From contig JADDTR010000004.1 of NCBI GenBank assembly GCA_015345905.1, positions 496,001 through 560,000 on the forward strand: 64,000 nucleotides of DNA, read 5' to 3'. The stretch comes from Aotearoamyces nothofagi. Taxonomy: Eukaryota > Ascomycota > Leotiomycetes > Leotiales > Tympanidaceae. The translations under genes were made by a program, and so were the position numbers. The notes beneath the pieces are model-generated. The model saw only the letters and a list, made by a program, of their open reading frames with translations. It did no database searches and had not been told where the DNA came from. This document shows positions 1-64,000 of this stretch, in pieces (the stretch's first letter is position 1; each line of letters starts with the position of its first letter).

Positions 1-1106
1 TCGGCGTCTGCTATACCGGCTCGGACTAAGTCCTGCTCTGCCGTCTCTCTACATTCAGCGAGCCGCCGCTTGATCCCTGCAATCTCAATACCACAGTCTC
101 CGTCTCGAAGGAACTGATGAGCTGCATGTTCGCACATACTCTGGCACCACTCCAGGCCGGTGTCTAACTCATCATATATATTCGTAGCAGCACTTTCGCT
201 CTGATAACTTAGTCCGCGCGAGCCAGACGTTGGAACACCTCTAAGGTTTGCTCCACCCTGTGTTACGGCTTTAGGTGAGTCCCTAGTAGGGCCCATTCGC
301 CGCGTACTAACGAATTGAAGTTTTGGAATGGACAATTCGTCATCATCGTCAGCTTCAAGCCCAAGGTCTGGGAGAACTTTCTGTAAAGCATGACCGTTTT
401 GGGTATTTGATATCGTCGTCGGTCCTTTGGGAATAGCTAAGTCATCTCCCTCCTCCTCTTCCTCCTCTTCCTCCTCATCAGAACTTACTTCTAATTCTGC
501 CAATCTCCGCATACTTGCCATTCTAGCAGCCATCTTGCCCTTCCTCATGGCATTTCTTGAACAACTTATATATTTGACCAGTTCTTCGAAAGCATGTTGT
601 ACAGCAGAGTCATAATAGACAATGATCATTGATCGTGTGCGATATTTCGTGGGCTGGGAGCCCGCTGAAGCAAGCGAGTCAGTCTTGCGTTTGCGTGCTA
701 CGGGCGGTGATCCTGGTGATCCTGGTTGGATATTGTTTATGCGTCGCGAAGGTTGTCTTTGTACAGGTGCTGCAGGGGAGGAGCTGGAATGGGGAAGTGG
801 AGGTGCCAAAGGCGTCCCGTCTTTTGTTGATGTCAAATTGGTGGTCCTTGTTAACGTTGGGGGATCGGAGGGCTTTTGTGTAACTTCATGACCATGGTTG
901 ACCTCTTCTTCAATGGCGAAGGTATTCCCTGCATCCTTCGGACGTAAGGACTCGGTGGATCCCTTGTTCTTTAGTGATCGCGTGGGAGGTCGCTGGTCGG
1001 CCAATTGAGCAAGTTCTAATTGCCGACTGGATATCTTACCATTAAGATCATCGAGAAGTTTTTGCCATTCGGGCACGGCAGCTATAAGATCCCGTAAACC
1101 ATCCAT
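1..1106 (-). CDS. Conserved-looking hypothetical protein, N-terminal 368 residues (runs off the window)
   Basis: An uninterrupted reading frame starts at ATG 1104-1106 and stays open to the left edge, so the gene is partial at its 3' end. The protein begins MDGLRDLIAAVPEWQKLL, a helical-looking start, followed by a low-complexity Ser/Pro/Thr-rich and basic stretch. A middle segment around MIIVYYDSAVQHAFEELVKY looks ordered. It is followed by a basic helix rich in Met/Arg/Lys, a run of about nine Glu, and a C-terminal part with evenly placed Cys/Trp (LEWCQSMCEHAA). I do not recognise the family. The acidic run plus basic segments would fit a nuclear or chromatin-associated protein, but that is inference only. 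The absence of stops over 368 codons and ordered segments alternating with linkers support a real gene. Confidence 0.75.
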   Translation of the reverse strand, partial: MDGLRDLIAAVPEWQKLLDDLNGKISSRQLELAQLADQRPPTRSLKNKGSTESLRPKDAGNTFAIEEEVNHGHEVTQKPSDPPTLTRTTNLTSTKDGTPLAPPLPHSSSSPAAPVQRQPSRRINNIQPGSPGSPPVARKRKTDSLASAGSQPTKYRTRSMIIVYYDSAVQHAFEELVKYISCSRNAMRKGKMAARMASMRRLAELEVSSDEEEEEEEEEGDDLAIPKGPTTISNTQNGHALQKVLPDLGLEADDDDELSIPKLQFVSTRRMGPTRDSPKAVTQGGANLRGVPTSGSRGLSYQSESAATNIYDELDTGLEWCQSMCEHAAHQFLRDGDCGIEIAGIKRRLAECRETAEQDLVRAGIADA

Positions 1107-4100
1107 GATGTAGGATAATGATTGTGTGTTGGCCTGGGGGCTTATAAGACGGTTTGTAGATTCGTGTGTGGAGAGTTAAGAGATGTAAAACCGTTGTGAG
1201 AGCGGTAATACGGTAATGAGTGCTGGCATAGGCTGCGTGGTTTTTTATGAGATCATAAATATGCCAGAGTGTACATTGCGACGATGTGCTTTCAAAGGTC
1301 TTATGTGTCTGGAGGGATGTCTTTCGTGGCTATATTTAGAGAATATGTGTGGCTCAGTGTCGTTCGGGGGTCGAGGATGCAAATAGGAAACGAAGGCTTT
1401 TGCGGTACGTGTGCGGGCAGTAATGCTGCGTCTACTTTCGAGTGCGTGTGAGTTGGATGATATATAGAGACAGAGACGTGTAGATGAAGGCACAGCGTCA
1501 ACTGCAGCGTATTGTGTCGATGTTTATCGCTGCTGTCGATCTTTGAGGAAAAGAGGGCTGCGTCTCTTCGCGAGGTTAGCAAAAGCAAGCGGACACCGTC
1601 GGAAACGTACAAGTAGCGGCCGGATTTGACCCGTTCAGGCGAGGACTAAGCTAGGAGCTCAATCGCTTCGTGGGCGCAGTGCAAAGCCGAAGCGTCTTAT
1701 ACTTTGGCGGTCGGTTGGCATGTATATATATATAATAATGTATATATAACACAGCACAGCAACTGGCACACGGGGCCGGACAGGATGCACACAATGACTT
1801 GCTGGCGGTTAGGTGCGCGGCGTTCCACGGATCACATTGATGCACACGCTGCAGTGTGTACGGAGGATGTCTGGACGCAGGATGTAGAACTCGGCGGACG
1901 ACCAAACAAACCAACTGGCCGGGCCCATAGATTAAGTACAATTTGCAGGGCGAAGGATGGAGGACAAGGTTTCGGAGAAAGCTCGCATGTTGCTGCTGCG
2001 ATGTATGTTGGACGTCAAGCTGGTGATCTGAAGCAGGGGGGCAGAGGCTTTCATGCCCGATACTCCTGCCATCCATCCATACAGCGCTTCCTATAAGGCT
2101 ACCTGCGACCTGCAACTAGCAAGGGCGTCGGGGACCATCCAGGAACCCATTTATTTATCGTGCTTGCACGGAATACATTATTCGTACCGCATTCTTCTGC
2201 AGTGCGCACCTCCTCGCGCGCCTCCTGGCTCACCTCGCCTCCTGGCTGGCTTTTCTGAGTTCTAGTGACTTCCAGTTGCCCCGGCGTCACTCATGGACAG
2301 CAAAAACCCAGAAGGATACTAAGACGAGAGCATCAACAATGGCTGTGATAGGCACGCATGAGCTAAAACTTCCGTCAAATTCAAAGACCCTGTTTCCGGT
2401 GTCTTATTCGAAGATCCCGCGACTCTGGCAATGTCTGAGGAATCCTGCTAACTAACAGTGCGCTATAGATCATATCGAGTATGCCGGAACTTAAATAAAT
2501 AGAGTTGTGCCCATTCTCGAATTCATGCAGTAATAATGGGTTCGTCGCTGGTTTTTCTTGTGGCCTTAGCTTGCTGGTCGCTTGGTGGGGAGGAAAGACG
2601 TGCCGTAGCTGCTTCGGGCGGGTTTTTGGCAGCTTCATTAGGGCTTGAACGGGCCAAATGCAGCAATTGTACACGACCAAGGCTCCTTGCCTGAATGCAA
2701 GGCATGGCGCCTCAAGATTCAAACACCGATCCAACAACTCTATTCTCTCACGAGTCAGGACATCTGCCAAGTTTGACTCGTGACGCTTCCTGTGGGATAA
2801 TAACTCGACTCGCGCTACCCTCCCACTGCAGGCGGCCATATCATATCATCGTATCATGACACTTATTGCACGTAGTAGAATGTACAGTGCCGAGTACAGA
2901 CAGCATCGCATCTGCGGTGCGGTGTCTTATTCTCGGCAGACGATGGTGTGTTGCGGGCCGCAAGCACTCCCACTAGTAAGAGATGACAATCATTCTGCCT
3001 GCATCCACACCGCTATGGTATAGACTCATGGATGGAGGACGATGGACGATGGACGATTCCCCAATGCCGATATAGTACTGTGTGCCAGTGAGTGAACGGC
3101 CCCTATAGTATAGCGGCCTAATTCAAACCTTGTCGGCTTGATGCATATGTGCGCAAGGTACACACAGTACAGTAAGTACCAAGTACATTATTACAGAGCC
3201 GTTCAGGCACTGCAAAGTACTCGAGCAGTAAAGCACGGATCGGGTCCTCTGGCCCATGGTCCATGTGTGAAGGGGATGTAGACGCGCGGCGTCTACGGAA
3301 AACGGAAAGCAATCCGATACCACGCTATGCGCAAAAGATCCGGGGACCTCGGGGACTACCAACTCTCGAACGCCAAAGGATCCAAGGACGCATCCTCTCT
3401 GATGCAGCTTCCTCACTCGGATCCGACTCCGCCGTCAGCCAGCTTCTGCCAGAACATCGATCAACATGATGCAATTGCCTCAAGAACAAATACGCCGTTC
3501 ACACTCAGTAGTCGGAGATTGGAGAGCCTCGATTCAGTCGGCTCTACCGAAACCTGTTTACTGCGTTCCTTGAAGCATACTCCAGCACCATTGCACATGT
3601 GCACGCAGATGTAGATCGCAGGCACTACTGCGGTATACGAGTTCGACCCCCCGTACACGTCCAGTCTGCATCAAACTTCTCTTCATTTGCCTTGAGATTG
3701 GCTTCCGCAGCATTGGGATTTGATAGGAGCCAGTAATGGCCTCTCTCCATTGCTCTTCGGTGAGAGTGTCGGACTTTCTCAATGTGATGCAAGTGCCAAG
3801 CAAGGAATGGGGGTTTCGTCAAGTAGAATCTGTACCCGATCCAACTGTCCAATGTTGGGCTCATGCGAGCTGAGCGTCACATTGTCCATTGATCGACTAC
3901 AATGTAAATCAAATCACATAGAGAATACAGTATGTAATAATGTGATAATATGCCTGTCTACGCTCTCTCTGCCTTACAGAGGACGCAGCCAACTATGCAG
4001 ATGGGCGAGTAGCATGCGCGAATAGACAATAGTGGTACGAGACTAAGGGCAGACTTCCAGGAACATTGCATGAGCGCGTGAGCGCTGAGTGCGTGAGTGC

Positions 4101-5069
4101 CGTGAATGCATGACGGGATCTGTGTTGTCGTATCGTAAACTCGTAATAGATTATCGTGCGTCGAGAAAAGCCGATAGGGATAGCAGCGTTGACAGCTGAG
4201 GAGGGGAGGTGGAGTGATCAAAGTCAGCTAGGGAGAAAACGAGATGAGATTGCATTATGGATTCATCGGTCCTTGGCCAACAAAGGAACCAACATAACTT
4301 CGTATCTTTAGTACAGTACATACTCCCTCGAATATTTCCAGAAAGGAGTACAGATCAAACCCCGCTTGTCTTTCCCTTATTTGGTAACAGTTTTCAGGTT
4401 ATCGAAAGATTATTGGCCGTAGCATTCCCAAGATCTGCCCTAAGCCTTTAGGATTAATACTCTCCAACGTAGAACACCACTTTTAGTCTTCCAGAAGCTT
4501 CGGAAAAGGTGGGTGTAATCGGCTCATTGCTCCCGATATCATCGAGAAAAGATTATACATACCACAGTAGGTATAACGGGGCTACTCCATCACTAGTAGC
4601 CCACACTGTTGTTTGTTCCATAACGCGGATACAGGGGTTGTACGGAGTCCAGTCTGCCATATGTTCCCCACGCGAATCCACCGAGAACAGAAGGCAACGG
4701 CGCGAATTTGAGAATATTTCAGCTCCTCATGGCCTAAGATCAGTGCCTGTATGGAGTATCGCGTGTGCAAGTACGAGCAGCCAAACAGATCTATTTCCGA
4801 TCGAACTCCACCGCTAGATGAAAGGGTGGTTAGTTACTAAGTAGATGCGTCGCCATGAAGCACGTGGCCATTATCTACGTAAGGCAGCAGATGTCAGCAG
4901 TATCGAAAGAATTCCCGAGTATATGAAGTACCGAAGTACCGAGGTACCGAGAACCATGTTCACAATCCGGAACTCGTGGATATGATCTGTTTCCTGGTGT
5001 ATGCCACGATCAGCTCTCGATTGTCATATCGATTGTCATATTGTGTCTATTTCAATTATCCATAGTTCT
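1107..5069. other. Gene-free stretch of about 4 kb
   Basis: Only short, compositionally random frames are present on either strand; none resembles a known protein or has convincing exon structure. There is a short (TA)-rich patch near 1720-1750. No tRNA, rRNA or transposon coding sequence was seen. It contains the promoter of the left-edge gene and the 3' end of the flavoprotein gene. An RNA-only or multi-intron small gene cannot be excluded. Confidence 0.5.
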
Positions 5070-5939
5070 CTAAGGCCATAGTTCTTCTTTCTTCCACTCG
5101 CCGATGTCATTTCCTCCATGTCCAGCTTGGCCATCCGTAGGTCTAACGTGCGTAAACTTCCATCTTCTCGCCTTATTCGGCTCACTGAAGTCTAACTGCT
5201 CGACCTCATCCGGTCTGATAATCACAACCCTGAAGTTTCTCCTGGCAATCTCATCATCCAATGTAGTAACCTTCTGTCCGAGCGCCACCCCTTTCTCAGT
5301 TGGCAGTATGCTCACCGGGGTTCCTGGAGCAGGGTTCTTGAAGCTGCCTCTCATGCCAGGACCTAAATTGCCAAAATGTGCCGTGAGTTCTTTCTCCCAA
5401 GACCATCCATGCTTACCCTCTTCCTCGACCACCCGCATTCGCTCCCCAATCTTGCTCTTGACCGTGCGTACGCCGCTACTCTCCTCTCCCGAGCCCTCTA
5501 TATCCGGGCCGACAATATATGCCTCTCCTTTGAACCGCCACTGTGTCATGACATCCTTGATCCAAAAGACCGCCTCGACTGGGCCTCCGCCTCCACTGCC
5601 CTGGCTCTGGCTGACCTCTCCGTGTCCCTGTGAGCTTGCAAATAACTCGGATACCTTGTTCATTCTGACATCGGTTGTAAAAGTCAGCAAGTCTGACTCG
5701 TAGACTCGTTCGTTCTTCGGAGCATTGTTGAGTTTGTTCTCGGGGATCTCACCCCACATCCCGCGGAACACGCAGTATCTAGCACGCGGCACATACGGTG
5801 TAGCAGCGTTCTTATCTTCGCTGAGCTGTAGAGAGGTAAAGACGAATTCAGCTGAGTCAACTTTTGACAGGTGAGAGAGGAAGTCTGGACGCCAGGGCGC
5901 GGCACCGACGCTGGGCGGGGTTGTGGACAAGACAGACAT
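5070..5939 (-). CDS. PNPOx-like (Alr4036-type) FMN-binding split-barrel protein
   Basis: Single-exon gene of 289 residues. The opening (APWRPDFLSHLSKVDSAEFVF), the middle YCVFRGMWGEIPENKLN, the TTDVRMNKVSEL strand and the Trp-containing WIKDVMTQWRFKGEAYI stretch are typical of the fungal Pyridox_oxase_2/Alr4036 family, related to yeast YLR456W and YPR172W. The protein ends with RRWKFTHVRPTDGQ and a short tail. Family members adopt the pyridoxamine 5'-phosphate oxidase fold and are predicted to bind FMN; a true PNPOx activity has not been generally shown for them. A Gly/Ser-rich insert (SQGHGEVSQSQGSGGGG) sits in a loop. It is divergent from the GH28 gene with an 862-bp shared upstream region. 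Confidence 0.85.
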   Translation of the reverse strand: MSVLSTTPPSVGAAPWRPDFLSHLSKVDSAEFVFTSLQLSEDKNAATPYVPRARYCVFRGMWGEIPENKLNNAPKNERVYESDLLTFTTDVRMNKVSELFASSQGHGEVSQSQGSGGGGPVEAVFWIKDVMTQWRFKGEAYIVGPDIEGSGEESSGVRTVKSKIGERMRVVEEEGKHGWSWEKELTAHFGNLGPGMRGSFKNPAPGTPVSILPTEKGVALGQKVTTLDDEIARRNFRVVIIRPDEVEQLDFSEPNKARRWKFTHVRPTDGQAGHGGNDIGEWKKEELWP

Positions 5940-6382
5940 TGTGCGGGCGAGGCGCGCAAGACGGGTTGCGGCTGAAGAAGCTATGATGAATTGTTGTTGT
6001 TGTAAGAACCGGGGAAGGATTCAAGCTGATTCGAGATGATGTGAGGGATAAAATACTACCTTTTGCTGCCTTATATGCGTGACAGAGCTTCATTGTGATG
6101 ACGATTAGAAGCCGATAAGCTTCCTGATTGTGGCGCCTTGCCGACGGAGACTTCTACACATTCATTCGCCCATTAAGCATACCTGTTATGTCGACGCATC
6201 ACGTACTTAACAGACTGTTTTTATGTATATCAGAAGCTACTGTCCTGATTACTACATTAGTTTATACGACTTAACGATACCAATATGGATGGTCTTACTG
6301 TGTTTGCGGCTGCAAACTACCCCAGCTTCTTAATTCGGCTCCCGGTTCAATGCTCACCGACAAATGACGATTTCATCTAAAC

Positions 6383-6389
6383 GGCTAAA
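6383..6389 (+). promoter_or_regulatory. Possible XlnR-type site GGCTAAA in the divergent promoter
   Basis: GGCTAAA matches the published XlnR/XYR1 core (GGCTAAA/GGCTAR). It lies about 413 bp before the GH28 start codon and about 444 bp before the flavoprotein start. A 7-bp match occurs often by chance, so function is inferred only from its placement in front of a plant-cell-wall-degrading enzyme gene. The rest of 5940-6801 shows no gene. Confidence 0.3.
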
Positions 6390-6801
6390 CTCCCGTATTG
6401 ACGACGATCTCGTCACCTCTCCACACTACAAAATCAGTCCTTGGGAAATTGTTCCCGGATAATTTTGCCTCCAATCATGTTAAGCGTAGGTCAATTACCC
6501 CGTCTTCAAATACTAGGAAAGGGGCGTTCAACAGGTACTACCGGCTTCTGTATGGCTCATTTGAGCAACGGTTTGCCTGTTCTCCGCATCTAAGCTTTCA
6601 CTGCGTTTAAACTAATCTAATAGTTGGGCTGGACTTCTGTTCCTGATTTCATGAGATATGTAAGTATTATAGATATTAAAAAGGTAGACACTTGTCTCTT
6701 TCCCTGTTCGTCATTCTCCTCTCGCTCTTCTCAAATATCGAGAGACAATCCAAGGTCTAGACATAGTCTGAGAGTGTCTAGAGTTCAAATCTCCGTTCAG
6801 T

Positions 6802-8367
6802 ATGCGCTACTCGTTCTTCCCAGTGCTCTCTATAATAACATTGGCACCTCTTATCTCTGGCACCTCAACTCCATGGGGTGGTTCGACACCTACAAGTCCT
6901 AGTCACAACGGTCAGACCTGTACAGTTCGAGCCCATGGCAATAAAATAGATGACACGGCCCAGATTCTTGCCGCATTCCAGAACTGCAACAGTGGAGGAA
7001 TAGTGGTATTCCCAGAAGACCAAGATTACTATATTGCTACGAGACTGAATCCCGTTATCTATGACGTTACAATTGAGTGGAAAGGGTCTTGGACGGTATG
7101 GACTTCTCAAAGCATCTTCAACACATTTCTCTTCCTATTTCTAGTAGTGAAAATTAAGGTCTCAGTGAGCATTTCTAATATTTGTTCAATATAGTTATCG
7201 GATGACTTAAATTACTGGCGTAATAATTCCTATCTAGTTGCCTTCCAGAACCACAGGGCTGGAGTCGTCTTTAGTGGCGAACGCATACATATCAATGGGT
7301 ATGGCAGTGGTGGTATATACGGAAACGGAAACGCTTGGTATAATGAGGAGCAGGCTGTAACGCGGGAAGGCCGTCCTATGCCATTTGTTTTCTGGAACGT
7401 CAGCGATGTTTACGTTGAACACTGTGAGCTTTTCCCGGGATTTTGTCCTTGATTTAAGGATTAACATGCAATAGTCTTCGTCAAAGATCCACCGCTCTGG
7501 TCAGTGAATGTCATGAACGGTACGAACTTGTGGTTTGACGACATCTATGTCAATGCGACAGCAGTTAATGCGCCATATGGCACGAACTGGGCTCAGAACA
7601 CCGATGGTTTTGATACCATGGACGCATACAATGTTAGATTGACCAACTTCGTTTACCAGGGTGGTGACGACTGCATTGCTGTAAAACCAAGGTCTTATAA
7701 CTTATATATCGAAAATGTAAGTCTCAGCCATATAAATTCATAATTCACTAATTAAAATAAAGCAGGTTACCTGCCACGGTGGAAACGGTATTGCAATTGG
7801 CAGTCTAGGCCAGTATCTTGAAGACTCCTCCGTCATTAATGTTCTTGTAAAGGAAGTCAATATCTTGACCTACAACAAAGACATGCATAATTCGGCATAT
7901 ATCAAAACCTGGACGGGAGCACTTGTAAACCAAACTGGCTACGAGAGCGATTATCAGCCCCGAGGGGGTGGATGGTATGCTTGCCTTATTTCATTATGAT
8001 TCATAAATGTTAATTGAGATCTTCTAGGGGCGTCGTACAAAACATCCGCTTTGAGAACTTCTTTATTCAGGGTGCAGCAGCTGGGCCTTCAATCAATCAG
8101 GACTCTGGTGCAAACAGTACTACTAAGGGTATTTCTTTGATGGAGGTCTCGAATATCGCATTTGTAAATTTCAAAGGTTATATTGCTGATACAACAGGGA
8201 ATAAGACAGCGAGTATCAGTGGTTCTAAGCTGTATCCTTCCTTTAATATTGCGTTTCAGAATATCAGTCTTGCTAGCTCCGAGGATGGGGCGGAATATTC
8301 GGCACAGGGTACGTGTACATATGTTGCTCCAGGAGGGGTGAGCGGGTTGACAGGTTCGGGGTGTTGA
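6802..8367 (+). CDS. Secreted GH28 exopolygalacturonase-like enzyme
   Basis: Five exons: 6802-7095, 7195-7423, 7475-7716, 7766-7974, 8028-8367. All introns are GT..AG and the reading frame is continuous, giving 437 residues, normal for fungal exo-acting GH28. An N-terminal signal peptide is evident (MRYSFFPVLSIITLAPLISG). Family signatures: NTDGFD (catalytic Asp), GGDDC (the Asp pair), GGNGIAIGSLGQY in place of the classical GHGxS box, and AYIKTWTG in place of RIK. The last two fit the exo-acting fungal subgroup rather than endopolygalacturonases. Several Asn-X-Ser/Thr sites suggest glycosylation. The product is expected to release galacturonic acid from pectin chain ends outside the cell. 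Pectinase genes are commonly under carbon-source control; a GGCTAAA site lies upstream. Confidence 0.93.
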
Positions 8368-8722
8368 CCTTGTTAACCTTGGTGAAAAGCCTGAGCGTCG
8401 GTTGATACTGAATAAGAGATATGCACAAAGTATAGCATGGCAATGAAGGATGGATATAATAGAGTTAACGCTTTACATGCTATAGAGTATGTGAAACTGC
8501 ACCTAGCTATATAACCAAAACCCATGACGCTATATTAGAAGCTCTTACTAGTCTCTGGCTATAGTATTTTATTAGATTTAAGGCTGTGTTCTCTACAGTA
8601 AAGTCTATTATCAATTATAATGCAAGTGAAGTAGCACTTCCTCGTGTGGGAGCTATTATAAACATATGTTTATCTGGTTGTTCTGATCTAGGAGGCTAGG
8701 ATAGCAATATATTCTCTTTGCA

Positions 8723-8728
8723 CACGTG
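8723..8728 (+). promoter_or_regulatory. CACGTG E-box upstream of the Arc1-like gene
   Basis: The palindrome CACGTG, within ACACGTGAC, sits 181 bp before the start codon at 8909. It is the core bound by bHLH factors such as Cbf1 in fungi. Similar sites occur at 16767, 55697 and 63803. Function is inferred from position only. Confidence 0.3.
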
Positions 8729-8908
8729 ACTGTGACTCGCATGCCCCGCCAAAATTTTGAAGCTCAAACGAACTTCCAGTCTGTAGAACCTTAACACGCC
8801 CACAGCTCTCAACACAACATAAAGTCTTCTTACCTCACCGTCAAGCTGTTATCCACCAAATTTATCACTCGCGTGATTCGGGCATCAGCTCCGCTCCGCA
8901 TAAGAACC

Positions 8909-10147
8909 ATGTCTACCTTCGAAAAGCTCACATACAGTGAGACCGAAAATGCAGAAATAAACCAATGGCTTACCACCGCTGACCGTCTGAAGACCGTCAC
9001 TGAACCAAGCCCTCTGCTCATCACTCTAAATGCCCATCTTGCGTCGCGCACTACCCTCCTTGGTTCCAAGCCATCGAAGGCCGATGTAGCTCTCTACGAA
9101 GCGCTGGCACCACAAGTCTCGAAATGGACGCCCGAGCAAAGAACTGGTAAAGGTGGACATCCAAATATTGTCCGTCATATCGACTTCGTACAGAACTCAC
9201 CAATATTTGGCCTAAGCATTAGCGATGCTGAGAAGGTCAAGGTTAATGTTGACGAGGTCCTCTATGTTAAGCCACCCGTCGATGCGAAAGCCGAGAAGGA
9301 GCGTTTGAAGAAGGAGAAGGCAGCTGCAGCTGCAGCCGGTGGCGAGGCCACTCTTGCTGATCGCACAGGCAATGGAGGAAAGAAGGACAAGAGCATTGTG
9401 GAGAAAGTAGAGGACAAGTTGACTGGAACTAAAGCTGCGGTTGCGGCGACTGTTTTAGGCGATGGTCATAAAACCGAGAAGAAGGCCAAGAAGGAGAAAG
9501 CACCAAAGCCACAGAAAGCCCCTGCGGCCGCTGCCCCTCTGTCTCCGTCTCTGATTGATTTGCGCGTTGGGCACATTTTGAAGGCGGTGAAGCACCCAGA
9601 AGCGGATTCATTATATGTTTCTACGATTGCTATGGGGGATAAGGCAGGTGCAGATGATACGTCTGAATACGACGGACAGGTTGTTCGCACCGTGTGCTCT
9701 GGTCTCAATGGATTGGTGCCTTTGGAAGAAATGCAGGGACGCAAGGTTATTGTTGTTTGTAACTTAAAGCCGGTCAAAATGCGGGGTATCAAGTCGGCGG
9801 CAATGGTTCTTGCTGCGTCTCCCAGGCTAAAGGAGGGAGAAGAAGACCACCACGCTGGACCAGTTGAGCTAGTGTCACCTCCAGCGGATGCAAAGGCTGG
9901 TGAGAGAGTTTACTTTGAGGGATGGAAGGGTGAACCTGAGGGGGTACTCAACCCAAAGAAAAAGGTTTGGGAGATGATCCAACCAGGCTTCACTACTACG
10001 CCAGAACTCGAGGTTGCATTTGATGCAGGTGCTGTAAAAGAATTGAGCAAAGAGGGCGAGGATCCAAAGACAGGCCTGGGCAAACTTGTTACGGAAAGTG
10101 GAGGTGTATGCAAAGTCAAGAGCTTGACGAACGGCATTGTACGATAG
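8909..10147 (+). CDS. ARC1: Arc1-like tRNA-binding cofactor of aminoacyl-tRNA synthetases (EMAPII/TRBP domain)
   Basis: Single exon. The start at 8909 (MSTFEKLTYSETENAEINQWL) is preferred to an in-frame ATG 36 nt upstream because homologous proteins begin with this GST-like helical domain. Residues about 1-115 form the GST-C-like domain that in yeast Arc1 binds Met- and Glu-tRNA synthetases. About 120-205 is a Lys/Ala/Glu-rich linker typical of the tRNA-contacting middle region. About 211-400 is the OB-fold tRNA-binding domain (IDLRVGHILKAVKHPEADSLY, VVCNLKPVKMRGIKSAAMVL). The product (412 residues) should sit in the cytoplasm, deliver tRNA to the synthetases and raise aminoacylation efficiency. 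A few EMAPII-domain proteins have other names (G4p1), but domain order fits Arc1. Confidence 0.93.
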   Translation: MSTFEKLTYSETENAEINQWLTTADRLKTVTEPSPLLITLNAHLASRTTLLGSKPSKADVALYEALAPQVSKWTPEQRTGKGGHPNIVRHIDFVQNSPIFGLSISDAEKVKVNVDEVLYVKPPVDAKAEKERLKKEKAAAAAAGGEATLADRTGNGGKKDKSIVEKVEDKLTGTKAAVAATVLGDGHKTEKKAKKEKAPKPQKAPAAAAPLSPSLIDLRVGHILKAVKHPEADSLYVSTIAMGDKAGADDTSEYDGQVVRTVCSGLNGLVPLEEMQGRKVIVVCNLKPVKMRGIKSAAMVLAASPRLKEGEEDHHAGPVELVSPPADAKAGERVYFEGWKGEPEGVLNPKKKVWEMIQPGFTTTPELEVAFDAGAVKELSKEGEDPKTGLGKLVTESGGVCKVKSLTNGIVR

Positions 10148-10305
10148 ATATGTACACCCGGCATGTCAGGAATATTATAAATAGAACTTGAAAGTTATCC
10201 GAACATGATTCCAATTCATTAATCTTAGTTATCATTCTAGTTGCCCTCTTATGAGCTGAGTTTATACACATATATACATTCACTTGCATCCGAACACCAT
10301 TTCCA

Positions 10306-10710
10306 TTATGGCGGATGTGCTGACCCCTTCTCATCTTTACGGCTCTTGTCAGTCTTAAAGCCTAGCAACTCTCCCACTATCCCCGGCGGCTTAGGAATTG
10401 GGCATTCCCTCCGAGACCTCTTCTCTATCATTTGCTCCATCGTCGCATCGTCCTCATCTATAAAGCCATCTTCAAGGTGCTTAACATCTTTCAAGCTTCC
10501 CTTCTCAGGTCCATCCGGGTTGACACATTTCCGACGCCTCCGCCGCCTTCGCTGCGTTCCATCTGGTGACATTTCTCCATCTGCATACATTATTCGTGGA
10601 GCTGGACATGGTATAATGTGTGGCATTCCCACGACAAGGAAGCTGGCAAGGAGAGTGGTTGCGAAGAGAGACGAGGTGAGCCGTGAGCGAGGATGGAGAT
10701 GGGGTGGCAT
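10306..10710 (-). CDS. Small membrane-anchored hypothetical protein (134 residues)
   Basis: Intact single exon. The N-terminus has a short basic lead followed by one hydrophobic segment (LFATTLLASFLVVGMPHIIP, about residues 15-35), compatible with an inner-membrane anchor or a mitochondrial signal-anchor. Next come CPAPRIMYADGEMSPDG, a run of Arg (RRRRRRRK), an acidic stretch and a conserved-looking C-terminal motif ECPIPKPPGIVGELLGF. The paired Cys-Pro motifs and length suggest a conserved small fungal protein, but I cannot name a function. It is convergent with the Arc1 gene (159 bp apart) and shares a 556-bp divergent region with PPG1. Confidence 0.7.
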   Translation of the reverse strand: MPPHLHPRSRLTSSLFATTLLASFLVVGMPHIIPCPAPRIMYADGEMSPDGTQRRRRRRRKCVNPDGPEKGSLKDVKHLEDGFIDEDDATMEQMIEKRSRRECPIPKPPGIVGELLGFKTDKSRKDEKGSAHPP

Positions 10711-11266
10711 GACGACGTTGTATACGAATTGAACTCGAGAGGACGGTCTACGAAGATTCAGTATTGCATCAATTGATAGGAGAGAACAAAGCTCTTACAT
10801 TGAACTATTGACACTTCATGGAAAGGAGCGTTGCGGGGTGATCTGTGGTGATGTGCAGTCGACCTCTGGAGATATTCTGGGCGAGTTGAAATGCATGTAA
10901 ATCTAATCGGGCTAAGTGAGTCTAGCGCAATCTTGCAAGCTTGCCGGCGCAACTGCAATTCCGATACCAAAATGCACAATAAACGCGGCACCGAGGCACG
11001 AGCCCACCTACCGCGATACCCAGCGATATAGCATATAAGATACATTTCACCAAGCCCTAGGCACTGCAGCAACGATCATTCTGTCGAACCCTCTCAGGAA
11101 AGCTTCGTGTTTGCCAATAACCAACTGCGCGCCACCTCAAGCCCACGAAGTTAAAACTTCAGACCTGCGAACAAGACCAACAGTTTGGTTGAAGGGACGG
11201 AATAGACGATACATAGCAGGAGGGACGCGCGGTTGTGCGCGATCCTAACCTGGGCGAGGAGACATC

Positions 11267-12720
11267 ATGAGTGACCTAGACAAGTACGATTGGCTTTCCA
11301 CAGATCCAACCAAAGCCAGCGTTTACTAACAAGTTTAACTCAGAGCAATCGCACAACTGCGAGCATGTCGGCCGATACCTGAAGCGCAGGTCAGAGAGTT
11401 ATGCCACAAGGCACGGGAGCTTCTGATCGAGGAGGGAAATGTGGTCACGGTGACCGCGCCAGTGACGGTTCGTCTTTGTTTGCGCCCCGAGAAGGACCTA
11501 GCTTATACCAATCTCGCAGATATGTGGTGACATACATGGACAGTTTCATGATCTGATGGAGTTATTTAGAGTAGGAGGTGACGTGCCAGATACAAACTAT
11601 CTATTCATGGGTACGTGATATCTCGCATTTTCCGCGAAGATGCGTACTGACTCAGCCAGGTGATTTCGTCGACCGAGGCTTTTATTCTCTCGAATCTTTC
11701 CTCCTCCTTCTCTGCCTGAAAGTGCGATACCCCGATCGCATGACCTTGATTCGAGGGAATCATGAGTCTAGACAGATTACGACAGTCTACGGCTTCTATG
11801 ACGAATGTCTTCGAAAATACGGAAGCGCAAATGTCTGGAGGTATTGCTGTGAGGTATTTGATTATCTGGCGCTTGGTGCTATCGTTTTAGGTGCTTCCAA
11901 CACTCTTCAGCCCACAGATGAGACCTCCACGGGGACTCAACCAGCAAGTATCACATCCACGCAGGAGTACATTGACAACGATATTGAAATTGAAGTCCTC
12001 AACTCGGAAGGAGATATCCTACACAGGTTCCCAAGGAAGCATGGGCGAGAGGATAGCATTATTCAGCGAAGCCCCAAGGGTGCTGGTACACCGACTAAGA
12101 CCGGTGCGCCTGGCTCCGGTGCGTCAGGATATAGTAATGGTACTACCGGAAACACCAGTGGTGCAGTTCTATGTGTGCACGGCGGTCTGTCACCTCTTAT
12201 CGACTCTGTTGATAAGATTCGGCTACTGGACCGCAAGCAAGAGGTGCCACACGAAGGAGCCATGTGCGATCTTCTATGGTCCGATCCCGACGAGATTGAT
12301 GGATGGGGCCTCTCGCCACGCGGAGCAGGCTTCCTCTTCGGCGCCGACATTGTCCGGGCCTTCAACCACCACAACGACCTCTCGATGATTGCCCGGGCGC
12401 ACCAGCTCGTCATGGAAGGATTCAAAGAGATGTTCGACAACTCAATCGTCACCGTCTGGTCCGCGCCCAACTACTGCTACCGATGCGGGAACGTCGCCGC
12501 CATTATGGAACTGGGCGAGGACGGCAGCGGCGACGGCATCATCTCCCGAAGCAATGGAGAAGTCGGCCGCAGCGACGGCGGCGCTGGGCAAGGGGTCATG
12601 TCGGAGAAGGGAATCGTGCCCAGGGGCGGACCCGCAAGACGCTACAGGGTCTTCCAGGCCGCGCCGCAGGACTCTCGAGGAATGCCGGCCAAAAAGCCTG
12701 TTGCCGACTACTTCCTTTAA
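11267..12720 (+). CDS. PPG1: PP2A-like Ser/Thr protein phosphatase catalytic subunit, PPG1 type
   Basis: Four exons: 11267-11283, 11344-11467, 11520-11610, 11660-12720; 430 residues. All metal-binding PPP signatures are present: GDIHGQ, GDFVDRG, RGNHESR, the second HGGLSP block and the [11 protein letters not shown] segment. The C-terminus ends DYFL, as in PP2A, where the terminal Leu is carboxymethylated. Sequence outside the core ([16 protein letters not shown]) fits PPG1 better than PP2A, PP4 or PP6. In yeast and Neurospora PPG1 acts in STRIPAK-type complexes. Oddity: about 90 low-complexity residues (roughly 153-244, Ser/Thr/Gly-rich) interrupt the core between LGAIV and AVLCVHGG, and a second loop extends the C-terminal region before YRVFQ. 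Both stay in frame and neither has clear splice signals, so they look like real inserts. Confidence 0.92.
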
Positions 12721-13381
12721 GGGAGGGAGGGAGAGGGGGCATATGACATGGGATCTCTGGGAAAGACCGGATGGAATGAATCAACGACGAGCATAGCAAG
12801 ACAAATACGGATGGCGTTGGGTGTCGATTATCAAGGTCGAAGACTATGTAGATAGATTACCGAAGGAGGAGAGAAAGAAAAAAGGTTTATGAGATGCACC
12901 ATGTATGCGCCGTCTACCCCCTCGCGGAAAACCTGTCGTCCCAGCCGAGGCCAAGGATAAAATTAAAGGCACGCTCCGGCAACTTTCACTAAAAGCAAGG
13001 TATGAAAACTGTCGTATCGCGACAGCAGCTACTGATTGAATTTCCCTAAATTGGTACAGAGACAGAAACTGCTTCTTCTGAATCTCCTGTTAAAGTTTTC
13101 AGAATCAGAAGGATTATCCTGTCGTTTCCTGACGGCGCGGTACTTTCCTATCAAAAAACGTGTACAAGTACATATTTGGTGTTCGCAGTTGCGCCTCGCA
13201 ATTTTGAACTTATGCCTCGACCCATTTACGTCCCTCCCTTCCTTCTTTCCCTCCGTGTCCTTCTTTGCCGTCTCGGCAGGCTAGCTATCTGAAACATCCG
13301 CGACGGCTTTTGCATAGTCAGTCCTCGCCTTCGATATAACTTTCATGGCATCGAGCTTCTGCTGAGACCGCGTGAGGTAGG
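12721..13381. other. Convergent intergenic region
   Basis: Lies between the 3' ends of PPG1 (+) and the repeat protein (-). No independent gene is visible. On the minus strand a different frame continues past the repeat protein's stop to 13281 and reads like protein (TRLAYLTRSQQKLDAMKV); it might be the true C-terminus of that gene if an intron or a sequence error hides the join. Confidence 0.4.
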
Positions 13382-16300
13382 CTAGCCTGGTCCTGGAGAA
13401 AGCTTCTCCACAGTTTCCAGGTCCTGGCGTCCAGGTATGCTCTCCCGCCTCGTCCGCTTCGAGGCTCTCTGTTCCGAGCCAGGCACCTCCTGCCCCCTCG
13501 TCCGCTTCGACGCTTCCAGCACCGGCACTCGCCAGGAGACATCCGTCGCCGCGCGCATGGCCTCGCTCGTCGGCATGTACTCCCGTCCCCCAACTCCGAA
13601 CCAGAACCCCGTCTGGTCGCGGACCTGGATGACTGCAAAGGCGGGCAGGGGACCGCCGACTTCCTCGTGTCGGATTCGGACGCCGTTTACGGTAATGTCG
13701 TTCTGGGATGGGTCTAGGTTGATAAGGAAATACTGCGTTTGCCCACGCCCGTCTTTGCGGCGTTCCTCGAGGTACTCTTCCCATTCGGGGCCCCACTCAT
13801 TGTCATCTATTCTGGTGTCAACCACTTGGTTATCGACATCCTTGCCCGCATTCACGTCCACGACCGATCCGAGGCCTGCCGTTTTGAGAGATGCTTCTAG
13901 GACGTCGAGGTCCTGTTGAGACGTCTTGTTACCAGGTTGTTCTTGTAATAGTTGACGACGTATTGCTAGCACTGCCGCAGCATGATCTTTACGATCCTTC
14001 CGATAATATCTCAATGCGAGAGCGAGATGTGCTGAAGCACGGATCTCTGCAGCAGCGTCTATTATTCTTGTCAATGCCTCACAGAAGCTGTCCGAGAGTT
14101 CGTGGTCGCTATCATGTAATTCATTTGCCTTTTTCATCATCAGGTCGTGTTGTTTGCTTCGCAACCTTTCTACTCTATTCCTCAGCAACGGCTTAGGTAG
14201 GCGGGCATCCTTATTTGATGTTATAACAGACTCCAGCCCCTCTTTTATGAGTTCTCCCTTTAGCTGTTCGATCCGCATTATCGCAGAAAGACTACGTGGA
14301 TTGTCCAGCAGCTCCCGACTATATATGTCAAAAGCTGCTTCGGCATTGTCCTCTCGAGTCGCCCGATCCTTTAATAGGGCGAGAATGTGATGTGCACGTC
14401 CTTGATGCAATCTGTTGAGCTGTGGTTCTCTCAATAACGACTCGCAGAGCCTCTCAGTAAGTTTCGGGTTTGTGAACAACACCCCATTGGCCTCTTTAAG
14501 CACGTTTTCGCGCCTTGTGGTCCGCTCCTCTGCCGTCTTATCTTGAGGGGGTGGTGGAAGGTCAATACCGGTATCTGCATCGTCTTCATCCCGGATGATT
14601 TCTGAATCCAGTGCTTTTTCTTTGCATTTCCCCATCAACCATGCAAGAAGTGCTTTGGCATCAGCATCATCCGGGTCTTCGTATAGCAGTTGACGTAGTA
14701 TCTGGACAGCTAGCATGGCACGAGCTTTGGCATTCTCCCGACCTGGTTGGGCCGCCAGCAGATAATGAACCGCAGCTTGGTGCAGCAACATGACGTTAGG
14801 TTCACGCAGTAATTCCAAGCAGTCCTCCTCGGCCCGTTTAGGGACCTGGGAGAGTAATGCTGGGGCGTTCCTAATGAAGGTGGTGTGTCTTTTGACGCGC
14901 TCTTCTTCTGACTCGATTGTTGCCGCCGCTGGTACTGCAATAGCTGTTTTCTCGCTGCTACAAGCAGCGTTCAGGTTATCCTGGATAGGGACCACCTTCT
15001 CAACCGGAAGAAGATCATTGAGTCTGAGAGTATTCTCTGTAGCTTTGACAGACTCTTGAAGGTCTATGTCATCGGGGGCTAGCGCTTGTGCTTGCTTGAC
15101 CAACTTCAAAGCCAAGGCAGCACGTGCTTTACGGTCACTCCTAGTAGGTATCATAGCAAGTATAAGATGTGCTCCAGATTGTGACACTAGTGCCACGTCT
15201 GGCAACTGTAATAGAGTTAAACATATCCTCTCCGTTAGATCTGGATTGGTGACTCTTGTAAGATGAGCTCGGAGTATCATGTTGTTATGTCTTACGTCGC
15301 GCTGCGCTTCCGTCTTGCCGTCCGAAACGGTGAGCAGATCTACAAGAAGGCTATTCTCCCGACGGATGTCCATTTCACGAGGCGTCGCCCATGGATCGTC
15401 GAACTCCAAGGCTCTTTCCGCCTTTAACTTCCACAGACTATCACGCCTCCCAGAGAAATATCTATCAGCATCAACATATTTAACATTGTCGTATTCGAAT
15501 CTCTTGCCGTGAAGCGCATTCTGGCCATAGACTGGCTTAGGGGCACGTGGATCGGCGATCGGGATGCGGCGAATGTCAAGGGTGAAAGCTTTCTGCGTGT
15601 CTTCTTTGGAATTGTCGTCGATCTGAGACGGATTGAGTGGCGGTGGGAATCGGAAGGTGTGTCCGTTGACACCGTTCCATATCACTGCTGGGTTCGCGAT
15701 GTTGAGATGCTCTTGGCCTGGGCGGATAGTGGGCTGCAGGACATTGACAGGGTTGCACATTGTGTCCAGCCACATCCCCATACCGTCATCCTCCCACGGT
15801 TTCTTCTCTTTCACCCCTCCTCTCCACCAGCCCTCGTATTCAGATTTAGTTGCCCCTCTCTTCGGTGTCCATACCGAATTCTCTATAAGGTCCTCGCCAA
15901 CCTTGAACCCCTCCTGCGGACTCCTGAACTCATCCCAGCCGCTCAAAGGGGCTCTGGAACCAGTCGGACCACCGTCTGCTTCCTCTGCCTCAGCTACCTG
16001 CTGTGCCTTCCTAAATTCATCCGACTCCTCGTTTCCTAGCCCTCTCAATATCTCCATCTGAATTCGAGCTCGCGCACCATCGCTCTCGCCATGTCGCCAT
16101 AGCATCCAGCCTAGCCACCAGCTCTCATAGATATCGCGTCCAGATAGTCTGATTGGTCCTCGTGTAGCAAGACGGCATTGTTCCTCATCTCTGAAAGTTG
16201 CGAGCGGTGATGGGATAACGGAGTCTGGAATAGCGACGGGTGTGATGGGCGGGGCAAGGGCAATTGAGAGAGTGCTGAAGTCGTGGTTAGTAGTAGTCTT

Positions 16301-16426
16301 GCTCCTATTAGGCGTAAAGCCTATAGAATTAGACGAGGCAGCAGCCATCTCAGCTAACAGAACGATCTTGCGATTGGCTATGCCGTGATCCGAACTTGTT
16401 TTAACCCTTCGCAACGCGAAATCCAA
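13382..16426 (-). CDS. Large unknown protein with four tandem ~98-residue helical repeats
   Basis: Single exon, up to 1014 residues; the second Met (residue 27, MAAASSNSIGF) may be the real start. I do not recognise the family. Residues about 90-230 contain Trp-rich motifs (YESWWLGWMLWRHG, YEGWWRGG). About 374-470, 508-605, 633-730 and 754-852 are four diverged copies of one unit: a helix (RRENVLKEANGVL-like), a Leu-rich pair (LTERLCESLLREPQL), an Ala/His-rich helix (HQGRAHHILALLKDR) and an xxLLxDP turn. They resemble TPR-like solenoid units and suggest a scaffold. The C-terminal 150 residues contain a beta-rich segment (TQYFLINLDPSQND, FWFGVGGREYMPTSEA) and two basic ASKRTR patches that could be nuclear localisation signals. 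The exact C-terminus is uncertain. Confidence 0.8.
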   Translation of the reverse strand: MDFALRRVKTSSDHGIANRKIVLLAEMAAASSNSIGFTPNRSKTTTNHDFSTLSIALAPPITPVAIPDSVIPSPLATFRDEEQCRLATRGPIRLSGRDIYESWWLGWMLWRHGESDGARARIQMEILRGLGNEESDEFRKAQQVAEAEEADGGPTGSRAPLSGWDEFRSPQEGFKVGEDLIENSVWTPKRGATKSEYEGWWRGGVKEKKPWEDDGMGMWLDTMCNPVNVLQPTIRPGQEHLNIANPAVIWNGVNGHTFRFPPPLNPSQIDDNSKEDTQKAFTLDIRRIPIADPRAPKPVYGQNALHGKRFEYDNVKYVDADRYFSGRRDSLWKLKAERALEFDDPWATPREMDIRRENSLLVDLLTVSDGKTEAQRDVRHNNMILRAHLTRVTNPDLTERICLTLLQLPDVALVSQSGAHLILAMIPTRSDRKARAALALKLVKQAQALAPDDIDLQESVKATENTLRLNDLLPVEKVVPIQDNLNAACSSEKTAIAVPAAATIESEEERVKRHTTFIRNAPALLSQVPKRAEEDCLELLREPNVMLLHQAAVHYLLAAQPGRENAKARAMLAVQILRQLLYEDPDDADAKALLAWLMGKCKEKALDSEIIRDEDDADTGIDLPPPPQDKTAEERTTRRENVLKEANGVLFTNPKLTERLCESLLREPQLNRLHQGRAHHILALLKDRATREDNAEAAFDIYSRELLDNPRSLSAIMRIEQLKGELIKEGLESVITSNKDARLPKPLLRNRVERLRSKQHDLMMKKANELHDSDHELSDSFCEALTRIIDAAAEIRASAHLALALRYYRKDRKDHAAAVLAIRRQLLQEQPGNKTSQQDLDVLEASLKTAGLGSVVDVNAGKDVDNQVVDTRIDDNEWGPEWEEYLEERRKDGRGQTQYFLINLDPSQNDITVNGVRIRHEEVGGPLPAFAVIQVRDQTGFWFGVGGREYMPTSEAMRAATDVSWRVPVLEASKRTRGQEVPGSEQRASKRTRRESIPGRQDLETVEKLSPGPG

Positions 16427-17599
16427 TAAAAATAGTAGCTATGTTCGAGATCGCCAAGCCAGTTCGATAAAGTTACCTGCCGAATTCCTCAGAAATTAGT
16501 GCTAATATCTGGTCTACGTCGGCGAGTTTTCAAAAACAGGACAAGTCTGACAACCCAGCGGAACATATCCCTCTATTTCGGGTCCTGTGAGAAATGAAAG
16601 AAGAGCTCGAGCCTGAGCTGGGAGCTCGGCATTTTGGCCAAACAGACAGGAACAAAGCGATATTCCTAATCACCGAAGAAGTCTTTGTGACGAGGCTTGC
16701 GTGGACGAAAACGTATACTCGTTGCTGCGATGAAGGAGAGCATTGCGCCGCCGGATTCAGGGGTATCACGTGCGCAACAAAACATCACAGAGGTTTTCTT
16801 TGTCTTGAAGAAATTGCGAACGGTAAAATCGTGCCGGGTCGTCGAATTTCTGGAATTGAACAATCCGCTTTCGCGGTCGCTGAAAACGGCGGGAATGTCT
16901 CTGCCTGTCCTTTGAACAGGGGCCACAGAGGAATGTACTCGCAACGCCAACCGAATATCCCACCGAAGACCTGAGACCATACGCCTTCTCAGACTACATT
17001 GAGCAGAAATCCCAGAGCACGCTTTCGGATATGCAATGCCTTGGTTGCGTGCTCAGAGAGGCGTTCTTGTGGCGGTATATTGGTCCACGGCTTGAAAGCT
17101 ATCTGATTGTCGACTTAGCATTCGACACATTGCTGAGTTACACATCCCAGACCCATTCGCACGTCGGCTGGAGGAATTGATCCGGGTACCATCGCCGTGA
17201 TCATGTTTGTTGCACCTAAGCAGCTCGATCCTGTTTCGGGAGAAACGTTACAGTTTGAGCATTCAGGAGGTGTGCGCCGAACCAGTGGCTGTGGGAGCAT
17301 CATTTGAGGGTGTAGTGGTGAGTCCGTGTGGGGAAAGCTGTTGTGGACATTGTTGCCTTGTTGTTGTTGATGCTGCTGCTGCCGACGTTGTAGGGGAAGC
17401 TGAGATAATGTCGCCGAAGGCATCATTGCGAGGAGATGATTATATCCAAAGAAATGGCTGAAATGGTTGTCCCGAGATGTCATATACAAGCTCGAATTAC
17501 CCACAGTACTTGGCCCAATGCTTGTTATACTCTTCTCCTGCAGCTGCTGTGTATTCCCATCCTCGGCGGCCAACCCTATCCGGCCAACAGAACTGGTGA
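16427..17599. other. Intergenic, no gene seen
   Basis: Lies between the start of the repeat protein and the 3' end of the nirA-like gene. It holds only short frames without recognisable domains; one CACGTG occurs at 16767-16772. Presumably it contains the promoter of the repeat protein and the 3' UTR of the regulator. Confidence 0.5.
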
Positions 17600-20396
17600 T
17601 CAAGAGTACCATTCGTCGTCGACAAAGTCATTAGGGTTGCCATTAGTCCCATTCCCATTTCCATTCCCATATCCATTTTCACTCCCACTCCCACTCCCAC
17701 TCCCATTCCCCGGCACATAGAACCCCGCTCCCATCCCATTCGCATTCCCTTCCCCATTCGACCCGCCCCCACCCCCTTCCAGTCCCCAGTTATAAAACCC
17801 CATCGCCAGACTCGCCTGGTCCTGCAACCACCAATCCTGGCTTTCCATCAATGCATCCGCTCCCCCTGACAGCACACCGGGAGAGACTTTTCGCGAAAGC
17901 GTCCCCGGAGGGGCTTGTTGTTGTTGTTGTGGCAGCGGCACCCGTGACACCAGAGGGGCCATGCCGTAGTCATGGCGCTGCGCGTATGGATTTGCCATAT
18001 GCGCGACGCTTTCGGGTGGTAAGCTTATTGGCCCATTCAGTCTCGGTGATGGGAGAGGAGAAGCCGTGCTCGGGATATGTGGACCCAAATGGACAGTCTT
18101 CGGAGGCATGTTTGATATTATGCCTTGGCCAGTTATAGGCACCCTACCAATATTGTTCTGATGTGGGACTTGCTGTTGATAGTAGCCTTGCAGGTTCCAT
18201 ATTTGGGTATTCTGTGGAGGCGGAGTATTGGATGGCTGTATTGAGACAGCATCACTCTTTGGCGGCGATGGTACATCTGCAGTACTGAAAAGGCCATACT
18301 TTGCGTCTGTACGGCCCAGAACCGTCGAAGCTTCTTCTGGCAAGCCTATTTTCCACTTTCGAGCGAGCACACTCAAAATGCTCAAAGTCCGTCTTGCGCA
18401 TAGCCAGTCTTCGGCAATTTCTTCGAGATGCTTTACACCGTGTATGATATCTCTCTTTGCTGTGTTCTCCGGCAAGTTGAGAAGATGGATGGTGCAGGCA
18501 GAATGAACAATATAGACTGCAATGTTACAGATCTGTCGTAGTCCATATGTACGCTTGTAAAGGCGCATAAGCTTGGATATATGGGAAGCTGCTTGCGAGC
18601 AAAGCTTTCGAGGGGATACGTGAGAAGGTAATGGAGATGTTGCAGGCTTATACTTCAGGAACGGTCGGAATAGATGTATGTACAGGAGATGGAAGAACAT
18701 GCTGCTTGTTATTAGTGAAATTCAAAACTAGGCGGTTATGCGCGACTTACTGCATAAGAAGGACATTTGGCAGTTGCCCTTCTTTCGGCTCGAATTCCTT
18801 CGGAAGATCCTTGCGCCATGCCTCCAGCCGTGTATGCAACTCGCTCAACTTCTTCAATTCGGCCGTCTTTCCCATAGACCTCTCGAGGACCTGGGGCTGG
18901 TAAAAGAATATCAAAAGATCGCTGCTGATCTCGCAGAGACTCGAGATCTGTAAAGCGACAGCCCTCGTTCTCGAGGGTTGAAAGTGCATCTGACCGATGC
19001 CATTATCCGTATACGGCGACCAGATATCGCTATCCTCGTCCGGGAACACATCATACTTCGGGACGGTAATATTAGAAGCAGGAATTTGAGGAAGCCGCCC
19101 AAGATAATTCGACCAGCACTTGTCGAACAAGAAGCAGCCCCAGAATGTGATCCTGCGTGCATCAATCTCTTGTTCGCCCATGGTCTCGTTATTTGCAGTC
19201 ATCCCGCCCGAATCGAGGTTCAGACCCATATCTTGCGCCATTCGGAAACTCATACCACTGTACACCCACCCCTTTGCTTCCCGTCCACACCCAGCTTCTC
19301 TTACCGACATCAGCGCTAGAGCCTGGACAGTGGTCAGTCTTGGTTTCTCATACTCGTCATTCTCAACAATCAGTCGCTTTGCCTCGGCGAAGAACACGTC
19401 GCCTTTCGTGGTAGGGTTGTTGGGGTCGGCACACGCCGCAGGAGAACTGGTGAAGTGACACCCCAAAGCCAGCATGGCATTAACAAGTAGAGAGGAGCAA
19501 TATATCCTTCCCTTGGGCGCCACAGGCGGTTTGCCTAAGAGGAACTCCCGGTAAAAGAGGCTCTTCGACAGAGTCGTAAAGTAAGGATAGTGCCAAGTGA
19601 AATACATGTTGATCAGATGCACAATGAGCTCTCTGTCTTTGGTGACGGTTGTCCAACTTAGCAATGGTTCATCTTGTTGCTGTAAGGTATCCAAGTTAGG
19701 ACCGTCATCTTCGTCGGTTGGTGTCAGGTATATCAGATTCGAGGTCCCCCCGATAAATCTCATTGAGCCATTCTCTAATCTGAGCTCGCCCATTTTCCCC
19801 GATAATTCCGTCTCAAACGTTGGGACCTCTGTTGTATATGCGCCGCTAATCAGATCATCGTCGTCTTCTTCGTCCTCGAGCCCCTGATCCTGCTTTATAA
19901 TGCTTTCTGCAACATCATCCAGACTCTCACAGGTCCGGATCCGCCTGACCAAAGCTGGAACATCGTCCTCTGTTGCGTTCAAGATCGCCTGAATAAGCGT
20001 CTGCAGTGTCGAATTGCGAGTCTTCAAGCTGTCGAATTTCTCTTTGTAGACGCCCTTCCTTCGGTGGTCGCTACTGGGATCGTAGACGCATTCTGTTGAT
20101 CGATGTGTCAGTAATTGGATCATGACACAACAAGGCATTTGGAGGCCGCTACCTGTCTTGTATACGCTGGAGCACGCAGCGCACGACGGCGTGTTTCCGT
20201 CACATTTGGATTTCCGCCGTCGGCAGGCTATACATGCTGTGCTTACGCACCGTCGTTTTATTGTCGCGGTCTCACCACTCGTCCTGGCCTTCTTTTTTGA
20301 AGTCTTGACACCAACATTTCCATCGGTGAGGGACGCACTCGTCTCTCTAGAGATAACAGGCTCCTTGTATTTCTCAGATATGGGGTGGCCTGCCAT
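17600..20396 (-). CDS. nirA: Zn2Cys6 transcription activator of the NirA/NIT4 nitrate-assimilation type
   Basis: Three exons on the minus strand: 20396-20153, 20092-18751, 18701-17600; 895 residues. The zinc cluster is C55-x2-C58-x6-C65-x6-C72-x2-C75-x7-C83; the first intron splits it between Thr81 and Glu82. After it come a linker (HRRKGVYKEKFDSLKTRN), a coiled dimerisation helix (LQTLIQAILNATEDDVPAL) and the fungal-specific TF domain with signatures shared with Aspergillus NirA (MSVREAGCGREAKGWVYSG, ITFWGCFLFDKCWSNYLGR, HVSPRKLCSQAASHISKL). The C-terminal 230 residues are Gln/Pro/Gly/Asn-rich, a likely activation region, ending DDEWYS. NirA turns on nitrate and nitrite reductase and transporter genes with AreA; none of these targets lies in this window. 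Paralogues of NirA exist in some fungi, so orthology is probable, not certain. Confidence 0.88.
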
Positions 20397-20693
20397 TATA
20401 CGCCCAGATAAAATCCGGTCCTAGACCGAGCCAAAGGCTGGTCTGCGCGGCTAAGTGGCTCGCGACAGCAGTCAGCGACAAAGAGGTTTCTCCTCGGAGA
20501 TGCCTTTCTCTAAAGCTGGAGGTCCGCGAACCACCACATTGTTCTGGGGCGGGGATGACGGTGGGCCTTCTGTTTGGTCCGGAGAGGGTGAGGAAAAGAG
20601 GAAAGTGCCCCGCATCTCTGTATCGGCGAGCCATATCAGCAACTCGCGATAAGAGCATCTTACTCAGCTTGTGGATTGGCAGTATACACCCAG

Positions 20694-20835
20694 ACGGCCT
20701 CTGCGGCAGCAGCCCCCCGGGAGGGCCAGCGGAGCGTCACTACTGATACAATCTCAGAAGGGGTGAAATGGCACAGATCGCATTAGTAGGCACGCTCCGC
20801 TGGCCCTCCCGGGGGGCTGCTGCCGCAGAGGCCGT
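20694..20835. mobile_element. 142-bp palindromic MITE-like element, copy 1
   Basis: Two perfectly inverted 44-bp arms (20694-20737 and 20792-20835) flank a 54-bp centre. The arms are very GC-rich and start ACGGCCTCTGCGGCAG. CCAG occurs immediately outside both ends (20690-20693 and 20836-20839), a possible 4-bp target-site duplication. There is no coding capacity. The same arms recur at 38658-38796. It lies between the nirA promoter and a decayed kinase fragment. Classification as a non-autonomous DNA element is inference; a structural hairpin of another origin is possible. Confidence 0.65.
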
Positions 20836-21372
20836 CCAGGCACTCACAAGTTTCGAGGATCCAGGTAAGATGGATTCTCGCGCTTATAGTTGCGGTCTAT
20901 CAAAGTCTATATTTCTATCAAATATATATAACTATATTCCAGGCCTTCGACGCCAGTTACAACAAATACAATCCGCACATCTTCTATCCCAAGTGGACAA
21001 AACATATATCGATAGCAATAAGCTTCGCGGGCCGTTCCGTTGCGGACTACAAGTCCCACCTCTTACTACTTACTTGCTATTCAGTGCACCCTAGGACAGC
21101 CAGGAAACTTATGCTGGTAGATCCATTTGCCAGTACCCTGAGGTAAGTACTGTACCATTCAATAACTTTCATTAATGAGTGTTGAGTGTTGCACCAACAC
21201 CCTCCACCCCCTGGTTCCTTGCTGAGGGCTATGCCAACGTCCCATTTTCGATATCCCAGCAGCCATCACCAGGCTATGCTGTCTGGTGTTTGTAGCATTT
21301 TACCAGCTCTGAACATTCGTGCCTCGCTATGTGGGGCTCGCTCTCACACGCTTACTAGCACGTGCACTCCTC

Positions 21373-22089
21373 TCATCCGTTCTCTGACGGCACCACCTGC
21401 GCTCCCCCAGAAGCCAAGGGTTCTTCCAGAAGCTCCGAGGGCTCAGCTCTCGATTCCGGCGTCCACCTGACCATTTTGCGGACGAGGTCGAGAAGCTCCT
21501 TGTTAGCAGCATCGAGATCCTTCTCGGCATCTTCCCAAGACGCTGAGATTACTGGATTCGGGCATTTCCCATTGCCTGCTGGATGCATATTAGATTGGCG
21601 AGTGCACCTGCCAGGAAGCAAGAGCTTGCCTTGGCTATCAAAGTAGACGGAGCTGCACTCGCTTCGCTGGAGGAGTTCGAGGGGGGGAGGTCCTAAAAGA
21701 CCAGCCATGCTGGCGAGGTGGAATCGGTTCGCGTACTTGCCCGTCTCGGGGTCAAGCCCACCGAACATATGTCTGTTCTCAAACAGGTCCCAGATCTAGA
21801 AGCTTTCGTTAATCTCACTGCGATAGACCATGCTGTTGGCCACGCGCGGGAGACCTCGCACCACAACTCCGACGTTCTATACATCTGCAGCATAGCCCCA
21901 TGGCATCTCTAGAATGACTTCGGGTGCCCGGTAAGGATTGGGCTGTATATCATGGCAGTACTCAACCTGCCAATTTTGGGCGAGAGAGATGTCACACAGG
22001 ATCGGCCGACCAGACCTGGCTGGGATACCGAAGTTTACGCTCTTGTAAAGATTATAGCCGTCGACGTTTTTGTAGATGCTTGATGCCAC
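21373..22089 (-). pseudogene. Decayed fragment of an SRPK-like protein kinase (C-lobe only)
   Basis: Reading on the minus strand, the translation shows kinase C-lobe blocks: IPARSGRPILCDISLAQNW (a degenerate DFG region), IQPNPYRAPEVILEMPWGYA, NVGVVV, IWDLFENRHMFGGLDPETG, HLASMAGLLGPPPLELL and KMVRWTPESRAEPSELL. These blocks and their order are typical of fungal SRPK-related kinases. The N-lobe and catalytic loop are missing; the MDR gene lies directly upstream. A TAG at 21877-21879 replaces the Trp of the conserved DVWNVG motif. A 66-nt GT..TAG intron seems to be kept between VGVV and IWDLF, so this is a genomic, not retroposed, copy. The LLPGRC region is also degenerate. Confidence 0.75.
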
Positions 22090-22181
22090 GATTTCTCTCC
22101 TATCTAGCTTCCTAGGAAGTGGGCTGGAAGGAATAGTATTTTCTAAGATTTATATCTATATGATTCAAAAGACCCATCTAT

Positions 22182-23402
22182 CTAATCGATCTTGATAACA
22201 AGCTTTCCAGTATGTTTTTGCGCATACATATACGCGTACGCCCTGTGTCACGTCAGTATCAGTATCGTCTCTCCGCAGCAGGGACTTAGAGGGGGGCGTG
22301 GACGTACTCTTTCAGCTCCTCGAGCTTGAAGACCTTGGCGTCGACGACGGGCTTGATGTTGTTGGCCTCGATGGCACGGTTCTTGAGGACGCGGTATTAG
22401 CACAGCTCGAGCAGGCCGAGCAGGCAAAAGGAAGCAGGCTTACCATTTCTTCAAACTGCTCTCTACTTCCGACCAAGAGTCCGCGGACGGTGCACATGTT
22501 ACTCAGCGCTTCCAAGAAGCTTGGCTGCTCCTGTTGAGGGCCGCCGACAAAACCGATGATGGAGATGACACCGCCGATCTTGATGGCCTTCAGCGACTGG
22601 CCGATCGTGCTGGCGCCACCGACTTCAAGCACTTGATCTACACCTTCCTGGCCCGGCGTCAGCTTCTTGGCCTCCTCGCCCCAGTTCTTCACTTCTTTGT
22701 AGTTGATCACGTGGTCTGCGCCTAGCTTCTTCAGGTACTCGGCTTTGGCGGCCGATGAGGTTGTGGCGATGACGACTGCGCCGGCAGCCTTGGCGAATTG
22801 GACGGCAAAGGTCGAGACGCCGCCGGTGCCTTGGGTCAGGACGTAGTCTCCTGGCTTGAGCGCCTTGAGGCCGTAGAGGCCATTCCAGGCTGTGAGGGCT
22901 GCGCAGGACAGGGTGGAGCCTTCGAGCCAGTTCAGGTTCTTTGGTAGAGATACGAGACCGTTCTCATTGAAGACGCCGTGGCTCCTGAGGGTGCCGTCAA
23001 CGACACCTCCAAGGCCGGATTGGAGAGTCACCAGGTTCAGGTCTCCGCCAATGTGTGTCTGGTTGAAGAGAGTGGCCACGCGGTCCCCGGCTCTGAAACG
23101 GGTGACTTTGGAGCCGACGGCGATGACCTCGCCGGCTCCGTCAGAGCCTGGGACAACGCCATCGGATTGTGGGAAGGGATATTGGCCCTATATTTGGCGG
23201 TCAGCTGGGCAGAGGCAGCAGAGAGGAGAGGATTTACAAGAGTAATGACTAGATCACGGAAGTTTAGGGATGCTGCATGGAATTTGACGAGGACCTCGTT
23301 GTCCGAGACAGATGGGAGGGGGTAGTTTGGCTTGTAGACAAGACTGTCGAAGCCGTTTTGGCCCTGGACAACCCAGGCTTTGGTGCTCTGAGGGATAGAC
23401 AT
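22182..23402 (-). CDS. Zinc-type alcohol dehydrogenase-like (MDR superfamily) oxidoreductase
   Basis: Four exons on the minus strand: 23402-23238, 23187-22444, 22381-22308, 22242-22182; 347 residues, the usual MDR length. N-terminal GroES-like domain: VLVKFHAASLNFRDLVITL, then PGSDGAGEVIAVGSKVTRF and GDRVATLF. Rossmann domain: LTQGTGGVSTFAVQFAKAAGA and ATTSSAAKAEYLKKLGADHVINY. The end HTGKLVIKID is typical of fungal YogA/quinone-oxidoreductase-like members. The structural-zinc Cys cluster and catalytic Cys/His ligands of classical ADH are not evident, so it probably works without zinc using NADP(H), in the cytosol; the substrate is unknown. Confidence 0.92.
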
Positions 23403-25523
23403 TTTTATTGATGAATGATGAAGCTTGGCAGAAAAGGGAGGTTTGATGGAATCGTGAAGAAGTATAGGATAAAGAATCTACTTGATGTTGGCAGATGTGA
23501 AAATATATATATATTTTACCTTCCGTCCTCTCGGTATCAATATCAATGGGGAAGCTAATCGGTCGGCAATGACGATAGCTTAGAAACCAAGGGGCCGAAA
23601 TTATGACGTTAGTGACCCTCATAGGGCTAGTATGGAGCCAAAATCCACAGCCGGTACGTCTCGGTAGCAATGGCGATGAGGCCTTGGCGAGAATCCCCAC
23701 AAGCAAAGTCAATTCCTGACTAAGTGGGCGTCTGTTTGTGCATTGTTGATGCGTATTTGGGCCACCGCGGTTCTTATTATTGGTCCTGGCTCCTAGAGCC
23801 TGCTGGTTTCTCCATGATGGATTATCAATCAAGTCACATGACTAAGTGTTTTTTCCTTCCATCTGCGGGAGATCTGACAGGATCTAGACCAGCTGCCGGT
23901 CATTGTGGAGAGCCGCTGTGAGAAGCGAGCGGAACCCTCTGGCCCATGCAATATGATTCTTGATGTCTGAGCAGTTGAAAGAGTTGAAAGAACGGCGAAG
24001 CGACATCAACTGTCTTTGGCGGTTATGTACGCTGTTTCTTACATGTCTGTTGAGCGACAGGTATCTCGTGACGAGGCCGTTTTCACGAAGCGTGGCATAA
24101 GGATCCTAGGGGTGGAATCTGGTGATGGAAAGATTAGATAAGAAATAGTGACGTCCCATACACACAGGCATTTTGACGTGCTGCTTTCCTATATAGCGAT
24201 GCCTGTAATAACGATACCTGTACAGCGATACCTATACGGCGGTAACTATAGAGCGGTGAGGTATATATCTTCCTCTCTTCAAGGATATCCAATCCCAGTC
24301 CACATCCTGCCGAACAAAGATCCGTCTACACCACATAGAACGGACAAGACTCCATTTGGCCGAAACTAACTGCATTAAGCATCATGTCTGTGACTTCATA
24401 GTGTTTGTCACCTCCATCAAAACAAGTAAACGGCGTCGTAAGAATCCTTGGAGCAAGATTTCTTGTGAGTAGCCGCTCAGAAAGGGCCTTCGGCCGAGAT
24501 ACCAGGCCGGATGACAGAACACCAAGAGCAAAGCACAAATGTTCAAGTGGCTCCTTGAAACTCGCAGGTGCAGCAGGGACTACTGTAGCATGCCGGCCCA
24601 GCTTCCCGAAAGATTCAGTTGGCGACAATGAAGGTTGCATTCCGTGTGGCCGCCCAGGCGCAGCTGGCCGAATCCCAGGCGGCCTCTCGATATTCCATGC
24701 GTTTGGATGCGGCACAAGAAACTTCTGTGCGTCTCCTTAATCCTGCAACCGGACTTGTCGGGATGGCTATGATCGTCACGGCTCACAAGTCATGATTGCC
24801 CAAGTAATTTGGCGTTTTTAGTAAACAGCCACCAGGGAAAGAGAGCAAACTCCCGTCAATATCTTTCCGCGTGTCTCCAAGGGGAAGCAAAATAATGCCA
24901 CAACGGGACGTGCAAATGATCAGTTGTGGCAGTTTGGCACAAAGTTGTGGGCTGCGGTGTTTTTGTAGTCAATGTGCAGCTTGCGTGCTCAAGGCTTGAG
25001 TTACAGGTTGGTAGGAATACCACTTGAGGTGGCTGCCGATACTCCTGCCTGTAGCATTACTACTGACTGACCGATACTGGCCCTCGGATTGCAACAAGAT
25101 ATATCGATACTGAACGAGACAATAAAACCAGGCTCTTCAATCAATAGGAATATAGCAGCTGCCTCTGAAAGTACTGAGATAAGTAGATTGTTCTCAAGAG
25201 GCCTAGTATCTTGAAATATCAATATTAAGCCCAAATTGCCGGAGAACCTTCGCTCATCTGACTCCTTTAGCTATACCAACAATATTCTGCTCATCGAAAG
25301 CTTCCCCGTTCAATTTCATCTTCGTCTGGAGCTTGATTTCGAGAGTAGTTGTACCCAATGACATGCTGGATTGATATCTCTCGAGTCGGTCCTGTCTAAA
25401 CCCCCCCGCTAGGCAATCTGATAAGTGTATATAAATCCAGCATATACCGAGTTATCATACACTCAACTCCTAGAGTCCCTCTAGACTTCCAAATACCCCC
25501 AGCGTACCGCTCTAGAGAATCAA

Positions 25524-25525
<2 letters not shown>

Positions 25526-25555
<30 letters not shown>
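25526..25555. repeat. (AT)15 microsatellite
   Basis: Uninterrupted alternating A/T over 30 bp. Confidence 0.95.
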
Positions 25556-25559
<4 letters not shown>

Positions 25560-26691
25560 CTAATCATGCGTCTGTCTCCCTGATTGCCGCAGTAGTTCGT
25601 TTCCCTCTTTCTTCAAGAATCCCCTAGCTCCTATTTACTTACTATACTATACTATATATACGCAGAACAAGACAAAACCAGCCTCCATTCCTCCTCCCTC
25701 TCCTCCCCAGCCGCTGCAGCGATGCACACTCGCCCCATCCCTATCTATCTATCCATCACACCGACTCCCAGCCAGCCCAGACCCCCCGTCTCAGCCCAGG
25801 CGGAGGATGGCCTTCTCCCCCGTCGTCGCCACCGCGCTCTCTCGGGCCACACACACACACGCGCGCGCGCGTCCAGATCAGCGATCTGTTCCCTTCCCCT
25901 CCCCCCCTCGCCCCCTTTTCCTCAGCTTCCTCTGCAGCGGATCTCGGCGGGGTTTCTCTCTCTCTCTCTATATGTAGCGCTGGAAGAGGCGCTCCGGAGG
26001 AGAGAGCGCTTCGCCCCCGTCTTCATTCGAATGGATCGATTTAGTCGTGGCCTGCGGCTGCGTGCGTGCGCGCGCGGGTACGAGATGCGGTCTTGGGGTA
26101 GGTGAGGTGAGCTGGACTGGACTCGGGGGGGGAGAGACGGAGATAGATTAGATTAGATAGATAGATATATGTATGTATTATTATTATTATGATATACAGG
26201 ACAGGATAGCACTTGTACCAAAACATATATATATATATACAGGTAAAGAGGTTTCCATTGCAACGTATACACCGCAGTACAATATTACACAACCCCACCC
26301 TCCAAAAAAAGGGCCAAGAGTTGCTCCTCCAACCGATAGACCCTTGAGAGGGCTAGCTATAGCGAGCTTCGCAGCATGCTGGAGCCGGAAGACGGATCTT
26401 CTGAGCTGGGCGTGTTTTGCAGCATGCGTTCGTTCCCAAGTCGAAGAAGAAGAAGCTGCTGCTGCTCGACAGGACCTTCTGCAAGTAGTGCTCGGTCGAT
26501 CGATTGGATCGGATCGGGACCGTCGGCCTTTCGGATCCGAGGCGCGAGAGCTGTGGAGAGGAGCTTCGGTGCAGCATACGTCGGGAGTTTGTCCAACAAG
26601 TTGCACAAAGGGGCAAGATATCGAATGGATGGATGGATCGATTCTTGACGGAAGACAAAAGAGAGTGATCGGCGGCGGCTTCCCGATCCCC

Positions 26692-26713
26692 AAAAAAAAA
26701 AAAAAAAAAAAAA
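26692..26713. repeat. A22 homopolymer
   Basis: Twenty-two consecutive A on the plus strand. No upstream reverse-transcriptase or SINE-like body is recognisable, so this is not called a retroposon tail. Confidence 0.9.
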
Positions 26714-28583
26714 TTATATTCTTTCTCCCTCTCACATGGTGGAACTCTCGTCCAGAGATAGCTGGGGGGCTTTGCAATTTGATCTATCTCTTCTGCTCTT
26801 GACATCTGCTTCTGGTTTTACGTCCTTTGGGGGCTCCTTTCCTTTGTACGCGTCCGGAGTGTATTGAAGCCTTCTCAGTCGACCAGTTTCCCACGTGTCA
26901 CCTCCTGTACGTTAGTATATATAGAATCTTTCGAGGATCTGAAGCTGGAGGTCTAAAAAGTCTTCAGTAACACTTATTAACGTCGCTGGACCCTCGCCGT
27001 CCATGACCACCGGCGCAATTGTAAATCAGCCCTATATCCCACAGTTTGAAGAGGTCGGGGCCTAGTGGGACGCGGCGCTTCCTGGTCTGTGGCGAGGCTG
27101 GAGTAGGCGGACGCGACGGGTATCCGTGAGCACCCACCGAGGCCGTGCACTTTACCCGGCATCCCTGAAAGTGTGAAGAATAAACACTGTTCTGCCTCTC
27201 CGAATAGTGGATTTCTTTCTCATCTTATCTTCGCAGTCACATAACGAGTACTAGAAGCCATTTTTGATTGCACTCTTTTAGATATAGAGCCAAAGAAAAT
27301 ATTTGCAAATTTGGTGTCCTATAATACTTTTTCATCCCTTCTTAACCGCTCCATCCTGTCTTTCGTGGGTGTCAGTCATGAACGCGTCGGATCGGAGGAT
27401 CAACAGTACCCTTTCAAGAGTGCAAGCTGCGTTCAGCTTTCTGACGGCATGATACCAGGCAAAGAGAATAGATACTGGTAAGAATCGGATATCCCAAATA
27501 TCGCGCTTGTATAGCCGAGGCAATATCGAAGCATAAGATTAGAAATAGATGCCTCGATTCAAAAATCAGAAGACAAAGGGGCATTTCCAATGCCAAGATG
27601 ACGACGTGGTCTTCGTATATGCACGCTGCAACTGTAACCTACTGCCAGTATCTACTACGAAAGGTGCCTGAGTAATGACGGTGCCATCGACATGGCAAGC
27701 TGACAGCACCTGCCTCTACGGAATGATGGGATCCTTGGAGGACGGAGTATAGCAGATGACGGATGCCGATGAAATGCTCCTGTTGACTTGCAAGCCTGCA
27801 TCCTATGCATCCCTCGATTGCGCATCCTCCCGCCTACTACACTACGCTCTGCAGGGATAAGTGTTCATGCGGCGTTGGAGAACGGCCGCTTTCTGCAGGT
27901 GAAATGCCGTGCCGCACATACTCAGAGCTGGCCATCAGAGCTGCCCATCCAGGGTCGGTTGCAGCACACGGGGTATCAGATGCTGACGAAGTCCTGCTTA
28001 GAGGGCGAGATGGCACCACAGCGCACCCGGAAGGCCGCAAGAGTCGCTTGCTGATCTGTGACGACCAAGGATTGTGCCAAGTCCACGAATCAGCGGGCCG
28101 CACCGGGCCAGCTGGCAAGATGTTGGCCAGCCTGGATATCGGACCGTCTCTTTGTGTGGCGCGGGGTCGTCGGCAGACGTGGTAGGCAGGAAAGGACACG
28201 GCGAGGTCAAGGACGAAGGACGAAGGACGAAGGACGCGGGACGAGGGTGCCCATCAGTCAGTATCGGCGAAGAGACCCTTTCTGCAGTGCAGGCTGCGTC
28301 AGATTGCGGAGGAAATGGAGAGTGCGAGGTTGCGAGGTTGCGAGGCTGCAGCAGAGCAGGGCAGGACACAGCACGGATATACGCTCTAGTTTCCACCAAC
28401 GGCAAGGCAGGACGGGACGGGACGCCCTCTCACGTTATACTCCGTCCGCACCACCAAGCCAAACGAAGCAGGACGGATGCGAGATGGCCGGCACCTTCTT
28501 GCGGTGCTATCGGGGCGGCGAGGCCGGACGTGGAAGCTGGGGAAGGGCAGGCTTGGCACGGATGACTTGACCGAGGCGCATTG

Positions 28584-28740
28584 GAAGGGGAGGAAGGATG
28601 GAAGGATGGAAAGAAGGATGGAAGGAAGAAAGAAAGAGAGGACTTGCTGGCCATCAGACCGATCATGGATCATACCGAGCTCAGGCTTGGCCGAGAGGAG
28701 AGGAGAGGAGAGAGGAGAGAGGAGAGAGAGGAGAGGTCTG
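28584..28740. repeat. Purine-only low-complexity tract (GGAAGGAT- and GAGAGGA-like units)
   Basis: Two neighbouring blocks of imperfect short repeats, almost all purine on the plus strand, separated by about 50 bp of ordinary sequence. Such strands can form triplex or other non-B structures; whether they do here is not shown. Confidence 0.8.
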
Positions 28741-28812
28741 GTAGGAAGGACAAGCGAGGCAGTGGAAGAGAGTCGGCAGTGCAGGAGACATGGGCTGTAG
28801 GATATATAGTGT

Positions 28813-28983
28813 GTAGACATGTAGACATGTAGACATGCAGACATGTAGACATGCAGACATGTAGACATGCAGACATGTAGACATGCAGACATGTAGACAT
28901 GCAGACATGTAGACATGCAGACATGTAGACATGTAGACATGCAGACATGTAGACATGCAGACATGTAGACATGCAGACATGTA
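28813..28983. repeat. 8-bp minisatellite GYAGACAT, about 21 units
   Basis: Units GTAGACAT and GCAGACAT mostly alternate, giving a 16-bp higher-order period broken in at least two places. The same 12-mer, GTAGGATATATA, borders the array at 28797-28808 and 28981-28992. The minus-strand frame across it codes for repetitive Met-Ser-Thr-Cys-Leu-His-Val peptides; this is a by-product of the repeat. Confidence 0.95.
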
Positions 28984-29100
28984 GGATATATAATATATAG
29001 ACATATCGACATATCGACATATCGACGTGCGCATGTATTCCATCCTACTTCAACAAGGCATGCGCAGAGTTGTTTTGGGCATGACGACGGACTCCTCGCA

Positions 29101-29126
29101 GAGAGAGAGAGAGAGAGAGAGAGAGA
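29101..29126. repeat. (GA)13 microsatellite
   Basis: Twenty-six bp of uninterrupted GA. Confidence 0.95.
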
Positions 29127-29446
29127 CGAAGCACGCACATGACTCGCAACTCGTGATGTACCAGTACGTACTGTACCATATATCTACAGGCTTGGCGTAA
29201 TGCGCAAGTCCAAGGCGAGGCTCCTGGGGCAAGGTACAGGGCAGTGCAGTGCAGGACAGGACAGGGCAGAACAGGACAGGACATCCGGTAGGTAGGTATC
29301 TGCCGTTACTGGGGGCTGTCGGGACCTGCTGTGGGTACCCGAGGTGGGTGCTGGAGCCGGGGGTGGCTGTACGGGGAGGCAGCAGGTAAGATAGGCTCCT
29401 AGGCTAGGTATGTACAGTACTGGCAGTGCAGGACAGTGTACAGTGT

Positions 29447-29546
29447 ATGTAGGTGTAGGTACAGGTGTAGGTGTAGGTGCAGGTGCAGTAGACGTAGATG
29501 TAGACGGAGGTGTAGATGTAGATGTAGGTGTAGGTGCAGGTGCAGT
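29447..29546. repeat. Imperfect 6-bp repeat (GTAGGT/GTAGAT/GCAGGT)
   Basis: About 16 degenerate hexamers in tandem. Confidence 0.85.
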
Positions 29547-29657
29547 ACTGTGCCAGTGGGCGGTGCCAGAGGGTAGCTGCTGCTGCCTTGTCCACTACTA
29601 CCCTGGGTGGACTGGTACAGCACGGGATAGTGGGTGGGTGTAGGTACGGTGAGTGTG

Positions 29658-30072
29658 CCTACAGCGACTGAGCCTACAGTGACTGAGCCTACAGCGACTG
29701 AGTCTACAGCGACTGAGCCTACAGCGACTGAGCCTACAGCGACTGAGCCTACAGCGACTGAGCCTACAGCGACTGAGCCTACAGCGACTGAGCCTGCACC
29801 GACTGTACCGTGGGCGGGTGCCGGCACTCACGCACTGTACAAGTACAAGTACGTACCTGTACCGACCTGTGCAGTAGGCGTGCAGCGGTGCTCCGNCAGC
29901 GACTGAGCCTACAGCGACTGAGCCTACAGCGACTGAGCCTACAGCGACTGAGCCTACAGCGACTGAGCCTACAGCGACTGAGCCTACAGCGACTGAGCCT
30001 ACAGCGACTGAGCCTACAGCGACTGAGCCTACAGCGACTGAGCCTACAGCGACTGAGCCTACAGCGACTGAG
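29658..30072. repeat. 15-bp minisatellite CCTACAGCGACTGAG in two arrays around an undetermined base
   Basis: Array A holds nine units (29658-29792). Array B holds one partial and eleven full units (29897-30072). A 103-bp unique stretch follows each array identically (29793-29895 and 30073-30175), and the only N of the window (29896) sits exactly at the end of the first of these. Because 15 is a multiple of three, several frames stay open on both strands (repeats such as VAVGS); these are not genes. Confidence 0.92.
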
Positions 30073-30432
30073 CCTGCACCGACTGTACCGTGGGCGGGTG
30101 CCGGCACTCACGCACTGTACAAGTACAAGTACGTACCTGTACCGACCTGTGCAGTAGGCGTGCAGCGGTGCTCCGTACCTGGATCTTCAGGCTCAGCGCC
30201 CTCTTCAGTCGGTGTCCAGTGCAGTAGGCGGCGGCACCTGAATCTTCAGGCGCAGCGCCCTCCTCGTCCTCGTCCGGCCTAGCCTTCCCGCGCGCTGCTG
30301 TGTCGCTGGCGTGTTGGCGGACGAAATAGGCAGCCCGAGCCGCCGCCGGTGGGGACCTACGGCGCTTGCGAGTCACGGGCCTGGCCGAGGCTGCCTCCCG
30401 TTACTTGCTTGCCAGGCTTCCCTCTGTGCAGC

Positions 30433-30510
30433 CACTCAGTTCAGTCAGTCAGTCAGGGCAGTCACTCACTCACTCACTCACTCAGTCACTCACCCAGCCA
30501 CTCACTCAGT
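30433..30510. repeat. 4-bp low-complexity tract (CAGT/CACT)
   Basis: Runs of CAGT and CACT tetranucleotides with a few interruptions. Confidence 0.85.
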
Positions 30511-31115
30511 ACACTTCCCTAGCCTGGGCACGCCAGTTGGACCGTCTGTCCGTCGGTCGGCCGGTCGGCGGTCAGGAGCCTGCGCATCTCACTCCCACGG
30601 CGCAAATCTCCACACGCCCACCGGCTCCACGCTCCGCGCTCCACAACTTTCCCTTTTCCTGCGCCGCCCCTCGGCCTGCTGGCGGCTGGCTGTCCTCCAA
30701 GATGGAGACAACGCCGTGGCCGCCAAGCACCCGAGCACCCAAGGCACCCAGGCACGTGCCGCCAAGCAAGGGCCGTCGAGCGCGAGAGCGACGCTGGCCC
30801 CGCCCGCGCCGCTCCCAACGCGACTCGCCCCCCAGGCTTCGCCCCAGGTCTGGCTGTCTGCCCTGTCTGCCATGTCTGGCCGTCTGGCCGTCTGGCCGTC
30901 TGGCCCCCAGGAATCCTGGGTGGTCCGAGCCTCGCGGCCGACGCAGACGAGAAGGGAAGCTTCGTGACCGATCCCATCCCGACTGCTGAGCAAGGTCCTG
31001 CTGGCGGACGTGCGCCGTGTGCGATACAGCTCCCTTCCAGCGTGCGGTATGCTCCCACGGCCACCCACTAGCCCTGGGCGGAGGCGTGCCAGAACCGCGA
31101 CCGCCCGCCGGCCTG

Positions 31116-31155
31116 GACAGAACAGAACAGAACAGAACAGAACAGGACAGAACAG
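31116..31155. repeat. 5-bp tandem repeat (AGAAC)
   Basis: About eight units of AGAAC with one GGAC variant. Confidence 0.9.
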
Positions 31156-32352
31156 ACGCCGTTAGACCCCGAGACGAACGCTCGCCGTCGCTGGAGGCAT
31201 CGTGGCCCTCGTGATGGCGAGCCTCGTGATGGCGAGCCTCGTGCCTCGTGCCTCGTGGGATCCCGTGGGAACTCGCGCTGGCCGAAGTTTATCCTCGTGC
31301 TGGCCGAGGTTTATCCTTTGGTCTGGCGCTTCCGTTCTCCGGAGAAGGTCTGGCCGAGGCCCGCCGCGGAGAGCCCCCGCCGTAGCGAGTAGCCCACCTG
31401 GCAGGCCGCGGTGTCTGCCTGCCTGTCTGTCAGTCTGTCAGTCAGTCAGCCAGCCAGCCAGCCAACCGTCAGTGCCCACTCGGCCGCTGTGCCCGCTGTC
31501 CGCTGTCCGCTGCCCGCCGCCCGCTGCCACAGCGCCCTGAGGCCCTGGAGAACTGCTGCACTGCTGCACCGCTACCGCGACCACCACTCCCGCTACCGCT
31601 ACCGCTACTGCTACCGCTGTCTCTTCCGACTTCCAGTTAGGTGCCTCCCTAGTTACCACTCACTCCACCACCGCCCACCACCCACCGCCCACCACCCACC
31701 GCGCCCACCCACCCACCACCATACCACAACTGCAACCTCCGCTACCTCCATCCATTCTTTGGCCTGGTCAGAGAACCACCCTCCCTCCTCATGCCTCCTC
31801 CTCGTCCTGCCCTACCTCTACAGACCTACCCGTGCTCCTCCTCCATGCCTCCCCTTCCCGGCTCATACCTATACCTCCTGTGCTCCTCCAAACCCACCCT
31901 TCCTCTACAATAATATGCAGGCATCGAGTCTGGAATCCCAGCTCTGCTAACCTGCTCTGTCCTATCGCACTGTACATCTCCATGCGAACCCCGCCATCTG
32001 ACTTCGCTTGCCCTTGCTGTGGTGGCGTGGTCCTGGCACGTCGTCTTCGTCTGTTCCTCCTTCTGCTCGTGCTATAGCTGCAGTTGCAGGACGGACCACA
32101 GGGCTTGCAGACCAACAGACCAATACCCGCCCATACTGCGTACCTTGGAGGGCGACTCCTCCAGCTCGACTGGGTGCAGATAAAGTCCGCGCCGTGCAGC
32201 ACTTTCTCGAGGCGCCATCTCGCAACCTAAGCATCATATTCGAGCGCCTTGTGTTTGGAGCTCTTCGTCAATCCGGCGAGATCACACCTTGACAGACGCT
32301 CTACACCCCTCTCATCACGCCGGATAAGCCCGCTGGGCCCGGTGGAGTTGAA

Positions 32353-35300
32353 ATGCTTTCTAACCCTCTTCACCGGTTCTCCTCGTATCATGCTCTGCCT
32401 GTTACCGACATGCTACCCAACGGCCACATTCCCTCCATCCAGATGAACGGGGGCAACGGGCTAGGTACTCTGGCCCACGGCTCTCAGTACGCTCTGCAGC
32501 AACTCCAGAGGCATATTGATGTCCACCAGAACTCGCAGCCTGGCAGAGGTCCCAGTTCGAAACATCGCCAGCATCAGTACGATGGCATGCCGGCAGGAGG
32601 GATACCTGGGAGAGGATCTGGAGCGGCTAGGGCCTCTGCACAGGGCCCTGTTCGTAGAAGAATCAGTAGGGCCTGCGATCAGTGCAACCAGCTGAGGACC
32701 AAGTGTGACGGTCAGAGCCCATGCGCCCACTGTGTCGGTATGTGCCCGGACCCAGCGATTACGCAGGTATACTAACGGCTTCTAGAGTTTAACTTGGGCT
32801 GCGAATATGTGCGAGAGCGAAAGAAGCGTGGGAAAGCATCCCGGAAGGACCTTGCACAGCAAGCTGCTGCTGCTGCTGCTTCGAATGGACTAAAGTCGCC
32901 GGCAGAACATTCATCGGATGGAAGATCGCCCACCGAATCGCGAATGGACAATGGTTCCTCCAGTGGATCAGCAAACGATAACGACTTCCACCGGCCAGAA
33001 TCCAGATCAATGGGCCCGAATGATAGAATTGGATTACAAAAGCCTACGGGCGGCAATGTGCACACAACACTGAAAACAAACCGTACACTGAGTCTCGGGA
33101 ATGCTATAGAGCGTCCACAGCAGCATCAGTCTCTTATGGACCAACAAGATGACGCGATGGGCCAGGGACAAGTCGACAGCCCTACGCATATGGGGCTGGA
33201 TGGCTACGGGACCTTGCATGGATACCCCAGACCCGTGAATGGCCATTTACTGAGCAATAATGGACAGCACTACGGCTCACCTAACAATTTACCCGGATAT
33301 CCAGATATGCCATATGTCATACAGAGCCCGCAAAATCCCAATTACCCGGGCAATGCTCAGTCGCCAGCATTTAGGCTAGGTGACAGCCCAATGTCAGTCT
33401 TCTCCATGGAGACTCCACCCGTTCCATCACCGGATTGGACCTCCATGGTGCCCCCGGTCAACCAATACCACGTGAACAAGCAGACTCAGTTTCAATTTCA
33501 ATCTCAATTTCAATCCCAATCTCAGTCTCCACAGCTGAGATATCCAGTACTCCAGCCACTTATTCCCCACCTTGGTAACATTATACCACTTCCTTTGGCA
33601 TGTGATCTCCTCGATCTCTATTTTGCTAGCTCGTCGTCTGCTCAGATGCATCCCATGTCACCTTATGTCCTTGGATACTGCTTCAGAAAACGGTCATTCC
33701 TCCATCCCACCAAGCCTCGGCATTGCAGTTCAGCGCTACTATCAAGCATGTTATGGGTTGCGGCTCAGACTAGCAATGCCGCCTTCTTGACAGCGCCGCC
33801 TTCTGCCAGAGGTCGAATCTGTCAACGGCTACTTGAACTTACTGTGAGTCTTCTGAGACCGCTCATCCATGGCCCTCCCAGTGGTGGAGAATCACCACCA
33901 AACTTTGCGGATACCGTCATCAATGGCGTTGCATTGGGAGGGTTTGGTGTATCGATGCCTGGGGCCGTAGGAGCAGACGGCATGCATGGAGAGAGTGGAG
34001 GATTCGGAGCTGCAGGTGTCTTGGACGACGTCGTAACCTACATCCACTTGGCAACAGTCATTTCTGCGAGCGAGTATAAGAGTGCTAGTCTTCGTTGGTG
34101 GAATGCCGCCTGGTCACTCGCGAGAGAGTTGAAGCTAGGACGAGAGCTGCCTCCTAGTCCAACCACCCAAGCCAATGACGCCGATGTCGACGCTGATGGC
34201 GAGGCCGATGATGATATGGATATGCCACATCACCCAAGCACTGCACATGGTCGCATTACTGAGGAGGAGAGGGAGGAACGACGAAGGATTTGGTGGCTTG
34301 TCTACACCGTTGATCGGCATCTATCACTCTGCTACAATAAGCCACTGTTCCTTTTAGACGTCGAGTGCGATGGTCTGCTACAGCCAATGGACGACACGTT
34401 ATGGCAGAGGGGCGATGACTACTCCGGTGATTCAAGCATTCATATTACTTCCCCGAATGGTACTGCTCGGATTAGAAGGAGAGGACCTAACTTTGAGTGT
34501 ACTGGCCATAGTATATTCGGGTATTTCTTACCCTTGATGACCATCCTCGGCGAGATAGTAGATCTCAATCATGCCAAAAACCACCCACGTTTCGGGGTCG
34601 CTTTTCGATCAGCACAAGAGTGGGATGACCACACTAATGAGATTACCTTACAGCTCGAGGCCTATGAGCGGAGCTTGAAGGAATTTGAACAACGTCATTT
34701 ATCAATCAACGAAGGTAAAGGTGATAGTAACGACACCAGTATAATGGATGGTATGATATCAAACAACCAGAACGACCGAACCTCTCCATCGAACAATTCT
34801 ACCAATACCTCAACGTCGCGCATGACCACTGAACTAGATATTCAAACCCGGATTGTTGTTGCTTATGGTACTCATGTTATGCATGTGCTACATATTCTTC
34901 TTGCAGGGAAGTGGGATCCGATAACCCTACTCGACGACAACGATCTTTGGATCTCGTCACAGAGTTTTATCACAGCTACGGGGCACGCTGTCTCTGCTTC
35001 TGAATCAATAGAAGGTATACTTCAATACGATCCTGGCTTGGAATTTATGCCATTCTTTTTCGGTGTTTATCTTTTACAGGGAAGTTTCCTGCTGTTGTTG
35101 ATTGCAGATAAACTCCAGAGCGAAGCAAGCCCGAGTGTTGTCAAGGCGTGCGAGACGATTGTTAGAGCGCACGAGGCTTGTGTGGTTACATTGAATACGG
35201 AGTATCAGGTAGGTGACTCGACTCGATTCCTGCATGTATATTCCTAACAAGACCACAGCGAAACTTCCGTAAGGTCATGCGCTCTGCATTAGCTCAGGTC

Positions 35301-35402
35301 CATGGTAGGGTGCCAGAGGACTTTGGCGAGCAGCAGCTACGACGGCGGGATGTCCTTTCGCTTTATCGATGGACTGGGGATGGAACTGGTTTGGCGCTGT
35401 AA
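32353..35402 (+). CDS. xlnR: XlnR/XYR1-type Zn2Cys6 activator of xylanolytic and cellulolytic genes
   Basis: Three exons: 32353-32737, 32786-35208, 35259-35402; 983 residues, close to family length. The start [16 protein letters not shown] matches the family N-terminus. The zinc cluster is C108-x2-C111-x6-C118-x5-C124-x2-C127-x6-C134 in the highly characteristic context [20 protein letters not shown], followed by [16 protein letters not shown]; the first intron lies inside the cluster. Then follow an Ala run, a Gln/Phe/Ser-rich tract ([14 protein letters not shown]), the fungal TF middle domain ([21 protein letters not shown]) and the C-terminal regulatory end [19 protein letters not shown]...[13 protein letters not shown]. 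XlnR binds GGCTAAA-type sites and responds to xylose. Upstream is an unusually long gene-poor region; downstream is a convergent LRR-kinase gene. Confidence 0.97.
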
Positions 35403-35984
35403 ATATTTATGATTGCTTCTAGTATATTGGATGGAGGATTGCTTGTATAGAAAACTTGGGGGGCGTTTGGCAAAAGGGGGATAGTCTAGGTTCGGGGCTC
35501 GGCTTGGTGGAGGATCTAGGACTTATGGAAGAACGAACGATTTGACGCCATATAAGCGCCATGTAACTCTGAATATCTGATCTGAGCGTCTTCTCGCTTT
35601 TGTGAATTGCTTTTGCTGATGGCTGACAGGAGGAACGAGCAGAAGAGGTGATGCCTGTCATCTATGGCAAGCTCTTGTCTGATCAGGCATGACCGTGGCG
35701 TCTCAAGGAGGCCAGACAACGTTTCACATCAAAAGGGAGCGTCTTCCACCTGTCTCCCATGATCGTTTCCCGATCAACGCATATTCAATGGGTACAAATT
35801 CATTCTGTCTCTAATCTCTCCCTCCTAATCCTACTCCCATTCCTTTTCCCTAACAGTCTGTCTCCTCTCTGTCCCGATATCATACGTCATGTCATGCCAG
35901 ACGTCCGTCTTGATCCGTATCATCTCATGCCATCATGCCAGACGTCGTCGACGTCTACGAAATCATATCGTGTCTCCTCGACGT

Positions 35985-37415
35985 CTACAAGTCCCTCAGA
36001 ACCTCTTCGATCGCGGCAAAGAGCGGCCTCTCCACGACGACCCCGTCCACACAGCTAGAATGCAAGGCGCCCAGGCTCTCCCACACCTCCCCGGCCCTCT
36101 CGGCCTCGGCCACCAAGCCCATCATGTCCTCCACCAGGTGGCCAAACGCGGCAACCTCGATGCGCTCGATCAGATGGGCGCTCTCGTGCTCCCGCGTGTA
36201 GACGGTGGCGGCGCCGAAGTCGCCCAGCAGGGCGTGGCCGGCGTCGTCGATCAGGATGTTGTGCGCGTACAGGTCGCCGTGGGCGATGCCGCCCCCGTGC
36301 AGGTGGGCCGCGGCGCTGGCGACGGCCTTCAGCACGGCCACGGCCTTGGAGAGGGCGATGACGGTGCCGGCGGGGAAGGAGTCCCGCGTGCACGAGTCGA
36401 GGGTCGGGGGCAGGCCGAGGCTCGCGTAGCGCGGCGGCACGAGCTGCATGACGAGGCCGCGCCCGGTGGGGTGGCCGCGGATGCTGCCGAGGGGGCCGAT
36501 CAGGTGCGGGTGGCGGCCGGCGCGCATGGTGGCCGCCATCTCGTCGGCGGGCGAGCCGTCGGAGGTCACGTGGCCCCTGAACAGCTTGACCGCCACGTGC
36601 GCGCCGTCCGGGCCGTGGTGCGGGTGCGGCGGCGCCGGCCTCCAGATGCCGCGCGAGATGACGCCCGACGCGCCCTCGCCGAGCAGCTCGCCGACCTCGA
36701 GATCGGACCAGGAGATGGAGCCCAGGGCCGGGCCGGCAGCGGCAGCGGCAGCGGCAGCGGCACCGGGAGAAGCAGCAGCAGCCGCCCCTCCTCCTCCTCC
36801 TCCTCCTGCCTCCAGCCCGGGCCGGTTGGCGCACGGGTTGCCGGCGAAGGAGAGAAAGGCCAGCGAGGGCAGGGCGAAGAGCCAGTCGGGCAGCGACGTC
36901 AGCCGGTTGGCCGACAGCCGCAGCAGGGCCAGCCGCGTGCACCGGGCCATGGAGTCCGGCAGGCGCGTCAGCCGGTTACCGGCCAGCATGCACTTCTGCA
37001 GGCGGCGCGCGTCGCCGATGCTCTCGGGCAGGGCGGCGATGCAGTTGTCGGTGAGGATGAGCCAGCGCAGGCGCGGCGGCAGGGCGGCCTCGGGCACGTG
37101 GCGCATGGCGTTGGCCCGGAAGGCCACCAGCTCCAGGCGCGGGCAGGCGGCCAGGGCGGCGGGGAAGCGGGCGAAGCCGCAGCCGGAGAAGAAGGCGACG
37201 CGCAGCCGGCCGAAGCGGTGCATGCAGGCCGGCAGCGCGCCGAGCCCCGGGTTGCCCGACAGGTCCAGCACCTCGAGGCTGCCCGCCAGCGCGAGGATCT
37301 CCGCCGGGAAGGACTCGAGCCCGCTGTTGCAGAGCTTGAGGTGCGTCGTCGGCGGGGACGCCGAGGCGTAGGCGCCGGCGAGGAGGGCGGAGAGGGTCTG
37401 GGGCGCGGTGTGCAT
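35985..37415 (-). CDS. Leucine-rich-repeat protein with C-terminal protein kinase domain (GC-rich)
   Basis: Single exon, 476 residues from ATG 37413-37415 (a longer frame upstream runs into leader-like repeats). Residues about 23-200 are leucine-rich repeats of the LxxLxLxxNxLxxLP type (LEVLDLSGNPGLGALP, LRWLILTDNCIAALPESIG, LALLRLSANRLTSLPDWLF). About 203-230 is a Gly/Ala-rich linker. The kinase domain spans about 235-476: Gly loop GEGASGV, VAVK (Lys277), HGDLYAHN (Asp381, Asn386) and DFG (399-401). The catalytic loop has HGD instead of HRD and Tyr after Leu. This LRR-then-kinase order with HGDLYAHN I associate with bacterial LRR-kinases and sporadic fungal relatives. Intronless and far more GC-rich than neighbouring genes. 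Substrate unknown; no signal peptide or membrane segment, so likely cytosolic. Confidence 0.85.
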   Translation of the reverse strand: MHTAPQTLSALLAGAYASASPPTTHLKLCNSGLESFPAEILALAGSLEVLDLSGNPGLGALPACMHRFGRLRVAFFSGCGFARFPAALAACPRLELVAFRANAMRHVPEAALPPRLRWLILTDNCIAALPESIGDARRLQKCMLAGNRLTRLPDSMARCTRLALLRLSANRLTSLPDWLFALPSLAFLSFAGNPCANRPGLEAGGGGGGGAAAAASPGAAAAAAAAAGPALGSISWSDLEVGELLGEGASGVISRGIWRPAPPHPHHGPDGAHVAVKLFRGHVTSDGSPADEMAATMRAGRHPHLIGPLGSIRGHPTGRGLVMQLVPPRYASLGLPPTLDSCTRDSFPAGTVIALSKAVAVLKAVASAAAHLHGGGIAHGDLYAHNILIDDAGHALLGDFGAATVYTREHESAHLIERIEVAAFGHLVEDMMGLVAEAERAGEVWESLGALHSSCVDGVVVERPLFAAIEEVLRDL

Positions 37416-37424
37416 TCTGGCGAG

Positions 37425-37452
37425 GTTGAGGGTTGAGGGTTGAGGGTTGAGG
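37425..37452. repeat. 7-bp tandem repeat TTGAGGG in the LRR-kinase leader
   Basis: About four units of GGTTGAG just upstream of the start codon on the kinase's strand. It resembles, but is not, a TTAGGG telomere repeat. Confidence 0.85.
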
Positions 37453-38090
37453 ATGAAGGTGTTGACGGTGTTGGCGCTGTTGAGGCTGTTGAGGGATTGA
37501 AGAGGCTTGACGGGTAGGTATATAAAGAGGTCGAAGACGCAGCCGACGAGACCGGACGTATTCTCAAGATGCCCCCAAAAAAAAAAAAGCAAAAAAAGAG
37601 AACGAAGCGCGCCTCCCACACACACACATGTACATATATATATATATATATTTTATCTCTCTTATCCGAGCCCGCAGGCGAAACCCTCCCTATCAGATTA
37701 CACGGGCAGAAGCACGGGGCACGGGCCTTCATCATCTCATCTCATCTCATCTCACTCACCCCTTAGCGGCCCGCCGGGCCCCCCGTAGCGCGGCGCCGAT
37801 AAGGGAAACGAAAAAAGGAAAGGAGAAGAAGAAGAAGAAAGAAGAAGAAAGAAAAAGGGCAAAAACGCGCGACCGCCCCGTGTCTCGTTCCCCGTTCTGA
37901 GTCGGGTGCGGTTGCGGGCGTTTTTTTTCCTTCTTTTGATCTATTCAGATACTGGGTCGGGCCGCGCCGCGCCGCGCGCTTGTGGCTGTGGTTTTGCGCT
38001 TTTGCGGCTCTCTGATAAATGGGGGGGGGAGAGGGAGAGGGGCTGGGGCATGACGAGCGGCTCTCTGATAAGGGGGGGCTGAGCGGGCAG

Positions 38091-38312
38091 AGGGACGGAT
38101 CACGGGCGGAAGGACTGCGTGGGATGGGATCGGTTGGAGATCTGGCAGGCGGGAGGGGAGATCGGGGACCCGAAAGACATAAGAGGGGAGAACGGGCAGA
38201 GGGATGGGATCACGGGCGGAAGGCCTGCGTGGGATGGGATCGGTTGGAGATCTGGCAGGCGGGAGGGGAGATCGGGGACCCGAAAGACATAGGAGGGGAG
38301 AACGGGCAGAGG
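38091..38312. repeat. 110-bp tandem duplication
   Basis: Two adjacent copies with period 110 bp (CACGGGCGGA at 38101 and 38211), differing by only a few substitutions, hence recent. No coding sense. Confidence 0.92.
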
Positions 38313-38421
38313 AACAAAAACCCCAGACAACAGGAACGGAGGTGGGAGAGAGAGAGAGAGAGGTGTATGTATATATTGAGGCAGGCGTGTTGGCTCCTCT
38401 GGCTCGGGGGGGGTTTTTTTT

Positions 38422-38423
<2 letters not shown>

Positions 38424-38453
<30 letters not shown>
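38424..38453. repeat. (CTG)n trinucleotide repeat, about ten units
   Basis: Uninterrupted GCT/CTG repeat right after a T9 run. Confidence 0.95.
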
Positions 38454-38657
38454 AGAGCGGTCGTGGAAGTTGTTGGGGGGGAGGGAGGGTTCTTGGTTGG
38501 CTGGGTATTTTGTGAGATGTATATATATAGTATAGTATATATAGGTTTATAGGTCTATCTTTTTGTCTTTTTGTCTTTTTGCTGATGCGCATGCAAGCTT
38601 CGGATTCTAAATCTTTGCACTCCCTAACTCCTCTCTCCTCCACCCCTCCCATTCAGG

Positions 38658-38796
38658 ACGGCCTCTGCGGCAGCAGCCCCCCGGGAGGGCCAGCGGAGCG
38701 TCACGTCACCCATGCGATCGGTGCCCCCTTCTAAGAGCGACTCGCACGAGTGACGCTCCGCTGGCCCTCCCGGGGGGCTGCTGCCGCAGAGGCCGT
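38658..38796. mobile_element. 139-bp palindromic MITE-like element, copy 2
   Basis: The same 44-bp arms as the element at 20694-20835, here at 38658-38701 and 38753-38796. In this copy the perfect pairing reaches 47 bp because the next bases (CAC/GTG) also pair. The 51-bp centre is only partly alignable with copy 1, and only when reversed (shared blocks such as AGAAGGGG and GATCGCAT), so the two copies lie in opposite orientations. No clear target-site duplication is visible here. It sits about 195 bp downstream of the terpene synthase stop codon. Confidence 0.65.
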
Positions 38797-38990
38797 GGAA
38801 ACCAGTGTTGCTGTTGGGAGGATGGCGGGGTGATGGGTGAGGTATTGAGGGCTGGGAGGGGCGGGGGGAGGAAAAGCATGACAGCAATCACATATAGCAT
38901 ATCTGAAGAACCAGGGATTCATTGTTGGAGTCAAAGATACAAAAAAGCAGAATGCCAGCTATACAATGGCTACCGTGCCGTGGCGTCTCT

Positions 38991-40452
38991 TCAGAGAACG
39001 AACTCCAGCCCCCCATCCTCCGTGTTCCGCGCCGAAGCAAGGCCATACCTGGCAGTGCGGACACTAGAACGTCGTCAGCAAGCGGCTACAAAAGGAGGGG
39101 GGGGGGGAGACCCAGGGCGGCAGACCTCCAGTTGAGATTGCCGACAACCATGCACCTGCAGCCCGCGATGAAGGTCGCGATGCTCGCGGCGAGTGCGACG
39201 TCGCACTCCCAGCGCGTGCTGACCTTGGCGACGGCGGCTTCGAAGCGCTCGATGGAGGATTTCAGGAACGCGACGGAGGCGTCCATGCCTGTCTGGGCGT
39301 TGATCTCGGGCCCGGAGTAGAGGGCGACGAGATTCTCGACGAATCCGCCAGACTGTTGGGGAGCGTTTACGTTAGGCGCGTGGACGGGGGGTCGGGGGGT
39401 AATGATGCTTACGATTTCTTTCTTTGCTGATATGATATCGTTGGTGCTGGGGGATTGTCAGTTGCTGAAATCCATGGCCAGGCAGAGCTCGGCTCAACTC
39501 ACATCCAATGCACGTAGTTGGTTTCCTTTCGAATCGCCTTCATGTCAGGGTCTTGCATGATGGCATCCGGAATCTTAAGATCATTTGCGAATCTGGAATG
39601 TCTCAGCTAGTCCTTGTAGATGTCATAGAAAAGGCATACTGTAATCATATTAGAGGCTGCTTGAAAAATAGAGGCTTGTTGCTTACCTCAATCAGTGCTA
39701 CTACCATAGCAATACAGCTAGAACCTTCTCGGTAGGTCCAATACTCTTCGAGTGTCGGGAGTCGTTTGGAAAGGCGTATGTCCTGTTCAACTTGGTACAT
39801 CTTCATCGTAAGTCTTGCTTCATCCAGAAACATTTTTCGCTGTTCTATCCACCACCAGTATTATTTTAGTTTTCTTCCGACATTCAACGCGCCCAGCCAC
39901 TTACCAAATGTATACCGTGCGCAGAGGGCGTCCCCCGTTTGGCGAAAGCTATCAACGCCTGGATAGAGCTCTTCAACCGGCCTGCTTAAAGGCTTGACTC
40001 CAAGAGAATACTCGACATACTCAATGGTATCGTCGATCAGAGTTTTGAACTTTTCCACATTTCCTTCCCCCGGGCCAGAAACCTGGTCGATCTCGTCGTC
40101 AACAAGGAACATCCAGCCAACGAAATAGGTGAGATCGCGTAGAGCCTCAAGGCCGGCATATGGATACCACGACGAGACCAGCGTTGCCAGGTCCGCGCCC
40201 TTGAGCTTGGCCGTCATAGCATCGCTGAAACTGTACCTTCACGATCGCATGCGAATTAGATGACGGAGGCAAGAACAGGACCCTCCGATGGCAAACTTAC
40301 TTCTCCAGCATGTCATTGACCGTGGTGGCAGCGCTCTCCTTGTGCACGTTGACATCTCCCTGCCAGCCCGCAATCAGCGGATGAAGGTCAGGGATCCGGA
40401 CCGTCTGGCCCTGCAACCTGTCTACGATGCTCTGGCTCTCGGGGAACGACAT
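38991..40452 (-). CDS. Class I terpene synthase (sesquiterpene-cyclase-like)
   Basis: Seven exons on the minus strand: 40452-40301, 40236-39905, 39844-39687, 39606-39503, 39446-39413, 39352-39126, 39063-38991. Every junction keeps frame; 359 residues. Metal-binding motif 1 is DDEID (97-101), the NSE motif is N251-D-I-I-S255-A-K-K-E259, and the RY pair that senses diphosphate is Arg341-Tyr342. Spacing between them is normal for fungal sesquiterpene cyclases. Exon 5 is only 34 nt and codes almost exactly the NSE motif. The acceptor of exon 4 (before LRHSRFANDL) is my best choice but less certain than the rest. The enzyme should cyclise farnesyl (or similar) diphosphate in the cytosol; product unknown. 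No P450 or other tailoring gene is adjacent. Confidence 0.92.
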
Positions 40453-41961
40453 GATGGCCAAGAAATCAAAAAAGCTCGTAGGACCTGAGGAAGCACGGTT
40501 CTGGGGAGGGACGGGGATGGGCAAACGAGGAAGGGGAAAAAAAACAATGGACTGAGGTTGAGAAATGCATTCACTACGGCACTTACGTGGAAGCAATGCT
40601 GATTGATGCAATAGAGCGATAGCACGGACATAAGCCCACACGCCTCGAGCACTTAAACAACGGGTCCGCGGTAGAAGGCTCCTTGGCACATATCACCTAT
40701 TACCCATCGCCCATCGCCCATCGCCCATCATCATCCACATCCACCGTCCATCACCCATCATCCATCATCTCCCATCTCCCACATAGCCAGCGACCGGGCG
40801 ACGAGCCCGCCAGGAAGACGGACAGAGCTGCGCCGTCGTCGCCCGGAGAGAAGCCGACTCGTGGTCGCGCGTAGGAGCAAGACAATGCCACAATGCCTTG
40901 TATTCCCCGTCTTTCGGCACAGCCGCGGACCCATTAATCCCGTCCGATCCCTCGGTCGGAATCTGCACCGTGCGAGCGTGCGAGCGTGCGAACGTGCGAA
41001 CGTGCGAACGTGCGAACGTGCGGACACAGCACACACGGATTACATCAGCTGGCAATCCTTCGTGGAAGAGGAAACCCGTCGGCCACCGAGCCCGCGCGGG
41101 CTCTGCGATGTAACGTCGCCACGGAAGGATGGAGTGCCTGCTTTGTCTGATTCCCTCAGCGACGTTGCCGGCGTTGCTGACGCTGTGGGCGCGTCGCTGG
41201 GAACAAGCCCTGCGACTCGAGGGCGCGGGAGGGAGGCTGGCCGAGGCCTTTTCCTGCTCGAGAAGACAGCCAGCTCTTCTCACCACGTTTGCGCTGCTCG
41301 AAATGCTCGAGGAATGTCTACCGGCAGCCTCGAGCTGGGGAGCTGAAACTCCTTTCATCGCCAAGTGGCATTCTGGCCAACAGATTCTATTCTGACACGG
41401 AGCTATGGATCGCGAATATATCCAGGTTCCTGCAGATCGAGATGAGATGTGTATTTATCCGTCGCTTTTGCTATTGGGCGTGTCAGCTATTGCGACGTGC
41501 TCTAATCTTGTCTCTATTTTCTTTCTTTCTACTGGACATTCAAGAGAAATTGGTCGCATACGGTTATGTGCGCACACTTGAGAAGCCAACATGGATTGTA
41601 CAGAGACATCAGCGAGCAATTGACCATAAGTAAATTATGCCCGCAAGGAAATTATAGGAGCAGCTATAGAGAATATTGGTATTATAAATTTATAACACCG
41701 TCTTGACATATATAGTCGCTATCTTCTATAACAAGAAATTACTATAATAGCTTCCTCCACGGGCTTCCTCAACGACGAGAAAAACTACCTACTACAGGAA
41801 GGACACCCATTCAAAAAAACAAAAAAACAAAAAAACCAAGAGACAGTCTCGGACAAACTACAAAAGCCCAAATTCTAAATATCGCAATTAAATAGCCCAA
41901 ACACAGCACATATCCAAGCCCAATTAGACCGACATCTGTCCACCAAGCCTCCATGCGCACC
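40453..41961. other. Intergenic, repeats only
   Basis: The terpene synthase promoter side (40453-41400) and an AT-rich part (41400-41961) with C(A)7 runs near 41813-41837. CCCATC-type repeats occur at about 40700-40785. No supported gene. Confidence 0.5.
40970..41025. repeat. 8-bp tandem repeat GTGCGAAC/GTGCGAGC, about seven units
   Basis: Perfect 8-bp periodicity with units GTGCGAGC, GTGCGAAC and a last GTGCGGAC. Confidence 0.92.
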
Positions 41962-42453
41962 TCAAGCAGACCCACTGCCATTCTTACTCGCGTCTCTCCT
42001 GTCCACTCTATCCCTCCTCTCCGCATTCGCCGCTAACCTTGCAATCTCCTGTCTCTGCGCCTGATCTCTGCAAAGCACACACTCGTAGTTCAGATCAGGG
42101 TTATAGTACGAGCCTGGATGAACCGGGCACGTGATCTGGTGGCCCTTACTCAAGCATCTTGATGTGAAGACGCCGCGGCAGACGGGGCTGCAAGGATCAT
42201 GCGTATTAGTACAAGGCTGACGAGAAAGCTGGAGTGGAAATAAGGGATGGACGTACCAGTGATGTTTGCCGGGCTTGTTTTTTTTTATTTGCGTTTTCAT
42301 TACCTGCCCGTTCTTCTTCGTTGGTTGACCCTCGTTCTTTTTTTCGTCGCCGCTTCCCGCGTCACTACCGTTGCTTTTGCCCTTTCCCTTGTCTTTGCTG
42401 TCTTTGCTATCTTTACCGTCTTTGCCTCTGGTCTTGGATTTTTCCTTTGCCAT
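41962..42453 (-). CDS. Small Cys/His-rich protein with basic N-terminus (140 residues)
   Basis: Two exons, 42453-42257 and 42187-41962; the 69-nt GT..AG intron joins Trp-less GKHH to CPVCRGVF in frame. The start MAKEKSKTRGKD is chosen because it opens a Lys/Gly/Asp-rich tail; an in-frame ATG 48 nt upstream is possible. The second half has a set of zinc-ligand-like residues: HHCPVCRGVF, SRCLSKGHQITCPVHPG and NYECVLCRDQ, then an Arg/Ala-rich helix. Seven Cys and several His suggest a small zinc-binding domain. I cannot assign a named family; the basic tail and zinc knuckles would suit an RNA- or chromatin-binding role, as inference only. Confidence 0.8.
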   Translation of the reverse strand: MAKEKSKTRGKDGKDSKDSKDKGKGKSNGSDAGSGDEKKNEGQPTKKNGQVMKTQIKKNKPGKHHWYVHPLFPLQLSRQPCTNTHDPCSPVCRGVFTSRCLSKGHQITCPVHPGSYYNPDLNYECVLCRDQAQRQEIARLAANAERRDRVDRRDASKNGSGSA

Positions 42454-43162
42454 AATGTCCACTTTACAAAATTCGAGATCCTTGAAATCAAGATCCAACA
42501 AGAAACCAATTGATAGATTTGAGCGACAGTATGAGATAGCTGCTTAGGAAGTATGATGACATTAAGATGCTTGTAAACTTACATTCTTATTCTCAAGTCA
42601 ACTTATCTGTCCAGCGCCTTTGTTCTTTGTGGGTGGATTTGGGAATGAAAGAATTGACCGGACACGGTAGGCCCAGCTGGAATTATGTTGTCTCTTTATT
42701 AGAAAAACATAGAAATTTTGGTACTGAAAGAAAACGATATTCTGTTCCATTTGCGGCTCATCTCGAGTAAATTACAGCAAGAATCGGTAGAGTTGTTGTA
42801 TTGGTCAAGAGGTCAGTCGAGGATGCCGCATAGTTGCTGTCGAATATCTTTCAAGTCCTTTTCAGCAAATGCTTCTTTTTGTTCGTCAACAATCAGAACA
42901 CATCCAAGCAGCGCTAAGTGCGTCATGTTAACAAATCGCGTTCTGGAAGTACTTAGGAGCAATTAGAAAAGAAACATAAGATGGTGGCAGAGTAGACAAA
43001 GAAGCATAAGCAGGTCGATGCGAAATATTACGATCTGTCAGGCAGTTTCAAATCCCGCACATCATGCTTCATTAGATTGGCCAGCTTACTTGATTTCGTG
43101 CTAGTAGGAATCCGTTATCTTGTGAGATTATAAAGATCGACTGGGCATATGAAAACTTGAAC
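42454..43162. other. Intergenic, no gene seen
   Basis: AT-rich, with only short frames. Likely 5' region of the Cys-rich protein and 3' UTR of the channel gene. Confidence 0.5.
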
Positions 43163-45207
43163 TCATCCAGACCCATTAGCGCTCTTCTCCTTGATTAGAG
43201 TCTTCAGCATCTCCTTCATTTCTCTGAGCTCAACTCTCAGCTCGCGTACCTCGATAGTCGCCTGGTCATCTTCAACATTACTTGCGGCATTCTCCACAGT
43301 TTTTGTCCAGCCTTCACCCTCGAAATCCACAGTATCAGTATACTGCTCCCATTCTTCAATGGTGTCATCGTCTTCCTCATGCCTTTTCCTATTTGATCGT
43401 ACCTTTCCTGCGGAATGCTGCTCAACGGCTGCCGCCACTATGAGAAGCGGGCTGTAGAGGAAAGCCATCACATAGTCGTTGAGACGTTGGTACGTGTGTC
43501 GTGGCAACCACCACTCAAAAGGAAGAATAAGGAAGAATATTTCCACAAGGTTGAAAGGCGGGATGAAAACATTTTCGTCGGGTGCGCGGACATATTGCAT
43601 GGTTTTTTGTGCGAAAAGAGCCATGTATTCGTCCAGAGCATTACCAGTGATGTCTTCGTATGCTGAGTTATATAGGGCGATAAGAATGTTCAAAAGGATA
43701 ACCATGACTACGAATGTAAAGACATAGTATAAGATAATTCCAAATGGTGGTGCAAACGCGTCGAATCCAGAGAAATCAGGAGATCCCAGAATGGCATTGG
43801 CCATGTTCGTGAGGATGAAAAGAGTCGCATCCTTGTTGTTGTCAACATTATCCATGCCGATAAACGCTTGCAGGAAGCCTATAATGACAACCGCCATAAG
43901 AGCAAAGAATATCAATGATTCTTTCATCATGACCTTCAAAACAACGAGCATAGCTCCAAAGAAGCGGAAGGTGTCCATAAAAAGCAATAGTCTCCCCCAG
44001 AACATTGGTGCAGAGAAAGCGAGGAAGTTGTACGAAAGCTCATTGTACTTCTCCCGTTGACCTCCTACATCACCGAGAGGATACGCAAGGGCAATAAAGC
44101 GTGTGATAAGTGAGGTTGTTAACATGCCATAAAGTATGAGATTGAAGACATTCCAAAAGCCAAGGTAGTATCGGCCTATTTTCCATAGCTTGGATAGTTC
44201 ATCGCACATGAAGCCAAAAGTAAACACATAAAGCATGCCTTCAATGATGTCTAGATCACCGGTAGGATTGACTGTGTTGATTGCTCCAGTGTATAAAGCG
44301 AGATATACCAGTGAGATGATGACTTGTGTCGCATTCTGGTATATGGGGGCGCGCATTCGATCGGGGTCAAGATGAACCCAGTAACTTGGATTCGCCTTAT
44401 CTTTGTAATCTATAAAGATAGTAGCATCATCATCGTCTTGAACGAGCCACCCTTTCCATAGGTACTGCACAGTCTTTTGGTATCCCGATGAGCCTATAAC
44501 CCTTAGAGCGTGGAGATCAACAGCTGTTTCGATTACGTTGGTCACAGCCGTCTGCTCGCCATCAACCATGGTACCATAACGTTTGAGTAGGACCGAGTGC
44601 ATGAGATATCCGATGTTATCTTCTCCCTCAATACTATAAAACGTTAGGATTGGGACTTACACATCATACTACCAGCAGATAGACAATTGCCAAGTATCAA
44701 GATATACCAGGAAATGCAGAATTCGGAAGGATAAATATGGTATAGGAAGCTCACATGTGCTTTGCTAGCATCTCGGCGGCAGTCGCACGAACACCATATA
44801 GCTCCGCATCCCAGATTTCAAGCTTGGCCTGCATCTTGAACCATCTTTTATTGGCAAGCAAGCAATAGACAATACATGCCGCATATTCCTCTCCGCCGGC
44901 TTCTTTCGCAGCTTTAATTACTTTAGGTGTAATAACTCGGCTGTGTGCTTTTGTTATGACTTGCTCTTCGAGTTCACATGGGACGGCTTGTTCGATCAAG
45001 TACCGCAGGCGTAAAGCGACTTTTGTAACTTCTTCGGCAGGAATGGCTGAGGGCAGAATCTCATCCTGGTATTGCGGTAGTACTATGTGCAGCTTGATCA
45101 GTACCACTGGCATGTTTGCATGTACTAGGGCACATACATCTTCGAGCTTCCGTTGCGAACTCGCGGCGGTTAGCCATGCCGAAGAGCTTCTTCCAGTGCA
45201 CCACCAT
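43163..45207 (-). CDS. YVC1: Vacuolar TRP-type cation channel, YVC1 family
   Basis: Clear exons: 44633-43163 and an upstream exon ending at 44755 that is open at least from 45113. The join KHI-IEGEDNIGYLMHSVLL is in frame. The protein has an N-terminal soluble domain (VITPKVIKAAKEAGGEEY), about six membrane segments (VIISLVYLALYTGAINTV, GFWNVFNLILYGMLTTSL, SLIFFALMAVVIIGFL and others), the pore-side ILTNMANAILGSPDF segment and the family signature ITGNALDEYMALFAQKTMQY. The tail has an acidic cluster (EEDDDTIEEW), reminiscent of the yeast Yvc1 Asp cluster, and a coiled coil (RELRVELREMKEMLKTLIKE). YVC1 releases vacuolar Ca2+ under hyperosmotic or mechanical stress. The 5' end is unresolved: ATG 45205-45207 gives a plausible start in a frame that does not match the downstream frame near 45141-45150. 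Confidence 0.9.
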
Positions 45208-45663
45208 CTTAATGCGAAAAGCCAATTAGGTCCTCAGGAACACGCAGGAAGAGTAATTTTCCTTTCTTGCAGACTGTAGCAAAATTGATGCTGAAGAGAC
45301 TTTCCCAGAGCAGTTCGGGGCCGTGTAGAAGAAAGTCGCGTCAATCCGCTTCCAAGCTTTGGCTCGCCGAATCTTGAAACGCACAATGACGTCGGCCGGT
45401 CGGATGCAATGCCAACGAAAATATTCCCAGAGGCTTCTCCAAGAAACAGGTATCAAAGTTCTCAATTAGTGTCGTAAAACGGCATATTTGCCTTTTGCGT
45501 TAATATCACCCAAAGATATGGGTTTGGGTGGTTACACCCCTGTTCGGTAATAGATGCTCCACCATGGAAAGTACGGAGTAATAGTGAACGTGCTCCGGAA
45601 CCTCAAAACGTACTTCGTATCCGCGGGATGTAGCATTCATCATCATTTGTAGCATCTGCGAAG

Positions 45664-47073
45664 ATGTCTCCAACAGCGTTCGCCATCGGCAATGACACAA
45701 ATGGTGGCCGCCCAACTTACAAGATTGCATCTATACCCGCCGATGGTATTGGTCCTGAAGTGATAGCGGCTGGTATCAAGGTCTTGGAGAAGCTGGCTAC
45801 TACCCTTGATACTTTTGATTTAGATTTCACACACTTTGACTGGAGTAGCGACTATTATCGGAAGCATGGAAAATATCTTCCAGACGATGCCCTTGACCAG
45901 ATAAAGAAATTTGATGCCATCTTGTTCGGTGCTGTAGGCGCTCTAGGTAAGAGCTCATCTCCTTTGTCAATGAGATCAGGAGAAGCCTTTGTAAATGAAC
46001 TAAAGACTGCTGTGGTTTAAACCCGGTATCTGTCTGTAGGATAGATAAAATTTGAGCTCAACCAAATGCAGCCAAAAATTAGGAACCTATCAAAATAATC
46101 CCAAAGCTCTCATCGTTATATAGGGGGGTCTATAACTAGTTTATGGCTTATCATCTCGTATCCTCTCACAAGAGTATTTCATAAATTTCTTCACATAACT
46201 AACTTAACAGACGTGCCCGACCATATCTCGTTGTGGGGACTCCGTCTTGCTCTTTGCCAGCCACTCCAGCAATATGCCAATGTACGTCCTACTCGAATCC
46301 TGAGGGGAACAAAATCCCCCCTCAGCAACTGTGCTATCGGGGACTTGGACTGGGTTATTGTGCGAGAGAACTCAGAAGGCGAGTATGCTGGACATGGGGG
46401 ACGATCGCACACTTCTCAACCATGGGAGGTAGCAACTGAGGTGTCAATATTTACTCGTCACGGCGTGGAGAGAATTATGCGTTTTGCATTCGAAAAAGCC
46501 CAGAGTAGGCCTCGAAAACATCTCACGGTTGTTACGAAGTCTAACGCTCAAAGAAATGGGATGGTGATGTGGGATTCGATCGCAGCAACCATATCAAAGG
46601 AATATCCCGACGTAACCGTCACGAAAATGTTGGTCGATGCAATGACGACAAAGATGGTTCTCCAACCATCCAGCATCGATACCGTCGTTGCAACGAATCT
46701 TCACGCCGACATATTATCTGACCTTGCGGCTGCACTTGCTGGTAGTATTGGCATTGCTCCGACAGCGAATCTGGACCCAACCAGGCGAAACCCAAGTATG
46801 TTTGAGCCCATCCACGGCAGTGCCTTTGACATAACTGGCAAAGGGCTGGCAAATCCTGTAGCTACGTTCTGGACTGCGAGCGAAATGCTGAGATGGTTAG
46901 GCGAAGATGAGGCAGCAGATGCTCTCATGGTGGCTGTCGAGAACGTAACAGAGAGTGGAGTTAAAACAAGGGATTTGGGTGGTGAAAATGGGACGGCGGA
47001 GGTTACAGATGCAGTGTTAAAGGAGATTGAGCAGCTGTTCGGTCAAAAAGACAACAGTCTCAAGATATCATAG
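45664..47073 (+). CDS. Tartrate/D-malate (isopropylmalate-type) dehydrogenase
   Basis: Two exons, 45664-45946 and 46211-47073; 381 residues. Signatures of the beta-decarboxylating dehydrogenase family: IPADGIGPEVIAAGIKVL, FGAVGAL-DVPDHISLWGLRL, VIVRENSEGEYAGHGG, VTKSNAQRNGMVMWDS and the metal-ligand stretch NLHADILSDLAAALAGSIG, then FEPIHGSAFDITGKG. DVPDHISLWGLRL places it with tartrate dehydrogenase/D-malate dehydrogenase (TtuC/DmlA-like) rather than leucine-pathway LeuB. It should oxidise and decarboxylate D-malate or tartrate with NAD and Mn/Mg. The single intron is 264 nt, long for this genome. No mitochondrial presequence is obvious. It is divergent from YVC1 with about 450 bp between. 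Confidence 0.9.
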
Positions 47074-47480
47074 ATGTGTTGCTGTGCAGAAGGGGTTGGG
47101 TAACAGATAGATCAAACTGCAAATGGTTATGAATTTTTTTAAGCCCGCCGTTAGTTAGGCATGAGTTTTTAAATTAGATGCAGTGTCTTTATGAACAAAT
47201 TGTAGAGATAGATATAAGATCTGCTGTCAGATTTTGGTGGCAGGCTCCTATTCAATTTGACTTCTGGCTCATAGAGTCCTATCACTTCTATGGCACTACC
47301 GTCTTCAGTACAATCTTTGATGATGGCTTAGTTCGCATGCAATGTCTCAATCGCATTCAGCAATGATTTTAAATCTATAGCGTGCCACATGAGATTTGGA
47401 TTTCACAATAAATGTGTAAGGGTCATTGTACAAGGTGTAAGGGGGAATCACTCAGACACACCATAGCCAACCAATGCATC
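47074..47480. other. Convergent intergenic region
   Basis: AT-rich, between the stop codons of the tartrate dehydrogenase (+) and E2 (-) genes; only 3' UTR sequence is expected. Confidence 0.6.
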
Positions 47481-48926
47481 TTACAAAAGCAACTCCAAGG
47501 GGTTCTCAACAACTTTCTTGAACTCCCGGATCCACTCTCCACCAACAGCACCGTCCACGACTTTATGATCGAAGCTTCCAGTGACAACTATTTGATCATC
47601 CCACTCAATCGATGTGCCCTCTTCAGTCTCGACAGGCACCGCAACCTTCTTTGTTGTACCGACGGCCAATATACCTGCTTGAGGTGGGTTGATGACTGCA
47701 GTGAATCGATCAATGGCTGGATTCATGCCCATGTTGCTGATGGTGAAAGTTCCGCCTTGGTAGTCCTCGGGTTGAAGCTTGCCCTCTCTTGCGCGCTTGC
47801 CTAGTTCTTTGACTTGTGCCGAAATACTTTGTAGGCCCAGACCTTCAACAGATCTAACAATAGGTGTTACGAGACCTGCCGGGGTAGCTACTGCGACACT
47901 GATATCGACATTGTTAAATTTACGGATGAAGCCATCTCTCCAGCTTGAATTGACGGCAGGAACCTTCTTCAATGCCACTGCGGATGCCTTGATAAGGAAA
48001 TCGTTTACAGAAAGTTTGTAGTTTCCATTAGCAGAGGCATTGAGCGCTTCACGAAGCTTCAGAAGCTTTGATACCGAAACAGTGGCGGCAACAAAGTAGT
48101 GAGGGTTCTGATTCACGGATTCCTGGAGTCGGGTAGCGATTGTCTTTCGCATTGATGATGTTGGGATATCTTCATATGTCGGTCCAGCTACTGTTGCAGG
48201 TGCCGCAGCGCTGCTTGAAGAGGCCTTCTTGACATCATCCTCGGTGATACGTCCGCCTGGCCCACTGCCCTTAAGGCCGCTGAGCTTCACACCAATTTCC
48301 AACGCTAATCGCTTCGCCGCAGGGCTTGCATTTGGCTCTCTGTCCAAACTTGGCTGTAGCCTGCCTCCGGTGGACTCGGATTCTTGGGCGGTTGGCTTCG
48401 GCTCCTCGACTGCTTTCGAGCCACTATCGGCAGGCTCGGAAGACTGGCTAGGTTGTTCTTTTGGTGGGGGTGCTGGTGATGTTTCTCCACCAGCGTCCTC
48501 TAGACTGAAACCCTCGAATGCAGATACATCCTCTCCTTCCGGGATCATAACGGCGATTGGCTAGATTGTGTTAGTACGGAATATTTACGCACATGCGAAT
48601 AGGTCACATACGTTACCAACAGGTATATCCTTCGAGCCAGATTCCTTCAAGATTGCTGCCAGCACACCGTCTTCTTGGAATTCGAAGTCCATTTGTGCCT
48701 TATCCGTCTCAATCTCAACCAGTACATCGCCTGGAGCAATTGCATCACCAACTTTCTTCTGCCATGTGCCGATGTTACCTACAGTCATCGTAGGCGACAG
48801 CGCAGGCATAGAGACCACAGTGTGAGGTGGGTATGATTTGGCAGCGTAAGCAGAAGCGGAAAAGCATCTTGCGAACTGAAGACTGCTGCACTGCAGTGCC
48901 CTACGTCGGAGAACGGCTGCAAACAT
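47481..48926 (-). CDS. LAT1: Dihydrolipoamide acetyltransferase, E2 of the pyruvate dehydrogenase complex
   Basis: Two exons, 48926-48612 and 48560-47481; 464 residues. The start [15 protein letters not shown] begins an Arg/Ala/Ser-rich mitochondrial presequence; an in-frame ATG 63 nt upstream is less likely. There is one lipoyl domain with Lys76 in [11 protein letters not shown], then a Pro/Ala/Glu/Ser linker, the E1/E3-binding peripheral domain ([32 protein letters not shown] written in family order), and the catalytic domain ending [12 protein letters not shown] with the active His437 and Asp441. The enzyme transfers the acetyl group to CoA in the mitochondrial matrix. It is divergent from SEC7 (435 bp shared upstream DNA). 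Confidence 0.97.
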
Positions 48927-49361
48927 TGTGACAGATGCTGCGGACGATACCTTAGGAAATAAAGAGACACAAGAGAGTGTCGACCTCAAATCTCAGCAAT
49001 TGAGGTGTTTGGGATAAGGCAGCTTGAGATTGATCTGCGTATCGTGAGGTGAAGTAGGAGTGAGGTGCGCCGTTGGGCGGAGCTTTGGGAGCTTGATGGA
49101 TTTCGGAGGTGCTAAACTATTCAAAGCAAGCGCAATTCAACCAGCCAAGTTGGCCTTTAATTGGTTGGCGAGCCCCGTTCATAACTTACCTTAGCGACAA
49201 GGAGTTATGAGTTACGGTAAGCTGGTTTGGCTCTTAGCTGTCCTCGCCGTCGATAATCCTCCCGAAACCCGCGAATTAATATTGTTTCCTCAAGGATCCA
49301 TCGTGAATCCGGCAGAGAGGGGGATTAGATGGACGGAAGTCGATGAATCAAGTCGACCACC
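48927..49361. promoter_or_regulatory. Shared divergent promoter region of LAT1 and SEC7
   Basis: The 435 bp between the two start codons holds both promoters. It includes a CCAAT-like/ATTGG stretch near 49158-49164 (AATTGGTTGG), a common fungal promoter element; no TATA box stands out. Confidence 0.5.
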
Positions 49362-52300
49362 ATGAGCTCTATAGTCTTCGTCGTGTCAGCTCTGGAAGCT
49401 ATCGCGGCATCAAAAGAGGCTCGCAAAAGCGCCCAACTTGGAGATGCGACTCAGAAAGCGCTCGCTGATATAAAGGCTCACGAACCACAACTACCAGACC
49501 CGGAGATCATATTCACCCCTCTGCAGCTCGCAACACTATTGGGCAGCATACCTCTAGCAACTACCGCTCTAGATTGCATTGGCAAGCTAATTAGTTATTC
49601 GTACTTCTCCGTCCCATCTGCTTCGAATTCAGAAACCGAGGCCGAACGAGCTCCCTTGATTGAAAGGGCTATCGATACAATATGCAATTGTTTTGAAGGG
49701 GAGGGGACGCCTGTGGAAATACAGTTGCAGATTGTTAAGTCTCTTCTCGCAGCCGTCCTCAATGATAAGATTGTGGTTCACGGCGCTGGCCTCCTGAAAG
49801 CTGTACGCCAGGTCTACAATGTTTTCCTTCTGTCGAAAAATAGTACAAATCAGCAAGTTGCACAAGGCACGTTGACGCAGATGGTTGGCACGGTTTTTGA
49901 GAGGGTCAAGTCTCGGATACATGTTAAGGAAACGAGAGCCAATTTGTCAAAGCTTGAAAAGGAGGTCGGAAATACTAGCTCCCTGACAGTTAACGCCTCA
50001 GAATCTACCCTCGACGCATCCGGTAATGTCGAGGCAGAAAGTACTTCGGAAACTGGATTAGAAAGGACACACTCATACGCGCCTCAAGCTGACGACGAGA
50101 ATGGACCGAAACTCACGTTGAAAGATCTTGAACACAGGAAGAGCTTCGATGATTCTCACATGGGTGATGGACCAACGATGGTAACGCATTTGAAGAAGAA
50201 GCCTGCACGCTCCATATCTGAGCAGACGACAGCTGAAAGCTCTACCGATGACAGTGGAGAGATAGATGACGCGGAGGACGAGGTATTCATAAGAGATGCA
50301 TACTTGGTTTTTCGATCATTTTGCAATCTCAGCACAAAGATTCTTCCTCCGGACCAGTTATATGACCTCAAGGGACAAGCTATGCGGTCGAAGCTAATAT
50401 CCCTTCACCTAATTCATACGATTCTCAACAACAATATCCTCGTATTTACCTCTCCACTCTGCACAATCACAAACAGCAAGAGCAACGAGCAAACGGGGTT
50501 CCTTCAAGCTGTGAAGTTTTACCTTTGCCTCAGCATCACTCGGAACGGTGCCAGCTCGGTTGACAAAGTGTTTGAAGTCTGTTGCGAGATCTTCTGGCTA
50601 ATGATGAAATATATGAGAGCTCCTTTTAAGGCAAGTACATGTCACAATACTGCCTACACAAATACTTACTATTTGATATTAGAATGAGATTGAAGTCTTT
50701 CTTAATGAGATATATCTGGCTATCATGGAGAGGCGGAATGCTCCTATCAATCAGAAGCTTTATTTTATGAATATCTTGCAGCGTTTCTGTGCAGATCCGC
50801 GGGCACTTGTTGAGACATACCTCAACTATGATTGTGACCGCGCAGCTGTGAACAACATGTTCCAGAGACTTATTGAAGACCTCTCAAAGGTTTCCAGCGC
50901 ACCTATCACTATCAGTTCCATACATCAACAGCAGTATGAAGAGCAAAGCAGTAGGATCAACGGCCTGAATTCCGATTGGCATGCACGAGGCATGATGCCT
51001 CCGCCGTTATCGACAGTTTATATGAGCAATCATCTAGATCACGAGTCAGAAATACCGAAAGATTATGTGATCAAGCGGCAAGCCTTAGATTGTCTTGTCG
51101 AGACATTGAGATCATTAGTGAATTGGTCTCAACAAGGAATTGCCGACGTCACTGCTGCAATACCGGAGCACGATACCCGGGTCTCTGCCGACGATTTTCG
51201 AGAATCTATTGACCCTTCGACGAACGACTCATCATCTAAAGTCGGCAACGGCGATACCCCTATTCCGCCGTCAACTCCAGTCGCAGAAGATGACCCAGCG
51301 CAGCTTGAGAAGGCAAAACAGCGCAAAACAGCCTTGGCAAATGCTATCAAGCAGTTCAACTTCAAGCCAAAACGAGGAATAAAGCTTTTATTGGACGAGA
51401 AATTTATTCCCAGCGACAGTCCCGAAGATATTGCTCACTTCCTCCTTCGTGAGGAGCGCCTAGATAAGAAGCAAATTGGTGAATTTCTTGGCGAAGGTGA
51501 CCCGAAAAACATTGAGATCATGCACGCTTTTGTAGACTCTATGGATTTTGCTAAGCGGCGCTTCGTCGATTCCCTCCGGCAATTCCTACAATCTTTCCGC
51601 CTTCCCGGCGAGGCTCAGAAGATCGATCGTTTCATGTTGAAATTCGCTAATCGCTATGTTACTGGTAACCCAAACGCCTTCGCCAATGCCGACACTGCTT
51701 ATATTTTATCATACTCTGTGATCCTGCTCAATACAGATCTTCATAGCAGAAATGTTGCCAATCGTATGACGAAGGAGGACTTCATAAAGAATAATAGGGG
51801 TATCAATGACAATGCCAATCTACCCGACGAATATCTAATCGCTATCTGGGAAGAGATAAGTAAGAATGAAATTATACTCAAAAGTGAACGAGAAGCTGCA
51901 GCAGCAATGGGCGTCCTACCGCAACAAAGTGGGGGCCTTGCTGCTGGCCTTGGACAGGCTCTTGCTACAGTTGGACGAGACCTACAGAGAGAGGCTTATC
52001 TGCAACAATCTGAAGAAATCTCTCACCGATCTGAACAGCTTTTCAAAAATCTCTTCCGGAACCAGCGGCGAAATGCAGCAAAATCTAGTAGCTCCAAATT
52101 TATACCCGCCACATCATTCAAGCATGTTGGTCCTATGTTCGAGGTTACATGGATGTCATTCTTTTCTGGCTTATCCGGTGAAATGCAAACTGCACAAAAT
52201 CTTGAAATCATCAAGTTATGTATGGAAGGTATGAAGCTAGCCGTCCGGATTGCTTGCCTGTTTGACCTGGAGACGCCTCGTGTGGCATTTGTATCTGCGC

Positions 52301-54921
52301 TTAGGAATTCTACAAATCTCAATAACCTACCGGAGATGAGGGCCAAGAACGTTGAGGCGTTGAAGGTACTACTAGAAGTTGCACAGACCGAAGGCAACCT
52401 TTTGAAAAGTTCTTGGATAGATATCTTGATGTGCATCAGCCAACTTGACCGGCTTCAGCTTATATCTGGTGGTGTGGATGAGAAGTCAATTCCAGATGTT
52501 TCAAAGGCTCGGATCGTACGGCGAGAGTCTGGCGAATCAAAGAGATCTATACAAAGCCAAAGACCTACGAAGCCACGTCCTCGATCGAATACACAAAGTA
52601 CAAGCTACTCAGCAGAAATAGCCCAAGAAAGTCACTCGGACGAAATCATCAAAGGTGTAGATAGAATATTCACCAACTCGGCCAATCTATCAGGTGAAGC
52701 TATCGTCCACTTTGTCCGGGCTCTCACGGAAGTAAGCTGGGAAGAAATCAAGATTTCGGGGCAAAATGAATCACCAAGAACATACAGTCTACAAAAGCTT
52801 GTCGAGATCAGTTATTACAATATGACTAGAGTTCGTTTTGAATGGACTAACATCTGGGTAGTCCTTGGTGAACATTTCAACAGAGTTGGTTGTCATAACA
52901 ATACTGCTGTTGTCTTTTTTGCCCTTGACTCACTGCGACAACTATCTATGCGATTTATGGAGATCGAAGAGCTTCCGGGTTTCAAATTTCAGAAAGACTT
53001 CTTAAAGCCATTTGAGCACGTTATGGCAAACAGTGGCGTCGTTGCTGTGAAGGATATGACTTTACGGTGCCTTGCCCAGATGATTCAAGCTCGTGGTGAA
53101 AACATTCGTTCTGGGTGGCGTACAATGTTTGGCGTGTTTACAGTAGCTGCTCGAGAGCCTTACGAGAGCATCGTCAACCTCGCTTTTGATAATGTCAATC
53201 GAGTCTACAAAACACGATTTGGAGTTGTCATTTCTCAAGGCGCATTTGCTGATTTGATAGTCTGTTTGACTGAGTTCTCAAAGAACATGAAGTTCCAGAA
53301 GAAGGGTCTACAAGCGATGGAGACCCTAAAGTCGATTATTCCAACAATGCTAAAGACACCAGAGTGTCCCCTTTCGTCTAAATCCACTGCAAACTCAGAC
53401 GGATCCATTAAATCCACTGAAAGCCCTTCTAAGGAGCCAAGCAGGACATCTCAGGAGGAGGCTTTCTGGTTTCCTGTTCTCTTTGCTTTTCACGACGTTC
53501 TTATGACGGGCGAGGACCTTGAAGTACGATCCAATGCATTAAACTATCTATTCGAGTCACTCATAAGATATGGTGGGGATTTTCCTTCTGATTTCTGGGA
53601 CATCCTTTGGCGTCAGCTTCTCTATCCTATATTCATGGTACTAAAGTCAAAGTCGGAAATGTCGAATGTGCTGAATCATGAAGAATTGTCAGTTTGGCTC
53701 TCGACAACCATGATTCAGGCGTTGCGAAATATGATTACACTCTTCACCCACTACTTCGAGGCGCTCGAGTACATGCTCGATAGGTTTTTGGATCTTCTAG
53801 CACTCTGTATTTGCCAAGAGAACGATACTATCGCACGCATTGGTAGCAATTGCCTGCAGCAACTTATCTTGCAAAATGTCACAAAGTTCAAGCCAGAGCA
53901 TTGGTCTAGGATTGTAGGTGCTTTTGTTCAGCTCTTCGAGCGAACCACTGCCTATCAGCTGTTCGCAGCAACAACTGTTACTCCACCCACTCCTTCGATA
54001 TCCAACGGCTTCGATAGTGGAACTCATTCGGATGACGGACCATCAGATGAGTCCTCTCTCAAAATAAATGGGACTTCAGGCACGAACGGGACTACATCTG
54101 ACAGTGAGAGCATGATGGATGATGAGATTCATGCACAAGCAATAAATACAGCCTCGTCAGGTCTTGAAGATTATAGACCACAATCTGAACTCCAACAACA
54201 GCCCGTAGTTGTCACGGCGGCTCGTCGGCGATTCTTCAACAAGATAATTACCCGGTGCGTCCTACAGCTTCTGATGATTGAGACGGTAAATGAGCTCTTC
54301 TCGAATGAAGCAGTCTATAATCAGATTCCGAGTCTAGAACTTCTGAGACTCATGGGCCTTCTAAAGAAGAGTTTCCTCTTTGCGAAGAAGTTTAATAGCA
54401 ACAAGGATTTGCGAATGCGTCTATGGAGAGAGGGTTTTATGAAACAGCCACCCAACCTACTCAAGCAAGAGAGTGGGAGCGCGGCAACCTATGTCAGCAT
54501 CCTACTACGTATGTACCATGACGACAGCGAGGAGCGAAAACGCAGTAGAGCAGATATAGAAGCGGCCTTAGTTCCACTATGTGCCGACATCATTCGCTCA
54601 TATATTCAGCTTGACGAAGAATCCCAGCAGCGAAATATTATTGCATGGCGGCCTGTTGTCGTGGATGTAATGGAAGGATACACAAACTTCCCACACGAAG
54701 GATTTGAGAAGCATATCGAGGTCTTTTACCCACTTGCAGTAGACCTATTAAATAAAGATCTAGGAATAGAGGTGCGCGTTGCGCTACAGGGCTTACTGAG
54801 GCGAGTAGGAGAAGTCAAACTTGGATTGCCGCCGGTTGCAAGACCGCAAACCCCAACAAGTCCGGATGGGAGTGCCCATCTTGCGCTTTCTTCTAGATCT
54901 AGGAGGTCAAGTCGTCAGTGA
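49362..54921 (+). CDS. SEC7: SEC7: large ARF guanine-nucleotide exchange factor of the trans-Golgi
   Basis: Two exons, 49362-50630 and 50683-54921; 1835 residues, normal for fungal Sec7. The N-terminus (VVSALEAIAASKEARKSAQLGD, TALDCIGKLISYSYFS) is the DCB region; the HUS box follows (LRSLVNWSQQ). The catalytic Sec7 domain is at about 640-830 with the glutamic finger in FRLPGEAQKIDRF (Glu733) and SYSVILLNTDLHSRNV. HDS1-3 helical domains fill the rest (ISYYNMTRVRFEWTNIW, MRFMEIEELPGFKFQKDFL). The protein activates Arf1 for vesicle budding at the late Golgi. The single intron uses a GC donor (AAG|GCAAGT) rather than GT, phase 0, fusing PFK to NEIEVFLNEIYL. C-terminal tail is Ser/Arg-rich. Confidence 0.97.
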
Positions 54922-56400
54922 AAGCACGGAGTGGAGATGTTATGGTTTGGTCTAGTTCTTCTCTATGTGGTTCTGTAAGCCTTTCAAAAGTCAATATCGA
55001 AGCATAGGTGCTGTTCATATTGGAGTCTTCGGGAGACACGGATTGGTCTCAGCGTAAAAAAATGGATCTGTATGATATGAGTAATGCTTTACATAGAAGG
55101 AGCAGTATGAGCTTAGACAATGAATCTTCATCTGATCAACAATGTAGTTGAGTACTTCCATAGGGGCAGATTCTTGAAACACAAGCCTAACAGCGGCATG
55201 GTTTCTAGTGACTGTGTAGCTTAAATAATCTGTAATAAGTAATCAAAATAAACAAATTGTGCTTGTGCTGTTACAAAGAAGTAAAAGTTAAGAGAACGAG
55301 ATCTCGCCGGCAACAAGGAATTAAACAATTTAAGGCATTTAGAATTTTCAATTTTCAAAACATTTAGTCTAGTTGTAGCACTAATTATTTAAGCTCGATT
55401 GCCAATAAGAAACTCCATTTAATTATAAATCCCTGGTGTCTTGTTTAAACTCTAGAAAGCTTTCTCTCTATTGTAGGTAGCAAACCTCTCACAATCCGTG
55501 CGCATGCATTGAAGCAAGAATCAATATGCTCTCCTTAGCAAAATAGGCTTGATAAAACGTCTATCGGGTCTATGATTGGTTGAATTGGGCTTGCTGCCAT
55601 TGACCAGTACCTGAGATATATATTAAATATCTACAGGTTCAACTTAGTCGCTGACTCTTGTATCCAGAGGAGCCAAATGCTTTTCTCATATTTGGTCACG
55701 TGACACACATAATAACGGCGGCAACACGAATACAATATAACCGTGGAAAGTTTTCTTGGGATCAAAACAGAATGCTATTAATACACTCGGATTAATAAGT
55801 ACTTGCTTTGCTAGATGCCAAGACATCGATGCCTGCCCTTGGGTCCATGACTGCATGCGATGCATTTCGAACCTGATCCTCTTCGGACGCGTTGGGAAAG
55901 GCGTGTACCAGCCTCCGATTTTTAGAGAGGACGGGAGTGCCGAGCTGCTATCGTCGTTATTTCTTCAGGGATCACAAAATCCCCCAGTCCTTGACATATT
56001 TGCACGTTCACCAATTAGTTTGTCTTATCGCAGTTGATATTATAGTTTTCACCATTGTCCTAAGACATCACAACGTCGCCAGAGACCCTGAGCGCATCGC
56101 GACAGTCGCATCGCCACGGCCAGCTCGCAGTTCACCCATCTCCGCCACGACCGCATCCCCTCCCTAGGTACGTCGCAGACCGTAAATTGCCATGGCAATT
56201 TATGAGGCTTCAGTGTAATCTTCTCCGTGGCCTGGGCTTACTAGGAGTTTGAGAGATAGTCAAAACAGAGCCCTCCCGCCAAAGCGGCCTACATACATCC
56301 CTTCAGCTTCGGGCAAAGTTACCGTACAAATTAAGACGAACCTCTCTGCGCGATATAACAAGGTCTCCAGTATCCCGTTCCCCGAAGAAGCAATTTTACA
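54922..56400. other. AT-rich intergenic region with a CACGTG site
   Basis: About 1.5 kb between SEC7 and the Bqt4-like gene. No supported gene. CACGTG lies at 55697-55702 within GGTCACGTGACA, 699 bp before the next start codon. Confidence 0.5.
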
Positions 56401-57692
56401 ATGGCACCAACGCGTCCTCTGCCGAAGAAAGTCAATCCTTTGCTGCTACCGGGCGAGGCTCCTTCATGTAAGATCCTGCGCCAGGCGAAGGCTATGACCG
56501 CCATGATTGCTGCGTAAGCTGACTTTCTGAGCTAGATGAGGTATTAGTGCACCGTCGACGACTTGGGCAGACTGATCTTGCAGTCAAGGCCGGGCAAGTC
56601 GGAACTTCAAACGCTACTAAACCAAAAAATCCCGGAACGTTCGACTATGCGCATCTTCGAGCGCCATTGCCGAAAAACGTTGTGTCGGGAATCTTTAAGC
56701 CAGCCCCTGCATCTTACTTCTTAATGAGAAGAAGCCACGATGGATATATAAGTGCCACGGGCATGTTTAAGGCGACATTTCCATGGGCTGAACTGAGCGA
56801 GGAAGAGGCTGAGCGCAAATACATCAAGAGCCTCGAGACCACTAGCTCTGACGAGACTGCCGGCAATGTCTGGATCCCACCTGCTCATGCGCTTGAACTC
56901 GCGGAAGAGTATCAAATCTCGATTTGGATTAAGGCGTTACTAGATAACGAGCCCATTGAGGTCAATCTTGGAAAGGATACTACCCCAAAGACAATTTCGC
57001 CTCCACCAAAATTCTTGATGCCAACAGAAGCTTTGGCGCCTCCGACTGGACGCGCGCGAAGGTCGGCTTCTCCTAGTAAGATTTCGTCATCTAAGAAAGC
57101 ATCGGCATCGCCACGAAAGATAAAAACGCCAAAGGCACCTAAATTGAGTGCCTTGCAATCTCAGACGAATGCTGCGAGTAAAAGCTTGCAGCAGAGTTTG
57201 AAGGATGCAGCTTCCGCTAGAGCTACTCCAGCTGAGGAGCCAACGGTTCGGGTCAATGTTAATACTGATGTGAAGGTTAAGGGTGACACTGAGACAACCC
57301 ACACGCATATTGAGGTTGAGATGCCTGCAGGCTCCCCTGAACTGTCTTTGCCTGAAGATACTGAAGGTATGATCGCGAAGGCAAAGGAGATGGTTGAGGC
57401 TGCCACGAAAGCAGATAACTTTCCCGGACAAAGCAAGTCCAAGAAGCTGAAGCGGAAAGCCGACGCTATTAAGGAGGATGAAGGGGAATCATCTACCTCG
57501 GAACTGAGCCCGCTTCTAAAGAAGGCCAAGGTTGAATCTGAGCTCAGAAGGGAGAAGGTCAAGAAAAGAGCTTTGATCGGTATAAGTGCCACTTTGGCTG
57601 TTGGGTAAGTCTGCTCTAATATCTGCTTCGTTGTTGAATCTACTAATATGTGACGCAGTGCTTTGATTCAATACGGCTCCAACTTCTTTTAA
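56401..57692 (+). CDS. Bqt4-like APSES/KilA-N protein with C-terminal membrane anchor
   Basis: Three exons: 56401-56467, 56548-57604, 57659-57692; 385 residues. The start [15 protein letters not shown] is short and basic. Residues about 50-165 are a degenerate APSES/KilA-N fold ([30 protein letters not shown] read across, then [17 protein letters not shown]). A Lys/Ser/Ala-rich middle carries several KK/KRK patches ([13 protein letters not shown]). The last residues ([19 protein letters not shown]) form one hydrophobic helix two codons before the stop. This architecture matches fission-yeast Bqt4, an inner-nuclear-membrane protein that tethers telomeres. The terminal exon of 34 nt completes the membrane helix. 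A transcription-factor role, often given to APSES proteins, is less likely because of the membrane tail. Confidence 0.85.
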
Positions 57693-58520
57693 AGCACAGC
57701 AATTTTATTGGTTATTTCGTTCTTTAATATTTCGACTTTTAGGCGTCTCTATATGAGCGGACGTTGGTATGCTACCATTGCCACGGGTACATCCGAGACA
57801 CCGTGGGACGCTGGATACCTGGGGAAGGGACTATGTGTATTACCCTGCGACGCGTTCGTGGTTGAAGAATTATGTGTAGGACGAGAATGCGTCTATAAGG
57901 AAGCTTCTTCGTCCATAGATATCAAATTTGTAATTGTTCAATAATATTAGGCTGCCCAAAAATCAGGAGTGATTTCATAACGAGTATGGGACAGTTGTCC
58001 AACGAAACCCAGTTTATCAGAATCTTCACTCTTGTCTAGTTACGGCAGCAAGAAGTTAAGGACATTGCGAATCCCTTAGAGCTCTCTCTCTGCCTCTCTA
58101 GGACATTCACGTGCCCAGCGTTACTGTAGGCACTGGAATGGCCCGGGCAATCTTAAATTTATGAGCCAATGGAAAGCTAGCGGATTAACTATCGTGTGAA
58201 ATTTCGGGGGTTCATACCCACTTACCTTTTTGCAAGAATTTCCTCTCAAGAAACATATTTTTTCCAACATCGAGCTGGACGCAATGCCCGCGCTTATGGA
58301 TGCAGATCAGTCGCGTGCCCCGTGGCTTCTACGGGTCATCATCCCTCGCAGTTCCTCGGGTTATCGGGTACCTGGGAGCCCGGTTCCCGCCATCCCCAAA
58401 CGCCACGAATATGGGGTCGGCGTCACCTCCACAACCGTTACGCTCGTTGAGTGATTGACGATTGACCGTTGACGGACAATTGACCATCATTCAGTAACTC
58501 AGGATATATTGCTAAGTACG
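57693..58520. other. Intergenic, no gene seen
   Basis: About 830 bp with short random frames only; it contains the promoter of the 3-hydroxyisobutyrate dehydrogenase gene. Confidence 0.55.
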
Positions 58521-59843
58521 ATGGCATTGCATGCGAGGATCATCTCGCCATTGGCACGTTCCGTGTCGAGTCCGAGACAGTTGAGAAGCTTCTCGGTCTC
58601 TGCTTGTCGGGACGCACAATGGGGATTCATTGGGCTTGGCCAGATGGGTGAGCACTTCTGCACAAAACAACCATTGTCTACATACTGATGAGGCTATAGG
58701 CTATAATATGGCCAAGAACCTACAAGCAAAGTTGCCATCGACTGATACTATCCTCATTCAAGACATTAACACCAATGCTATGGAGAGATTCGCGGCAGAA
58801 GTGAAGGCTCAGTCCGCTGGTGGTGCTGCTGTCAGAATTGCAAGAAGTGTACGAGAAGCCACAGAAAACTCGGTATGTTCACCAGCCTCTATATCTTTCT
58901 CGACCAAATGATCTTTTATCGTCTGCTTGCTTTATGTGATGAGTTTGTCCAATCAATGATCTAAGTTGGGGTCGCCCGTCTTGGGCGACTTTCGCATGAT
59001 TTTATTATTTATACAACAAAGCCAATCCTCTGAATATTTTTTGCTACAGCTGTCTCTTGCACTTACCAGATATCTGAGTTTGGAGCTATACTGACAAGTC
59101 GACTTGAATAGGAAACTACAATAACTGTCCTCCCAGAACCTGCGCATGTCAAGATGGTGTTTGGGCAGATCCTAAAGCCGCCAATCTCCGATGGGGCATT
59201 GAAAAAAGAGCGTCTTTTCATAGATTGCTCAACCATCGACCCAACATCCTCGAGAGAAGTAGCAAATGCCGTTTACAGCACTGAACAGGGCATTTTTGTC
59301 GATGCGCCAATGTCTGGAGGAGTTATAGGTGCACAGGCAGGAACCTTGACGTTTATGCTTGGCGCACCTTCCCCTCTATTGGATCGGGTTGAACCGATCC
59401 TCTTGACAATGGGAAAGAGAGTTCTACATTGCGGTGAGCAGGGAGCTGGTCTTTCTGGCAAGCTTGCAAACAATTATCTCCTGGCGATCAACAATATTGC
59501 GACAGCGGAGGCTATGAATCTGGGAATCAAATGGGGACTCGATGCAAAGGTACTCGCGAACCTTATCAACGTCAGCACTGGAAAGTGCTGGCCGAGTGAA
59601 GTTAACAACCCCGTTAAGGGTGTCGTTGATGGAGCTCCGGCTGGGAGAGACTATAGTGGCGGATTTGGTATTGCATTGATGAAGAAAGATTTGTCCCTTG
59701 CACTCATTGCTGCGCAAGAAGTAGGAGCCAGACTTGAGCTCGGTGAACCTGCACGTGAAGTGTACGAAGCAGCCGAGCAAGATGAACGCTGCAAGGGAAA
59801 GGACTTCTCTGTAGTATATAGATACCTAGGTGGCAATGAGTAA
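58521..59843 (+). CDS. 3-hydroxyisobutyrate dehydrogenase, mitochondrial
   Basis: Three exons: 58521-58647, 58700-58872, 59112-59843; 343 residues. The first 30 residues (MALHARIISPLARSVSSPRQ) form a mitochondrial presequence. The NAD-binding motif is GFIGLGQMGYNMAKNL; the substrate motif is DAPMSGGVIGAQAGTLTFML; the catalytic Lys217 is in GLSGKLANNYLL; NVSTGKCWPSE is the usual C-terminal signature. It oxidises 3-hydroxyisobutyrate to methylmalonate semialdehyde in valine breakdown. The second intron is 239 nt, long for this genome. It lies 289 bp upstream of DDB1, same strand. Confidence 0.96.
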
Positions 59844-60132
59844 ATTAGAACCAGACTTAAAGATCATATATCATACTTGTTTACTTCATTACTGTCCTCT
59901 TGTCTGTTACATTTGTATTCTTAACGTGAATTTGCGGAGAAGCTGTCCTTAACTCCGATGTCGATAAGACGCGATAGCGCATGTAATCGACAATAATTAG
60001 GGCCATATGTTGCCGTCATTTGCAGATTGCAAGGGTAGCTGTGCCATTTTCCAGTCAGTACACACGTGAGCCTCAACTAATCCTTCAGAATTGCTTGGGC
60101 GACCTCGAGATATCTGGTGATATTGCTCCATA

Positions 60133-63100
60133 ATGGCATACTTGGCGCCCATCCACAGACCGAGCAGCGTGAGGCACGCGTTGAAGCTCAATCTGTTGAA
60201 TGCAGATGAGGAGTGCCTCGTTGTTGCGTAAGTACTTCATTCCCAGCCTTTGCAAGCCAGATACTGATGTACGTTTACCTGACTAGAAAATCCAACCGTA
60301 TAGAGATATGGTTACAATCGCCCGAGGGCTTGGCAATGGCCCACTCGAAAGCTATCTACGGTCGTGTCTCGATGCTTCAAAAGCTTCGTCCAGCGAATTC
60401 CGATACGGACCATCTTTTCATTGGTACCGACCGTTTCCAGTATTTCACAGCGGTTTGGAATCCGCAGACACGGCAGCTCGATACAGTTCAGTCCTTCATT
60501 GATGTGTCAGAAAAACATATGCGGGACTCGCAAAGTCTGGACCGATGTCTGGTAGATCCTACAGGCAAATATTTGGTGATGGAGCTGTTTGAGGGAGTCT
60601 TAAATCTTGTTAAGGTCATGAAACCTCGCAAAGATGTCACCAAGTACTTGGAGGAGCCTGAACAGGTTCGGATTACAGAGCTCTTCGTACGATCAAGCGC
60701 ATTTCTCTACACCGAATCCAAAAGTCCGAAGCTGGCACTCCTATATCAGGATGGAAAAGGTAGGATGTGGCTAGCAACATATAGAGTGGCGGACGAAAAG
60801 GGACACTATTCTGGCTTTGATGCGAAGAAGGATCGGGAAGACAGCCTCGGTGATTTAGACCCCGGCGCGAGTGCTCTAATACCAGTAGCAAAGGGGCAAG
60901 AGGAACAGAAGCGCTATATATACCGGAATTCGCATCAAGCAAAAGCACAATTGGGAGGCGTTATTGTTGTTGGAGAAACAAGGATGACCTACCTAGACGA
61001 CGAAAGCAAGGCCATCGTAGAATATGCATTAGACGAAGCTTCGATCTTCGTAGCTTGGGAACGATATGATAACTTGAGATACTTGTTGGCTGATGATTAC
61101 GGGAGGCTGCATTTACTTACTATCCTAGTTGATGGGGCTGTAGTAATAGGCATGGATGTTAAGCAAATGGGGAACATCTCAAAAGCTTCCGCGATGGTAT
61201 ATCTGGGAAACGACGTCCTATATGTAGCTTCTCATGATGGAGATTCCCAGGTAATCGGATTGGACGTTGGTGGACTCGAATGCGAGGTCGTACAAACGAT
61301 GCCCAATATCGCCCCTATTCTGGACTTTACAGTGATGGACCTGGGTAGTCGATCTGGTGAAGCACAGTCAAACGAATACTCTTCAGGGCAGGCTCGAATT
61401 GTCACAGGCAGTGGCGTATTCCAATCAGGAAGCTTAAGAAGCGTACGTAGCGGGGTGGGACTTGAGGATATTGGGCTGCTGGGAGATTTGGAGAATATAC
61501 GAGCTCTGTTTTCATTACGGTCCGAGAACTCAACTTTTGTTGATACTCTGGTTATGTCATTTCTAACAGAGACTCGAATATTTCGCTTCGACAACCAGGG
61601 GGAAGCAGAGGAATTAGAGAATTTTTTAGGTTTGTCAGTCGCAGAGCATACGCTTCTAGCCGCGAACGTTTCAGGCGGCCGAATATTGCAAATAACGGCG
61701 TCAAGGGTATTGCTGTTCAATGCAGAGAGTGGCGTTCTTCTATCATCATGGCGGCCCGCGAACGAAGAGATCATCACTACAGCTTCAGCGAGTGGAGAAT
61801 TTGTCCTACTATCAGCAGATGGGAAATCCTTATTGTCCCTAGATCTACAGGCAGGCCTTGCCGAAGTTGCTAGGCAAGACTTTGGAGACAATGACCAGGT
61901 TGCGTGTGTGCACATCCCAAGTCATGATGCCACTGTTGGGGTTGTCGGGCTTTGGCAGTCAGGGTCCATCTCAATATTAAATCTTAGAAGCTTGGAGGTC
62001 TTATATACGGAACACGTGCGAAGTCCGGATAGTGCGGCGGTACCGAGAAGTATCGTTCTTGCGCAGATTCTTCCAGTAGAGCTTTCAGGTCCTACTCTAC
62101 TGGTCGCTATGTCTGATGGAATTGTTCTTACATTTACCGTCGACAAGGACACATACGCCCTATCAGGGAAGAAGAGTGTAGTATTGGGGACGCAACAGGC
62201 CAACCTCCAAATATTACCTCGCGGTCATGGACTATTTAATGTTTTTGCGACCTGCGAGCACTCCAGTCTCATATATGGATCCGAGGGAAGAATTGTCTAC
62301 TCGGCAGTGACAGCTGAGAATGCTACCTGCATATGCTCATTCAACTCTGAGGCATTTCCAGACGCCATTGTAGTTGCTACAGCAAATGACGTAAGAATCT
62401 CGCAGATTGATACAGAGAGGAGGACACATGTTCGTACATTACCCGTTGGTGAAACAGTTCGTCGCATAGCATATTCTGTCAGAGAAAAAGCGTTTGGAAT
62501 TGGAGGCATTAAACGCGAATTAATAAGGGGAGAGGAAATCATCTCATGCAGCTTTCGATTGGTCGACGAAGTTGTTTTTGGAGAACTTGGAAAGCCATTC
62601 ATGCTTGATACCTTAAACTCCACCGAGCTTATAGAGAGCGTTATTCGGGCTGAACTACCAAACACCTACGGTGAGCCTGCAGAGCGCTTTATTGTGGGCA
62701 CAAGCTACTTGAGTGACAGGCCTGAAGACGCTCCGAGGGGCCGAATCATAGTTTTTGGCGTGAGTAATGATAGAAGTCCGTACAAAATTGTCGACTATGC
62801 TCTTAAAGGAGCATGCAGATGTCTCGCCATCCTCGATGGCAAGATTGTTGCGGGTCTTGTCAAGACTGTTGTTATGTTTAGTTATACCGAGTCCTCATCT
62901 ATATCTGCGACTATGGAGAAGGTCGCATCATATCGAACATCTACCTGCCCGATCGATCTGGATGTTACCGGTAATATCATTGCCGTTGCAGACCTAATGA
63001 AATCAGTATCCCTTGTTGAATACACTCCTGGCAAGGATGGTGTCAAAGGCCAGCTTCTTGAGGTTGCACGGCATTTCCAATCTTGCTGGGCTACGGCGGT

Positions 63101-63667
63101 TAGCCACATTGAAGGCGATGTATACCTTGAGAGCGATGCCGATGGGAACCTGACTGTTCTCCGACGTAATGTTGGAGGAGTTACGTTGACCGACCGCCAG
63201 AGACTTGAAGTAATAAGTGAGATGAGCCTTGGAGAAATGGTAAATAGAATACAAAAGGTAGATGTAGAGACGACAGCAAAGGCAACCGTCGTCCCAAGAG
63301 CGTTCCTTGCTACTGTAAGTCCTGTCTTCCAGAGACCTTCATAGTACAAGTGCTAATAGATTGGCAGACCGAAGGCTCTATTTACCTCTTTGCAACGATT
63401 GTCCAGTCTGCTCAAGATCTGCTCATGCGGCTACAGTCTCGAATGGCTGATCTCGTACAGTCACCTGGGAATATACCGTTCAATAAATACCGTGGCTTCA
63501 GGAACGGAGAACGAGAAACAGAAGAACCGTTCCGCTTTGTGGATGGAGAGCTGATTGAAAGGTTCTTAGATGTTAGTGAGATTCTACAGGAGGAGATCTG
63601 TAAGGGCCTAGGTCCCGGAGTTGAAGATGTGAGAAATCTAGTCGAGGAACTGAAGAGGTTGCATTGA
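60133..63667 (+). CDS. DDB1: DDB1, UV-damaged DNA-binding protein 1 / CUL4 adaptor
   Basis: Three exons: 60133-60227, 60287-63314, 63368-63667; 1140 residues, the same length as DDB1 in other eukaryotes. The small first exon (MAYLAPIHRPSSVRHAL) restores the family N-terminus, joining as LVVA-KSNRIEIW. The body is three beta-propellers (for example YLDDESKAIVEYALDEAS, PDAIVVATANDVRISQID, GRIIVFGVSNDRSPYKIV). The C-terminus has the CPSF_A/DDB1 helical end (FNKYRGFRNGERE, GFVDGELIERFLD-like RFVDGELIERFLDVSE). CPSF160 shares the fold but is longer and differs at the end. DDB1 links CUL4 to substrate receptors; in Neurospora the CUL4-DDB1-DIM-5 complex sets H3K9 methylation, besides DNA repair. 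Confidence 0.96.
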
Positions 63668-64000
63668 TTACATCTGGTAGATGGGGGCGTAACTAGCGGC
63701 ATATTCGGCATTTGGCATATATAGGAATGTTTCTATAATGAAAGTATTAAGATGCAACGAGACTGGAATTTCAACTGATTTCTAGTACTATTATACAGTT
63801 TCCACGTGATCACACTGCCTGAGCCCCGACCATATACGCCAATCATCCAAAATAGAGCCATTTACGCCACCCGCGGTTCAGGAATCACTCAACTCTCGAT
63901 GTCATATTTTCATGTTTCATCAGGTCCTTAGTCCGGAGTAAGATACAACGATCGACGTGTACCTAATCAACTAACATCCATTATCATTTAGTCCCTAGTC
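63668..64000. other. Right-edge intergenic sequence
   Basis: DDB1 3' flank. A CACGTG at 63803-63808 may belong to the promoter of a gene beyond the window. No reading frame of note. Confidence 0.5.

What the first reader, a model, noticed from the sequence alone, without database searches (positions are those of the whole stretch)
20694..38796. Two palindromic elements with identical 44-bp arms but diverged centres
At 20694-20835 and 38658-38796 the same GC-rich 44-bp arm occurs four times without a single difference, as perfect inverted pairs. The 51-54-bp centres are only partly alignable, and then in reverse orientation. Arms kept identical while centres drift is not what neutral decay after transposition gives; it points to gene conversion within the hairpin, to selection on the arms (transposase or nucleic-acid binding, or a transcribed hairpin), or to arms being traded between elements. 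The elements carry no coding sequence and I recognise no described family.
Basis: partly seen in the sequence, partly recalled or inferred. Interest (0 to 1): 0.75.

Follow-up and report, generated by a model that had tools for sequence, protein, structure and literature searches.

The report
Dispersed 43-base hairpin repeat in fungus
The repeated arm of the two palindromes is a short GC-rich hairpin sequence scattered in dozens of near-identical copies between the genes of a fungus; it resembles the tiny mobile hairpins known from mitochondria and bacteria, and it stays uniform while the DNA copied along with it drifts.

Summary
Confirmed: both palindromes exist as stated, with four identical 44-bp arms. 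But the repeat unit is the arm, not the palindrome. The genome (25.5 Mb; a Leotiomycete by one protein search) holds at least 61 copies at 44 sites, 31 of them single. The E1/E2 core occurs eight times, four outside the window. Copies are sharply bounded, mostly intergenic and show no target duplication. One 4-bp hairpin has two pairs with two-sided changes. In nine pairs sharing flanks, arms differ at 2 of 366 positions, flanks at 34 of 350: 'arms kept, neighbours drift' holds for the family. Nearby copies share the 3' flank and mostly break at the arm's 5' edge. Best reading: a GC-cluster- or REP-like mobile hairpin in nuclear DNA, kept uniform by ectopic conversion. Mobility and conversion are inferred; selection is the main rival. 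A second, unrelated GC-rich repeat lies beside seven copies. Two tandem arm pairs are probably assembly artefacts.

The parts
20694..20737 (+). E1 left arm, one copy of the dispersed 43-44 bp hairpin repeat (subfamily A, long loop)
20738..20791 (+). E1 centre, 54 bp, imperfect inner stem; homologous to reversed E2 centre and to the 3' flank of the arm in L003
20792..20835 (-). E1 right arm, inverted copy of the repeat
38658..38701 (+). E2 left arm, copy of the repeat (identity with E1 left arm continues to 38704)
38702..38752 (-). E2 centre, 51 bp, homologous to the E1 centre in opposite orientation
38753..38796 (-). E2 right arm, inverted copy of the repeat
18747..20396 (-). Neighbouring ORF, Zn(2)-Cys(6) transcription factor (Fungal_trans, Zn_clus); E1 lies 298 bp upstream of its start. 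Context, not part of the element
35985..37625 (-). Neighbouring ORF with leucine-rich repeats and a kinase domain; E2 lies about 1 kb upstream. Context, not part of the element

Best explanation
The arm is a very short non-coding mobile element: about 43 bp, GC-rich, able to form a small hairpin, dispersed through intergenic nuclear DNA in at least 61 copies. Most sites hold a single copy. The two window elements are inverted pairs of copies around a shared, diverging centre. Shown: copy number, sharp ends, two main subfamilies, two-sided changes in one hairpin, mostly intergenic placement, local clustering, slower divergence than co-duplicated flanks, and one-sided sharing of flanks between nearby copies. 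Inferred: when single-stranded the repeat folds and stalls or breaks replication; repair then (i) copies the arm, sometimes with its 3' flank, to nearby places in either orientation with one end fixed at the arm's 5' edge, and (ii) overwrites old arms from other copies, which keeps arms uniform while centres drift.
For: At least 61 copies at 44 sites, 31 sites with one copy. Backward-read control patterns gave no match; in the looser, 12 against 60. Arms 2 of 366 differences against flanks 34 of 350 in nine pairs, p 2.7e-9; without microsatellite-like flanks 1 of 246 against 19 of 210, p 3e-6. Hairpin CYGC-GGCA-GCRG: 12 cells changed on both sides against 4.0 in shuffles, and its two varying pairs are the two strongest by mutual information. 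Nearby copies share the 3' flank and in five local pairs, and in E1/E2/L003, the similarity stops at the 5' edge. 2 of 64 arm flanks look coding against 22% at random places in the same loci. 12 neighbour gaps under 20 kb against 1.3 expected.
Against: No target duplication: 4 of 50 copies have a direct repeat of 6 bp or more at their edges, 1.5 expected, with no constant offset. No empty site or strain variation could be examined. No mobilising enzyme was linked to the arms. The two-sided changes may be only two events, and two of the five measures (pairs with a two-sided change, 55 of 500 shuffles as high; pair types, 500 of 500) do not exceed shuffles. A single arm folded alone is not more stable than shuffles. 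Three inverted pairs without alignable flanks differ in their arms by 2/40, 1/43 and 3/40. Two of the nine pairs share a copy, so they are not fully independent.
Confidence: 0.5

Rival explanations
1. Selected site: each arm is a functional binding site or a structured RNA segment, and purifying selection alone keeps it constant while flanks drift.
For: Nearly every position is constrained; mostly intergenic; one hairpin keeps its pairing through changes.
Against: Selection would have to hold about 40 contiguous bases at 44 unrelated sites. The variants A, B, long and short loop are all tolerated, yet paired arms of E1, E2, C14, C34, C11 and C19:227280/227476 carry the same variant.
Confidence: 0.25
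2. Terminal repeats of a miniature foldback DNA transposon: arms are inverted ends, single arms are remnants.
For: E1 and E2 are arm-centre-arm palindromes and L003 keeps one arm and the centre.
Against: No target duplication. Inverted pairs occur in both polarities. Single arms are complete and in the majority of sites. Stretches between arms at C4:625452-626831 and C11:788237-789545 show no long transposase-like frame, judged by eye.
Confidence: 0.12
3. Transcribed long hairpins at E1 and E2 feed small-RNA silencing, and pairing in the hairpin selects for identical arms.
For: Both fold into near-perfect stems.
Against: Only some copies are paired; single arms are as uniform. Rfam hits are generic long hairpins, all below the curated score. 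No expression data held.
Confidence: 0.06
4. Assembly or library artefact at hairpins.
For: Five of six single-N places seen lie at direct duplications, and two tandem arm pairs (C3:5254/5470, C19:231168/231365) are among them.
Against: E1 and E2 hold no N, have unrelated outer flanks, and the arm occurs in many unique contexts.
Confidence: 0.04

Closest known systems
Yeast mitochondrial GC clusters (GC42) and other mitochondrial repetitive or double-hairpin elements (PMC4478555, PMC2800124; passages seen)
   Same: About 40 bp, GC-rich, hairpin-forming, many identical dispersed copies, constraint on structure, units found next to or merged with other units.
   Different: Here the copies lie on nuclear contigs, no short direct repeat flanks them, and mobility between strains could not be shown.
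Bacterial REP elements and REPIN-type inverted dimers (PMC3733652, passages; PMC3116915, listing only)
   Same: Short extragenic palindromic units, single or as inverted dimers in both polarities with spacers of tens of bases; a CGTC lies at one end of the arm.
   Different: Fungal nuclear genome; no Y1 transposase found; the unit is an imperfect hairpin of about 43 bp; the CGTC may be chance.
Foldback elements and MITEs
   Same: E1 and E2 are inverted repeats around a short non-coding centre.
   Different: No target duplication; most sites have a single complete arm; both polarities occur.

Membership tests
Mitochondrial GC clusters / RHE | GC-rich unit of about 30-60 bp that can form hairpins, in many near-identical copies | tested here: met
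   support for one 4-bp hairpin only, other stems unsupported
Mitochondrial GC clusters / RHE | Located in mitochondrial DNA | tested here: not met
   The 61 copies lie on 20 contigs; those whose length an answer gave are 144 kb or longer. No COX1 match, so the mtDNA seems absent from the assembly and a copy there is not excluded
Mitochondrial GC clusters / RHE | Flanked by a short direct repeat (AG or ACT in yeast) | tested here: not met
   50 copies
Mitochondrial GC clusters / RHE | Presence/absence between strains | not testable with these tools
   no relative genome held
REP / REPIN | Short extragenic palindromic unit, single and as inverted dimers | tested here: met
REP / REPIN | GTAG or CGTC tag at one end | tested here: inconclusive
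   GCGTC at the 3' edge in most copies; no independent test that it is the same tag
REP / REPIN | RAYT / Y1 tyrosine transposase in the genome (GTAG type) | tested here: not met
Foldback / MITE | Target-site duplication | tested here: not met
   none at E1 or E2 by eye
Foldback / MITE | Related autonomous transposon with the same ends | tested here: inconclusive
   No long transposase-like frame seen between the arms at C4 and C11; the whole genome was not searched for DDE transposases
microRNA or other Rfam RNA family | Match at the curated score | tested here: not met
   window; 7 loci
Small-RNA hairpin locus | Mapped small RNAs | not testable with these tools
   no reads held

The most novel reading that the evidence does not exclude
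A nuclear counterpart of mitochondrial GC clusters and bacterial REPs: a 43-bp self-spreading hairpin without a protein of its own in a fungal nuclear genome. It spreads locally through break repair with one end fixed at its 5' edge and is homogenised genome-wide by hairpin-triggered gene conversion; an unrelated 40-bp GC-rich repeat in the same genome may behave alike.
Probability: 0.35. Interest if true: 0.75.

Novelty: new variant of a known kind. Interest (0 to 1): 0.55.

Why it matters
Hairpin elements of about 40 bp without any protein are known from mitochondria and bacteria, and how they spread and stay uniform is unsettled. Dozens of copies in a compact nuclear genome, some in pairs whose flanks give a yardstick of divergence, would make conversion against selection directly testable. 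They would also be natural markers of how nuclear replication forks and breaks behave at hairpins.

Tried and rejected
Rfam: nothing at the curated score. No tRNA in the window. One exact pattern in prokaryote genomes and one in viral contigs: 0; plasmid BLAST of E1: none. Mitochondrial origin: no COX1 match in the assembly, so untestable. Y1 transposase: none. Helitron Rep: two places, both with stops inside, not linked to the arms. First impressions dropped: compensatory changes in longer stems (searches show none); L022 as a fourth copy of the centre (p 0.55); the C3:5254/5470 and C19:231168/231365 tandem pairs (joined by a single N). The search with the L003 centre found only itself although E1 is homologous, so it was insensitive; the pattern found E1 and L003 and missed E2. 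A coding threshold set too high was redone. Two regular expressions matched nothing; one search was redone, and the aim was met.

Rows left out: A2 holds 56 of the 61 copies (left out: truncated C3:779, two copies whose core and left flank equal another row, two N-joined duplicates); one search used 58 rows, one search used 50 and one search used 51 copies. Not in the Fisher count: E1-E2, E1 and E2 within themselves, and the three pairs without alignable flanks.

Full report
1. Observation. The two palindromes are present as described. E1 has arms 20694-20737 and 20792-20835, E2 has arms 38658-38701 and 38753-38796, all four identical over 44 bp. Folded as RNA, both are far more stable than shuffles. 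The centres are homologous only in opposite orientation.

2. The arm is the repeat. A search of the window's own genome (25.5 Mb, 55 contigs) with E1 returned many places holding a single arm. Patterns and a second query, and reading the fetched stretches, raised the number to at least 61 copies. Merged within 2.5 kb they make 44 sites, 31 of them with one copy (list). Without two N-joined duplicates the number is 59. These are lower bounds, since the tool scores only its best candidates. Backward-read control patterns gave no match, and 12 against 60 for the looser pattern. Two main subfamilies exist: A (CTCTGCGGCAGCAGC) and B (CTCCGCGGCAGCGGC), with loop variants. The E1/E2 core of 41 bp is present in 8 identical copies, four of them outside the window. 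The organism is most likely a Leotiomycete: for a 479-aa channel protein the best named hits are Claussenomyces sp. (79% identity) and Pseudogymnoascus (79-80%).

3. Anatomy. The unit is sharply bounded, about CGGCC...GAGCGTC. It is often preceded by CTGG (C, T, G, G in 33, 25, 35 and 36 of 50 copies) and then A or T (42 of 50). A subset of subfamily A shares a further short stretch upstream. No target duplication was found. In alignment A2 (56 of 61 copies) the small hairpin CYGC-GGCA-GCRG has two neighbouring pairs with two-sided changes, 12 such cells against 4.0 in shuffles. These are the two strongest column pairs by mutual information (58 rows). Two alternative longer stems show no such support. 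Against this reading: the number of pairs with two-sided changes (2 against 0.9; 55 of 500 shuffles as high) and of pair types do not exceed shuffles, and a single arm folded alone is not unusually stable. The changes could be two events (the subfamily split and one local pair), and repair of imperfect palindromes could also create them.

4. Surroundings. By codon usage trained on ten long window ORFs, 2 of 64 arm flanks look coding, against 22% at random places in the same loci (32 copies in loci of 2,900 bases or more). E1 lies about 300 bp upstream of a Zn(2)-Cys(6) transcription-factor ORF, E2 about 1 kb upstream of an LRR/kinase ORF. Sites cluster: 12 neighbour gaps are below 20 kb against 1.3 expected under uniform placement, which ignores uneven gene spacing. 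A second GC-rich dispersed repeat of about 40 bp (GGGGGATTCTCCCCCAAACCCCCTGTCCTCGCTGCGCTCG; 38 match places, 28 copies extracted) lies within about 250 bp of seven arm copies, by comparing the coordinates.

5. Arms against flanks. In nine pairs that share flanking DNA, arms differ at 2 of 366 positions and flanks at 34 of 350 (p 2.7e-9). Without three pairs with microsatellite-like flanks it is 1 of 246 against 19 of 210 (p 3e-6). Gaps were not counted; the E1-L003 arms differ by a 2-base loop indel. Two of the nine pairs share one copy. Three inverted pairs without alignable flanks differ in their arms by 2/40, 1/43 and 3/40.

6. One-sided sharing. Nearby copies share the arm and its 3' flank, and in five local pairs the similarity stops at the arm's 5' edge: C19:227280/227476, C19:92038/92906, C14:62271/62388, C34:123089/123175 and C3:4184/5254; the same holds for E1 with L003 and E2. 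Three local pairs share both sides (C19:91926/92038, C11:788237/789494, C4:645454/645644). Three local pairs share neither side beyond a few bases (C4:625452/626784, C11:799391/799706, C18:417767/417899). No local pair was seen to share the 5' side alone. This points to events with one end fixed at the 5' edge, such as repair synthesis or transposition. It rests on few cases.

7. Mechanism. The best-supported story is a tiny mobile hairpin that is copied through breakage and repair and homogenised by ectopic conversion. Copy number, uniformity and one-sided flanks are shown; mobility, breakage and conversion are inferred. Selection on the copies is the main rival. No mobilising protein was identified: no Y1 transposase match, two Helitron Rep places with stops inside, and 13 reverse-transcriptase places, two of them in open frames over 700 aa. 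None was linked to the arms, and DDE transposases were not searched.

8. Known kinds. It works most like mitochondrial GC clusters (GC42: 42 bp, identical copies, structural constraint, mergers; passages of PMC4478555; RHE: passages of PMC2800124) and like bacterial REPs with their inverted dimers (passages of PMC3733652). By the tests made it is a member of neither: nuclear contigs, no flanking direct repeat, no Y1 transposase. Eight paper searches listed, by title and start of abstract, no nuclear fungal family of this kind; the last of them listed nothing. The library is partial, and no repeat database was searched.

9. Artefacts. Five of the six single-N places seen lie at direct duplications, four of them exact tandem ones, so two tandem arm pairs are probably assembly errors. 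E1 and E2 contain no N.

Noticed in passing
L088-L107, L060, L063, L071 (module 2): A second dispersed GC-rich repeat of about 40 bp, unrelated in sequence to the arm; 38 match places, 28 extracted and nearly identical, often as inverted pairs.
   Followed up: partly
window 29896; L071:322; L013:1647; L014:2898; L056:8746: Single-N places at direct duplications, four of them exact tandem duplications of about 180-300 bp: probably unmerged contig-end overlaps.
   Followed up: partly
L073 (C4:644920-645860): Four arm copies within 0.7 kb, three of a distinct subfamily with a longer second hairpin-like stretch.
   Followed up: partly
G000:C43:95398-95880 and G000:C31:4503-4985: Reverse-transcriptase matches in long open frames (744 and 1255 aa) in a genome whose other matches often hold stops.
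   Followed up: no
window 28764-29040, 29439-30205 and 38097-38312: Tandem arrays with 8-, 12- and 15-bp spacing and a 106-bp tandem duplication at 98% identity.
   Followed up: no
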